Program-made: the position numbers and the translations under genes
In this document: piece after piece, positions 1-64,000 of the stretch
How positions within the stretch are numbered: position 1 is the first letter of the stretch
How the letters are laid out: every line of letters begins with the position of its first letter
The notes under the pieces: generated by a model
The model's input: only the letters and a program-made list of their open reading frames with translations
Told to the model about the DNA's origin: nothing
Databases searched by the model: none
NCBI GenBank assembly: GCA_000697475.1
Contig: JNEU01000896.1
Span: 1 to 64,000 of the forward strand
DNA: 64,000 bases
DNA from: Lichtheimia corymbifera B2541
Taxonomy: Eukaryota; Mucoromycota; Mucoromycetes; Mucorales; Lichtheimiaceae
Direction of reading: 5' to 3'

Positions 1-465
1 ATTATAAAGAGTGCTGTACCTCTTGTAGTTTGCATCGCATCGCGTACAATGAATTGGTAGATGGCATAGAAGACATCTACTAAACTACCTCAAGCGTTGA
101 CTGCATATTACCTTGTTCTCTACACCTACATGAAATTAAAATGCACCATATGCAAATAAAAGGAAAGCATGCTTGAATAAATAAACCATGGCGGTGAATA
201 TAAAAGGCATGGTCTCTAAGAAATATCAGTCATCTGCTAACAATGATCATGCAACTGTGAATAAAGAATGTCGGCCCTTGAATATCAAGTCGCCAACCGC
301 GAACATTTTGTCATCCACCGTGAGAAAAAGATCATCGCCCATTAAATCAACCACCTCACCCACGAACCATCATGTGACCCCACTCGAACAAACAATGCTT
401 GAGCATGAAAAAAGAATCCTTAGCCATGAACAATAAATCGTCGACCTTTAACTTTTTATCATTAG
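1..465. other. Sequence upstream of the retroelement, no recognised gene
   Basis: An open frame at 188-436 (82 codons) has no recognisable domain and different composition from gag. The stretch could be decayed element 5' sequence or flanking DNA. No copy of the 3' LTR ends is present here. Confidence 0.4.
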
Positions 466-1131
466 GGTGACTTTCATCTCGGAAATCCTGTAACATGGCA
501 AGAGTTTGAAGAGAAGTTTGTTGAACGATACGCTAGCAAGTCAATTAAGCGTGATTGGTGGCGTCAATTGGAAGCAAGAAAGCAAGGAGAGAATGAAAGT
601 GTGTCTGAGCTGGTAGAGGCACAGCAAGCTTTATTTCAACGATTGGCGCTAAAGGATGAAAGGAGGAAGATTGACTTGTTATGCAAGGCGCTGAAGGATA
701 ATATTGGGTTTGAAGTTGAGCGGGAGGAACCTGATACTTATTCGGAAGCAGTGGATGCTGCCAAGAAGGAAGAGTCGTTGCGCATTAAGTACAAGAAGGC
801 AGTCGATGTTGGTGGTGTTACAACAGATGGTGTCAGCAGCGACAAGAGCTCAGTGGTGTTGTCTACAAGATCCGATCGAGCAAGTGAAGTTGGCAGTGTC
901 AGTAGCTTCGATAAGGCGCTGAACGATATGAATGAGAAGTTCAATCGTTTAGAAATCAATTTGATGGAGCGATTGAATCGACAAGGCAGCAACAACATGC
1001 GTGGTGGTGGTCCTGGTGGATACGGATATGGTGGTTATTCGTTGACTTGCTTCAATTGTGGCCAACCTGGTCATAAGGCGTTTCAGTGCAATGAACGACG
1101 TGATTCGGGAAAAGAGATGGGGCAGCAGTAG
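466..1131 (+). CDS. gag: Gag capsid/nucleocapsid remnant of the retrotransposon
   Basis: The frame is open from just after the stop at 463-465 and has no ATG at its left end, so it is a partial coding region. The visible protein starts with a W-x2-F-x3-F-x3-Y capsid pattern (about 496-531) typical of retrotransposon Gag. A charged helical stretch follows, then a Gly/Tyr-rich patch and one CCHC zinc knuckle (C-x2-C-x4-H-x4-C, about 1051-1090), which binds element RNA during particle assembly. The zero-frame stop TAG is at 1129-1131, inside the predicted frameshift pseudoknot. The N-terminal capsid part is missing or decayed. Confidence 0.8.
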   Translation, partial: GDFHLGNPVTWQEFEEKFVERYASKSIKRDWWRQLEARKQGENESVSELVEAQQALFQRLALKDERRKIDLLCKALKDNIGFEVEREEPDTYSEAVDAAKKEESLRIKYKKAVDVGGVTTDGVSSDKSSVVLSTRSDRASEVGSVSSFDKALNDMNEKFNRLEINLMERLNRQGSNNMRGGGPGGYGYGGYSLTCFNCGQPGHKAFQCNERRDSGKEMGQQ

Positions 1132-1175
1132 ATGGGAAGTCTGCTGTCCCTGGTCCATATACAAAAACCTTCCCA
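1107..1175 (+). promoter_or_regulatory. -1 programmed ribosomal frameshift signal (slippery heptamer + H-type pseudoknot)
   Basis: The heptamer GGGAAAA (1107-1113) sits in the gag frame as G GGA AAA, the X XXY YYZ arrangement needed for a -1 slip. Six bases later a stem can form: GGG-CAGCAG (1120-1128) with CTGCTG-T-CCC (1141-1150), one bulged base. The loop contains TGGGAAG (1133-1139), which is perfectly complementary to CTTCCCA (1169-1175) and gives a second 7-bp stem. The shift required to pass from the gag frame to the pol frame is exactly -1, and the pol frame is open from 1104. Pairing was checked base by base by eye. Confidence 0.85.
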
Positions 1176-3815
1176 GAGTCACCACCTCAAGAAGTTCATT
1201 TGATTCAAGGCGTACAAGTTTGGCAGAATGGGAGAGTACGGCCAAGGTCATCAGCATCAGGCGGATCAACAGCACCGTTGAAAAAGAGGAGCAAGCGTAA
1301 AGTGGTGGACGATGAGGCTAATGCTATTACGTTACCGATTGCTTCAAATGCAGCTGAACCTATGAATGTTGATGTACCGACACAAGGTGTGAAGAAAAGA
1401 AGCAGACAGCCAGCAAGGAGATTGGAGGTGAAGATTGACAAGAAGAGCATTTGGGATGCTTTGGGTGAAACGCAGGTGAACATGTCCTTTAAGGAATGGC
1501 TATCAATCGACAAGCAAGCAGCCAAAGATTTGTGTGACGGAATACGCTTTATTCATGGACGCAAACCACGCAAGTCTACCACTACACAACTACCTGTATC
1601 TACCCAAGTCAATACTGTCAATCTTGTGGGATCGGATGCTGAGGAGAGTGACGAGGAGCTGAAGGATGAAGAAGAAGGATGGGATGAGTTGGATGATGGT
1701 GATGGTGAAGAGAGCAGTTCAGAGTCATACCTTTTCGATTCCGAGTTCGAAGATGAAGATGAAGATGGATACCACTCTGATACGTCAATTACGCAATATC
1801 CTTACAATCCGGAGTCGATGGGTGCTGCAAGACCATTTGCTGTGAAGGTGGAGATCAACGGTGAACCAGTGGAAGCTATAGCAGATACAGGTGCCTCAGT
1901 GTCTGTTATCAGTAAACCACTTGCAAGACGCTTGAACCTACCCATCAACAAGGATCTTATGTCCATACAACAGCTGGATGAGCGAGACACGAAGCCCAAC
2001 GGTGTGTGTGTGAATGTACCGGTTCATATTGGTGGCAAGTTGCGACGTGAACATTGCACGGTATTGGACCGACAATCAGACTTGTTGCTACTTGGGTTGC
2101 CATGGATGCGAGCGTATGGAATCAAAATTGACCCAACAACGTTGACCTTGTTGATACCATCGCAAGAAAGCAAGAGCGACATTGTGGTGCAAGGATATGC
2201 TCATTGTAAGCCTACAAGTGAAGAAGGTGCAAGTATGTCAGCCAAAACGCCACAAGTATTTATGCTGCAAATGGTGAAGCAAGAAGTGAACCATGACAAG
2301 CATGAGGTGCCGAAGACGATGGTGGCAGCAACATTGGGAAGCGAGATGAGGGTGGACTGGTATGAGGGAGCTGATTCGGAAGGAGGAATGAGTCAAGAGG
2401 GGGAGGGTGAAGAAAAAACAGAGAAAAAGGAAAAAGAGGTGACGAAAGAGGTGAGGGGCTTGTTGGAGAAATATCGTGATTGCTTTGTGGAACATGCTGG
2501 CCTGGGGCGCGTCAATATTGTATCACACGAGATCAAGACCATCACCGACACCCCTATCAAAAGCAAGCCATATCGACTCTCTTGGACTGAAGAAGCTCAA
2601 CTGCGCAAGGAATTGGATAAATTGCTGGAGCTGGGTTTGATCAGACCATCTCAAGGAGAATGGACGTCGCCGGTGTTATTTGTTGCGAAGAAGGATGGAT
2701 CGTTGAGGTTATGCGTTGACTACAGGCGGCTGAATAAGATAACAGTGAAGGACCATTTTCCATTGCCGTTTATCGATGAGTTGGTGGATGCTATGGGTGG
2801 CGCGAGATATTTTTCAACTCTTGATGCAGCTTCAGGATATTGGCAGGTACCAATGCATGAAGATTCTATACGCAAGACTGGCTTTGTTACAAAGTATGGC
2901 GTGTTTGACTGGTGTGTCCTACCATTTGGCTTGACTACAGCACCAGCAACGTTTCAACGGCTTATGACTAGAATACTACAACCATTATTGGGTACGTGTG
3001 TGCATGTATTTATTGACGACATCATTGTGTACTCTCGTACTATGGAGGAGCATGTGGCCCATTTGGAACAAGTATTTCATATATGCAAGGAAGCCAATCT
3101 CAGGATCAAGTTGTCCAAGTGCACGTTTGCAAGCAGTAGCGTTGAATATCTGGGTCATCAAATTACAAGTGACGGGTTGATGCCAACAGATCGTAACGTG
3201 AAAAAGGTGTTGGATATGGCTACTCCCAAAAACAAGTCGGATGTCAGGTCTCTTCTCGGCATGGTTGGCTATTACAGACGTTTCATACCGGACTTTGCTG
3301 ATAAGGCCTATGCTATCCAAAAGTTAACGAAGGGCAAGATTGACTTCAATTGGGGAGAGGAACAAGAAGCAGCGTTTATGGTGTTGAAGGAGATATTGGT
3401 GAAACCACCCATTTTGGCTTATCCAGATCCTACCAAGGTGCAAATTTTGACTACAGACGCATCGGGCAAGGGCATTGGGGCTATATTATCGCAATCTGTG
3501 GATGGATCTAGCGAAGGCGAACAAGTCATTGCATATGCATCTCGTGCCTTGCGTGATGTAGAGACTCGTTATTCTACTACGCATGTGGAGGCTCTCGCTA
3601 TCGTGGCAGGAATGTATCATTTCAGGCATTATCTTCGAGGGCGGAAGTTCGTGCTGTATACCGATCATTCAGCATTGACTTATATATTGAACAACCCAAC
3701 ACCAAGTCCTAAGGTTTCGAGGTGGTCTGCTGCGACGATGGAATACGACTTTATTATCAAGCACAGAAAGGGAGAGGACAACCCAGCGGATGCATTATCA
3801 CGATTGGTGGGGTGA
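1110..3815 (+). CDS. pol: Pol polyprotein part 1: aspartic protease, reverse transcriptase, RNase H
   Basis: This frame is entered by the -1 frameshift and needs no AUG of its own. After a charged, acidic linker comes a retropepsin-like protease with the DTGA catalytic motif (about 1885). Reverse transcriptase follows (about 2560-3250), with the catalytic FIDD box near 3009 in place of the common YIDD/YVDD. RNase H occupies roughly 3440-3805, with the TTDAS start and a later TDH motif. It ends at TGA 3813-3815 directly after the conserved RNase H end, so integrase is not in the same frame. Products would convert element RNA to DNA inside virus-like particles. Confidence 0.88.
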   Translation, partial: KRDGAAVDGKSAVPGPYTKTFPESPPQEVHLIQGVQVWQNGRVRPRSSASGGSTAPLKKRSKRKVVDDEANAITLPIASNAAEPMNVDVPTQGVKKRSRQPARRLEVKIDKKSIWDALGETQVNMSFKEWLSIDKQAAKDLCDGIRFIHGRKPRKSTTTQLPVSTQVNTVNLVGSDAEESDEELKDEEEGWDELDDGDGEESSSESYLFDSEFEDEDEDGYHSDTSITQYPYNPESMGAARPFAVKVEINGEPVEAIADTGASVSVISKPLARRLNLPINKDLMSIQQLDERDTKPNGVCVNVPVHIGGKLRREHCTVLDRQSDLLLLGLPWMRAYGIKIDPTTLTLLIPSQESKSDIVVQGYAHCKPTSEEGASMSAKTPQVFMLQMVKQEVNHDKHEVPKTMVAATLGSEMRVDWYEGADSEGGMSQEGEGEEKTEKKEKEVTKEVRGLLEKYRDCFVEHAGLGRVNIVSHEIKTITDTPIKSKPYRLSWTEEAQLRKELDKLLELGLIRPSQGEWTSPVLFVAKKDGSLRLCVDYRRLNKITVKDHFPLPFIDELVDAMGGARYFSTLDAASGYWQVPMHEDSIRKTGFVTKYGVFDWCVLPFGLTTAPATFQRLMTRILQPLLGTCVHVFIDDIIVYSRTMEEHVAHLEQVFHICKEANLRIKLSKCTFASSSVEYLGHQITSDGLMPTDRNVKKVLDMATPKNKSDVRSLLGMVGYYRRFIPDFADKAYAIQKLTKGKIDFNWGEEQEAAFMVLKEILVKPPILAYPDPTKVQILTTDASGKGIGAILSQSVDGSSEGEQVIAYASRALRDVETRYSTTHVEALAIVAGMYHFRHYLRGRKFVLYTDHSALTYILNNPTPSPKVSRWSAATMEYDFIIKHRKGEDNPADALSRLVG

Positions 3816-4141
3816 AAGGATGGGAAAGGAGGGGTACACATATATATATATATATCAAAAAAAAAAAAAAGGAAGTGAAAAGAAAAAAAAAATATGAAAA
3901 GAGACAAAAGAACAAAAACAGAAAAGATATAGAACAAGAAAAAGCAGTGCAAAACAAAAAGAAAAACATGTCAAAAGAAGAAAAGTACAAAAAAAAGAGC
4001 ATTACATATATTATTGGACATCTTATCTTATCTTATCTCATTTATACATACACACATACAACGACACTATCAATCAGAACAGCAATTACGACTCTCGATT
4101 TACGATTACACGCATCTCTCAATAAACGACTTTACAACAAC
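3816..4141 (+). other. AT-rich spacer between RNase H and integrase
   Basis: It holds a (TA)n run at 3841-3855, long A-rich stretches to about 4000, then a pyrimidine-rich and ACA-rich segment that resembles a fungal 5' leader and ends at AACAACATGG. The integrase frame happens to be open through it, but the translation is lysine-rich low complexity, so I treat it as non-coding. I see no convincing GT..AG pair that would join RNase H to integrase. Confidence 0.5.
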
Positions 4142-5470
4142 ATGGATTACGCACATTATTTGGCGCTATATTACTTTATCACGGAAGGAACATATCCCCG
4201 AGACATGCATGATCACAAACTTAAACGGCGACTCCGGAACAAAGCGAACCGATATCTACCCTACCGAGGCAAGCTCTATATAAGAAACAAGGATGACAGC
4301 TTTGGTCAAGAAGTTTTACACTCAGGGAATGTCATGGATGCTATCAGGAGAGTACATCGTGAGGGACATATGGGCATCAACAATACCTGGAGGCGGATGA
4401 GGTTGCAATACGAAGGTTACCAGCTATATGATCGAGTAAGGGAATATGTGGAAGCCTGTGAACAATGCCAGTTACGTGCAAAGAGAAGGAATGTAAGACA
4501 CGAGGAAGCGCATCCGATACCAACGCCAACAAGACCGTTTTATATGATTGGATGTGATGCTGTGGGGCCTATCAATCCTCCCAGTAAGAATAGAAATCGG
4601 TATCTCTTGGTTGCTGTGGACTATTTGACGAGGTGGCCTGTGGTGGCAGCGGTACCCAATATTAGCGAGCAGACGACGGCGGCATTTCTCTTTAATTGTG
4701 TGGTCAAGGATTTTGGCGTGCCCTCTTATATACTGACTGATCGCGGAGCAAACTTCAAGTCCGATTATGTGCACACCTTTTTGAAATGGATGGGATGCAA
4801 GCCTTTGACGACGACAGCTTTCCGACCTCAAGTAAATGGTTTATGTGAACGCATGAATCAAACCATAGTTGAAGTGTTATCCAAGATATGCCAAGATCAA
4901 GATATGCTGAACCGGTGGGATGAGTGTCTGTCCTCTGCAATACTTGCTATCCGTAGCACACCCAATGACGCTACTGGATATAGTCCAGCAATGTTATTGT
5001 ATGGCTATGACATTCGAACACCAGCTACATGGCCGGAACCAAGGAAGGATTTCATTGAAGGGCAGCTTGCGGATGAGATTGTGAGTCGGATAAAGGTGAT
5101 CGATAACATCATGCAGCAGCATCGTGAGGTATCAAGACAGCGCACACACAAGAAGCAGCAAGCACGCAAGGAACGTTATGATAGCAAGGTCGTAAGGCAA
5201 AGATTTGAAGTTGGCGATCAAGTGTTGATGCTGGATAAGTACAAGCCGCACAAGTTATCCAATCGATGGATCGGACCCATGATCGTGATACGCGTTAATG
5301 CACATGGAACTTACATATTGCAAGGACCTGGTGGTAAAAGGCTGGATGGTGCGGTGAATGGAGATATGCTGAAACCGTGGAAATCTCGTGACAAGCTCAT
5401 ACCAGATGTTACCGCTAAACGTGCTGAAGAACAATTGCGAGCTTTTATTGAACGTACAAGGCCTGATTAA
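4142..5470 (+). CDS. Retrotransposon integrase in its own ORF
   Basis: About 442 residues if translation starts at the ATG at 4142, which has a good context (AACAACATGG). The N-terminal zinc domain shows the H-x3-H (about 4355) and C-x2-C pattern. The catalytic core has the first Asp in a GCDAVGP context (about 4555), the second in LTDRGANF (about 4738), and the Glu in an NGLCERMNQ context (about 4850), giving the D,D,E triad. The C-terminal part includes a KLSNRWIGP segment like the GPY/F module. It inserts element DNA into the chromosome. In most Ty3/gypsy elements this domain continues the Pol frame; here it lies -1 relative to RT-RNase H, behind a stop and a 326-nt spacer. Confidence 0.85.
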   Translation: MDYAHYLALYYFITEGTYPRDMHDHKLKRRLRNKANRYLPYRGKLYIRNKDDSFGQEVLHSGNVMDAIRRVHREGHMGINNTWRRMRLQYEGYQLYDRVREYVEACEQCQLRAKRRNVRHEEAHPIPTPTRPFYMIGCDAVGPINPPSKNRNRYLLVAVDYLTRWPVVAAVPNISEQTTAAFLFNCVVKDFGVPSYILTDRGANFKSDYVHTFLKWMGCKPLTTTAFRPQVNGLCERMNQTIVEVLSKICQDQDMLNRWDECLSSAILAIRSTPNDATGYSPAMLLYGYDIRTPATWPEPRKDFIEGQLADEIVSRIKVIDNIMQQHREVSRQRTHKKQQARKERYDSKVVRQRFEVGDQVLMLDKYKPHKLSNRWIGPMIVIRVNAHGTYILQGPGGKRLDGAVNGDMLKPWKSRDKLIPDVTAKRAEEQLRAFIERTRPD

Positions 5471-5488
5471 TGACAACTATTCGGTTGA

Positions 5489-5499
5489 GAGGGGGAGCA
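5489..5499 (+). other. Polypurine tract next to the 3' LTR
   Basis: A purine run with five consecutive G lies immediately before the LTR. This is where plus-strand DNA synthesis is primed in LTR elements. Its position, directly against the TG of the LTR, supports the LTR boundary. Confidence 0.75.
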
Positions 5500-5790
5500 T
5501 GAGACGTGCGTGGTGGGGTGGTCAACCTCAAAGTTGCCATTCTCGGCCAGCTGAATTTGTTTTCTGAAACTTCTTTATTGTTATCCACTCGACTCGATCT
5601 GAGGATCATTATTTGTTTCTAGCGTATGATTATTTTGAATAAATCCTTGTCTTTTGTCTTTGTATTCGATTGTGATTGATTGTGAAAGCAGTTGCGATTG
5701 CTTTATTGATTGGAATTGGAAGACTCCTTGTGATTACCGTTTTTGGATTATTCGACACCCTCGCTACGAAGCATACTGCCCTACGTCTCA
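5500..5790 (+). repeat. 3' LTR (291 bp)
   Basis: The LTR begins TGAGACGT and ends ACGTCTCA, an 8-bp perfect terminal inverted repeat with the canonical TG..CA ends. It follows the polypurine tract. An AATAAA at 5638-5643 is a plausible polyadenylation signal. The flanking pentamer after it is TATTT; without the 5' end a target site duplication cannot be checked. Confidence 0.85.
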
Positions 5791-7072
5791 TATTTTTTTC
5801 TGCGCGCGCGCATATATATGACACTCACTTTCCTAATCGGGAATTCACTATGTGTTTAGACTCTATATGCAGCGGGAACTACGCAGAATACGATGAAAGT
5901 TATTGGAATGCATTTAGGAGGATGTGGAAACAGGAATTTGAATTCAAATTGTTTCAAATTGCCATCATTAGCTCAGATTTTGGTTGTAGCAAAGTCCGAC
6001 ATGCAGGTTAAAGTAGGCCATTATCATGTCTTAAGGTCTTACACTTTTATTATCTTAAGGGATAGATCAAGACAAGGGCTCAAAATGTATGCCTTGGAGC
6101 ACCTATCTACCTATAGCACACAAATTGAAATGTGAAGCTTTCTCTATTTGTTCTTTGACATCCCCAGAAACCCACACTTTCAGATTGAATGTGCCTGCAT
6201 GAATCATAACCTGAGATACGTAAGCAGCTGGTCCTCGACACACCTTCTTTTTCGGTTTAACTCAACCTTTTTATTACTTTTTTACAGCAGCAACACGTCT
6301 ATTTAAAGCTATCGCGCATGAGGGGAATGGGCATGAAGAAATAGTAAATGCAGTGCATTGGGCGCATGGCATGGACAATGACAGCTCTTGAGTACTCGGC
6401 AGCACCCGCCAGCAGCAGTAGACACGCTGAAAGAAAAAGACAAAATGAGCGACTTACGGCCGATGCAGCATGAGAGGGACAATGGCAAGCACATACGGCA
6501 TTCGGATAGTAGTAATTGACCTTTCAGGCAGTAAGTATATACAAGCAAGGGCTTCCGCACGCTGTTCCTTGAAGATGAAGACCTAGTATAGGTGCATCGT
6601 GATGACAATGTATGTAAGCTATCATGGTGGACATGTATTTACAGTATGGAGCCCTAATCCAAACATAGCAGAGGCTGTTCCTAGTGATGAAGATGCTTGC
6701 GCAAGAATTGACATTCAGGAGTGACAAACCAAGTTGTGTTATCCACCATCTGTTATTGTAGCTTCGTTATTTGTAGAAAGTGGTTATATATATAAATTAT
6801 ACTGTCGCATTTATAAGCAGAGTGATTGATTAGGTTGGTAGAGAGTAAGCAGTAGTAAGCAGGGTTAAAAACAAATGAAAGGAGAAATGGCGATTGAGAG
6901 GATGGAAATGGATACAACGTGAATGAGGATGTGTGTGTGCAAGTTATCTACAAAGGTGAGGAGAGATGCTTATATGTTGTGTGATTGATATAACGGTAAG
7001 GAATGAGGAATGGTGCACTCTTTGTGCAAATGATATGATGAAAAAGGGGGTGATTGTGATGGTGGTGGCGTT
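5791..7072. other. Intergenic region
   Basis: It contains only short open frames without recognisable motifs, an alternating GC/AT run near 5802-5819, and the probable 3' UTR of the gene at 7073-8373. I see no structural RNA or second element copy. Confidence 0.4.
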
Positions 7073-8373
7073 TTACATGTGATGAATGCCGCTCATGGAT
7101 GAATGACGAGCGTGATTATTACGGGATGCCATTACTTGATGAGATGCACCGGCCGAGGCACGACGCATATGACCACCACGATGGAAACCTTTGACTGTGA
7201 CATCGTCTTGGATTGGCAGTACAACAGTCGTAGTAGGGGTGGTTGGGTGTGCGTCACGAAGAGGCGACTTGCGAGCGGGTGGGGTGATCATAAAGTCTAC
7301 AAGAGCTATTTTAATCCACTGCAGTAGTACAAATAAGCACATTTGTTTTCTTACCTTGATGTCCATGCACCTGCATTACCAGGGGGAAAATAAGGATGAT
7401 GCATGTTGAGTAACAGGTCTTTTTTTTTCAAAAGATTTAATTCATCTACTTACCGACAACATACGAGGTTTACCATGGTACTTGCGGCTCATGGGCGGCT
7501 TTAGCCATTCATTTTTGGATGATGTTGGAAGACTGATAGCTCCACCTTTGTTGGAATTCTAAATTTACAGCAAATGAGTCATGATTGCATTATTCGCATA
7601 AAAGATCTAATATATACCTTTCGCCATACAACACGGACGATGATGGCAATGACGATCAAGCCAAGGAGAATCACACGCCAATCCATAGGGCAAAACGGCA
7701 AGGCTGCTGGATGATATTGGTGCTGAGCAAGTTGCTGGGAATCATCCTCGTCGTACATTTCATTGCTGTTGGCTTGAGCAGCCCATTGAATATGGTGATC
7801 AAAGTCAGCTTCGTATTTGTTTTTGAAGAAAGGCATGCCAGTTTCAGGATCAATCTCGAGCTTTTGGTCAAGCGTATCCTCATCATCTTCAAAGACATAC
7901 ACCTCATCCCCAATCTCGTCGCCGTCTTCTTCTCCGCCATGTACCACAGGCTCATTGGATGTTGCCATTGTGCTGTCGACAATCATGTGCATGCCAGGGT
8001 CATTGTGATCAACATCAATGTCGTCTTGTTGATTGTTCTCATCAATATCAATGGTATCTTGCGTAGCTGTCGCTACAGGTACAAAACGACCATATTCATC
8101 CAACGTGTATGTCGTATCTTCAATAATATCCTGGTGCTCATCACCATCTTCATGCTGAAGCTCATCATTGACCTCGATATCATCAATGAGTGGGTCATCG
8201 TCGTTGTCGTTTTGCTGATTGTTCATGCCAAACACATCCTCGCTTAATAATGCTGCGGCTTCCGAGTCGAGCGAGGTAAGTGATTGTTCATTGGCATGGT
8301 CTCCATGTTGTGGAATTACAGCTGCTTGACTGAGAGTAATTGCGAATATGGATAGCAAGAATTGGTATTTCAT
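7073..8373 (-). CDS. Secretory-pathway single-pass membrane protein with an acidic lumenal domain
   Basis: I do not recognise the family. Three exons (7618-8373, 7454-7558, 7073-7318) give 368 residues in frame. The start is the ATG at 8373 because it opens a clean signal peptide (residues 1-19, ending near SQAA). About 200 residues very rich in Asp/Glu follow, then one membrane segment (about residues 231-249) followed by Arg/Lys. This predicts a type I protein with acidic lumen or exterior and a basic, Ser/Pro/His-rich cytosolic tail of about 115 residues. Acidic lumenal domains can bind Ca2+ or basic cargo; that is only a guess here. A putative 16-nt exon inside the second intron would break the frame and was left out. 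Confidence 0.65.
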
Positions 8374-9008
8374 AACAAATGCAGGGGTGAAAAAAGAAAA
8401 GAGAAAAAGAGTAAAGCGAGGGAAAAATAAGGCTCCAAGGTTTATGTGTGTGAAAAAACTGCACAGCGACGTATATACGTGTAACGTGCAACAAAAGGCT
8501 GTGTTGACCTGTGCTACCCAAGCCCCTCTTTCTTTACCAACCACAATTGCGCTATTCCGCGGGAAGCAAAGGGAACCATATGCTACAATGGCGGCGGCGT
8601 CAGCAATGAGATCATGGAGCACATCATTATCATTTTCGAGGCACGTACATATTTAAGTATCCGCATGAGAGGTGGGCTCATACCACCTTTTCTGTGTCGC
8701 GTGGTTGCATAAATTCACGTTTGCACTTGGCTTTATTTGGGATTACCCACACCAAAAACATGTATCAAAGAACGGCAATGTAAACAAACGACTTTTTTTA
8801 ATTCATCTCTACTTGCTATGAACGTGTATTCTCGAACAAAGAGAGTGCATTGGAATCTAAAATGAAGAATGTAAGGAGACCGGCAATACGGACGATTGAC
8901 ATGTTGATCATTCTTGACTCAGGGGACAAAGAACGGGTAAGAGGGAAAAGGGGATAACTTGTGTGGTGACTGACAATGCCATGGTGAATGAACTGCTCTT
9001 TGTGTAGC
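8374..9008. other. Intergenic region between two minus-strand genes
   Basis: Upstream region of the membrane-protein gene and 3' region of thioredoxin reductase. Only short antisense frames, no recognised feature. Confidence 0.4.
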
Positions 9009-10142
9009 TCATCTTTGTTCTTCTTGCAATTCAGTCAAATAGCGCTCAGCATCTAATGCAGCCATACATCCTGTACCGGCACTCGTGACAGCTTGACGGT
9101 AACGCTTGTCGACCACATCACCACAAGCAAATAATCCTTTGACACTCGTTTCCGATGATCCAGGGACAACTTTGACATATCCATCCTCATCCAAATCCAC
9201 TTGATCCTTAATAAGAGAGGTGGCAGGATCATGTCCAATGGCGTAAAATAAACCGCCCGCTGCTATTTCACCAGGTTCACTCGTCTTTGTATTGCGCGTA
9301 GCCACCGAAGTCAGCAAGTTGCCATCACCTTTTGCTTCAGTTGCCACGGTATTAAAGTGTACAGTAATCTTTGGATGTTTGAGCAGTCGTTGGGCCATGA
9401 CTTTGGATGCACGTAACACATCCCGCCGCACAAGTACGTGAACACGAGATCCATCTATGATAAACAAGCAACGTCATTTTCCATGTCATCATCTTTAACG
9501 TGTAATAACTTACATTTGGTGAGATAGATCGATTCTTCAGCGGCACTATCACCACCTCCCACAACCACCAAAGGTTTGTTACGAAAGATGGGCACAGCAC
9601 CATCACAAACAGCACATGCAGAAATGCCATTTTGCCAGTACTTGTCCTCGCCTGGTAAATGCATACGACGTGCTGATGCACCTGTAGCAAATACCACTGC
9701 CGAAGCCGTATCCGTGGGTTGACTCTTGTTTTCTGATCCTTCACGCCATAACTTGAATGGCCGTGAAGATAAATCAAGCTTGGTGATGGTTTCAGTTTCA
9801 ATCACAGTGCCGCACCTTACTGACTGAGCACGCATCTTATCCATGAGCTCACCACCCAGTACACCTTCTGGGAATCCTGGGTAGTTTTCCACATCCGTTG
9901 TCGTTGTCAATTGACCACCAGGTGCAAATCCATTGGCCATCATCCCTTCAAACATAACGGGCTTCATATCAGCGCGTCCCAAGTAAATTGCAGCGGTATG
10001 GCCTGTACATATAATCAACAACAGCACGGTTTTAGCGTCCTCATAATTGAAGGATATTGGTAAACACGCACACACACAACATACCAGCAGGTCCAGATCC
10101 AATAATGGCAACGTTATGGTGATGTGGTGCTGAATGAGCCAT
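9009..10142 (-). CDS. TRR1: Thioredoxin reductase (NADPH)
   Basis: Three exons (10085-10142, 9514-10002, 9009-9454) give 330 residues, close to the usual low-molecular-weight thioredoxin reductase length. It passes electrons from NADPH through FAD and a redox disulfide to thioredoxin, in the cytosol. Visible motifs are the N-terminal FAD-binding GSGPAGHTAA (split by intron 1), the redox-active CAVCDG, the NADPH-binding GGGDSAAEE, and a C-terminal FAD-binding GCMAALDAE region. The start at 10142 gives [10 protein letters not shown] just before the FAD motif, as in fungal relatives. Intron 2 rejoins a Tyr codon within the NADPH domain. A mitochondrial form would need an extended N-terminus, which I do not see. 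Confidence 0.95.
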
Positions 10143-10999
10143 AGTTTGAATAGCAGTAACGTATGTATTTGTGTTATGAAGAGCGGAAAAAGAAGAATGG
10201 AACCCACAGGCGTTTTAATATCAAGCAAACAACAGCGCCGCGTGACCAATGTCTAGAATCTTAGTAAGCTTGCCATCCAATCAGCTTACACAAGCATGCT
10301 TTGTCCCTCGCTGACAAAAAGCGATCCCCATCAAAAGTACATTTATAGTAAAGCACTCAGTCGTTTATCTCTGCTCTGCTCATTTTGCATCATTAATGAT
10401 TGGATCATTCATCGACATGGCAGCTGGGAAGTGGTAGTACACGTGATATATGTCCTTAAACATGGGTGGATCGTACACATATACTGGGTTGCTGCACGCA
10501 TGCATGACGTATTGCATCGTTTGTGACGTTGGCAATAAGCAAAGGGACTTGTTGAATATTCAGGGTGTCTGTTGGGAAAAGCAGATGCCCAATTTTCATG
10601 CAGATGGATATATGAGCGGAGACACGAAATGACACAATGAATATGCTTGTGGCACGTTGTGTCAAAAGTTACGAGTAGCCAGCCATGTTGGCGATCATTA
10701 GAGTTGGAATCCAAGAACCACACCAATATGCAATGCATGCCATGTGTTATATATTAGGATAAGTAATGTATTTGTTCAATATGTGAAAGGACACATGATG
10801 ACTTTGCCAAGAAATGAGCAAGAAAAAAAATGAAAAAACGGAAAGATGAAAACAAACATTGGAAAAAGAAAAGAAGGGTGGGGTTTGCAAGTGATGTGTG
10901 AGGACGAATATATATGTGTGTAAGAAGCCAATATGCTTGTGGTGCCAATGAGATATGTTGTGTGCGTGAGAGAGTGTTGCTGATGATGATGCCAAACTG
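10143..10999. other. Intergenic region
   Basis: Promoter side of TRR1 and 3' side of the SKT5-like gene. Only short frames on both strands, none with recognisable domains. Confidence 0.4.
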
Positions 11000-12763
11000 C
11001 TACATGATAGTACAGTCGTCTTGTCCACCTTTTTTGTTTTTGTCTTGCTGTTGTGATTCACCGGACTTTCCTTGCAACCTTTGAATGGCACGCTTATCGC
11101 CATGATCCGCGGCGAGCTTATACCAGTGCATGGCTTCATCAAGGTTTCTGACGGTGCCAATGCCCACCTCGGTGAAATATCCCACTGCATATTCAGCTTT
11201 AGGAAGACCTTTTTCTGCTGCACGTCGAGCCCAGACATATGCATCTTGATCCGATTGTGGTAAAATTTCTGGTGAGCCAACAAGGTACCACGCCGTCAAG
11301 GCAAAGCATGCTTCTCGATGACCTTGCTGTGCTGCAATGGTGTAATAATGGATTGATAAGGCAGGATCTTGTCGACAGTTGAGTTTGCCGTATTCATAAC
11401 ACTCGCCCAATCTGAATGCGGATGGTGCATAGCCCAATTCAGCTGCTTGTGCATATAAAGAGACAGCATAATCCAGATCCAAAAAGACGACATTGTCAAT
11501 TCCCTTTTCATGCAATAAGGCCAATTCATGGATAGCGTGTGGATATTCGGTAGTAGCAGCTTCTGAAGCACGCTTGAGCCACTTTACACCATCACGAGCA
11601 TTCTTGGATATGCCCAATTCTCCATTTACTTCAGCGACTCCAAGTCGATACATGGCACCTGGGTGGCTCAATGTAGCTGCTTTTCTATATAACAAAAAGT
11701 TAGTATGCATCATTATATACCAAAGGGAGGACAATCTTACCTGTAAAACTGGACGGCCTTGGAGCTATCACGTCGAGTTCCTAGTCCATCTTCATAGCAT
11801 TTGGCAGCTCTATTATATATAGGTAAGAAGCAATCCTCAATAGATATCTTGCTTGTTAATCACATACCTGTAAGCAGCATCAGCATGGTGATGTTTAGTT
11901 GCCTGCACGAATAATGGAAAAGCCTTGTCAAACTCGTTCTTTCCCTTTCTGCTAAGTAAGCCCGAAGCATAGAGGTTTCCAAGATAGTATTGGGATTCGG
12001 CGTGTCCTCGTGATGCAAGTTGTTTGAGTAGTTTCTCAGCCTCTGATAGATATTCCCAGCGTGCGATCTCATCGTCCAAGAGTGGTTTGGCAGCTTCCAC
12101 CATGAAGATAGCAAAATCACATTGGATATCTGGATTGTTGGTCTTTTTGGCATTCTCGCGATACATGTTGATGGTCTGTGCATAAGATAGCAAGGATGCC
12201 TTATTGCCAGGCTTGAGATGTGAATGATCCAATAGTTGTTCGTTGGTTGTCGTTGCGACTGAAGCTACTTCCACAGAGCTTGAACGAGTGCTCCCTTCAC
12301 CAGACATTGGTTGCGAAGAAGGTGTAGGCGAGTGTGGTTGCTGTGGTTGCGGTTGGCGAGGACCACCACCACCACCAAGTGATAACGACGTTGCTGAACC
12401 AGTGGAACTTAAGGTGGAATAAATGGACTGAGGCTGTGACATGAGACCACCTGACATTGTCTTTTGAGGAATGGGCGAGACATCGAGCACTTGTTGTTGG
12501 TCGAGATGCTTGGGTGGAGGAGGAGGTAGATTGTCAAAGAACTTGTTTTCACTTGGAAGTGATTGCTTAAGCGGAGGAGGAGGAGGAGGCAGGTTGTCGG
12601 ATAGACTGTTGTAATACTTGTTTTCACTGGAAAGCGGTTGCTTGAGCGGAGGAGGCCCTGTTGTTGTTTCTGTGGTAGAAGGCAGTGGTTTCTTATCCAA
12701 TGTGGGTGGTGGTAGATGCTGATACTCAACATGCGCCGTATCAACTGGTGCTCGTTGCATCAT
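11000..12763 (-). CDS. SKT5: SKT5/CHS4-like Sel1-repeat activator of chitin synthase, prenylated
   Basis: Three exons (11868-12763, 11741-11809, 11000-11684) encode 549 residues. The first ~185 residues are Pro/Gln/Ser-rich and probably disordered. A block of Sel1-like repeats follows (about residues 200-520), with the recurring A-x3-G-x-A and YxxG pattern. The chain ends DDCTIM, a CAAX box predicting farnesylation and membrane attachment. Yeast Skt5/Chs4 proteins share this layout and activate and place chitin synthase at bud necks and septa. I infer the same role; other fungal Sel1 proteins exist, but repeats plus terminal CAAX favour the SKT5 family. Confidence 0.85.
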
Positions 12764-13766
12764 GATGACAAGAAATATAAAAGAAGCGATACAAAGGAAA
12801 GAGAAGAAAAGAGAAAGAAAAGCGATAATGGCATTGCCTTTGTCTCGATATGCTAATGCACAAAAATAGAATCCTGCTTGCCCTTGGATTTAGTTCACGT
12901 ATTTAGTTTACTCTCTCTCTCTCCCGTCTCCTGACAATGGACACGCTGATGATGACGATGATGGTGATGATGATGATTCTATTGCTGTTGCTATTACTAC
13001 CACTGCAGCTGCTGTAAAGAGTTTTTGTTATCCTATTCTCCCTTGTTGTTGTCGTTACTTTATCTCCTTGTCGTTATTAAACAACGCATTATAAATGTTT
13101 CATTCACCATAATATTAGCCATGGAGGACATGGCATGTGGATTTATCCAACAAGAATACAAATAAATATATCCAGGGGTAATCAGCGTACGTTGGTTATC
13201 ATTTGCGACTGAGTGTTTGATCTCCACGCTGCTCAAAACACATACATGACTCCTTACATGATTGTTTGGATACCACGTTGTTCTATTCCATGATCTCCGC
13301 TTATCCAGCTTTATTGAACTGAAACATAGAATCATTCAATTCATATCGACATTCGACATGCTTTGATGGGTTGTGTGTTCTTCATGCATTCCACGTAACA
13401 CAAGAGGTGGTCCGCGCCCCCCAAAATGATGTAAACCAAATCCCCGCGCGCATCCGACTCATTGATATGATAGACTAACATCAACATAGAATGACTAGTG
13501 CCAACCATCAGATAGATCTGGACATGTGTCACCATTCATTGGTATATCTGCTACTCAGGCTATGATATATATATAATATATGTATATTCTCATGCTGAAT
13601 GGGTTGAATGGAGCGGATAGGTTAAATAGGCTACTAGTAAGTTGTGTGTGTAAATATCATCCTTTCAAAGCCTATAGAAATGCGAGCCAATTAGTCGAGA
13701 ATGAATGACACTCCACACACAATCTATCATCCAGCCCCCTTTTCCTTATATCTCCCCTTTCACCCC
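12764..13766. other. Intergenic region with microsatellites
   Basis: Promoter side of the SKT5-like gene and 3' side of VPS24. It has a (CT)n run at about 12911-12923 and a GAT-rich run near 12950-12980. No gene recognised. Confidence 0.45.
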
Positions 13767-14688
13767 CTATTCTTCAATTGCGATATTTACCTGTAGACGT
13801 TTTTGCATCATGTCCAGTTCAGGTTCCTCTTCCTCGCTTTCTTCCTCCACTTGTACTTCAGGCTTCTTCTCCAAAGCTGGTCCAACAGGCCCTGCTTGTC
13901 CAAGGAGACCTATTTCGGAATCATACATGAGATACCATCATAACAATCAAAGAGAATGACATACCATCTGTGATTTGAAATAGGACATTTTCCACTTCTT
14001 CATCCGCCTCTTCTTCAATATCCTCATCATCCATCATATCCATCGTGTCTTCAATCATTTCATCCATGATGCCAGCCTATATCATGATGATGATCAATGA
14101 ATGAATGATACATCCTCTTTCCCCCCACGTTGAACGCCTTACCTTTGTCATTTCCATAGAGATTTGTTGCATAGCTTGTGAGATCTCTGGTAACCGAGCA
14201 AGTTGATTGACCATTTTCATAACCTGTCCACTCTTTTGCAATGTGCCTGCCACCTTGATGGTTGCTATCATAGTATCCCATGATGAACGATCGTATCTCA
14301 AGACGTGAACAGCTTGGTGATATTACCTAGTTGGTGCTCTAGTTGCATGATGATTGAATTCAACTGGGCCTTGCTTGTGTGAAGTCGGTTCTTATGTCGT
14401 TGCGAGCGTATCAGTTCCTTGGCAAGTGTCTTGCAAATCTTGGCATCACCCTTTTTAGCTGCTTGCTTGATGGACTTTTTGACCTTGGCCTCTTCGACAT
14501 CAATGGCTGAAATTTGTCGTTGGAGAGCCCGTTGCTGTGCACGAATCTCTTGTCGCCATTTCCTCACCTACACACCATGAGACAGGTTATGGGGAGTGTT
14601 CATGTCAACGCTATGTTTCCACGCTTACAAGTTCTTCTGGTGTCTTTTTGCCAAAAAACCGTTGAATGCTATTAAGTGTGCTGGCCAT
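13767..14688 (-). CDS. VPS24: ESCRT-III subunit Vps24/CHMP3
   Basis: Five exons (14629-14688, 14327-14567, 14143-14264, 13965-14076, 13767-13909) give 225 residues, the normal size. ESCRT-III polymers on the endosome constrict membranes during multivesicular body formation. The N-terminal half is the basic helical core with the RKWRQEIRAQQR start of helix 1. The middle shows ATIKVAGTLQKS and the following MEMTKAGIMDEM typical of Vps24. The C-terminal third is acidic and autoinhibitory, ending in a short helix with an ELDMMQKRL-type MIM1 motif that Vps4 would bind. All five exon phases agree. The last exon could have a further splice site at CAG|GTAAAT, but the in-frame stop at 13767-13769 fits the family length. 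Confidence 0.93.
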
Positions 14689-15149
14689 AGAAAAGAGAAA
14701 GAGAGAGAAAGGGAGTAATAATGAGAAAGAGAGAGAGAGGAACAGGAAGGTCTTGTCGTGTGCGTGTGCGTATGTAAAGTAGTTGCAGAAAAGGCTTACA
14801 AGTGCAGCTGCTCACTGTTTAAGAAAGTTGGATCGCCGATCCGTTGCCGCTCACTATTCTCTTAGCCCCATCCAACATCATGGATACTGGTTGACTCAAA
14901 CAAAAGAAAATGACATCTATGAAGGCCGTATTGTTATCCAACAATGGAATGCGGTTTCTTTGTTATGTAACCGATACAATGACAATAGGGTGTTGGTTGA
15001 GGACTCGACCATGAAACTAGCTTTTTCAAATCTGAAATACCTGTTTTATTGAGGATGTGTGTGTGTGAAGGGTAATAAGAAAAAGAGAGCGTATGTAGGA
15101 GAGTGTGTACGTGCGTGTGTGTGTGCGTGTGATGTGAATGATAATAGAC
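14689..15149. other. Intergenic region
   Basis: Promoter side of VPS24 and 3' side of RPN3. GA-rich and TG-rich simple sequence near 14695-14740 and 15055-15130; no gene seen. Confidence 0.4.
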
Positions 15150-17152
15150 TTAATATTCGCCAAGATCGCCTTCATCATCCATGTCACCTTCTGCAATTTC
15201 TTGTGCAAGCTCCCGTTCTCTTTCCCTTGCAGCCTCGGCATTAGCAAGTTCCTTTCTATGAGCATCCAATGGGAATCGCATGGCCTTGACAGCATCGTTG
15301 TGAAGGTTCAAACAAAAAGTGATACGGTTGTTGAATGCATGCTGAGGTTCATTGGTTGAATAAATATCAACAATTTCCTAAAAGACCCTTCCTGTTAGAT
15401 CACGTGATACTCTACGTCCATCATCATCATCACCACCCTTGTTTACCTTGCTCTTCATGAAACCACCATTGTGATCCAGGGTAGCATCAATGACACCATC
15501 ACGGATAGCCTTGGACACAATAAACTCGGCATCTTCCTCGCTATCAAGGTGCAGCTTGAGACAAATATCACGGAGGGAGATCTTTGAGTATGACAAGCTA
15601 ATCATGCGGATACCCGTCTTGATGACATTGTGACGAAGACGCAGGATAAGGGTATAGGTCTTGTCCTTTTTGAACACTGAATCAAACTGTGCCAACCCTT
15701 CCTGGAACTTGTTGAGATCACCCACACGAACAGCTATATATTTAACCATAAGTATCCATGCTTAAACCTCCGCTCTCTAACCTTCAAAACCTACCTTGCG
15801 TGATGTAAAGATAAGGCACAAGAGCCTTTTTCAAAATAGGCTGTCGGAAAATGGAGCGTTCAGGGATCTCACCCAAAAGCAATTGCACCACAATGAAGAA
15901 CTTGTACACCTAATGATAATGATGGGTATGGTTATATACTTGTCAAGCAATGAGACGGGTGATGATCCTTACCGTTTGCTGGAAGCCGGCTGTGACATTG
16001 TTCTGGGGTGCTTTTCGGATAGCCTGAGTCAGATAAGTGTGGGCTTGTGTATAGGCGAGTTGAAGGGCTTTGATGCGACCCAAGTAGTAAGCATAGCGAG
16101 CAGCCTGGTTGTTGCCAGCATTCTCAGGGAAAGCACTCTTGGAGACCAACTTGTCAGCTTGATCGTAAAGGTTGTGCACAAAGTAGTTCCGTAAAAGGAG
16201 ATTGAGAAGGGTGGCCTGAGTCTCATCATCACGTCTCAAGGTGGCAGTGCGCAAAGAAGCGAGTTGCATACTATTTCCCTGTGTCAATATTTCATTCATG
16301 CGATGTCAATAAAGAGGCACTCACGGTCGGATCTCAGCAAGGCGATCGGTAAGCTCGTAAAATCGTGCATGATAAAAGTAGATGCGAGCTGCAAGTTGAT
16401 CCATCGTACGTCGATTAAGCTTGACAAGCTTTTCCACAGACGTTCCAGCTAATTCCATGCCCTAAATAAAAACGTCAACTAAGTATTGGCACCTAGAGGA
16501 GTATCCAATTATTCTCAACGCACCTTTTGAAGCTCATTTTGATCGAGCAAGTAAATCATTGTCATCAAATGCAGGTACATGTCAACCTCTGGCAAGATAT
16601 TCTTGTCCTTTGTATTGTCGACATCCATACCAGTATTGCTCTACAATAAACGCCATATATATTAGCACCTTTTGCCATAGATCCCTCTCTCTCATACATA
16701 CCTCTCCCAAATAATTAAGCAATTCTGATGCTTGTGATGCGTCTACATTGTCCATCGTCAGGAATCCAATTGAGTCACGATAGTAATATAACATACCAGT
16801 GCCATAGTATTCCGAGATAACTTGAGAGAGTATGGATGATGTCAACCGACGTCTTATGGATGGCAAAGTGCGAAGTACACGCGTGGTGAAACGAGTCTCG
16901 ATGGTCTCCACGGCACGTTCCAATAGCGTAAAGTTGCGTTTCAATTCTTTAATATTGAAAGAGGAGAGAGAGAGAGTGTGTGTGAGAGCTCGTGTATAGC
17001 GTCCCTCCCCTTGATCCAATTGTCCTGAATGTATTACCAGCGATAACCGATGCCGTTGTTTCTTTCTCTAACCGAAGTTGCTTTTGTTCTTCATCCTCCT
17101 CAATGTCCATGGCTTCGGGTTCATTCTTTGGTTGTTTCGATTCTGCTGCCAT
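15150..17152 (-). CDS. RPN3: 26S proteasome regulatory particle subunit Rpn3 (PSMD3)
   Basis: Eight exons (17038-17152, 16702-16946, 16524-16640, 16325-16461, 15973-16270, 15795-15909, 15447-15733, 15150-15377) give 513 residues, matching the family. Rpn3 is a lid subunit of the 19S particle, with helical TPR-like repeats followed by a PCI domain. The central segment has the family hallmark [12 protein letters not shown] and [15 protein letters not shown], and the PCI part runs from about residue 340. The C-terminus shows [12 protein letters not shown] and ends acidic ([12 protein letters not shown]). Each intron was placed where the frame and family sequence both require it. The gene is divergent from the C2H2 gene, with 192 bp between start codons. 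Confidence 0.95.
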
Positions 17153-17344
17153 CTTTGCAAGTTGCGGGTGTGTGAGATCAAAAGGTGGAGAGAGTAATAA
17201 TCCAACAAGGGCAACTTACGCGTCTCTTTCTCTGTCTCCCACTCAGCGGCGACAAAATCGATTGGCTGAGAATGGCTGACATCACTTGACCTGCAAACGG
17301 CTCTTCTTCCATCCCACCCCAGCCCATATACTACTCATTACAAT
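17153..17344. promoter_or_regulatory. Divergent promoter between RPN3 and the C2H2 gene
   Basis: Only 192 bp separate the two start codons, so both promoters must overlap. An inverted CCAAT-type element (GATTGGCT) lies near 17259-17266. No clear TATA box is seen. Confidence 0.5.
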
Positions 17345-19406
17345 ATGTCAAGCCTTATTCCAGAATACGACCCTACTCTCGACCCCAATGCCATCAATAG
17401 TAAGAGCAACACCAATACCAGAATTATCAGAGTATCGTTCTGAATGGCCTTTGTCAGTCTTCAATCCAGCTGATCGGTGGCTACAACGCAATGTCTCCTT
17501 GGAAAAAGCCGATCGATCACCAGCCATAGTGGAATCAAGACCGTCAACGCCTGCCAAGAACAACCCTGCCTCCAACTTGTATTGCGCTGCATGTAAAAAA
17601 AAGTTCAACAACGAGGCAACATGGCAAAACCATCTGAAAAGTGCCAAGCATATCGCCAATGCCAAAGCCAAATCCAAGCAGCAACAGCAGCAGCAGCAGC
17701 AGCCATCAGGTACTTTTTGTCAAGTGTAATTATATCATTGATGGTTGACAAAGATCCATTAGGCTTGAAATCAACATCACCCAATGTCGATCCACAAGTA
17801 GCAGGTATCATTTTGAATGAATCACGTGCCCTTCCCCATCGACTAAAATCATGCAAAATTAGACGCATTGAAAAATCTACAACGCGCATCTATCAACCCA
17901 TCTGCATCTGTACCTACTCTCTGGAGCTTATCAAAAGGTACCTCACAACCACAACCCCAATATATATACTTCACTATATTAAACGTGTCCCGTTTCAAAA
18001 GCATTCTATAGCCACCGCCGACCGCAACATACATGCCAATCACTACAACTCGTCGTGGATACCCTTCAATCATCTGAGCCGCCACCTACTGGTCTCACCC
18101 CATCTCAAATCACATCCACTCTCTACATCTCACGCCTTGCCCTGGCACGATTACTATGTTTATACCCGTCATCTACGTTGGATAAGAAGGATTTGGTGTT
18201 GAATGCATTGAATGACAAGTGGAAGGTGGATCGTGGTGAGCTACTATCATTGGCCAAGGTATGTGTGTGCGATATAAGCCCGGTGACAAAGCATTTATTA
18301 AATGGGGTTGCTTGATAGTCCTGTACAAATATAACCATGGAGAACATGATGCAGGCATGTTGCCGTCTTGCTTCAAGATTCATTGCCCGGGAAGAAGCCC
18401 GTACAGAGCCTGCAAAGCCGAAAGCGGATCAGAACCAATGCTTCACCAAGATCCTGGTAGAAATGGCGACCAATATCTTTGGGGAAGATACAAGGATACG
18501 TATCGTATTGCTCTGCTTGGCGTGTGCGGTATCTCACTATGAAGGGTAAGTTACATGTGTTTGGGGCTGTGTAGATCTCTTCATTCATGGCGGAGTCACG
18601 ATTGCATACGCGTCCACAAGATGTGCAAAGACAGAATTTCGGGACGATAGCTTATACCCTACCTCCCCATTTGCATCACCTTTCTAACACGCTTCTTTTT
18701 TCTTCATTCTCGGTATAGAATCAACAGCTATGGTTTGATGGTGGATTTGGCTCAGGTAGGTGGTTCTTTTCCAAAGTATGTGTCAGGCTTCTTTAAGCTA
18801 ATGAAAACGATCCTAGTTGTATGAAGGTCTATCTGCGAAACATTGTGCGTCCGAGCTACACGTGATATGCCATGACAAATTATTGGATAATAAGGACGTC
18901 GACGCGGAACGGTTATGGTGGCATCTATTTATGGCCTTATTGCTAGCAATGGAAACAGGTATGTTGTGTCTTGGCATTTCCATGCCATTAGTTCATTCAC
19001 TCACTCACTCACATACCTCTTCTTTGTTTTTACTCATCCATTTCGTGATCCTAGATGACATCGTAAGAGCAGACTCGATTCTTGCCACGATACAGGAGGA
19101 TAGTAAAGCAACCCGATATGAGGATATACAAGTAAGGAAAGGAAATCCAAAGCGTGGATGGATTATCCATATGCGTGGCACTTTTCGAACTCACATGATG
19201 GCATCTAGGTTTTATTGAATATTTGTGTGGCACGAAAAACCAATGACCACAGAGCACTTCAACACAAGATGTATTATCAAGTGGCCCATCTCGCTTTATT
19301 GCTTGATGTTACGGATGCTGAGCTCTTACTGCGCCAAGAAGTGGATGAGGTGAAACGGAATCAGCTGGTCGATAGGATACAATCATTGCTAGTAATTGCG
19401 GCATGA
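17345..19406 (+). CDS. C2H2 zinc-finger protein with a C-terminal helical-repeat region, function unknown
   Basis: I do not recognise the function. Ten exons fit in frame: 17345-17399, 17431-17709, 17754-17804, 17863-17937, 18002-18258, 18355-18545, 18719-18755, 18817-18958, 19055-19131, 19209-19406, giving 453 residues. One U1/JAZ-type finger (C-x2-C-x12-H-x5-H, about 17580-17650) is followed by a poly-Gln tract. From about residue 140 the protein is helical, with TPR-like pairs such as LWSLSKAFYSHRR and later YYQVAHLALLLDV. U1-type fingers often bind double-stranded RNA or protein. The first intron is only 31 nt (or 22 nt with an earlier AG); if it is not spliced, translation would instead start at 17388. 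Confidence 0.7.
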
Positions 19407-20062
19407 AATAAAGAAATTTTTGGGGGTGTCACTCATGGCAACACAAAACTGTAATTTTTGTCATAATGAAAATTAAAGAGGAATATACGATGACGCGAAA
19501 GAGAGAGAAGAACATCTGATAATGGTTCCATTATTCTGGTATGTTGTTGTGCGCGTTGCTGATGATGATGACTATAACACTATCGGTTATATCGGAAAGT
19601 ACGGGATCGGTTTGACGCATTAGCCGAGACGAATGTCGTGCTGAGTATTTTCCCTGACAAGTGGGCCTAAAGATAGTGTGCTGCAGGTTTAACATGCTGC
19701 ACCAATCATCTTGTAAGATTTAGATCCAAAGTGTCCAAGTTGCATATCGGGTGATTAGGTTATCAAACAATGCGAAAGAGAATCTCGCCCTGAGGATGAT
19801 AAGCAATGCAGCAAGAATGAGATGAATCGCCCCAATCGGCCATACCGATCGATCACCTTGAAAGAGGGATTATTGATGCCTAAAACGGTGTGGATTATGT
19901 AAATGAAACAAAAACCTATCGGCAAAGTGCGGGAGCCATGTGTCCAAAACAGCCAGCGATCATCACTGCTCTGAGAGAATTTCTGTGTATCAGATTATTG
20001 ACCAAGCCCTCTTTCTCTCTCTCTTTACCACATTTTTGGTACCTTTCTTCTTTTACATCCCC
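19407..20062. other. Intergenic region
   Basis: 3' region of the C2H2 gene and promoter of the PH-domain gene; a pyrimidine-rich stretch (CT repeats near 20010-20035) lies just before the start codon. Nothing else recognised. Confidence 0.4.
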
Positions 20063-21130
20063 ATGACAACCAAGGAAGAAGGCTGGCTTTATAAGCTATC
20101 CTGGACAAACCTACATCGATCATGGCAACGTCGGTATTACGTTCTTCAAGGAAAGGAGCTTCGCTGTTACAAGAAGCCTGTAGGTGTCTCATTCCCCGCC
20201 ATTGACATGCTGAATGTTAACCCATTGGGACATTAGGATGACCACAAGCCCTCCAGCACGATCGATCTCAAGCACTATGTACGGGTCAACATGTTTCCTT
20301 CCAAACACTCTCAATGGACGTTTCGACTCGAGACAGGATGCCGATATCACAAGAGCTATTTGCTATGTGGTGAGACAGAAGCCGATAGCCGATCATGGAT
20401 ACATACCATTGCAGCACGGATCCATCCTGAGCATAGTTCACAGCTTTGTGCTCCTGGAGAACATCATCTCAAGCAATATTATCAACATCACTATAACAAC
20501 CACAGCAATAATAGTGTCGATGATGATGATGGTATCGATGAGGAGATTATCAGTGATTATGGCAGCAGTGTATTAGACAAGTGGTTGGAACGACTCGACC
20601 TCCAAGATGACCCAAGTAAAAAATCAGTGACATCGATTGCTACACCTACGCCATCATCTACCATATCGACATTCATTCCAACATCCACCACATCCACAGC
20701 GGCTGGTCCGCTTTCGACATCACTTCCAGCATTATCGTCTACTATATCAACCACCGATGAAACTATTAGTCGACCCCCATCATCCAATTCAGTATCTAGT
20801 AACCACAATAGTGGTGTTGGTTCCTCAGCTTCTGCTGCACTAGCCGATGTCTTTGCTCAAACACGAGCAGCAGTGAAACGACGTGTAACAGTATCCAATG
20901 GTAGTCAATCACCTCCGCCACCACCACAACCACAATCACAACCACCACTTCCACGACGTAGTGAAGATGTATTTCAATTCGAAGAGCATGAGTCATTGGA
21001 ACAACACAATCATCCTTCCTCTTCATCATCCACCATCACCTATTCACGCACAGCCATGATGATACCACCTAGCAAACCTCCACCAACTACAGCATTACCA
21101 CCGCCACCACCACCTCCTCGACCCAAATAA
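20063..21130 (+). CDS. PH-domain protein with a disordered proline-rich tail
   Basis: Two exons (20063-20179, 20237-21130) give 336 residues. The N-terminal PH domain (about residues 4-110) begins EEGWLYKLSWTNLHRSWQRR, then YYVLQGKELRCYK, then IDLKHYVRV, and its last helix contains SRSWIHTIAARI. PH domains bind phosphoinositides or proteins at membranes. The start at 20063 places the domain at the very N-terminus. The remainder is Ser/Thr/Pro-rich and ends in a run of prolines and PRPK, which could bind SH3 or profilin-type partners. No enzymatic domain is visible, so it is probably an adaptor. The intron rebuilds the beta-strand that carries IDLKHY. Confidence 0.8.
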
Positions 21131-22805
21131 TGTATGCTGTGTTGTAAGGATCAAGGGGAGAATCAAACAAAGGAGGAGCAAGAGCAACATGTTGGATCCT
21201 GCATGTCTCAGTGCCTGGAGCACAAGGATGATGATAAATGATAATACTCTTATATATAGCTACTTGTCAATGCAGTAGATACAATATCTTTATCCATTTT
21301 ATATATCACCCACTACTAGCATTATAACATCTCATCCCTCATTCTATTATCATGGAAACAATGTAATCATTAATCTTACCTTTATTCTCAATGGTGGCTG
21401 TGTTTACAAGATGATTGATTGGTGGATAAAATTGCTTTTTGTACCAGATACGCGGGTTTTCTGCAGCATCACATGGAATAAGATAAAAAGTTGTTAACGA
21501 CCGTGCATATATGTAAGTGTGTGCATGATGATTCCAAGAAGGTAAAACGTCATTGAACCTTTGTTGTTAGTGCCGCAAATAACAAAAAGCAAAAACGGGC
21601 CTCGCAGAGTGACACAAAACCTTATTTCAGTAGTAATACTTTAAATGGTGGATCCGGAGTAACCAACATAACAAACCAAAAAGCGAGACAGAGAGTGAGA
21701 GCCGCAACACACGCTGTACTAAGCGACGTACCAAGTCATGGGCTTATCCTGCTGATACAGCATAGGAGAAGAAGAATGATGGATCCTGGGTACACAACCC
21801 ATCAACTGCTGCAATGCACGACATCATCGGGTTTGAGGGGACAGGAGAGAGAAAAAGAGAGACCAAGATAATGAGAAAGTGCCTTTTAGGGGGGTGGGGT
21901 GAAAGTGCACAGGCGACATTCGAGGATGAAAGCCAAGGTGTCAAGTCGTTGATGAAGAAACGACGCTATCGGAATATGGAAGAGAAGGGAGCCGAGTGAT
22001 GCAAAAGAAACAACAACAACAACAACAACAAAGGCGGTTGCTAAAAAGAGGCCTTGTTTTTGTTATACTGCAGCAAGGATGATAGTAGCGATGATGAATG
22101 GAACGGCGCGGCAAGCACAGCCAAAAGCGCATATGCCTTTTATTATTCCGGAGTCGTTGATAAACTGCCCCTTGTGCATATCGAATGATGAACAGACGTC
22201 TCAAAGCGCGCTCGTCACCTGCATCACATCAGCAAAAGTTCAAAGGGTAGGATGTGTAACGCTTTCTGTATTTTGTCAACCGATTGCTACGCTGCCCTAA
22301 ACCTTGATGAGTCCTATCATATATAAAATATAAGATCACTTGAACGTATTCGCCCTTTTTTCTCTCTTTTCCAACTTCCGCCTTTTACTTTTTTCCTCTT
22401 TTTGCCGTCGTCGACTAGCAACGATATATAACAACAACGACGGCCTCTTTTTCGTTCTCTTTTTGATCCATCAGCATCCATAGCAACTGCACTCGTTCCT
22501 TCTTTTTGGGTACACACACACAACACCACCATCCACATCATCATTGTCACCACCACCACAGCCAATTATTTCACTTTTTATCATCATCGAGTAAGCAAAA
22601 ACAAGATAAAAAGCGAGCGAGACAAAGGACAAAGAGAGAGCCACACGCACCAAAAGATAAGAAACAACAACAACAACAGCAAGATAACTGCGTATTGTGC
22701 GTGCGTGCGTGTGTGTGTGCGTTGTATGAGCGTGCTTGTGCGTCATTTGTGTGTGTACCTTCCATCCTCGAACCCCCCACCCAACTTATTCTCGCAAAGT
22801 GAAAT
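21131..22805. other. Intergenic region with simple repeats
   Basis: It contains CAA repeats near 22010-22030, CA/CCA-rich sequence at 22510-22570, and a GT/GC-rich alternating run near 22695-22750. The last 400 bases look like the promoter and leader of the downstream gene. No gene recognised. Confidence 0.4.
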
Positions 22806-24398
22806 ATGCACAAGATGCATGAGTTGAACCGCCCTAAAAATCGGTCTACGAAACAACAACTACAATCAAAACAGCAACAGCAGCACGAGCCGAAACGCAC
22901 GGGCCTCATCAATGAAGAACAGCAACGTCGGATTGCCGCAAGAGCCGCCAAAGCTATGGAAAAGCAGATTCGTAGACGACGTGATCACTGGTCACTGTTC
23001 ATGTGGGGTGATCGCAAAAAGGTAAATGCGTACACACGCTCACACATACTCTCTCTCTCTCTCTCTCATCCATCATCCACACAAAAACCCCTTTATGCCC
23101 TTATCATTCTTTTTTTCTCATATGCATGATGATATGCATCATTAGGCAGTTATTAAGCGTTTTCCAGATGGTACTCAGGAAATTCTTGTACCTCAAACCT
23201 TGACACCAGAACAAGAACATTACGAATTTCCACCACGCTCGCGATTATTAAAGAAACTTGCTAGTGCCACAGCTGAAAGGAGACGTATGCAGCCTTCGCC
23301 ATCATCGGCTGCTGCTGCTGCTGCTGCTGCACCATCAACATCCGCGATAAACCTTGACCAACAACAACATCTTCCACCTCCTACCGTTTTACCATCCATG
23401 TCACCTCCCAAGCCAGATCCATTGGCTATTGATGAATGGTTCTCATCCCACCAACAACAAAAGGATCGTGATGTTATTGCATGGATGGATCAAATTGAAC
23501 AATCCAAAGAGATTGAGAGCAATAGTAGAAGAAGCAGTGCTCGGATATCGATTGCATCAAGAATACCATCATCGTCATCAGCATCAGCACGTCGTTATGC
23601 AGAAGGACAACAACAACAACAACAACCACAGCCACATACTTTCTACAATGACGAAATCATCCATTTCCGAAGCGCGGCAGGTAAATATGCTTTTACTTGC
23701 AGAAATATTCTCTTCACGATGATGTGTGCCCCTGAAAGTAAAAGCTAAACATAAATCGTTTGTTTATTATAGGCAAGCGCTGGGTCCCGAAACCATCCTC
23801 CCATGTGGCATCGTATACGGCTGCTGCTGCTACTCCACTTTTACCGCCACCTGAAGATGATTCTGTTGATAAGCATTATGTTCGATCGAGTTTATTGCGA
23901 TATCCACAGCAACGTAAAGACGAAGCAGCTACTCGCATTCAAGCGTTTTGGCGCGGGCGTCATGAACGAAAGAAACCCATTGGTGGCATGGTACGGCTTG
24001 TTGGCATGTTCCACCAAACACTGCAACACCATCAACGACAAGCGCATAACCGGCTTGCTCAACTTGAACATGAATTAAAGGAGGAACGTCATTATCGTCA
24101 GGTATCGCAGCAACGGCTTAACCAGCTTGAAAAATCCACCACCACAACGTCATCGTTTATCAACAAACACGCAAGCTTGACTGAGCGATTAGAAAGATTG
24201 GAAAAGTCCTTGGGGCAGGAATCAATTCAGCGTCGTGAACTGCAGACTTCGTTATCAAGTGCCGTTCAGCAAATGAATCAATTGGAAAAATCCATGATGC
24301 AACAGGCTGAGCATGGTCGTATGGCAAGAAGGAGTTTACAAAAACAAGTTGATCAAGTATTGTTAGATATCCGATCCATCCGATCTTCACGTCGATAG
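22806..24398 (+). CDS. IQ-motif coiled-coil protein, function unknown
   Basis: Three exons (22806-23021, 23146-23680, 23773-24398) give 458 residues. The N-terminal 70 residues are basic and Gln-rich. The middle is disordered with Ala and Gln runs. A single IQ motif (AATRIQAFWRGRHERK, around residue 308) predicts calmodulin or light-chain binding. The last ~120 residues form a coiled coil (repeats of LxxLE such as RLERLEKSLGQES). This layout suggests a calmodulin-regulated scaffold, perhaps cytoskeletal, but no named family is recognisable. All splice phases agree. Confidence 0.75.
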
Positions 24399-24739
24399 AT
24401 CAATCACACACCCCTTTATACTTATCCATTCTCTCCCATTGCTTTTATTCACCGTGTAAATAGTATCCAGCTTTTCTTGTATCACGTGTTCCCATTCTTA
24501 TCCAATCCCCTCATCAGTATATAGCAATCCCTTTCCATTCGATATATTGTAACAAAGACAAGAGAGACTCACATACACACACTTGCTTTTTTTTTTTAAT
24601 TCAAAGAAATCCATGAACTAGATAATAGTCTCTGTAATCTGTGTCATCATACTCACTCATTATTCTCAGCGACAGGGCTATTGGTGATTGACAAAATTAG
24701 CACACAATGATATTTATACCCATTTTCCATCCATCCCAT
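24399..24739. other. Convergent 3' regions
   Basis: Short interval between the IQ gene (plus) and the SR gene (minus), AT-rich with a T run at about 24587-24597. No further feature. Confidence 0.4.
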
Positions 24740-26051
24740 TTACCTTCGGGATCTAGCAGGAGAACGCGAGCGATCATTTTCAGGGCTACGACGAGGAGAG
24801 GCACTTGCACGACGTGGGCTTGGAGAACGTGAATCATCACGACGGCGTTCTTTACGTTCTGGGCTCTTGGAACGATCATCATCACGACGACGGCTATCAC
24901 TGCGGCGGCGATTGCGACGAGGTGGGGAACGAGATCTTGAGTAAGAGCGACGACGAGAACGACGGGGTGGTGAACGGCTACGAGATGCTGAGCGACTACG
25001 GCTACCACCACGACCACGACGACGGCTTGTATCCTATTTTAGGTAATCAGCATGTCTTGTCATATGAATAAGTGCCACCACAACCACAACCACAATACCT
25101 CAAACAAGCGCACACGTTGTCCGTTCAATTCACTGTCATCCAACTTTTTCAAAGCATATTCCATATCCGAGCGATGAGCAAATTCCACGACACTAATCAA
25201 TGATGGCTTGTTAGAATCATCATCATCATCATCACAATGTATATATAAATGAGATTACTTACCCTTCACCTGGACGACTGCGAATGACATCAGCAAAAGT
25301 TACTTCACCAGCCTTGCGCATGAGGTCCTTGAGATCCTAGTGGAGTGAAGGAAAAAAGGGAAGTATGACCGAGGTAATAGGCACCAGAGGTCGTCGACCA
25401 TTAGATGTTGGGTATTTCAGGAAGACACACACACACAAGGGCCAAGTCCAAGGAAGATGTCGTGGAACAGAATTAAAGAAGAACCAATAAAAAAAGATAA
25501 CAAAGAAATGCACCATAAAGGACACATTCTTATTATCCTCCTTTGTCGATATCGTCTTTTGTCTTTTGCTCACACAAGGATCATGGAAATGCGACGGCGT
25601 ACCTGCCAGCTGGTTCCAGAAGGAATGTTCTCCACAGTGAGTCTGTAGTCAGAGCGGCTATATAGAATAAACAATAATGCTTAATGACATTGTGTATATG
25701 TGTGTGTGTGTGCGTGTGTGTATTACTTACCGATCAACACGACGACGATCCTCACGACCACGACGAGCACCACGTGCCATTTCTACAATAATTCTGGATG
25801 ATATAGGAATAGTTGAGTTGCTTGTATGTGCCAATCAAAGGCATAGATAAAGTCTACCTTTCGCCAAGGAACTCCTTCCCGTGGAAATCGTACACGACAT
25901 CTTCAGCATCTCTAGGATCCTTGAATTCGACAAAGCCGTAGCCACTCTTGATGTTGATCTCACGGATCTCACCATAGCTCTTGAAGAGACGTTCAAGATC
26001 ACGGTCCCTAGCGTCACGAGCGAGACGTCCAATATAGACACGGGTTGACAT
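24740..26051 (-). CDS. SR-family splicing factor with two RRMs
   Basis: Six exons (25858-26051, 25731-25793, 25603-25657, 25263-25336, 25099-25192, 24740-25033) give 257 residues. RRM1 (residues 1-75) has RNP2 VYIGRL and RNP1 GYGFVEF. A short Arg/Gly linker follows, then RRM2 (about 88-160), which starts YRLTVENIP and has VVEFAH as its RNP1. The last ~95 residues are an RS domain of repeated RS/SP dipeptides ending SRSPARSRR. The arrangement matches the SRSF4/5/6 and fission-yeast Srp2 group, nuclear proteins that define exons and are controlled by SR kinases. RRM2 lacks the SWQDLKD motif of SRSF1 in full form, but SWQDLKDLMR is clearly present across the exon 3-4 junction, so a relation to SRSF1 is equally possible. 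Confidence 0.92.
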
Positions 26052-26277
26052 TTCGATAAAGAGAAGAAAAGGTGTGGTGGGAAAAAAAGGACAACGCACT
26101 CCAACACCACAACACAAACGCCCCCCACCCCTACCCACCCACCTCCTCCCCGCCTTGCTGCGATTGGGTGGCGTCAAATGTTACCTATATCCTTATCAGC
26201 AATCACATCATCATCCTCTCTCTTGTTTGTTACAATAAAAACTATAGGAATCCTTGTAGAACTTTCTAATCCATTTA

Positions 26278-27298
26278 CTATTTTGTGAACATGGGATTGT
26301 TTTTGATATAAGCACGACTATCTAGATCTGCACGACGAATAGGTTCTGGAATACGATAACGACTACATGCCATGACAACATGAAGGGCTGTGTCAAGACT
26401 CACTCGATGACCTTGACTGACAAATACGGGATTAGGCGCTGCATCCGTAGTCCTTAAGGCTGCTCCATAGACTTGCCCTGAGCTACGTCCTTTGAGTAGA
26501 TGATGATCTCCGCGTTGATGCAATACTTGACGACATGTGCTTTTGACTTGTTTCATATCCAATTCATTATCAATCACCAAAAAGTTCTTGGCAACGCCCA
26601 CTGTTGGTACGTCAGCAACCACGCCTAGGTGACAAGCAATACCGCACATCCTTGGATGCAATCTCCCGTTGCCATCGACCAATACAATTTGTGGATATAG
26701 CTCAGGATGTGTCTCTTTGAGTTGCTGCAATAGAGTCGACAATGGGCCTACTTCACGAAACGCAAGGAAACCGGCAATGTATGGAAGATACAATCGTGTT
26801 TTCAGGTAGGATGTATGCACGACCTATTATTTGCCAATAAGGGAACGTGTTGTGCAATATGCATAATAAGCATCAAAGCATTTACCTCGAGACTAGGCCA
26901 CTCCAGTACTGATAGACATGCTAGCGCTTCCTCCATATTGTCCTCTGGAAAGCTCAAGTCCACACCTCCAACATATTTTAAACCTTCCAACGTCTCAGGT
27001 TCAAATGTCAATCGATCGTCATGGGTGGTAATGCGCGTACACAAGAGTTGCTGTTCTCTATCAAATCTCCATGAGTACGGCTGCATGTCCGATTGCCATG
27101 GCAACGCGTACTAACTTACCGCTCCCATTCACGCCGTTGCTCTTGAGACGGCTTTTCGTTGTAGCTTTGTTCACTTTGCATGGAATACAGACGTTTGCTG
27201 CGAGACGAAGAATCTGATCCAACCCGTTTTATACACTGCATATGCATGCGCCACAACCTGATCCCACTTCTTGCAACTCGACTGGATGATGACAACAT
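26278..27298 (-). CDS. Endonuclease V (inosine-specific), with an N-terminal extension
   Basis: Three exons (27120-27298, 26886-27057, 26278-26823) give 298 residues. Endonuclease V cuts one phosphodiester 3' to inosine, in DNA for bacterial and RNA for animal enzymes. Conserved blocks are GGVDLSF (catalytic Asp), YIAGFLAFREV (Glu), LVDGNGRLHPR with the second Asp, and GVAKN. The first exon adds about 55 residues before the usual WERE start; the first 39 are rich in Arg, Ser and hydrophobics with few acids, like a mitochondrial targeting signal. Internal ATGs at residues 17, 19 and 40 would give shorter forms. The acceptor at 27057 was chosen over a nearer AG because only it keeps the frame. 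Confidence 0.93.
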
Positions 27299-27645
27299 GA
27301 GCGAAAAAAGAGAGCTACTACTTTGGATGAATGGTGTTGTTACAAGCTCACCTTAACATGTGCTTCTTCATTCTTATGCAAGGCCGCCTTTGAAGAACGA
27401 CACGCGCACGAGTAGTAGTAGTATAGGAGACCTCTTCCTCATTGCAGAACAATAATATCATAGTCAAGACAACATGCAAATACACTTCCATCCGTGTAAT
27501 AAAGGCATCACTCTTATTGCATCAATCCAAAAAAGTGAAGTATTCGGTGGGGGCCAGGAGTTGACCGTACGTCATTGAAGTGCGTCAAATCGCTCCGATT
27601 TCTTTAAACGCACGTCTCTTTTCTTTTCTTCCTCTTCATACCAGC
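27299..27645. promoter_or_regulatory. Divergent promoter region between the endonuclease V and USP5 genes
   Basis: A 347-bp interval between two outward-facing start codons. It must hold both promoters. The segment before USP5 is pyrimidine-rich (27606-27640), common ahead of fungal start codons. No specific site identified. Confidence 0.5.
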
Positions 27646-30600
27646 ATGACCTGCACACATATTGAAACCACTCGATTTTCTCCACCTACAGCATTGACAC
27701 AGGTGTACAAGGAAGAATGTACTCTTTGCTTTGATTCACAGGTAGGTAAAAGTAGAATACACGACAAGGACACCAAAAGACTCATTTGAACTTGCAATGC
27801 GTGGCAATGCGCGCCACTCAATAGGATGGTCCCGAAGGCATTGACGTTTGCTTGACATGCTTTAACGGTGGTTGCGTGGATCCGGAACGTAAACATGCAC
27901 AGCTACACCATGATAAGACTGGTCATCCTTTGGTCGTCAATATCCGCCGTATTCCCATTGACAAGGTGAAACGCGTAAGAGGATTGTGTGAGAGATGGAT
28001 GATGATGATGGTGATGGATTGGGGATATTGAAAAGATCTGACATATGACCCACTCTTAGCCTGATGATGGAACGCCGCCTCCACAAAAGATCAGCAAGTT
28101 GGCCATTGTACCTGAAGAACAAGAACAGCAATATGAACATGTACTCAAAGTCCGCTGTTATGCATGTCAAGGTGCTGAATCAGCCAAGGATTGCACACCC
28201 GAGGTAGGTAGAGAGGGAGAGAGATGAGGATCCATTCAATGGTAGAATATACTGATGACATGGGGTAATGGACAGATTTCTTCCATCGTAGACGCTGTCA
28301 TGTCATCATTATCTTCATCCAAGCAATCCGAAGTCAAGGCATGGGAGGAGGAAATTACACCTTGTGAACACACCCTTTGTCTCCAACAAGATGCACCCCG
28401 CAAATTGGAACAACAAACACTCGCTCATTGTGCCAACTGTGACCTCAAAGAAAACTTGTGGCTATGCTTGACATGTGGTAACCTCGGCTGTGGTCGTCGA
28501 CAATATGATGGATCGGGTGGCAACAATCATGCATTGGAACATTTTGAAGCAACTGGACATGGTGTATCATGCAAATTGGGAACCATCACGCCTGAAGGCA
28601 CTGCAGGTATGCTGTGTATAAATACAAGAACCATGTCGAGTGTGTTTACTCATGCAACGTTACTAGATATCTATTGTTATATTTGCAATGATCCTAAGCT
28701 CGACAATGATCTATCGACTCACTTGGCTAATTGGGGTATCAATGTGTCTCAACAACTCAAGACTGAAAAGAGCATGACTGAATTGGTAAATATTCATGCA
28801 GCATTGTTGGTTACACACGCACGCGCTAATCTGGATTATGTAGCAATTGGAACAAAACCTCAAGTTTGATTTCAGCATGACCACTGAGGATGGCAAGCAT
28901 CTTGAACCCAAGTTTGGTCCTGGATACACTGGTTTGAAGAATTTGGGCAATAGGTAAATAACACTGCCTTCCCACCTACCGAGATGTTATTAACATAGTA
29001 CCTCCTCATATTAGCTGTTACATGGCATCCGTTCTTCAATCCGTGTTTGATACGAAGGATTTCCAAGATCGCTACGCTCAGCAACTTGCCGATCATGCAT
29101 TAACTTGTGCCAACGAACCTGCATTATGCTGGCATTGCCAACTGCACAAATTGGCTGATGGTTTGCTTTCTGGCCGCTATTCACAACCCAATCCACGCAA
29201 GTCAGAGGATCAAGTACCATCCCAAGATGGCATTGCACCATCCATGTTTAAAGCCTTGGTCGGCAAAGGTCACGAGGAATTTTCAACCATGCGACAACAA
29301 GATGCCTTTGAATTTTTCCAGTACCTTGTCAAACAAATCACACAAAAGGAACGTGCGGCCAAGGCAATGAACCCTACACAACAGTTCGAATTTGAAGTCG
29401 AGCAACGCTTGCAATGTGGCAAATGCCATAAAGTGCGATACCAGACGGATGCCACCAACAGCATCTCCGTGAGCGTTCCTGCACGTCCAAAGAGCACAGA
29501 GGCTGAAGAAACATTGTACGAGCCCGTGGAAATCTATGAATGTTTGGATCTGTTTATTGCGGATGAAGCTGTGGAAGGATACAATTGTCCAAGCTGTAAT
29601 GAAAAGACCACTGCACACAAGTATGTATAAATACAAAGGCATCATCAAAATCGAGGGACAAAGGCTAATGGAAGAGCAAACGATTAGGTCTGTCAAATTC
29701 AAGACCTTCCCTGAAATGTTGGTTCTCCACGCAAGACGATTTGCATTTGTTGACTGGGTGCCCCGAAAATTGAGTATGTATAATGGATTTGAAATGGTGG
29801 GAGGAGGTGGATTTAAGGCTGACCATCATTGACAACCCTCTCAAGATATCGAGATCAAGTTCCCCGATGGTCCTCTTCAATTGGATAAATACATGAGCCA
29901 AGGACAACAGCCAGGCGAAGAACTTTTGCCCGAGGAACCTAAAGCTTCTGGTAAGCAAGGCTACTGTGGTGTTATGCTATTTACATTGAATGACATTGTG
30001 GTGGATATTAGCCGAGCCATCTGTGGATGAGGCAGCTGTGGAACAATTGATGGCTATGGGATTCCCAAGAAACCGCTGTATGCGTGCATTGATCAATACA
30101 GGAAACAATGGTGCCGAGGTTGCCATGAATTGGCTCTTTGAACACATGGAGGATCCTGGTATGGTATCCAATGTGATGATCTGCTCATGGGTTCACTCAC
30201 TCACACACACACCCCCTTAGGTATCGACGATCCCATTGAAGCTTCAGGTGATTCGGGTGCTGTATCAGAAGAACAAATCAACTTGCTTTGTGGCATGGGC
30301 TTTTCAGCACAACAAGCAAAGAAGGCTTTAAAGGAGACGGTATGTTCATTGTATTGGTATATGATCTTTATATTGACTCCATTATTATGTAGAATAATGA
30401 TCCTGAACGAGCCGTCGATTGGTTGTTTAGCCATCCTGACGAAACAGGCGAAGAAGAGGATTCTGCAGCTGCAGCTGCTACAGGCACTCCTGGCGATAAC
30501 AACCCTCCTTTCAACTACACTCTACGATCATTTGTATCACACAAAGGCACTTCGGTACATTGTGGTCATTATGTCGCTCACGTGCTCAAGAACGGTGAAT

Positions 30601-30689
30601 GGGTGTTATTCAACGACAACAAAGTGGCCGTATCACCAAAACCACCAGTGGGAGAGGCCTACGTGTATTTCTTGCAACGCACGAGATGA
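27646..30689 (+). CDS. UBP14: Ubiquitin carboxyl-terminal hydrolase USP5/Ubp14 (isopeptidase T)
   Basis: Twelve exons (27646-27741, 27825-27974, 28060-28203, 28276-28606, 28667-28785, 28844-28953, 29015-29620, 29688-29773, 29846-29950, 30012-30158, 30221-30339, 30393-30689) give 769 residues. The enzyme disassembles free polyubiquitin chains. In order: an N-terminal zinc-finger variant, the ZnF-UBP domain (C-x2-C-x9-C pattern around CANCDLKENLWLC) that holds the free ubiquitin tail, the catalytic Cys in NLGNSCYMASV, two UBA domains (MAMGFPRNRC and LCGMGFSAQQ), and the catalytic His in HCGHYVAHV near the C-terminus. Insertion of UBAs between the Cys and His boxes is diagnostic of USP5. Loss of this enzyme raises free chains that inhibit the proteasome. 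Confidence 0.96.
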
Positions 30690-30850
30690 AGCAATGGGGA
30701 CGATTTAGCTAGCAATTTATATGATTGTATCCAACCCAATTGAACAAACAAACGCTTTATATGTAAAAAAGAAACTTTTTGGAGATGTGATGCTATTTAA
30801 GATACTATACATTGGTTTTATATATGTTGATGTTTTTGTGTGTGGGATCT

Positions 30851-33800
30851 TTAATCGCGCAAAGTACCCAAGACAAGAGCCAAGAGAGCCATGCGGACGT
30901 AAAGACCATAACGCATCTGGCGGAAATAGGCAGCACGTTGATCGTAGTCGACTTCAGGCTCAATTTCATTGACACGTGGCAAAGGATGCATGACAATCAT
31001 TTGAGACTTGGCCTTGCTGATCACGTCATTGTTGAGGATGAATGAATCACGGACGCTGAGGTATTCTTCTTCGGAGCCAAAGCGTTCCTTTTGAACACGG
31101 GTCATGTAGAGCACGTCGGTGTTGCCAATGACTTGATCAAGAGAAGTGTAGACGTTTTGCTTGATGCCAGCTTGTTCAACCTCTTCCATAACCTCCTTAG
31201 GCATCATGAGCGATTCAGGTGCAACATAGTTGATGGTGACTTGGTAGTAAGCCAAGATCTTGACAAGGGAGTGCACAGTACGTCCATTCTTCAAATCACC
31301 CACCAAAGTGATGCTGAGGCCATTGACGGTACCAAGTTCTTCACGAATGGTAAAGACATCAAGGAAGGCTTGAGTAGGGTGTTCACCCACACCATCACCA
31401 GCATTGATAATGGGCACCTTGCTGTACTTGGCGGCAAGCTGAGCCGAACCAGGTTGAGGATGACGGAGAACAATCAAATCACCATAGCAACCAAGGGTGC
31501 GTACAGTGTCGGCAAGCGATTCACCCTTTTGAACAGAGGATGTGGTAGCACTAACCGAAACAACTTGACCACCAAGACGCATCATGGCAGCTTCAAACGA
31601 CGACGAAGTACGAGTGGATGGTTCAAAGAACATGGTACTCATGACACGACCTTGCAATACATTGATGGATCCATAACGCTCAACAAGGTTGCGCATTTCA
31701 TGAGCAACACCAAAGAGCAAGTGCAAGTCATTACGATCAAATTGCTTCGAACGCAAAATGTGCTTGCGATAGAATGGTGAGCGGCTGAGAACACGTGCAA
31801 GAGAAGCTGAGATCTCGACATTGGGTGGAACATATTGAACAAGACCTTCATCATGGGCACCAGGCAACGTCATGGAGGATGGCTTCTTTTTACGCTGCAG
31901 TTCTTGCAAATCTTCTTGTACTGGTTGTTCACCCTTGACAGCAGCCTTCACAGCTTGACCTTGGATAGAGACATCACGGCCTTGATCACCCTTGGCAAGA
32001 CAGCTGCCATCCATGTACAAGGTTTGATCCTCAACAGCCACACGATGCACAGAGCCACGAATAGTACGTCCTTGCAAAGGTGACCACTCACTGGATTGGA
32101 ACACGTATTGACGATCCACTTCAATCTCAATGTTGGTGTCTGGTTGTGGCACAAGACCAAAGATGCGACGTGGGTTCTCGTGCAAACGATCAACAATGTC
32201 CTTGAGCTTGAGACGGCCTTGAGCAACAGCATCAAGCAACAATGGCAAGGCTTCGTGAACACCAGCTGTGGCAGACACAGTGTGACCCAATTCAGCAGCA
32301 AGCTTGCGAGGAGTAGCACCCACCGAGAAACAATCAATGACATCCAAATTGGACCACAAGGCTTCTTGTTCCTTCTTGGTTGGCAATAGCTTGGTATCGT
32401 TAAATTGTTCAGAGGTGAAGAACAATGCATACACGGCAACATCACATGTCACTTGAAGACCCTTGTTCTTACTCATCTCAATCAATGCCAAGTCGCTTCC
32501 ACTCATCACATTGGTCACGTGAATGACACGGTTGTGCAATGATGCCAACAACAAGGTGGATGCAAGATCAGTGCCCTTGGCTTCAACAACCATTAAATGA
32601 GAGCTTGGCCATGAGGAGAACACCGAATCGAAGACGGATACTTGACCAGTGCCAATCTTTTCAGCATTGAGGTACACAGCTGCAACTTCCGATGCGGCGG
32701 ATGCAAGCTGCTTGGCGTTGTTGGCTGTGGCGGTCACATTGAGCAAATAATCCGTGTATGCAGCCTTACGTGCAGCATTGCTAGCAGTCTCAAGAGAGGA
32801 GTCATCTTGTACGTCATCGGCAAACGAGGAGACAGTGGTGAAACCAGATGAGATGGATGCCTTTGACAATTCACCAAATTCGGTGCTGTTTGCAAGATAG
32901 GCGTGCATGTTGATAAGGCCTGGCACAGTAGCTGTAGTATGGCTGGGCTTGTAATCAATACCAGAGACTTGGAATTCTTGATGGGTACGTGCGAGAGCTT
33001 CAATAAAGATCTTGGCACATTTGACGTTGGTCAACAAGGGGACAGAGTAATCAACAGCCATACGACGAGAGCGATAGCCCTTAGACATGTAGGATGCTGG
33101 ACGACGGAAACGGTTGCGTGATGGCAAGTTGATGTACAAGTCAATCAAGTTGTTGGACAAATGTTGCTGCAACGAGTATTCTGCCTTAAGCTTGTCAGCG
33201 GCATCACCATCCAAAGACTCAAGATGCTTGACAGGGATATTGTGCTCCGAGTAAAAGTCAGCTGTACCGGTAGTGGCGAAGATGTTGTAACCAAGTTGAT
33301 GCAACTTTTCAACGCTGGGCAACAACTCAAGCTTCTCCTTATACGAACCAATGGAGAGCAAAATGTTCTTCTTTGGCAACGAGAAACCAGTAGCCAACAA
33401 TGCCTTCATATAAGCAGAGTACTTGTCCTTGCCAAAGCAGGCCACTTCACCGGTGGATGCCATCTCGACACCCAAAACAGGATCAGCACCAGACAAACGG
33501 CTGAATGAGAATTGTGGCACCTTGACACCAACATAATCCTTAGGAATGTCCACCTTGGGATACGGGTCCACAGGTAAACCAAGCATGGCAACGGTAGCCA
33601 TCTCGACAAGATCCACGCCCAAGACCTTGGAAACAAATGGGAAGGAGCGAGCAGCACGTACGTTACACTCAATGACCTTGATTTCATTATCCTTGGCAAT
33701 GAATTGGATATTGAAAGGACCAGTGACATTCAAAGCACTAGCAATCTTGGCTGTTGCATTTTCAATCTTACGCACAGTCTCGGGATCCAAATCTTGAGGT

Positions 33801-36800
33801 GGCAATACAAGAGTAGCATCACCAGAATGGACACCAGCGTTTTCAACGTGCTCGGAAATGACGTGCATAATCATCTTGCCATCCAAAGCAACAGCATCCA
33901 TCTCAATTTCCTTGGCTTCTTCAATGTACTTGGAAATGACAACAGGGTGATCACGAGATACAGCAGCTGCTTCCTTGAGATAAGATGCAAGATCATCCTT
34001 GGAGAATACGACATTCATAGCAGCACCTGACAAGACGTAAGAAGGACGCACCAATACAGGATAGCCGACCTTGTCACAGAATTCTTGAGATTCCTCAAAG
34101 CTGGTGAGTTCCTTCCACTGAGGTTGATCCACGCCAATACGATCACACATGCGTGAAAACTTGTAGCGGTTTTCGGCATTGTCAATCATTTCAGGAGAGG
34201 TACCAAGAACCTTGACGTTTTGGCGGTACAAGGGCAAGGCAATGTTGTTGGGAGTTTGACCACCCATAGACATGATAACACCACCAGAACGCTCAGCTTC
34301 GTAAATATCAAGGACACGCTCGAGATTGATGTTTTCAAAGTACAAGCGATCAGCCTCATCGTAATCGGTTGATACAGTCTCAGGGTTGTAGTTGACCATA
34401 ACAGTCTTGATGCCCTTTTCACGCAATGTGCGGATAGCACGCACTGCACACCAATCGAATTCAACCGAGGAACCAATACGATAGACACCAGAACCAAGCA
34501 CCATAATGCCGTTATCTTCAAAGGTCACATCGTGCTCAACAGCATTGTACGTCATGTACAAGTAGTTGGTGAAAGCAGGGAACTCAGCAGCCACTATTAG
34601 AAGAAAAAGGTTAGTTTCATTTGGAGCCTATGCTATCCCACAAAACCCCGTATTATTCCTTACCAGTATCAATTTGCTTGACAAAGGGTGTGATGCCATA
34701 TTCCTGACGAAGGCGACGCACAGCCAATTCGTTGCTGTTGATCTTGTTGGCAATTTGACGATCGGAGAAACCAAGTTGCTTGGCAGTACGCAACAGGTTG
34801 CCAGGGATGTTGGCCTTGGTGAAGCCTTCCAAGCGCTTATCAAGATTGGCAACACGCATCAACTTGTTCAAGAACCACTTGTCAATGTTGGTCAATTCCC
34901 AGATACGGTCAACAGTGTATCCCGAAGCCATGGCATTGGCAATAGCAAAGAGACGTTGATCGGAAGGATTCTTGAGCTCCTCATCAAGCTTGTCATTATC
35001 AATGATGTCGCTCTAGTAATAGCGGTATGTAAGTTTACGTCTAATAAAGAAGCATGATCATTAAGCACTTACAGGGCTGAAGCCGACAAAGTTGTAGTCA
35101 ATGGCACGAATAGCATCTTGCATTGTTTCTTCAAAGCTTCTACCAATAGCCATCACTTCACCCACTGATTTCATGGAGGAGCTGAGAGAGGTGCTGACAC
35201 GGTTGAACTTTTTCAAATCCCAACGAGGAATCTTGACGACGACGTAATCCAACGATGGCTCAAAGCATGCGCAAGTGACCTTGGTGACGCTGTTTTTGAT
35301 TTCATTGAGAGGAATACCCAAACCAAGCTTAGCAGCAACAAAAGCAAGTGGATAACCGGTAGCCTTGGAAGCAAGAGCGGAAGAACGAGAAAGACGAGCA
35401 TTGACTTCAATGATGCAGTATTCCTTGGAGAAGGGATTAAGGGCATACTGGATGTTACATTCACCAACAACGCCCAAATGGCGGATGACATTGACAGCAG
35501 TCGTACGCAGCATGTTGTAGTCTTCATCCGAAAGTGTCTGAGAAGGAGCAACGACAATGGAGTCACCGGTGTGGATACCAAGAGGATCAAAGTTTTCCAT
35601 GTTACAAACGGTGATGCAGTTGTCACGGCAATCACGAACGACCTCGTATTCAATTTCCTTCCAACCCTTCATGGACTTTTCAATAAGAACCTGTGGCGAA
35701 GTGGCGAATGCCTTGTTGCACAATTCAATGAGTTCTTGTTCATTGTCGGCAAAACCAGAGCCCAAACCACCAAGAGCATAAGCAGCACGGCAAATGACAG
35801 GGTAACCAATTTCCTTGGCAGCAGCCAAAGCTTCCTCATGGTTGACAGCAGAGGCCGATTGAGCACACTTTTCATTGATCTCATAAAGAGCTTGAGCAAA
35901 CAAATCACGGTCTTCAGTGGTGATGATGGTGTCAATAGGTGTACCAAGAACCCTGACGCCAAGCGATTCGAATTCATCCTTGAGCTTGATACCCACGTTG
36001 AGCGCCGTTTGACCGCCGAATGTACAGTAAATACCATCGGGCTTCTCAAACTGAATGACCTTGCGTACAAAATCGGGAGTGACAGGCAAAAAGTAGACCT
36101 TGTCAGCCAAGCCCTTTGAGGTTTGGATAGTAGCAATGTTGGGATTGATCAAGATGGTGTAGATGCCTTCTTCCTTCAAAGCCTTAATAGCTTGTGAACC
36201 AGAGTAGTCGAATTCACCAGCTTGGCCAATAGACAAACCACCTGAACCGAGAACGAGGACCTTGCTGACATTGACGCGAGGGTTCTTTTTGATATTCTCA
36301 GCCTTGGTACCGCCAGGGAATTCAAGTGGGACAAGAGCGTTCTTTTCAACACAAGACTTGACAGTGTTGATAAAGACATCAAACAAGAATTCAGTGTCAC
36401 GTGGACCAGGATTGGATTCAGGATGGAATTGCACCGAGAAAATGGGAAGGGACTTGTGAATGATACCTTCGTTAGATCCATCATTGGCATTGACAAAGAG
36501 CTCTTGGAAGTCATTTGGCAAGGTGGATGCGTCAACAGCATAACCATGATTCTGTGATGTGATGTAGCAGCGACCAGAGATCAAGTTGGTGCAAGGAATG
36601 TTTTGACCACGGTTACCATACTTCATCTTCATGGTCTTTGCACCTGCAGCCAATGCGAGTAATTGATGACCCAAACAGATACCAAAGATGGGTTTCTTGC
36701 CAGACTGCAACACCGTGCGTAAGCGATTGAAAGTGGTTTGCACCATGGTTGGATCACCAGGACCATTCGACAAGAACAAGCCATCATATTGCTCAGCAGT

Positions 36801-37833
36801 GAAATCATAGTCCCAAGGCACCACCAAAAGTTCCACACCACGACGCACAAAGCAACGGATCTGGTTATACTTCATACCGACATCCACAGCGACAATACGC
36901 AAAGTACGGCCATCAGGCAACTTGATAGCGTTTGCTGGATCAGGCTTGTATAGCTTGGGTTCCTTGATAGAGACATCGGCAACGAGGTTACGCTTGTTAG
37001 GATCCACCCATTCGACATCTTGATAATCCTGCATCCATCGTTCAGTACCAGCTACTGATTGCTCCTTATCTTGATTATCGGAAGAAGAGAAACCAAGGGC
37101 ACTTGCAGCAGAGTCAAGCAAAGTATCGGCAGTCTTGGGGAAGAGAATCTTGCCAAGGAGGACACCTTGCATACGAATCTTTTTGGTCAATGCGCGGGTA
37201 TCAATACCGTACAAGGCTGGTACATTGTTTTCCTTGAGCCATGCCGACAAGGAGGAAGATGCCAAATAATGAGAATAATCGGGAGCATAGTTGCCCACAA
37301 TCAAACCAGCGACATGGATCTCATTGGACTCATAGTACTTTGGAATATTGTTAAGCAACTCATCCATCTCAGTCCTTGAAGGAGCACCATAATTGCCAAT
37401 CAAAGGGAATGTAAGCACAAGGATCTGGCCACGGTAAGAGGGATCCGTCAATGATTCAGGATAACCCACCATGCCTAAAATAGTGCAACGGTTTTAGCAC
37501 ATTATGCTAATCAAGATATGTATGTGTATATGTGTGTGACCAATGATAATTACCGGTTTGAAAGACACATTCACCGGAAATGCTGGCTTTTTCGGAACCA
37601 AAAGAAAAGCCTTGGAAAGAAGTGCCATCTTGCAAGACAAGAGCTGCTGTAGTCGCATCTTTGCTATCCTCAAGAGCAGTGACAGGACGATGTGGTGCAC
37701 TTGGCGACCGGGGTGAAATAGGCAAAAGCGGAGTAGCATTGGCAGCAGGAGCTGGGATCAATGAAGGATGAATGCCCGTAGCAGGAGCAGTACCAGCTGC
37801 AGTAACTGGTGGAACAGGGATATTGGAAGCCAT
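30851..37833 (-). CDS. URA2: URA2/CAD-like multifunctional protein: glutamine amidotransferase, carbamoyl-phosphate synthase, DHOase-like, aspartate transcarbamylase
   Basis: Four exons (37554-37833, 35073-37474, 34664-35012, 30851-34593) give 2257 residues. It performs the first two steps of pyrimidine synthesis: carbamoyl phosphate from glutamine, bicarbonate and ATP, then carbamoyl aspartate. Order: a Pro/Ala-rich N-terminal extension (~50), GATase with catalytic Cys in GICLGHQ and HPE, two ATP-grasp CPSase halves (about 450-1480), a dihydroorotase-like domain (about 1500-1850), and ATCase (about 1940-2257) with STRTSSSFE and HPTQA. The DHOase-like domain has MHAY where active enzymes have HxH and lacks the later metal ligands, so it should be inactive, as in yeast Ura2. 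UTP feedback on the CPSase is expected from the family. Its 3' end faces USP5 with 161 bp between stops. Confidence 0.97.
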
Positions 37834-39394
37834 CAAAAAGTGTTATGGGTGGTGGTTGTGTGGTAGTAGTAGTGGTAGTGGTGGTGTAGAAAAGAAGAGA
37901 GAAAAAAGATACAACAATGTCAATAGAGAGAAAACAGAATGTAAAAGGTGAAACTTTTTCTTTGGTTCGCCGACTAGCAACCGAAGAGAGGTTGTGTGTT
38001 AGTCAACGCGTGTCACTGTTAACCACCCTCTCCTCTTTACAATATGAAATGAACCTGACTGAAAGACCAATACGTTTGAAGTTGGATCAATGGACGAGAT
38101 TTATTGAATCGTCTTAGGGTGTTCCAGGGATCGTCAGCCGAAAAAGCTGAAAAGTTGTATGGTTTGCACGCGCTTCCGATTTAAATACTCGGTTTTTTCC
38201 TGTGACATATCCCCAAGCCACTACACCGTGTTTGTCGCACAAATCACGGCTCGAATCTACCCATCCCAAGGCGTTATGCCGATCTCAGCCTCTCTTTTTA
38301 CCACGGTCGTCCTATAGAAATCGTATCATCACATCATTGTCCATATGCTGTTTGCTCAATCCCCCATGTCAATATGACGTTTTTGGATTAAAAATGTGTC
38401 ACTTTTTGTCATTGTGCATGCATAACTGCACAGCCCCACTTTTACCAGTGTTACATTAACGACAGCACGTCTCTCTCTCTCTTTAAAAACGATGTCCATT
38501 TCGCACACTCGCACTTTTTATTGCTGTTAATAGGTGGGCTGCTGCCTTTATGAATGTTGGGTCTAATATGCTTGGCGCTTGAACGGAGAATTTCAAAATG
38601 GCGTGGGTTGACGTACCAATCGGATATCTTGATTGAATGCCAAATATGTAGTTTGAGTGCAATCCAGAGATTTGGTATGACAGCTGCCATTTTAGTATGG
38701 TACCCTTGGTTCTAGAGAGTGTTAAAAACATATCCGGGAGGGAGGGGATACCGGTAACGGGATGATGAAAGCTGTTAGTTCAATACAAAACGTCTGTGCG
38801 AGCATAATTATGCAACACACGTGTGTGTGCGTGTGGAATGTCAATAAACAACAGCTATCTGTGCATGAATAAACCTTTTTCACCCTCCATCACTTGATAT
38901 AGCACCCGCTTAGAGAAAGAACATGTTCCCAGACGTACATTTCTATGGGTGGCAATGACAATGAAATGTGTCCATACTTAGCATCACACTAATGACAATG
39001 AAGATGATATTGATTGCTGTTGTTTCACTCCATTAATAAACAACCAGCCATTTTATTATCACGAGTGTCGATGGGATGGGTGTGGTGTAGTAGAGATATA
39101 TCACGTGGGAATCAATGTTATGCGTTGACTGACAGGTGGCTATTGCATATGTGGGAGGATCAAGTAGATCCTTACATGCAAGCAAGAAAAGGGAACCAAA
39201 TATGTCCATTGAGTGTGTGCTTGTGTGTGTGCGTGTGTGTAGAGCGGGCTTGGCGAATTGAACGGTGCCTGATTTTCCTCTTTCGGTTCTCAACACCATT
39301 CTCTCCTTCTTGTTCATCCTTTGTTCTTTCTCCCTTTCTCTTTGTGCACCACACTTTTCCGTTACTGGGGCAACAAGAAGGGGGCTTTGTCTCA
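37834..39394. other. Divergent intergenic region between URA2 and CCH1
   Basis: 1.56 kb separates the start codons. It has a TG-rich alternating stretch at about 38818-38832 and another at about 39216-39240. A plus frame is open from 39014 into CCH1 but is low-complexity (Cys/Val and Phe/Ser runs) and is taken as leader. No other gene seen. Confidence 0.4.
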
Positions 39395-42300
39395 ATGTCA
39401 ATATCAAGGAACCACCTGCAAGGCGGTAGCAGTAGTGGTGATATCTCCAGGTTATCCTCCAACAATCCATATAGAGATCTCGAAGCCCAGCAACACCCCA
39501 ACTTGGTCAACGATGCAACTCCCATTCAACAACCAGCTCCTTCTTCATCGCGTCCACCCAATGCATTCATGACATTTGCTGTCCGTGAGAGACCTAAGCC
39601 CGACGTCTCTGTGGTTCGACGCAACACAATCGCCACCAATCCAGTCCCGATCGAGGAATTCGATGCTATATTTGACGAACAACAACAACCACTGTATCGT
39701 CGACCTTCTCGAGCTGAATCGATCGCTTCATTAGCAGCCCATTCACAATATGACTCAAATGAGGAACAAGACTACTCGGATACAGCACGATTGACAGCCA
39801 ATATGGCAGGCGATGATCCTTCACCAACACCACAACAACAACCTCGACGCAACCAATCCCTTCGTAAAGTCGCTACCGTCTTACGCCGAGTCTCAAGGCG
39901 AGTTGTCAATAACAATACCATGGCTACCATTGATGAACAACCAATGATCCAAGAATCGATACCCATGACATCTACATCCAAAGATACAACATCTTCTTCT
40001 CCACCACCACCACCTCCTCCTCCAACTACACAAATCATGCCGCTCGTACAACGTCAACGCAAATCCAGAGCCATCATCCTCGCAGGCAAAAGTCTAGGCA
40101 TCTTTGGACCAGAGAATCCTCTTCGACGCATGTTTGCAAAGATGTTGCAATGGAGGTAAGATTGGGGATGCAGCGGAATAATGCAAGAGGTTTGGATAGC
40201 TAATTAAGGGGGGAATTGGGCTGTGCCTCTGTATTTTGTATTACATAGGTGGATGGAGACACTCATGATGCTGATCATTGCTGCCCATGGTATCGTATTA
40301 CTTGTCGTTGGATGGGGAAACAATCCTGAACCAGAACCACCAGCACATTGGGGTGAAACATGGGATCAGTTTGTATTGCTCGGCATCTTTTGTTTTTATA
40401 CGTAAGTACACACTGTGTGTGTGTGTGTGTGAGAGAGAGAGATCAAGGTTTATATACATGTGTTACTTACACTTTGTCAAAAAAGGCTGTCTGTCTCAAT
40501 ACGTATCATCACATTTGGTTTCCTATTCTCTCCAAAGCCTATCGAAGTGACCGATGAAGATGGATCTTTCAGATCGGTTATCCCACCTCTGGCATTTATG
40601 CGGCATTCTTGGAATCGTATCGATTTATTATCAGTCATGTGCTACTGGATTGATCTGGGTTTGACATGTGCTGGTCAAGTCATCATTGGTGATACAAGGC
40701 GAATCCTCATATTCAAGGCTCTCTCAGCTATGATCTTGTTACGGCTATTACTTATCACCAACAGCAATCGCGTTATTCTTCAAAGTCTCAAGAAAGCCGG
40801 TCCATTGCTTGTCAACGTATCCTCGTTTGTGCTCTTCTTTTTTGTGATCTTTGCGTAAGTCCAGTACAAATATGGTAATTTGATACAAGAAATTCACCAT
40901 ATCGGGTAGAATTGTCGGTGTACAAGCTTTCAAGGGATCATTTTTACGCCATTGTGTTTGGCACGGTATGCAATAGTCTTTATCTGAGCCATAAATCATT
41001 GACTAACTAATATCTATACAAAGATCCCGATGATCCAACCAATGTCCAAGAGCTGCAACAATATTGTGGAGGCTATATGGAGGATGGCGTGGAAAAACCA
41101 TATCTGCTCAAGGATGGTACCCCAGGTCCATGGTCAAAAGGTTTTATTTGTCAAGAAGGTTTAGTGTGTCAGGTAAGGATATACATTCGAAGGGGGGATG
41201 CCATAGATGTACTCATGCATAAGGATGACCTATAGGAAACCGAGAACCCATTTGGTGGCACCATCAGCTTTGACAACATTTTTTCATCCATGTTGATTAT
41301 TGTGATCATTGCTGGCAGTAAGTTATCACTTGGGAAAATCCAACCCTCTGGTATTTAAAATGCATGTACGACTTCCTTAGATCAAACGTGGACCGATCGA
41401 ATGTACGACATGATGGATGCCGAGTATTTCGTTGTCTCGCTCTATTTCACAGTCATTGTGATCATCATGAATTACTGGTTAATCAATCTCTTTGTCGCTG
41501 TCATCAACGAAATGTTCGCTAAAGTACGTGAAGATTCGCAACATTCGGCATTCACAGCGTCTCGAGGAAAACCGGTGTTGGCAGATGCGGCTGAAGGATG
41601 GTCTATCGGTCAAGGTGGCACTGGCAAAAGCGGGAGCAAATCCAGATTACTGGCCAACCTTGTCAGATACACAAAGCCATTTTGGGTGCTCTTGGTGGCG
41701 ATTGATTTGATTGTGATGGGCTTAAAGAACAACGATATGACTGACGAGCAGCTGCAGTTGATTGGTAAGTAGTGGTCATCCATTGTATGGCGTTTCATTG
41801 TTTCTCATACACATGTTGGGTGATTTTAGACACAGCCGAATTGATATTCTCGATTGCATTCTTGATTGAAATCATCCTTCGATTCTTTGCTGAATTCCCG
41901 CATTGGCGAAAGTTCTTCCATTCCAAGGCCAACAGAACGGATTTGCTTATTGCTGTAGTCACGTGCATCATTCGCATACCACCCATCCACGATAACCGCC
42001 CATTATATGCATGGCTCACGGGATTCCAGGTGCTGCGTATCTATCGTGTAGTGTTGAGTATTCCACGTATCAGGACACTCAGTGTAAGTGGACTAAAAAG
42101 TGTGGACTTTGAGAAATGAGGGCTAAATGGGTCGTTTTTATCTAGGTGCGTGTTCTCGGCAGTGCTTGGGGTTTGATCAACTTGGTCTTTTTCATCGTCC
42201 TTGCAACCATTCTCTGCGCAATAATGGTGAGATACATGCAATACCACTCACATTATGTTTGCTTACGATGTTGTTTTTTAGGCTTTCCAATTGTTCGAGG

Positions 42301-45300
42301 GGATGATGAACGATTCTGATGAGGAAATGCGATTCTTTTCGATCTACAACTCGTTTGTGGCATTGAATCAGGTACGATGATGCTAATGAACCATTATTGC
42401 ATTTGTGCTGATTTCATTGTAGCTCTTTTCAGGAGAAGATTGGACGACGGTTTTATACAATGCGATGGAATCGAGCGTGCCATCAAGGACAGCGGCAATT
42501 ACAGCTCTTTTTCTGGTCTTGTGGTTCTTGTGCTCCAACTGTAAGTAATGTCTCCATTCATAACTTGACATGGTATGATACTGATATATATCAATATCGG
42601 TATGTAGTCATTCTCGTCAATATGTTTATTGCTGTTCTTATGGAAAACTTTGAAACGGCTGAAGAAGAGAAGCGGATGCGACAAGTTGATCAATATGCGC
42701 GACAGCAAGAGCATGTCGAAAAGCATGATCCTGTCATCAGTCGCTGGAATATCTATCGCTACTTTCGTGCCAAGCCTAAAGGTGTCAATGTCGGCAACAT
42801 GCCTACCAACCTGGTACTTCCAGCGAAAAAGACCGTTATTAGGGACTTTATGAATGCAGATATGATCAAAGTAAGTGAAAGAGATAAAGCTGGTATATGC
42901 ATGTTTATTAACGCTATGCGGTTACTAGTCGCATGCTGATATGGAAAAGCAACCCGGCGTTTTGCAAGGAACACGACCTCGAGATACCAAACGATTTTCT
43001 GGTGTGCGCGGTTTTCTCGACAATTTGTTGCATCGTGGTGCCCATAATAGCACATCAGCATCCCCGAATGGAACCCGAAAGAGCTTTATGCTTGACGACC
43101 GGAATCCGCTTGACCAATTTCACACCTTTTATGATACGCGCAAATCAGCTGATATGGATCCCGCTTCAATTCGCCAAATATTGGAAGCACCACGTGATGC
43201 GACAGCGGCTGGAATAGCCGAAGCCGTGATGTTGGATGTGGAAGAACGTAGAGCACAGCGACAAGAATTTATTGCAGCCCACCCAACCTATGACAAGTCG
43301 TTGTATATTTTCAATCCAAGCAATCCTATACGTCGATGGTGTCAGATGATGGTGCCTCCTAGTCGTGGTGAACGATACTTTGGTGCACAACCATCGCTGG
43401 TTGCTAGCTGGATCTTTTTCGGCATCATCAGCTGTTCAGTGGTGACCACCGTGGTGCTGACAATATACAATTCACCCGTATATCAACTCAAAAATCGTGA
43501 TAATCCGGCACACTTGATGGTGTTCTCGCACATTGATTGGGCGTTTACCTTTATTTTCACGGCTGAATTCATCATCAAGGTTATTGCTGATGGCTTTCTC
43601 TTGGCACCCAATGCGTACCTGTTGAATGGATGGAACATCCTCGATTTATTTGTGCTCATCTCATTGTATCTCTCGAATTTCGGCAACTTTGCATCGTCCA
43701 CTGGTGTTGAGCGCGCATTTCGTGCATTCAAGGCATTGAGAGCACTACGTCTCATCAATTTGTTACGGCCTGCAAGAGAGATGTTTACCGTAATTCTCGT
43801 CAAAGGCTTACCACATATTATCGATGCTGGCATTCTTTGCATCTTTTTGATTATTCCCTTCGCGCTCTATGGTCAGAATCTCTTTCAAGGCTTGTTTTAT
43901 TTCTGTAACGATGATGGCGACGACATTACAACCAAATCCTTATGCGTCTACGAAGGAATGCTGGGTACCCAAGAACCAATGCCTGAGGATACTGAGATCT
44001 ATGCACCGCGTATATGGGACAATCCATATGTATACAGCTTTGACTCGTTTTGGAAAGGGCTGTTGGTGCTAGTCGAAATTGCAAGTGGTGAAGGTTGGAT
44101 CGATGTGCTCGAAGTCAGCATGAGCATCGTGGGCAAGGATATGTCACCTCAACAGGATGCAAGCCAGCTGAGTGGTATCTTTTTCATGGTTTACAATATT
44201 GCTGGTTCGATCATGGTCATTTCGCTCTTCCTCGGTGTTGTATTGGAGAACTTTTCAAGACGCAATGGCACAGCGTACATGACGGCGGATCAACGACGAT
44301 GGCTTGATTTGAAAAAGCTATTAAGCCAAATGCGTCCTGCTAAGCGGCCAAGAAAGATCCCAACGAGCTGGCTAAGGAAATGGTGCTTTGATGTGGTGGT
44401 TGATAAACGCAGCAAGTTTTACAAGTTCATGACAGGAGTTATCGTGCTCAATATCCTGTTCTTGTGCACCGAGTTTGATCAAGATGACGACATCCCTGGA
44501 TATAATACTGCTCGGGGTAAGGTGTTTGCAAACCCGTAGACAATGAAAGGTCGTATACTAACATGGTGTAAAACAGGTTATGTATTCTTGCTCTTTGTGG
44601 GAATATACTGGATCGAGATCATCATCAAGTTTCTTGGTCTTGGGTGGAACTCCTTTCGTCGCAATCTTTGGAATTTGTATGATTTGATTGTTGTCAGTGG
44701 AAGTACGGTTACCATCATCACCAGCTTTGGAGACCAAGAGCAGCAAGTAACCGTCGAAGCACAAAAGCTATTCATGACCGCCCTTTGTTTCAAACTTGTA
44801 CAGCGAAGCGATAGTCTAAATCAGCTTTTTACCATCATTGCGTAAGAAATTTCCAAACACGTGTCATTGTCGGCGAACTAATTTTGCATGAATGAATAGT
44901 GCGTCGGCATATCAAATCGTCAACGTGTTTGCGGTGTGGTTCATTGTCCTGACTACTTACTGTATCATGTTTATGGAGATCTTTGCATTGACCAAATATG
45001 GCACACAAGCAACTACCGAACATGTCAACTTTCGTTCTTATGCAAACACCATGATTTCTTTGGTGCGGTTTTCTACCGGGTAAGAATATGCGGATTCACT
45101 TGCCTTTTTAATGTGCTAATGAAATTGTTAGAGAGGCGTGGAATACAGTCATGCATGATTTTACGGTGGAGTCTCCCAATTGTGTCGTTTCTGACAACTA
45201 TCTTGATTCTGATTGTGGATCCAAAAGCTGGGCCTATTTCCTGTTTCTCAGCTTCAACATCATCTCCATGTATATCTTTACCGCCATCTTTGTCGCCGTG

Positions 45301-46540
45301 GTTGCCGACAACTTTTCCTACGTCTACCAAATCGCCTCCAACTTTTCACTTGTGAACCGTGACGAGATCAGAAAATATCCTTTTTTATATCGCATGTGCA
45401 TATGCAAGAATATGACGTCGCATTACTATTCATTCCTTAACTGAAACTCACGTATAAGAAGGCATGGGCAGATGTAGATATCAACCGGATCGGATACATT
45501 GAACCCAAGCAATATATTGGTTTTTGGCGAGTAAGTTGGATCATGAAATGGTTGACAAGGAAGGAAAAGGGAAACTAATTGATGATGCTAGAAACTAAGC
45601 GGTGCCTTTCGGATACGCATTTACGATCATGAATTCTCATACAAGTCGCTTCACGAGGAATGTGCTTTGGATGAAAGGTTGTTGGATCCATCAGAAAACC
45701 AGTACCAAGTACGCGTGGATTTGCGCAGGCTACGAGCAAGATTGAATGGCTTGGATAAGGCTGAAATTCACCAACGAAAACACGATCTTGATTGTTTATA
45801 CTGGGTAAGTCAGGCTCAATTACAGGATAGGGTGGGGATGTTAATGCATGATTGTAGGAGGCAGCATTATCCGAAGGGCCTAAGGGCGTCTCATTCAATG
45901 AGATGCTGTTGATGATTGCACGTCGCAAGTTGGTGATTCCGGAAAACGCCTTTTTGTATGTTCGATGTATGCGGAGTACCCCTTCATTTACTAACAGCTA
46001 TATTGTAGACTGGAAGAACTTTTGAATAACCAGAAGCGGGAAGAGGCTGTTGAGGCATTAATCAAGATTGATCGGGTCAAGGGCATGATTGAGACGATTG
46101 CGCTGCGTAAAAAGTTCCTAAAGCATCTTGAAAGCAAAAAGAAATCACGCGTTGGTAAGTATCTATATGGGCACATCCTTCCAATGAATGCTAAGTTGTA
46201 TCTTTTCGCAGCCGCACCACCAGCTATTCTCGTCAATCAACATCGCATATCACGGCCGCTTAATATGATGGATCTATATTCCGCTCCACCCACACCTGCT
46301 ACACCCACAGCTGATTTCTCAAGTCGCATGTATGATGATAATGCTTCAATGGGATCTGGTGGTGATTTGTAAGTGTGATCATCTGGAAAGCAAATGCATG
46401 TACCAATGTTTTGCTCTTTCATTAGGAGAAGCCCTACATTTGATAGAAGCTTGCAAGCTGGGCCGTACCATCCCCGTGATTCAGAAGCGACAGGGCGAAC
46501 AAGCGAATCCAACGAGCATGTTGTCTGGCACGGTAAGTGA
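39395..46540 (+). CDS. CCH1: Cch1-type voltage-gated calcium channel alpha subunit
   Basis: Twenty-two exons fit in phase and give 1947 residues: 39395-40155, 40249-40401, 40486-40854, 40910-40965, 41024-41172, 41236-41317, 41381-41764, 41830-42083, 42146-42226, 42282-42371, 42423-42540, 42608-42870, 42929-44516, 44577-44841, 44900-45079, 45132-45374, 45452-45530, 45592-45804, 45858-45955, 46009-46154, 46212-46368, 46426-46540. It carries four six-helix repeats and admits Ca2+ at the plasma membrane, with Mid1 as partner in yeast. Pore-position residues read N (AGNQTW), E (SGEDW), E (SGEGW), E (TGEAW). The cytosolic N-terminus (~250) and C-terminus are Ser/Pro-rich; an EF-hand-like DVDINRIGYIE follows repeat IV. 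The start is an internal ATG chosen because upstream sequence is low complexity. Confidence 0.93.
45375..45451 (+). other. U12-type AT-AC intron in CCH1
   Basis: No usable GT donor fits the conserved protein here. The intron starts ATATCCTT, contains TTCCTTAAC at 45433-45441 (the U12 branch consensus), and ends CTCAC. The branch adenosine at 45440 is 11 nt from the 3' end, within the 10-16 nt usual for U12 introns. Removing 45375-45451 joins AA to G to make a Lys codon and yields EIRKYKKAWADVDINRIGYI, the expected post-IVS6 sequence of Cch1-type channels. Length is 77 nt. Confidence 0.9.
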
Positions 46541-46871
46541 AGGAATGAGAAATAAGATGTAAGGATGTATATTGATTGTGGGAGATAGACATGCTGCAAA
46601 ACGAGCTTAAACAATAGAGCAACCCATACGATATACCCAAAATGTTCCACTTGTATCTTTTCTTTCCTTTGTAAATTAATATTATCTTCACAGCCCGCTG
46701 TGTATGTGATGCATTGAATGACCCAATACGAGAAAGTCTCTATGAAGTGAAGTTTGAATTGCAAGGGATAATAAGGGTGCGCGTTGTTTTGTTGATATTG
46801 CCATTGTATTGTTGTAGAAAATTGATTGAACAAATGTAGCTATAGGCTTCTGTATATAATCCTTTACTACT
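46541..46871. other. Convergent 3' regions of CCH1 and the SDR gene
   Basis: Short AT-rich interval without further coding potential. Confidence 0.4.
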
Positions 46872-47879
46872 TTAGGTGTTGATGACGGTACCACCGTTGG
46901 GGTGAACAACTTGGCCAGTCATGAAGGAGGACATATCCGAGCAAATAAAGACAAAGCAAGCTGCGATTTCGGCTGGTTGAGCAGGGCGCTTGAATGGAGG
47001 GAACGAGCCAAAGTTATGAATCTCTTCCTCTGTAAAGGTGTTGGGGATGAGTGGTGTCCAAACAGGACCAGGGGCAACGGCGTTAACACGGATGCGACGT
47101 GGGGCTAACTGTTGCGACAAGGCACGAGTGAAGGACACAATGGCACCCTTGGTGGAAGAGTAGTCCACAAGGTTATCCATACCACGATAAGCAGCAACCG
47201 AAGCAGTGTTAGCAATCACACCACCAGCCTTCATGTGCTTAAGTGCAAGCTTGGTAAGGAACATGGGACCAAATACTACAAGATACTTTTTTTGAGCCAA
47301 CAATGTCTCATCAAATGCTGACCACAACATACCATTTGTACGGAAAGTACGCTCGACAATGGAGGTATCAATGGTTTCAAATTCGAGATTCTTGGTCTGT
47401 TCAGCAGCGTTGTTGACGATATGAGTAATCTGACCAAACTTTTCCAAGTGCGAATCGATGATTTCTTGACAGTTCTTCTCATAACCAATGTCACGGGCGA
47501 TCAAATTGATTTTACATTTCGACTGCGCCTCAATGGTATCCTTGGTGTATTTGGCATCGGCATCTTCACGTTCATCACGATACACAATAGTGATACCAAG
47601 AGCACCTTCCAATGCAAAAAGTGTAGCGATGGCACGACCAATACCACTATCGGCACCAGTGATAATGATATACTTGCCATCAAGCTTGCCTGAACCCACA
47701 TAGGGGCGGAAGCATGGCTTGCCATCATTATCAAAACCTGGCAAATGTTGAGATACCGGTGGAGGCTTGAGCAAGGATGCAATGCCAGTCTTGGAGTAAC
47801 GAGCACGCTTGCGCATTTCATTGAACTCATAAACGTCTGAAGGGAGATCTTCATCGAATCCGAGAGTGTGCTTGGTCAT
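46872..47879 (-). CDS. Short-chain dehydrogenase/reductase of the YghA/YdaD-like group
   Basis: Two exons (47333-47879, 46872-47275) give 316 residues. The 57-nt intron lacks an in-frame stop, so the unspliced frame is also open; splicing gives FRTNVFGPMFLTK, the SDR helix-4/5 sequence, while the unspliced form has a 19-residue insert. NAD(P)-binding is shown by GADSGIGRAIA, NNAAEQ and the catalytic YSSTK (Tyr-x3-Lys) with the Ser of TASVAAYRG. An N-terminal ~50-residue extension before the Rossmann fold (PPVSQHLPG) is typical of the bacterial YghA/YdaD-type and plant/fungal relatives, often linked to glucose or aldehyde oxidation or stress. The real substrate cannot be read from sequence. 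Confidence 0.9.
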   Translation of the reverse strand: MTKHTLGFDEDLPSDVYEFNEMRKRARYSKTGIASLLKPPPVSQHLPGFDNDGKPCFRPYVGSGKLDGKYIIITGADSGIGRAIATLFALEGALGITIVYRDEREDADAKYTKDTIEAQSKCKINLIARDIGYEKNCQEIIDSHLEKFGQITHIVNNAAEQTKNLEFETIDTSIVERTFRTNGMLWSAFDETLLAQKKYLVVFGPMFLTKLALKHMKAGGVIANTASVAAYRGMDNLVDYSSTKGAIVSFTRALSQQLAPRRIRVNAVAPGPVWTPLIPNTFTEEEIHNFGSFPPFKRPAQPAEIAACFVFICSDMSSFMTGQVVHPNGGTVINT

Positions 47880-48636
47880 ATTGGCGTATTCGTTTTAAGC
47901 TGATGAGAAAAACAAGTGGTTGATAATTCAAGATGCAAACCAGCGAATCCTGCCCTTTATATACACTTTGATAAGTCGTTGTTGCTATGTGCCTGAACCA
48001 TACAAGATTTGTATCCCGGCTCGGCATAAAGGTCATCCCCCGATATTTCTAATTCTTTCATTTCAAACTTCACTTACATTAAAAAGGCTGATAGGGACTA
48101 CAGGGCTTAATCATATCCACTTCTTAAAGCAACTGAAGCGCTCGCTACTGCTCAGCTGGATACTTGAGTCCATTGTGCATTATTTGTTTTGCTGCTGTTG
48201 CTGCTTTCTTGCTGGATTCTTGGTGGCCCACACGCGGCTGAAACAAAAAGTCGACAACGTGAAGGCGGCTCATGTTGCTCACAATGACATGAAACTATCA
48301 TGGGGATGGGTTGACACTCTTACTGCTGCCGCTGCTGCAACTTTCTTAAGCCATCCCACTCCCTAGTGTGATTTTCAACTAGCATGTGATTACTGTTCAT
48401 GTATTCAATTCCCGGGCTTTGTTAACGGCATTTAAGACAAAGGGGTAGGTAGAGTGGTAGTGTATAAAGAAGATCTTAAGTCGAAAGGGTATCGATAACG
48501 TTGGATTGCAAATACAACCTGTCATAATCCGGGCAACAAGAGCTGTGGGCGTATACAAAAAAAGCGACCTCTTTAATGTCAACAACAAGCAAACAAGTTA
48601 CAATAAGAAAAAAAAGGGGGTGGTGGGGTTACACTA
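47880..48636. other. Intergenic region
   Basis: Promoter of the SDR gene and 3' region of CHO1. A plus frame at 47920-48366 has a Cys/Leu-rich centre without recognisable domains and is probably chance. Confidence 0.4.
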
Positions 48637-49454
48637 TTATGGCTTTGGGATGCGTAATGTCTTGCTGACCATGAGGGTGCCACTGAGAGCATACATGAAA
48701 ACCAAAGGATGTAGATCCCAAGTAGGAGCAAGTTGAATCAATTGACCAGGTAATGCATCGAGGAAACGGCCTTGTGAGACAAAATAGGCGAGAATAGCAA
48801 CTAATGTGAGCGAAGTGGGAATAGGAGTGCCTTCAAAATGTGATATTTTGCCCGTTGTATCCTTGGGTTGCGATGCCACAGTCGCATTGAAACGTGCTAA
48901 TCGTGCAATTCCGCAGCATACAAAGTATGTCAAGACCACTGTATCGAGGTATGTACGCATGCCGACTAGTAACAATAGATGCTGATGATGAGCATAAGAC
49001 GAAGAATATGGATGGATATGATCTTTTTACCTGCAAATGCAAGTGCCGCCGGAGCCACACCGAATGAGATCTAATATGGATCATCACCATCATCAGGTCA
49101 ATCCCGTTGTTCCGTTCCCATCATCCCATCACACGATCTTACCAAGTCTGCCAAACTATCCAGCTCTTGTCCAAGGATGGATGAGTTTTTACGCCAACGG
49201 GCCACTCGACCATCAAAGAAATCGAAAAACAATCCAAATGGCATGAATCCCAGTGCAGAATACAAGTCGTGAATATCACTCGTCAAAAGATATCTCATGG
49301 ACGCGAACACCGACATGACTCCACACACGCCATTCATAAGTGTAATGACATCGGCAATGTAAAAGTTGCGGACCAAAGAAAAGTGGCCTTGCTGCTGATC
49401 ATTGTATTTCTTAGGTTGCGTGTCCATTGAAGGCTGATCGTCTTTGGTGCTCAT
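48637..49454 (-). CDS. CHO1: Phosphatidylserine synthase (CDP-diacylglycerol type)
   Basis: Three exons (49143-49454, 49031-49070, 48637-48965) give 226 residues. It makes phosphatidylserine from CDP-diacylglycerol and serine at the ER membrane. The CDP-alcohol phosphotransferase signature is present as [10 protein letters not shown] then GQELDSLAD, containing the required Asp residues and the D-G-x2-A-R core. Several membrane segments follow ([13 protein letters not shown] and later ones). The N-terminus is short and polar, with a start at 49454. It is a little shorter than yeast Cho1 (276) but complete over the catalytic region. Fungal PS synthase of this type is absent from animals. Confidence 0.93.
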
Positions 49455-50337
49455 ATTTACAAGGAAGAGATAGAGAGAGAAGGGAAAAGAAGAAGAGGAA
49501 GGAAAAAAAAAAAGTGCTGGGCAAACGCCGTGAAAATGCTACAACAACGGTTTCCGCTTTGACACAGCAGCAGCAGCAGCAAGAGTTCTCTTGGCGTGAC
49601 AAGCAAGTCGTATACTTCACATGTCCTTTTTGGTTGATCAACTGCCAAGACTGATGACGAAAGGGTATCATCTCATGTGTGTACTCTCATCAATCGTAGT
49701 AATATAGCACTAGCACCCCCACCCGAGTCATCACCATGATCCCTTTTTATGTCATTTTTATTCATGCAGCAGCAAATTCCCAATCCTATACCCAGGAATC
49801 TGTGATACCTAACAATACACCCAAAGACATGCCGTTATTGTTTGGAGTGATTGTAGTGATCACTTTTGGCTCTTGCGTCTTCTAATCACGTGTAAGGCCT
49901 ACAAGGAATCAAAGCGGTTTATATTCCTGGTGATTACTCAATCACCAAAATATGTATCCTCAAAAGACAAGTGCAGCATAGCATCGGCCGAGGTTATCCA
50001 CTATAGTACTACACTACTGCTATTACTGCCATCACAGCAGTTTAGTGTTCTACAATGTGAAATAGGAGAGCCCCTTCACGAACAGTACACAATGCCAACC
50101 ATTACATTAGATATGAGAGAACAAAGAAAAAAAAACAAGTTTATTGCCTAGCTATGGAAACGGTGTTGTGTAACAGCATGCCATCGTAACCAGGATGCAG
50201 TCAAAGAGCACGTTGGCGGTCTCGACAAAGAAGATCATGGTGTAACATAAGCGGCCTTTTTTTAGCAGCAACAACCCAGATTAAATGACCAAACATGGAG
50301 AAATAGAGCACCAGCTTTTTTCTTCGTCCCTCATTCA
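49455..50337. promoter_or_regulatory. Divergent promoter region between CHO1 and a secreted-protein gene
   Basis: Contains purine-rich leader near CHO1 and a CAG-repeat stretch at about 49566-49580. No gene or specific binding site recognised. Confidence 0.4.
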
Positions 50338-51272
50338 ATGCTCGTCAAATCACTCTTTACTGTCGTTGCTGCTGCACTTGCATCTACGAGCTTTGCTTGT
50401 GAACCTGAATGTCGTCGTGGTCTTGCCGCTGACTTTGCAAAGCACTATGGACCTGTGGTAGAACTGGCTGTGAACAATCTGCAAGACTCCTTCGCATCCG
50501 ATGTGACGAATGCTACTCTACCAAGCTCAGTATCATCAATGGTGCCCGAGAATATACTCCATCGTGAATTGACAACCCAGCTATCCAATGCACTCGACGT
50601 CTTTGTGGAAGAAGCAACTGGCAAGGATTTGACTAGTGGTATCTTTTCGGTCATGTTTGCTGAGGAGAAGCCTTTCAAGGGAGACTGCAATCACCCTGCT
50701 CGCCTGGATCGCAAGATGCCTCCTGCAGGTGAAAGTTGGACTCGTGAAGAATGTAAGTTTCATAGTGTGTATGGAGGATAATGATGATGACATGTACTAA
50801 ACATTAACGTAATCTTAGGCGAAAAGATGGATTATATTTGTGGTAACCCACCTTCAATCTGTCACTTTTTACCTGACGTAAGTAACAACATTCATCATCA
50901 TCGTAGTAGTAGTAATGGATGATCTCTAACATATGCATATCCATTCCTTCATAGATCAAGCAACGTATTCTTGGTCGCATCCGCTCTCAACTTGCAAACC
51001 ATGCTACCTTTGATGATGGATCCTTGGTTAAGGATGTTGTCCAAAGCATCAAGGAATCAACTACCAATGTCATGAACGATTATGGTGCTGGATCCATGAT
51101 GGACGATCCTGAAATGAAGTTATATCTTGATACCGTCACTAGCAATGCGATCCGTTCCCTTGATACCTGGTCTACAGAGGACCTCAAGTCACTTTGCACT
51201 CGTCCTGAGGATGATCAAGTTTGCAATGGTTGGGATGATTCTATCATTACCGAGATCTTAAAGTGGCCCTAA
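50338..51272 (+). CDS. Secreted cysteine-containing protein, family unknown
   Basis: Three exons (50338-50752, 50819-50877, 50955-51272) give 263 residues. Residues 1-20 form a signal peptide (hydrophobic core VVAAALASTSFA) with likely cleavage before CEPECRRG. There is no further membrane segment and no ER-retention signal. Cysteines occur as C-x3-C at the mature N-terminus, C-x11..C patterns in the middle (CEKMDYICGNPPSICHF), and two near the C-terminus, suggesting disulfides. N-glycosylation sequons are possible (NATLP). The rest is helical. I know no enzyme motif in it, so it is either a lineage-specific extracellular protein or a wall component. Confidence 0.75.
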
Positions 51273-52459
51273 ACATGTCATTCACACCCCATTATTCACA
51301 TTTCCCCTCCCTTCGTCAACACAACACTCACACAATTACGCATCCAAATCCCGTTTAGTTTTTCATTCCTCCTCATAAGCCGGTCTTACTTAGATGTGTA
51401 GAATACAGCATTACTAAATCAAGCACTGCTTCTCATTCTTTGATGAAAGATGGATGTTGTGGATATGGAAATAAAGGCGACGGTAATGTAAAGAGAGGGT
51501 GGATACAATGGCATACCAAAAAGGGTTATATATGGAGAGAGAGAGAGAGAGAGTAGCTGCATGAAAAATAGGGTAGCTGGTGATAGCATCATACTACAGC
51601 ACATACCTACTACTGTATATTGCCGAATGATTGCTGTATCAAAGAGTGTACATTTGCCACGCTGTCAGAATCATTGAAAGATACCTACACTTTTTTTTCC
51701 CATGGACTGGCATACGCCATGATTTTTAAATCAAGAATGGGGATAGAAAGAAAAGCACCCTAGTATATGTGAAAAGGAGCCTGGGAAAAGGGGTGGGAAG
51801 TTTGCACCAAAGAAATGGCTTTGTAGCATAATGGATTACAAACATGCATGGACCAAAATGTGGGGGGAGATGGTTCATGGTTTGAGTCGAATGTTCGGTC
51901 AAGACACTTGAACTGCTGTTACTTTTTACCAACGACCCGTAAAAGGCTTTCTTTGACAAAGATGTCAAGTTTGTGTGTCTATGCCGTATCACATCGCGTA
52001 TTCAGGAACATCCTGTTGTGATCTTTATTTCTTTTTCCGAATGACTGGACATACACAATTGTTTTGGGAATCGGTCAGCATTACAAACGTAAAGAGTCGT
52101 GTGATGTTGGTGTATGGATTTGATCGGCTACCCCGGTTCCTCCCCGCCGCCCATGATACGCATTACAATAAGGGGCATGTCTCATTTCCTTTTACACTAG
52201 ATTCTCACTCTTTAAAACGCATTGGTATATATCAAAAGAATGAATGCACAGATGGACAAATACTGCAGGTGTACTATATTGCAAATGATCGTGGAAAAAA
52301 AAGTAGCATACACAAACGGGACGGGGGGTAATGGATAAATATGGGGGGGATACAAGATAAAGAGAGAAAAAAAAAGTGGGGGGAATGAGACTATTTACAA
52401 ACAAGCGTGAGCAAAAGTGCCGGTGTCCCGTCCAATCAAAAGAAGGCCAATGTTGTGAA
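51273..52459. other. Intergenic region
   Basis: 1.19 kb between convergent genes. A (GA)n microsatellite lies at 51535-51553 and a G-rich low-complexity stretch near 52320-52385. No coding region or RNA recognised. Confidence 0.4.
51535..51553. repeat. (GA)n microsatellite
   Basis: About nine uninterrupted GA units in the 3' flank of the secreted-protein gene. Confidence 0.9.
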
Positions 52460-54196
52460 TCATTTTGAAACCGACCAATTAGTGATCATTACAGAGCATC
52501 GTCGAGGATCCGAGTGTAAAGTCAGTGCCTTGCCAGAATGATAAACGACGTGAGTATCTTGCCGCACCAATAACAGCGGTAATTCCAGATGCTGCACACC
52601 ATCTTCAGCGCGTGTCATCATGGCTAAATGCTGTTGACGTGGTACTTGATCTTTGTAGTGGTATTGAAGCAAATCTTGGGTTGTGGGGAGATCAATGGTA
52701 ATATGGGTACTTTGACGTGCGGATCCTGGTTGCTCCGCTTGTGAATTAACCAATTTTGCTGGCAATGGCCCATGTGGACCTAACCAACAATCAAGAAGAG
52801 ATGCTTGATGATGAACAAGATGTTGACCAAACAAATCAAGGGTATGTGAAGTGGGGTTGTATTGTGCTGAGGAGACGACTGGGAAAGGTGAGATGCTGCT
52901 GAGCGACGTTGAAAGCGGGTCATAGAAACTGTATTCAAACTTGTGGATGCCGACAATCGTCCAAAACAACGAGTCATCCACTTCTTCGTATGCAAGTTCC
53001 ACTTTGTTATCGGGTTGTACGATGCGACTAGGCAAGAATTCGATCCATGATAATGGTGATGATGACGACGATGTTGTTGGTGATGTTGAAACCGTTTCAG
53101 ATTCCTGAGCGCTATTGGCACAAAGGTACAAAGGTTGTTGTTGGCCTACTGATGATGCCAGCTGCAGAGCCACTTTTTGCATTTGGCTGACAGGACCAAA
53201 AGCTTGGGTAATGCGACCCTTGTCGACTTTGCGTAGAATAACAGGAGGTGATTGAATGCCAGTGCTGGTGTCTCTCAATATAATCTCGGCTCCATAAGTC
53301 ACTGGCATGGGGCATGGTGCATAAGGTGGTCTCACAAGGATGATATCGAAAGCTGACCATGTTGCATTCTTTGCACATAAACGTTTACCATCGGATGTTA
53401 GATATTTGGTGCGTACTGTTTGTGAATTGATCCGATTAAACAGCGACACAGGTGCGTTGGCTAAAATGCATGTGGATACATTGCGTGCTTTGGCTGTCTT
53501 TTTGGATGGCTTGGAGATGATGGAAATAGGATTCGAGACAAATGTTGCATAAGGTTGTGGTTGATGATGGTGAGAACTCGAAAGCGATACTCGAAGGCTG
53601 AATTGTTTGGCTTTGGCTGTTCCAGTGACATGCAAATACTTGAAGCTACCACTTAAATGCTCATCCAATAGTGTCCTTTGTTCCAAAGGTCGTTCACCAT
53701 TTTCAGATATAATGGCCATGGAAATATGTGATTCAGGAAGACGTGGGTGTGCTACACTAACCACAGGCGGTGGACACAGGAACCGCTTCTCGGATCCATA
53801 AGACTTTTGTGCAACCGCTGCATGTAAACACGTAAGGGTGGTCATCGGCTGCCCATAAGGTATTGGTGGTGGTCCCCGTTGTCCTGGTTGCACGCTAGTT
53901 GTTTTCCGCATTTTTGGTGCTCTTTCAATATCGTTTGCTGTCAACTCGTTGTTGTCATTGTTTTTGTTGTTGTCTTCGTCATTGGTGGTGGTGTTGTTGT
54001 TGACAGGCCATCGTCGTTTGGGTGATGCAATAAGCGTGGTTGTGGTCGTGGTTGTATTGGTGGTCTTTTTTGCATTATTATCATGGTCACCATTAGTAAC
54101 AAGCAGTGACTGAATGGACATTGTGTCTTTGATCAGCTGTAGCTTTTTGCTGGAGCCATATATTTGTTCAGATAGGATGGGTGAAGTTTGATTCAT
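52460..54196 (-). CDS. CSL (CBF1/RBP-J/Suppressor of Hairless/Lag-1) family transcription factor
   Basis: A single exon of 578 residues from the ATG at 54196. The N-terminal ~130 residues are Thr/Asn-rich and disordered. The Rel-homology N-terminal domain contains the diagnostic KSYGSEKRFLCPPP and later QTVRTKYL. The beta-trefoil domain contains the conserved CAKNATWSAFDI and VILRKV segments. A Ser-rich insertion separates trefoil blocks, and an IPT/RHR-C-like region ends the chain (DLFGQ, DCWLGPHGPLPA). In animals CSL binds GTGGGAA and is the nuclear effector of Notch; fungi have CSL without Notch, linked in fission yeast to adhesion and cell-cycle control. Starts further upstream would add a hydrophobic Leu/Phe segment, so MNQTSP was chosen. 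Its ATG is only 106 bp after the stop of the upstream EFA6-like gene. Confidence 0.9.
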   Translation of the reverse strand: MNQTSPILSEQIYGSSKKLQLIKDTMSIQSLLVTNGDHDNNAKKTTNTTTTTTTLIASPKRRWPVNNNTTTNDEDNNKNNDNNELTANDIERAPKMRKTTSVQPGQRGPPPIPYGQPMTTLTCLHAAVAQKSYGSEKRFLCPPPVVSVAHPRLPESHISMAIISENGERPLEQRTLLDEHLSGSFKYLHVTGTAKAKQFSLRVSLSSSHHHQPQPYATFVSNPISIISKPSKKTAKARNVSTCILANAPVSLFNRINSQTVRTKYLTSDGKRLCAKNATWSAFDIILVRPPYAPCPMPVTYGAEIILRDTSTGIQSPPVILRKVDKGRITQAFGPVSQMQKVALQLASSVGQQQPLYLCANSAQESETVSTSPTTSSSSSPLSWIEFLPSRIVQPDNKVELAYEEVDDSLFWTIVGIHKFEYSFYDPLSTSLSSISPFPVVSSAQYNPTSHTLDLFGQHLVHHQASLLDCWLGPHGPLPAKLVNSQAEQPGSARQSTHITIDLPTTQDLLQYHYKDQVPRQQHLAMMTRAEDGVQHLELPLLLVRQDTHVVYHSGKALTLHSDPRRCSVMITNWSVSK

Positions 54197-54302
54197 TTGT
54201 GTGAGAGAGAACAAAGGGAAAAGAAAGTGCAAAAGAAAAAGGCAACACAAGCGAATTGGGGGAAGATGGGTTTTATATGCAGAATTGGTTATGATCATCT
54301 AA

Positions 54303-56533
54303 TCACGTGCGTAGCCGTGGATCTCGTTTCCCAGCGTTTGACAGTTGAATGATTTCATTGGTTGTCTGTGATGATGTGGTTGATGCGCATTTCCCGTTGG
54401 TCGATAAGCTGTATTGGCTCGATGTGTTCTCCAAGCTATGCTCGTAGGCAGTGTACTTTTTGATTTCATGAGCGAGATAATCCTTTTTGATGAGCCAATT
54501 GTTGTGAATGAGATCATCTTCTGGTAACTATATGATGATGATGCGGAGAAAGTTGTGATAGGGGGGTCAGCAGGGTGAGTCATTATATAACCATCATCAT
54601 CACCATGGATTTGTTTCAGAACAAAGAATCAAAAACTTACCGATGAATGGATATCAAGGTGTTGATCATATACTGAGCATAGCCATACAAGATGATCCTT
54701 TATAGCCGCATGCTGACGAAGCGTATCATATAAACTGGCGCCTGCTGGTGGTGGAGGTGGGCTGAAGGCAACATGTAAATCACACGAGAATTCCGAGTTT
54801 GGAGGTATTTTACTCTCACGAGCAGCCCAGTGGTTGCAATGATGAATCCAATCCAAAGCATTTTCTTCAGTCCCACAATCAAAATGATAGGATGGATGAT
54901 GCTGATTGGCGAGCGTGAGAGAGAATACCGGTCCATCAACCAACGATGCTAGTGCATGGCCCAAGTAAAAGCGACTGTGGAGATAAGGATTGGATGACAG
55001 ATTTCCTTTCTCGTGAAGATAATCTCCAGTTTCCGAAAGATGGTGATTGTTGAGCACGCGCCTCGATTGTTGAGGATGCACAGAGTGGATATATATGACC
55101 AGTGACCCGCGGTCAAGTATCACCCAGCAGGGCTTCCATCCTTCATCATCGTCATTCTTCTTGCATGCAAGTGGTCCTTGTTTTGTTGGTCCATTTTTCT
55201 CACGGTGCATATCCTTCCTTCGTATACTGGTCCAGCTCGATGATAATCTCTTTTGTAAACCAGATCCCTATTAACCCACACACCAAGTCAGCAGAGAGAA
55301 AAACAGGTCATCTCCCCCATTTTCCCATCACCTTGAAATCGTATGGTCCTAATGAACGCACTAATATAACGGGTTGCATGAATATACTTGTCGCTCTCTC
55401 CCTGATTTCCATGACCGCGCCACCATCCCCCCTTTTTTTCCTTACTCTCCAATGTATTTTTTTCATCCATGCACTTGCCTCTTCTGGCGGATATGGTATT
55501 GCCCAAAGCGTTTGGGTCATCTGGGCCTGCAAAGATAATGGGGCTGTGTTTCACCGACAAGTATAGTTCCTGTAATATGAATCCGTTAGTTTGACTTATA
55601 CTCCATATCTTCCCCGATTCATGCATCAAATACCTCGAGTCGACTTTTCATACGGGCATGCCAAGATTCAATACTGCCACAAGCCAAAATGGATATCTGA
55701 GCACCTGATTCTATAGGTTTCACTTGTGCCATCGTTTCTCGACAATAGCTGCTGAGTGGTGCTACCATGTCTGGTATTGAGAGCTGCGCCAAGGAGCATG
55801 TAACGATGTAAACAATGTCTACAATGTTGTACAACAACGGGCATTACTATGGTAGGAACACATATTGTCTGTGCACATCATCCCCCTCCCTCCTCTCACC
55901 TGCATTGCCATATAATTCGTGAAGGTTAGATGCCCAATATCGATTACTGAATGCGTATATGATCCGATCTAATTCACTGGGTCTGGCTGCAAGATGGAGT
56001 TTGCTGCACATTTGCCTGTAGTCATAGTGTAATGCTTTAGGCACTTTTTCAATCACTTTTTTCATGTGAATGCTCACCTGAAAGCAGTATCCAGTCGTTG
56101 ATCAGTAAACTCAAACTTTTCAAAATAGCAGCGCAATACCATTCGATGAAAAGGATTCCTAGATAGAAGCATGAGATGATGATGGGGGTGGTCGCATGAC
56201 GACAAATACTTACGCTTTAGCCAGGAACGCCACTACGCCCATGGGTGGATGAAAATCATGACGCCAAAGAGCATCAGCTGTTTGTTTTGCTTCGTGTTCC
56301 TTGCTCTTGAAGAAAGTCTTGAAAGCTTGTAAGCTGGCATTGGAGAATGAAGGCGGTCCTCGCTTCTTGCATTGGCGCCATTCCTTCAAAGCATTGATCA
56401 CAGGTACGTTATCCACTACGCCATTCGAAGCTTGCTTGGCTGGTTCGTCATCGTTCGAGCTGACACTCCATTCGTCGGCAGTTTCAAAGTCATCGCTATC
56501 GTAATGGGCTGCTTCCTCGGGATGAGCTTTCAT
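54303..56533 (-). CDS. EFA6/Yel1-like Sec7-PH protein (ARF exchange factor family), divergent Sec7
   Basis: Eight exons fit in phase: 56214-56533, 56078-56158, 55900-56015, 55634-55818, 55555-55569, 55479-55526, 54641-55267, 54303-54527, giving 538 residues. Order: an acidic N-terminus, a Sec7 domain (about 75-265) recognised by EKFEFTDQRLDTAFR and RIIYAFSNRYWASN, a PH domain (about 290-430) with GWKPCWVILDRGSLVIY and ALDWIHHCNHWAARE, then a coiled-coil tail with DYLAHEIKKYTAYEHSL as in EFA6/PSD proteins. EFA6 and yeast Yel1 activate Arf6/Arf3 at the plasma membrane and act in polarity. The usual NTDLH motif 2 of Sec7 is not present (SIPDM at that place). A 15-nt exon, a 28-nt intron and a GC-AG intron are needed to keep the frame. 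Confidence 0.8.
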
Positions 56534-59500
56534 ATGTTTGGTCTGGGAGTCAAGCGCATTGTTGCACAAGGGAAAAGAAACCTTTTAATATCTCTCTTGT
56601 CGGACACCACCGCGTGCACCAAGGCATTTTTTGGACAAGAGGAGAGAAAAATGAATTTAATGCATCCATCCACACACACATAGAGATATCGATAGATGAG
56701 ATGACATCTTGATTCAATGCTATTATATACACACGCTAATAAACGCTGCTTGATGATATCGATCACCATCATACTTGTCCCCCATTCCTATTGTCTACAA
56801 TGGCTCAACTGGCATTGAACTTTATTTACCTATTATAGAATCATATGCCCATCACCAGGATTGATGGTAAAAGAGGATGATATGCATTATCGAAGAGTGC
56901 TCAGCTTTATCATTGCACAAATTGGAGTGTCCTATTACTGTGACGTACAATGATGCATAATGATGACCTGGTAGGTGCATCCACATTATGATCACTGGGA
57001 GAACTGCGTTCGTTGTATGTGCATAGATTCCTCAAATTACATTTACCTCACGCTTGATTATGAGTCTATTATTCAATCACACAAGAAAATGGCACATCTA
57101 TCAATATTTGCTATCATTCCAAATGACCCCATTATGCTGGCTTATTTTGCAACGAGACCTACTAATAAAGTCAGCTGAGATGTCCCATTATTACATACTA
57201 TGCAACTTTATTAGGACGCCATGCTGCCTCTCTTTATGCAACAATGTTTGTATATGAGATTCAACATAGTGGTCCTGGCCAAGTATAGCCGATCGGTTCA
57301 CCACATCCATAGGATGTAATGTATCTTCGTGTTAGCTGTTCCCAATGACGACGATAACAATACAGACATTGATGTAACTGCAAAGTTAATGGAGATTGCA
57401 GCATGTTAAAACGTAAGCATCCATATCGTCGAGTGTCAATATTAGGAATATGAAATCAAGCAAAGCTTGTGGATTCTTTGAGTTGCTTTCCTTTTATGCA
57501 GACCATGCTATTGCCTGTGAGGGGATATCAATTGTGTACTGCGATATCCTCGGTACATCCTTTTCTAATACGAAAGAAGCTGGACACGAGTATGTCCTCT
57601 TTATAATGTGCAATAAGAGAGAGGTATTAATGTCATTGTTCTTATTTTTCGTCGTTGCTTTCATTCCCCCTACCAATTGGAATATGCTTGGGCTTGGATA
57701 CCATATTTCTCATTTTGATGAAAGTACTAACATCCCTATCCATAAATGTTCATATTCGATACCCCATGAAAAAGAAATTGACACTGTAAGAGTCCATAGT
57801 TGGCTATGTATCTCTGTTGAGGTGAATGGTCATATGTCCCCATAACCCTGAGGTGCGTTATCCTGCTGCTGCGTTGATGTGCACAGTGCTAATGATGATC
57901 ACGTAAAGCTCATTCCTCCTGGAAGATATCTGTGCATCAATCAAGTCCCATGCTTAGGTAATATACAACCAAGCTTGTATTTGCATTACCTGTTAGCTAT
58001 GGCTCATGGTTCAAAACACGTGCCATTGTCCTTTGTTGCAGCTGAAAACCTGTCCTTCTGATAGATGCTGTCTGCTTTCGAGCTTGTGTGATGGTAATTT
58101 GGGGCAGAATCCAGGTAATATTATAAATCTGTGATCGATCGAGTGCGAAAAAAAGACTTGTGTAGTAAGCCAAGCGATGTTTCGAGCGCAAGAGATTCCA
58201 GATGCGGTAAGCAGCATATGCCCATTCTAGTACTGAAGGCCATTACAAGAACCTATCAATAACCAGAAGATGCGAAAGAAGAATAGCTACACGTGCCATA
58301 TCAAGTAAAGTGCCAAAATGACAACAATGAACACTAGCAGACAATGAAAGCACTCTCTAAAGCCAAACTATGCTTCTTGATACGCTCCAAAGTTTTGGAT
58401 CCGTTAGACGTTATCATAGACATATAGTGCACCCAAAGATGAATACGAAGCCATTATCATATACGTGCCTTCCTACTACGCACAAAAAGCATGAGTACAT
58501 GCCAATTGTTGCTTGCACAAGGAAGGGAAAAATGAAGGATATAGTGACTTTTGATTGCACATGAAATGGAGGAGGAGAAACCGTGAATGGCCTGATGAAA
58601 TGATTAGCAGCCTACAGTCATCCGAGTTTCATGTATCAGTTTTTTTATCAAGATTCAAGATTAAGGATGCAACAAATGGTACATGTCTTAGAGGGGAGTT
58701 CGCAGCATCCGCAAAATCGTAGTACGGTGATTATGGTGGTGCTAATAGAATTACACCGACAAATGAGATTATCTCCGTAAAGAAAAAAAAGATGGGCAGC
58801 CAACAAAAACACCCTTCCATCATGTTTTCGAAAATAACGCAATATTGTCCCAGACTACTGGTACAATCGATTGTCTATACCTGAATATAGCAAGGGCCCC
58901 AGCTCTTGTGCTCACAGTGTGCGTGAACACAGATGGTACCATACGTACCTGTTGTTGCGCAACAACAAAAGAGAATCGCTAGCACCTCGGCTTGATGCTA
59001 ATGAGAAAGAAATGGAGAGCCAAGAAAATCGCAGTTTAAAAAATCATACTTGCAGCATACAAAGTACTAGTTGTTGGCATGTACATGATATAGGATATGA
59101 TGGGTTTGACTTGGATCACTGATATAAGGATCAAAAAGGCTTGCGTGGCATAGTTTGATCCCGTGGGACAAAACGTGAGAAATATCAAGCCAAGATTTGT
59201 ATACTTTGTTACTAGTTGTAACAAAAGCTATCAGGATGCATTTCCGCCGCCGCTTACGTTACACCATGGGTCACCCGCCAAAAATTTCCATATCGAGACA
59301 CGATCGAAGAAAAGGGTCATGATGCTGCAATGCTCATTGGATGCCCAAATAATGAATGATTAGATAAGATCGTATGCAGGGAGTGCATGCATCCATTCCA
59401 CATGGCAATTTTGGAAAAAGTGACATGCAATGTTAAAGGATACATGTATTAGCAAAAGTTTACTTTTGGTTGTCATTGTGGTGTGATGAGCCGGGAGGTG

Positions 59501-59801
59501 TACCCGGTTGAATCATTAAAAATCGAAAGGATCCAAGATAGATCGGTTCGTGTTTGTCTTACTCCAATAGTCAGCCATCTAGAAACAATTTCATTTGCTG
59601 GCGATGGCGCAACTGCTGCTGGATGCCGTGCGAAATTTCATGTGGGTCAATGGTTGGTGCGGTGATTTGATTATGGGACGGAATGGAAAACACAAGAATA
59701 AAAAGTGAAAGCCCAGTAAACAAGCGATCGGCACATACTACTTTTTTCTCCCTTTTATTCCCCCTTTCCCCCTCACCACCCGCATACAAAATATATATAC
59801 A
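56534..59801. other. Gene-poor region (3.3 kb)
   Basis: The longest open frame (57450-57845 plus, 131 codons) has no recognisable domain and unremarkable composition. I found no LTR ends, transposase motif, tRNA-like fold or CRISPR-like repeat. A short perfect palindromic arm pair CCGGG/CCCGG lies near 59490-59504. The last ~100 bases before 59802 are pyrimidine-rich and are probably the permease leader. Confidence 0.4.
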
Positions 59802-61541
59802 ATGAAAGATCCAGACAAAGGATCCTACGCCAGCTCAATTGAGATTGCCGAAAGCCTTACACAAGCATCCGACAAATCACCAAAGCATGAGCTTCATCGT
59901 GGCTTAAAGGCACGCCACATTCAAATGATTGCCCTTGGTGGCACAATCGGTATGCTATCAAAATGATATGACAAGTACTTTGCAATCATCTTACTCACGC
60001 ACCCATTTCATCAGGTACCGGCTTATTCATGGCTTCTGGTAAAGCTATTTCTGAAGGTGGTCCTGGTGGTGCCCTGGTGGCCTAGTAAGTTTTATCCAAT
60101 AGTCGGATATTCGCCGTTTATAGTATAAAACTCCTACTTACCCTTGTCAAATTTTAGTGGTATTCTCGGTATTCTCGTATTCTCAGTCATGATGAGCCTC
60201 GGTGAGATGGCTGCATACATCCCAGTCGCTGGCAGTTTTTCACATTTCGCAACACGATTCGCTGACCCATCTCTCGGCTTTTGCGTTGGATGGGTCTATT
60301 GGGCCAATTGGGCTGTTGGTGTCGCTGTCGAGTTAACCGGTGTCGCCATGATTATGGAATTTTGGATTACATCAGTCAACAGCGTTGTATGGAGTGTTAT
60401 TTGCCTTGTCATCCTTGTTGCCATCAACGTCTTTTCTGTCAAAGGCTATGGTGAAGTTGAATATTGGATCTCATTCATCAAGATTATCGTCGTCATTGCC
60501 TTTTTCATCATCGGTCTTTGTGTCGACACTGGTGCACTAGGCGGCGACTATATCGGCACTCGCAATTTCCACCTCGAAGGCGGTGCATTCCCTAACGGCT
60601 TTTTGGGCGTTTTCAACGTGTTCCTTACAGCTGCCTTTTCATTCAACGGTATCGAAATTGTCGGTATTACTGCTGGTGAATCCGCCAATCCTCACAAAAC
60701 AGTGCCTTCAGCCGTCAAGCAAGTCTTTGTCCGTATCGTGCTATTTTATATCTTGTCCATCCTCATCATTGGCTTGTGCATTCCTTACACCGATGAAAAC
60801 TTGCTCAAGGGCTCCGATGATGTCTCTGTCAGTCCTTTCACACTTGTCTTTAGAATGGCTGGTGCTGAAGCTGCAGGATCCATTATGAACGCTGTTATCT
60901 TGGTTACCATGATCAGTGCTGGTAACAGTGGTGTGTATTCCTCAAGTCGTACGCTTTTGTCGTTAGCCGAGAATGGCAATGCACCGAAATTTTTTGCTCG
61001 TATCAACCGCTTTGGTATTCCCATTTGGTCTGTGCTCGCCACTTGTGCCGTGGGTTGCCTTGCTTTTCTCACGAGTTTATTTGGCTCTGGTATTGTCTTC
61101 ACTTGGCTCACCAATCTCACCTCGGTTGCCGGTCTTATTACCTGGGTCATCATTTGCATTACACACATTCGTTTCCGCCTCGGTCTTCGCAAACAGCAAC
61201 GATCACTCAAGGCACTTCCTTATGTCGCACCCTTTTTCCCTATCCCGGACATCTTCGTCATTGTTATCGGTACCATTATCATCTTTGGTCAAGGCTATCA
61301 AACATTTGAAGCACCTATCGATGGCAAGAATGTGGTTGCTGCATACATTGGCTTAATCTTTGCAGTCGTCCTTTACGTTGGTCACAAGATTGTTCTCCGG
61401 CAACCTGTTGTCAAGTCAATGGATATGGACTTTGACACTGGTACCATCCCACTTGATGAATCCAAGGCTGTTGATGAAGCCATTGCTCAGCTCCCCCGGT
61501 GGAAGCGATATCTTCGGAAGTTTATCAACATTATCGCATAA
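59802..61541 (+). CDS. Amino-acid permease (fungal YAT family, APC superfamily)
   Basis: Three exons (59802-59949, 60015-60084, 60158-61541) give 533 residues, the normal length. It imports amino acids with protons across the plasma membrane. Features: the N-terminal HRGLKARHIQMIALGGTIGTG entry to helix 1 is split by intron 1 at GGTI|GTG, SFSHFATRFADPSLGFCVGW follows in helix 3, and GIEIVGITAGESANPHKTVP in helix 6-7. Twelve membrane segments are expected. Basic amino-acid permeases (Lyp1/Can1 group) resemble it, but substrate specificity cannot be assigned. Cytosolic tails hold Lys residues usable for ubiquitin-driven endocytosis, the usual control of this family. Confidence 0.93.
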
Positions 61542-62221
61542 TGCGTCTCATCTCTTTTACACCAAAAATCCCACCCTCACACATTCAACTGTATCCTCTC
61601 CACCCACTGAATCATCTAATTCACGCACGCACCCATACAAGTCATTTTCCTCCTTATCATCCGCCTTTATTACCATGCACATTCCCCACATTGCTGCTCA
61701 TTTTACCATTTGTCTATACATTCAACTGTAGCTGCATACATTCAACTGTACATAATCTCATCCTACATATAGTCCAACCTATTTAATAAGATCATTCTTC
61801 TATCCAAAAAGAAAACAACTATTATTTCTATATATTGAGGGAGGGGAATGGGTATCAATGATCCATAAGAGATTTCAACGCCGACGACGAGTCAACAGCA
61901 GCCGTGTCTGAGAGGACACGCTCTTGCACCACCACCAACTTTCTCCTTCCTAAGCTGCTGTTGCTGCTGCTGCTATTCCCTTTCTTTTTTTTCTTTCTTC
62001 TTGCGTATTCTTCTTTTCCAGCACCCAATCTCCTTTCTCTTCCTCTCTCTCTTTCTCTCTCACTCTTGGCATTCAATTTCGCCCCTCGGCATTCGTAACA
62101 CTTTATCTCTCTTTGCTTTCTTGGTACGTGCACGTATTTATATCTACTCGTGTTTCAAAATAACGGCAACGGCTTGTTCCTCATCTGCGCTTCCTCATTA
62201 GGAATCGATACCACCTACACA
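61542..62221. other. Intergenic region upstream of CDC42
   Basis: 3' UTR of the permease, which includes a repeated ACATTCAACTGTA unit near 61717-61751, followed by a CT-rich promoter/leader (61990-62070). No gene seen. Confidence 0.45.
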
Positions 62222-63094
62222 ATGCAAACTATCAAATGCGTCGTTGTGGGCGATGGTGCCGTCGGTAAAGTACGTACCTTGAGTAGCAACGCTGAAATTA
62301 GACCCATGTGGCTCATTCTGTACCTCTTTTTATAGACCTGCTTGTTGATATCGTACACGACCAACAAATTTCCTTCCGAATATGTTCCTACGGTAATAGG
62401 GGAGAAGGCTTTGGGTTGAACATGAGCATTAGGGGACGTTGAAAGGGAGAGTGATATTGAACAGGAAGGATAACTTACTTGTCGAATATCCAGGTCTTTG
62501 ACAACTATGCAGTTACCGTCATGATTGGTAAGTGATGTGATGAGGATATGCAAAAAGGACAAAGGTTATTTATATACAATGTTGGTAACTAGGTGACGAA
62601 CCATATACGTTGGGTTTATTTGATACTGCCGGTAAGTACATATTTATATACAATCGATGAAGGAAGGGATCACTGATGATGATTGAATAAATATAGGCCA
62701 AGAGGATTATGATCGTCTTCGACCTTTGTCATACCCCCAAACCGATGTCTTTTTGGTGTGCTTCTCAGTGACTTCGCCAGCATCATTTGAAAACGTCAAA
62801 GAAAAGTGGTTCCCCGAAGTGCATCATCATTGCCCTGGTGTACCTTGCTTGATTGTTGGAACACAAATTGATTTGCGAGACGATCCTGGTGTTACGGAAA
62901 AGTTAGCCCGACAAAGACAACGACCCATTAGCTTTGATGCTGGAGAGCGACTTGCACGGGAATTGGGTGCGGTCAAGTACGTTGAATGCTCAGCGTTGAC
63001 GCAAAAGGGATTGAAGAACGTGTTTGATGAAGCCATTGTTGCTGCTCTCGAGCCCCCGGTCAAGAAAAAGTCCAAAAAGTGCACCATATTGTAA
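62222..63094 (+). CDS. CDC42: Rho-family GTPase Cdc42
   Basis: Five exons (62222-62269, 62336-62392, 62494-62527, 62593-62631, 62697-63094) give exactly 191 residues, the canonical Cdc42 size. P-loop GDGAVGK, switch I ending YVPTVFDNY, switch [18 protein letters not shown], and the TQIDLRDD guanine-specificity loop identify it as Cdc42 rather than Rac or Rho. The chain ends in a polybasic KKKSKK stretch and the CAAX box CTIL, predicting geranylgeranylation and membrane binding. It directs actin and exocyst-based polarity at hyphal tips. Introns interrupt switch regions. No second GTPase is adjacent. Confidence 0.97.
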
Positions 63095-64000
63095 AAGGAG
63101 TAGGGCTCAAGATAATCTACCCACTTCTCTCTCTCTCTCTACCGCGGATATTATATATACACACACACACCTCTTTTTTTTGTGACCAGAATGACCGACC
63201 GACCAATGTATTCTATCAAGATATAATCCCTTTCTTTTTCTCCCCTTCTTCCTATCAATTGCTCCCTATTCTTGCTTTCATCTTCTTTTTTTCTATCTAT
63301 CACTCTCTTTCTATAACCTTGACTCCAATAAGATTTCTCTTTCAACATCTAAAAATGAATTGCCAAATCTAATAATAGTAGTACAATGGTGATGGAAAAG
63401 CAGGGACTTTTATGCGCATGTATATGAAATTAAGGAATGCATCTCCCTCAAATTTGGCAATGCATTGGCTCGCAGGATCTATACATACATACACACATTA
63501 TGCAGTTTACGATATCCGTGCCATCATAAATTACGTATAGCGTGTTAATGCGTCACGTCTTGATAGTGTACGTCGAATGACAAGTGGTTTTAAATTCTGT
63601 TGTTGATATCATTGCTGCTTATCACAGTGCTCGAATGACAATTGTGCACACATACCATGATTGAAAGTGTATCAAGTACCCTGACAATGGCATCCCTGGT
63701 CTTCGTTGTTCCATCATAATGCCATTGTTTTGACGAATGCTACCACCTGCCTTAAATGGGCCATGTCGTTGCCGGTTTATGCGTGGAGATCTAGATTGTT
63801 TGACGCAGACCTCCACACAATCCTGCTCTAGGTGTCCAACCAACTCCTCGTACACAGATTTACGGCCTCTTGATAGGCTTCCAGGACTCGAATATCTCTC
63901 ACCCATGACGAGGAAATATGTAGAATATCGTCATGCATCATATTCCTCAGCAGTTTTGTATCCTCTTTGATTGCTTACAAGAGCAAAAACCCAAGTTTTG
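63095..64000. other. 3' flank of CDC42 and window end
   Basis: CT-rich sequence to 63310. A minus frame at 63622-63906 (94 codons, Arg/Gly/Ser-rich) could be an exon of a gene continuing past the window, but no domain or splice context confirms it. Otherwise nothing recognised. Confidence 0.35.

What the first reader, a model, noticed from the sequence alone, without database searches (positions are those of the whole stretch)
45375..45451. U12-type AT-AC intron in a fungal calcium-channel gene
Seen: ATATCCTT donor, TTCCTTAAC branch element, AC end, correct branch-to-end spacing, and reconstitution of conserved protein only by this splice; the whole 22-exon model stays in frame with it. Known: minor-spliceosome components have been reported in a few early-diverging fungi but are absent from most well-studied ascomycetes; animal voltage-gated Na+/Ca2+ channel genes also carry AT-AC introns. 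Inference: the organism retains a working minor spliceosome, and the intron might be an ancient one shared with animal channels.
Basis: partly seen in the sequence, partly recalled or inferred. Interest (0 to 1): 0.85.

Follow-up and report, generated by a model that had tools for sequence, protein, structure and literature searches.

The report
Minor-spliceosome intron in fungal calcium channel
A fungal calcium-channel gene carries a rare AT-AC intron of the kind removed by the minor spliceosome, and the same genome appears to hold the RNA parts of that machine and a sister channel gene with an ordinary intron at the very same spot.

Summary
Confirmed. Window 45375-45451 is a 77-nt AT-AC intron with perfect U12-type signals in a 23-exon CCH1-like calcium-channel gene; the other 21 introns are GT-AG. 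The motif occurs once in the window, in 0 of 100 shuffles, and of 206 splices scored this one restores homology best. The genome holds U11, U6atac, U4atac (19-pair duplex with U6atac), a probable U12 and a probable U11-48K. Minor splicing in such fungi is already published. The animal link is not supported: the published shared animal site is in D1S1, this one follows IVS6; other animal minor introns were not mapped. New here: (1) a second channel gene in the genome has a GT-AG intron at the same codon and phase, pointing to a class switch, and its own AT-AC intron in domain II. (2) Of 25 strict minor-intron candidates, 23 start with AT. (3) Their branch site is mostly ATCCTTAAC, and the U12 candidate carries the matching change, GUAAGGAU. 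No RNA evidence was available.

The parts
45375..45451 (+). U12-type AT-AC intron (intron 16 of the channel gene), 77 nt, phase 2
45375..45382 (+). 5' splice site ATATCCTT; predicted to pair with pieces of the U6atac (-7.7 kcal/mol) and U11 (-6.2) candidates of the same genome
45433..45441 (+). Branch element TTCCTTAAC, the minority form in this genome (20 of 25 strict candidates have ATCCTTAAC, 3 TTCCTTAAC, 2 GTCCTTAAC)
45450..45451 (+). 3' splice site AC, 11 nt after the presumed branch A
39395..46619 (+). CCH1-like four-domain calcium-channel gene, 23 exons, 1954 aa (gene model by hand)
   Evidence: homologues of a 491-aa stretch; Ion_trans in exon 13
45132..45374 (+). Exon 16, ends ...DEIRK (domain IV S6 and start of the cytosolic tail)
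45452..45530 (+). Exon 17, begins ...YKKAWADVDINRIGYI
40156..40248 (+). Intron 1, GT-AG, phase 2, at the start of domain I S1. Lead only: it aligns to EWP/PFE of CaV2.1, in the D1S1 region where animals have an AT-AC intron, and one of 12 open-frame choices in the sister gene falls at the same aligned codon and phase

Best explanation
The 77-nt element is a genuine U12-type AT-AC intron of a CCH1-like calcium-channel gene in an early-diverging, Mucorales-like fungus (the placement is inferred from its closest named homologues). U11 and then U6atac would pair with AUAUCCUU, U12 with UUCCUUAAC, and U4atac would deliver U6atac. Removal joins codon 1679 (AA|G, phase 2) and restores the conserved stretch ...EIRK-YKKAWADVD... 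after domain IV S6. If the intron is kept, translation stops at a TGA just after the branch element, giving a channel without its cytosolic C-terminus. Shown by computation: motifs, gene model, snRNA loci, pairing potential, and a GT-AG intron at the same codon and phase in a sister gene of the same genome. Inferred: splicing by the minor spliceosome, and a U12-to-U2 class switch in the sister gene.
For: Perfect donor, branch and AC end; 1 hit in the window, 0 of 100 shuffles. Best of 206 splices for homology. The spliced protein aligns without a gap at the junction to animal CaV1.2 and to proteins from Ceratobasidium, Serendipita and Umbelopsis (the same three that scored). snRNAs in the same genome: U11 71.2 bits; U6atac 46.7; U4atac 49.0 against 40.2 for U4, with 19 continuous base pairs, G-U included, to U6atac; U12 27.6, full length. 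Probable U11-48K: CHHC finger and a collinear match to human 48K over residues 11-63 of a query I joined. Genome-wide TATCCTT-N28..58-TCCTTRAY: 71 matches against 9 for the reversed pattern. A Pfam domain over its cut-off runs across the rebuilt junction in 9 of 18 other candidates scanned. The sister channel gene has an intron at the same codon and phase. An annotated Choanephora cucurbitarum protein matches only from this junction on.
Against: No RNA evidence. The U12 candidate is well below Rfam's gathering score (27.6 against 53), was missed by the family search, and was picked by eye from 50 pattern matches whose reversed control had 82. U4atac is also below its score (49 against 53), and one search reported the locus as U4. 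65K and 35K were not searched; CCDC84/CENATAC gave none in an uninformative search. The best match of the 48K finger by E-value is Gametocyte-specific factor 1, not 48K. This intron's TTCCTTAAC is predicted to pair slightly worse with the genome's own U12 than ATCCTTAAC does (-6.6 against -7.4 kcal/mol). Two follow-up homologue searches gave no further support.
Confidence: 0.95

Rival explanations
1. The intron has AT-AC ends but is removed by the major spliceosome, like the AT-AC introns of sodium-channel genes that need U2-type snRNAs.
For: Such introns exist in channel genes (PMC2831892, passages).
Against: Those introns have G at +5; this one has C at +5 and +6 and an exact U12 branch element, and minor snRNA candidates are in the genome.
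Confidence: 0.03
2. Another splice is used here (for example GT-AG at 45352-45458), or the intron is normally kept.
For: 45352-45458 GT-AG keeps an open frame.
Against: It scores 975 against 1089 and removes most of the VNRDEIRK segment; retention gives a TGA just after the branch element and scores 690.
Confidence: 0.02
3. The intron at the same place in the sister gene is an independent gain, not a class-switched copy of one ancestral intron.
For: The genes are distant (24-44% identity in the aligned same-domain pieces), and I saw no U12-like donor or branch element in the sister intron.
Against: Same codon, same phase 2, conserved residues on both sides. A second site, before IS1, may also be shared in phase 2, though that rests on one of 12 open-frame choices. 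Class switches of U12 introns are documented.
Confidence: 0.15

Closest known systems
U12-type introns of early-diverging fungi (Rhizopus oryzae, Phycomyces blakesleeanus, Rhizophagus irregularis; PMC2846911 and PMC10639083, passages)
   Same: Same donor and branch motifs; minor snRNAs reported there as here.
   Different: Phycomyces had 8-9 AT-AC against 8-12 GT-AG and Rhizopus 1 against 2-3; here 23 of 25 strict candidates start with AT. I saw no report of this channel intron in the listings and passages of my open-library searches (for example).
Minor spliceosome of Lichtheimia corymbifera (PMC4133162, passages)
   Same: Minor snRNAs of a Mucorales fungus; [quoted passage not shown]
   Different: U4atac was not detected there; here a locus with 19 continuous pairs to U6atac is present. 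I did not compare the structures it describes. In Apophysomyces genomes U4atac and U12 were reported missing (PMC5604411, passage). The identity of the genome here is not known to me.
AT-AC (U12) intron of animal Nav and Cav genes at D1S1 (PMC6259924, passages)
   Same: AT-AC U12-type intron in a four-domain cation-channel gene.
   Different: Different place: D1S1 in animals, after IVS6 here. The window gene has a GT-AG intron at the start of domain I S1 instead.
U12-to-U2 class-switched introns (U12DB clusters; PMC2831892, passages)
   Same: U12 and U2-type introns at the same codon and phase in related genes.
   Different: Here the pair lies in two sister genes of one fungal genome and involves the AT-AC subtype, rare in that survey (5 of 79 clusters with a single subtype).
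Blastocystis minor introns (PMC10639083, passages)
   Same: Set dominated by AT-AC (196 of 253, 77%).
   Different: A stramenopile. The share here (23 of 25) is not clearly higher (one-sided p 0.051).

Membership tests
U12-type intron | 5' splice site RTATCCTTT | tested here: met
   ATATCCTTT at 45375
U12-type intron | Branch element TTCCTTRAY a short way (about 10-15 nt, recalled) before the 3' end | tested here: met
   TTCCTTAAC at 45433-45441, 11 nt from the presumed branch A to the end
U12-type intron | Splice restores conserved coding sequence | tested here: met
   Best of 206 splices; no gap at the junction against CaV1.2
U12-type intron | Removed by the minor spliceosome in cells | not testable with these tools
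   No RNA data held
Functional minor spliceosome in this genome | U11 snRNA | tested here: met
   71.2 bits, gathering 39
Functional minor spliceosome in this genome | U6atac snRNA | tested here: met
   46.7 bits, gathering 33
Functional minor spliceosome in this genome | U4atac snRNA | tested here: met
   49 bits as U4atac (below gathering 53), 40.2 as U4 (gathering 46; reported as U4); met on the strength of 19 continuous pairs with U6atac
Functional minor spliceosome in this genome | U12 snRNA | tested here: inconclusive
   27.6 bits (gathering 53), full length with GAGUAAGG and an Sm-like site; not found by the family search
Functional minor spliceosome in this genome | U11/U12-specific proteins | tested here: inconclusive
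   Probable 48K; CCDC84 search uninformative; 65K and 35K not searched
Same intron as the AT-AC intron of animal Nav/Cav genes | Same position (D1S1) | tested here: not met
   After IVS6 here; D1S1 in animals. Positions of other animal minor introns could not be tested
CCH1-type fungal calcium channel | Four-domain ion-transport protein with fungal calcium-channel relatives | tested here: met
   Relatives named calcium channel protein in Rhizopus stolonifer and others; Ion_trans in exon 13; CaV, NALCN and Nav matches. The name CCH1 itself is by resemblance, recalled

The most novel reading that the evidence does not exclude
The common ancestor of the two channel genes carried a U12-type intron at this codon; it is still AT-AC in one copy and became an ordinary GT-AG intron in the other, in a lineage whose minor introns are almost all AT-AC and whose U12 snRNA and branch sites changed together (A-U to U-A). 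Furthermore, the GT-AG intron before domain I S1 may be the class-switched counterpart of the AT-AC intron of animal Nav and Cav genes.
Probability: 0.25. Interest if true: 0.75.

Novelty: new member of a known kind. Interest (0 to 1): 0.5.

Why it matters
Minor introns are few in the fungi that keep them, and their loss or class switch is mostly inferred across distant species. A single genome that holds an AT-AC intron and a GT-AG intron at the same codon of two sister genes lets the switch be studied in one cell. The AT-AC-dominated set and the matched change in U12 and branch site, if they hold, offer a natural compensatory experiment for U12-branch pairing. The gene may also be a warning for annotators: one public protein model from another Mucorales fungus matches only from this junction on.

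Tried and rejected
ATATCCTT is about four times commoner than its reversed control in the genome (1803 and 1747 against 438 and 455). That is base composition, not introns: in 294,570 sampled bases, both strands, 34 were seen against 30 expected from a Markov model.

U12 by the Rfam family search (42 of 1295 candidates scored, controls silent) and by two recalled patterns failed; cmscan found no U12 in the 8 loci or the 1. A third pattern gave 50 matches, fewer than its reversed control (82); I picked one by eye because of its stem-loop, and cmscan then scored it as U12. The other 49 were not scanned.

The C347 (TTATCCTT) and C3 (TCCTTGAT) candidates were dropped for lack of coding support. 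Of 26 TCCTTAAC matches, 25 were kept. Of the other 45 matches I had DNA for 24 and judged frames for two (C3, and a second C366 site with GTCCTTGAC that looks plausible but is not counted).

A search with the C-terminal 307 aa found no homologue at all, not even the Choanephora protein that it should reach, so it says little; a search with that protein found only itself. A text search for ATCCTTAAC listed papers that looked unrelated (20 of 218 shown). A PDB search with the sister channel's domain II piece gave nothing. The first gene-model script stopped on a mistyped motif.

Full report
WHAT WAS CHECKED. The finding claims a U12-type AT-AC intron at 45375-45451. The sequence there is exactly as described: ATATCCTTTTTT at the start, TTCCTTAAC at 45433-45441, AC at the end. 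The combined pattern has one match on both strands of the window and none in 100 dinucleotide-preserving shuffles. In the 35 Mb assembly that holds the window, the donor-plus-branch pattern has 3 matches, against 0 for the pattern read backwards.

THE GENE. I rebuilt the gene by hand from splice signals: 23 exons, 22 introns, 39395-46619, 1954 aa with one terminal stop. The introns other than number 16 are GT-AG (21 of 21). A 491-aa stretch (about residues 1361-1851) matches fungal calcium-channel proteins (39% identity over 99% of the query in Ceratobasidium; 63% over 43% in Rhizopus stolonifer) and animal CaV, NALCN and Nav chains. The gene is therefore a CCH1-like four-domain channel; the name CCH1 is by resemblance and recalled.

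THE SPLICE. I scored 206 donor-acceptor pairs around the site by the summed alignment of the spliced protein to three homologues. The AT-AC splice at 45375-45451 scored 1089, the next 1062 (also AT-AC), the best GT-AG 975, the best GC-AG 984, retention 690. The spliced protein shows no gap at the junction against CaV1.2 or against three fungal proteins; these three are the ones used for scoring, so the two tests are not independent. If the intron is kept, translation ends at a TGA just after the branch element. An annotated Choanephora cucurbitarum protein aligns from our residue 1680, the first whole residue after the junction, with a non-matching start of nine residues before it. This fits a gene model broken at a non-canonical intron; the residue just before the match is T, as an AC end in phase 2 would give, but that is one residue, and I have no DNA from that species. 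Two more homologue searches added nothing; the first did not even find the Choanephora protein.

THE MACHINE. Rfam models find U11 at C424:67034-67179 (71.2 bits, gathering 39) and U6atac at C9:40498-40635 (46.7 bits, gathering 33). A locus at C84:8239-8359 scores 49.0 as U4atac (gathering 53) and 40.2 as U4 (gathering 46); one search reported it as U4. Its first bases form 19 continuous base pairs, G-U included, with the genome's U6atac, and the whole predicted duplex has -39.7 kcal/mol, so I call it U4atac. U12 was not found by the family search (42 of 1295 candidates scored, controls silent) or by two patterns. A third pattern gave 50 matches against 82 for its reversed control; I chose one by eye, and cmscan aligned it over the full U12 model at 27.6 bits (gathering 53), E 0.0017 for 601 bases and all families. 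It carries AAUGAGUAAGGAUU, a stem-loop with GGGUGACACC and an Sm-like AAUUUUUU. I treat it as probable. A CHHC zinc finger at C416:7805-7873 could belong to several protein families (recalled); joined by me to the stretch before it, it matches human 48K collinearly over residues 11-63 (E 0.00035), while the best hit by E-value is Gametocyte-specific factor 1, over the finger and the few residues before it (1.4e-8). I call it a probable 48K.

OTHER MINOR INTRONS. The pattern TATCCTT-N28..58-TCCTTRAY has 71 matches, 9 for the reversed control. Of these, 26 have TCCTTAAC, and I had DNA for all 26 (listed). One (C347) has a T before TATCCTT and no coding support and was dropped. Of the remaining 25, the window's included, 23 begin with AT and 2 with GT. 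For the 23 AT introns the best-scoring end by codon usage is AC in 18 and AG in 5, the latter by 0.3 to 1.5 score units, so the ends of those five are open; the peptides use an AC end for all AT introns, chosen by me. I scanned 18 of the 24 candidates other than the window's with Pfam. In 9 a domain over its cut-off runs across the rebuilt junction (with AT: Ion_trans, Glyco_transf_22, CLP1_N, LSM12, RNB, DNAPKcs_CC3, Npa1, Prefoldin; with GT: Sec1), in 1 the domain starts just after it (CNH), and 8 had no hit over a cut-off. Six were not scanned. For comparison, about 26% of human minor introns and 77% of those of Blastocystis are AT-AC (PMC10639083, passages); Phycomyces had 8-9 AT-AC against 8-12 GT-AG (PMC2846911, passages). 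My pattern is strict, so the share is that of strong motifs only.

U12 AND BRANCH SITE. The base before TCCTTAAC is A in 20, T in 3 and G in 2 of the 25; with an assumed 28% A, p is about 1e-7. The Rfam consensus of U12 has GUAAGGAA; the candidate here has GUAAGGAU, which pairs with AUCCUUAAC, and by wobble with the two G cases. The window's intron is one of the three with T, the form of the published consensus (TTCCTTRAC). The predicted duplexes follow: own U12 with AUCCUUAAC -7.4, with UUCCUUAAC -6.6; with the consensus base -6.7 and -8.5 kcal/mol. This rests on one probable U12 gene.

THE SISTER GENE. One of the candidates led to a second four-domain channel gene, in C390:115500-123600 (L103, L104), 24-44% identical to the window gene in the aligned same-domain pieces. 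It has its own AT-AC intron in domain II between S2 and S3 (71 nt, L103 2989-3059), where the window gene has no intron. At the codon of the window's AT-AC intron it has a 60-nt intron in the same phase 2, but GTAAGT...GAATAG (L104 886-945), in which I saw no U12 element...DLR-N-FKHAWAEFD against ...EIR-K-YKKAWADVD. So one site carries a U12-type intron in one copy and a U2-type intron in the other. U12-to-U2 is the usual direction in the literature, though AT-AC introns are rare among such cases (5 of 79, PMC2831892, passages). The intron before domain I S1 may be shared too: one of 12 open-frame choices in the sister gene (GTACTA...ATACAG) gives the same aligned codon and phase 2 as the window gene's intron 1.

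ANIMAL CHANNELS. A review puts the AT-AC intron shared by animal Nav and Cav genes in D1S1 and says NALCN lacks it (PMC6259924, passages). The intron here is after IVS6, so it is not that one. [quoted passage not shown] I could not place these on the protein. Intron 1 of the window gene aligns to EWP/PFE of CaV2.1, in the D1S1 region; whether it matches the animal intron to the codon is untested. My memory of the animal exon border there is only a lead.

NOVELTY. Minor introns and minor snRNAs in Mucorales-type fungi are in print, and so are class switches and AT-AC-rich sets. I saw no report of this channel intron, of the same-site pair or of the U12-branch change in the listings of my ten searches or in the passages I read. 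These cover open-licence papers only, and I read passages, not whole texts; the 1999 paper on channel introns is not held, and the 2021 Physarum paper did not appear in my listings and was not looked up. The intron is a new member of a known kind; the same-site pair is the most useful part.

Noticed in passing
L103 2989-3059 (C390): AT-AC U12-type intron in domain II (S2-S3) of the sister channel gene; the window gene has no intron there.
   Followed up: yes
L104 886-945 (C390): GT-AG intron at the same codon and phase as the window's AT-AC intron.
   Followed up: yes
L085 195-346 (C369:247094-247245): U12 candidate with GUAAGGAU in place of the consensus GUAAGGAA, matching the ATCCTTAAC branch sites of the genome.
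   Followed up: partly
L093 317 and 769 (C366): Two AT-donor minor-intron candidates about 450 bases apart on one strand, perhaps in one gene; gene not identified.
   Followed up: no
L011 and L027; L087 and L088: Two pairs of loci with similar peptides around the junction in which both copies have an AT-donor candidate intron.
   Followed up: no
L097 (C396): AT-AC candidate inside an LSM12 domain; fly and human LSM12 have a U12 intron, GT-AG in the table (PMC2831892, table passage). Positions not compared.
   Followed up: no
window 46872-47879, minus strand: Single-exon short-chain dehydrogenase gene downstream of the channel gene.
   Followed up: partly
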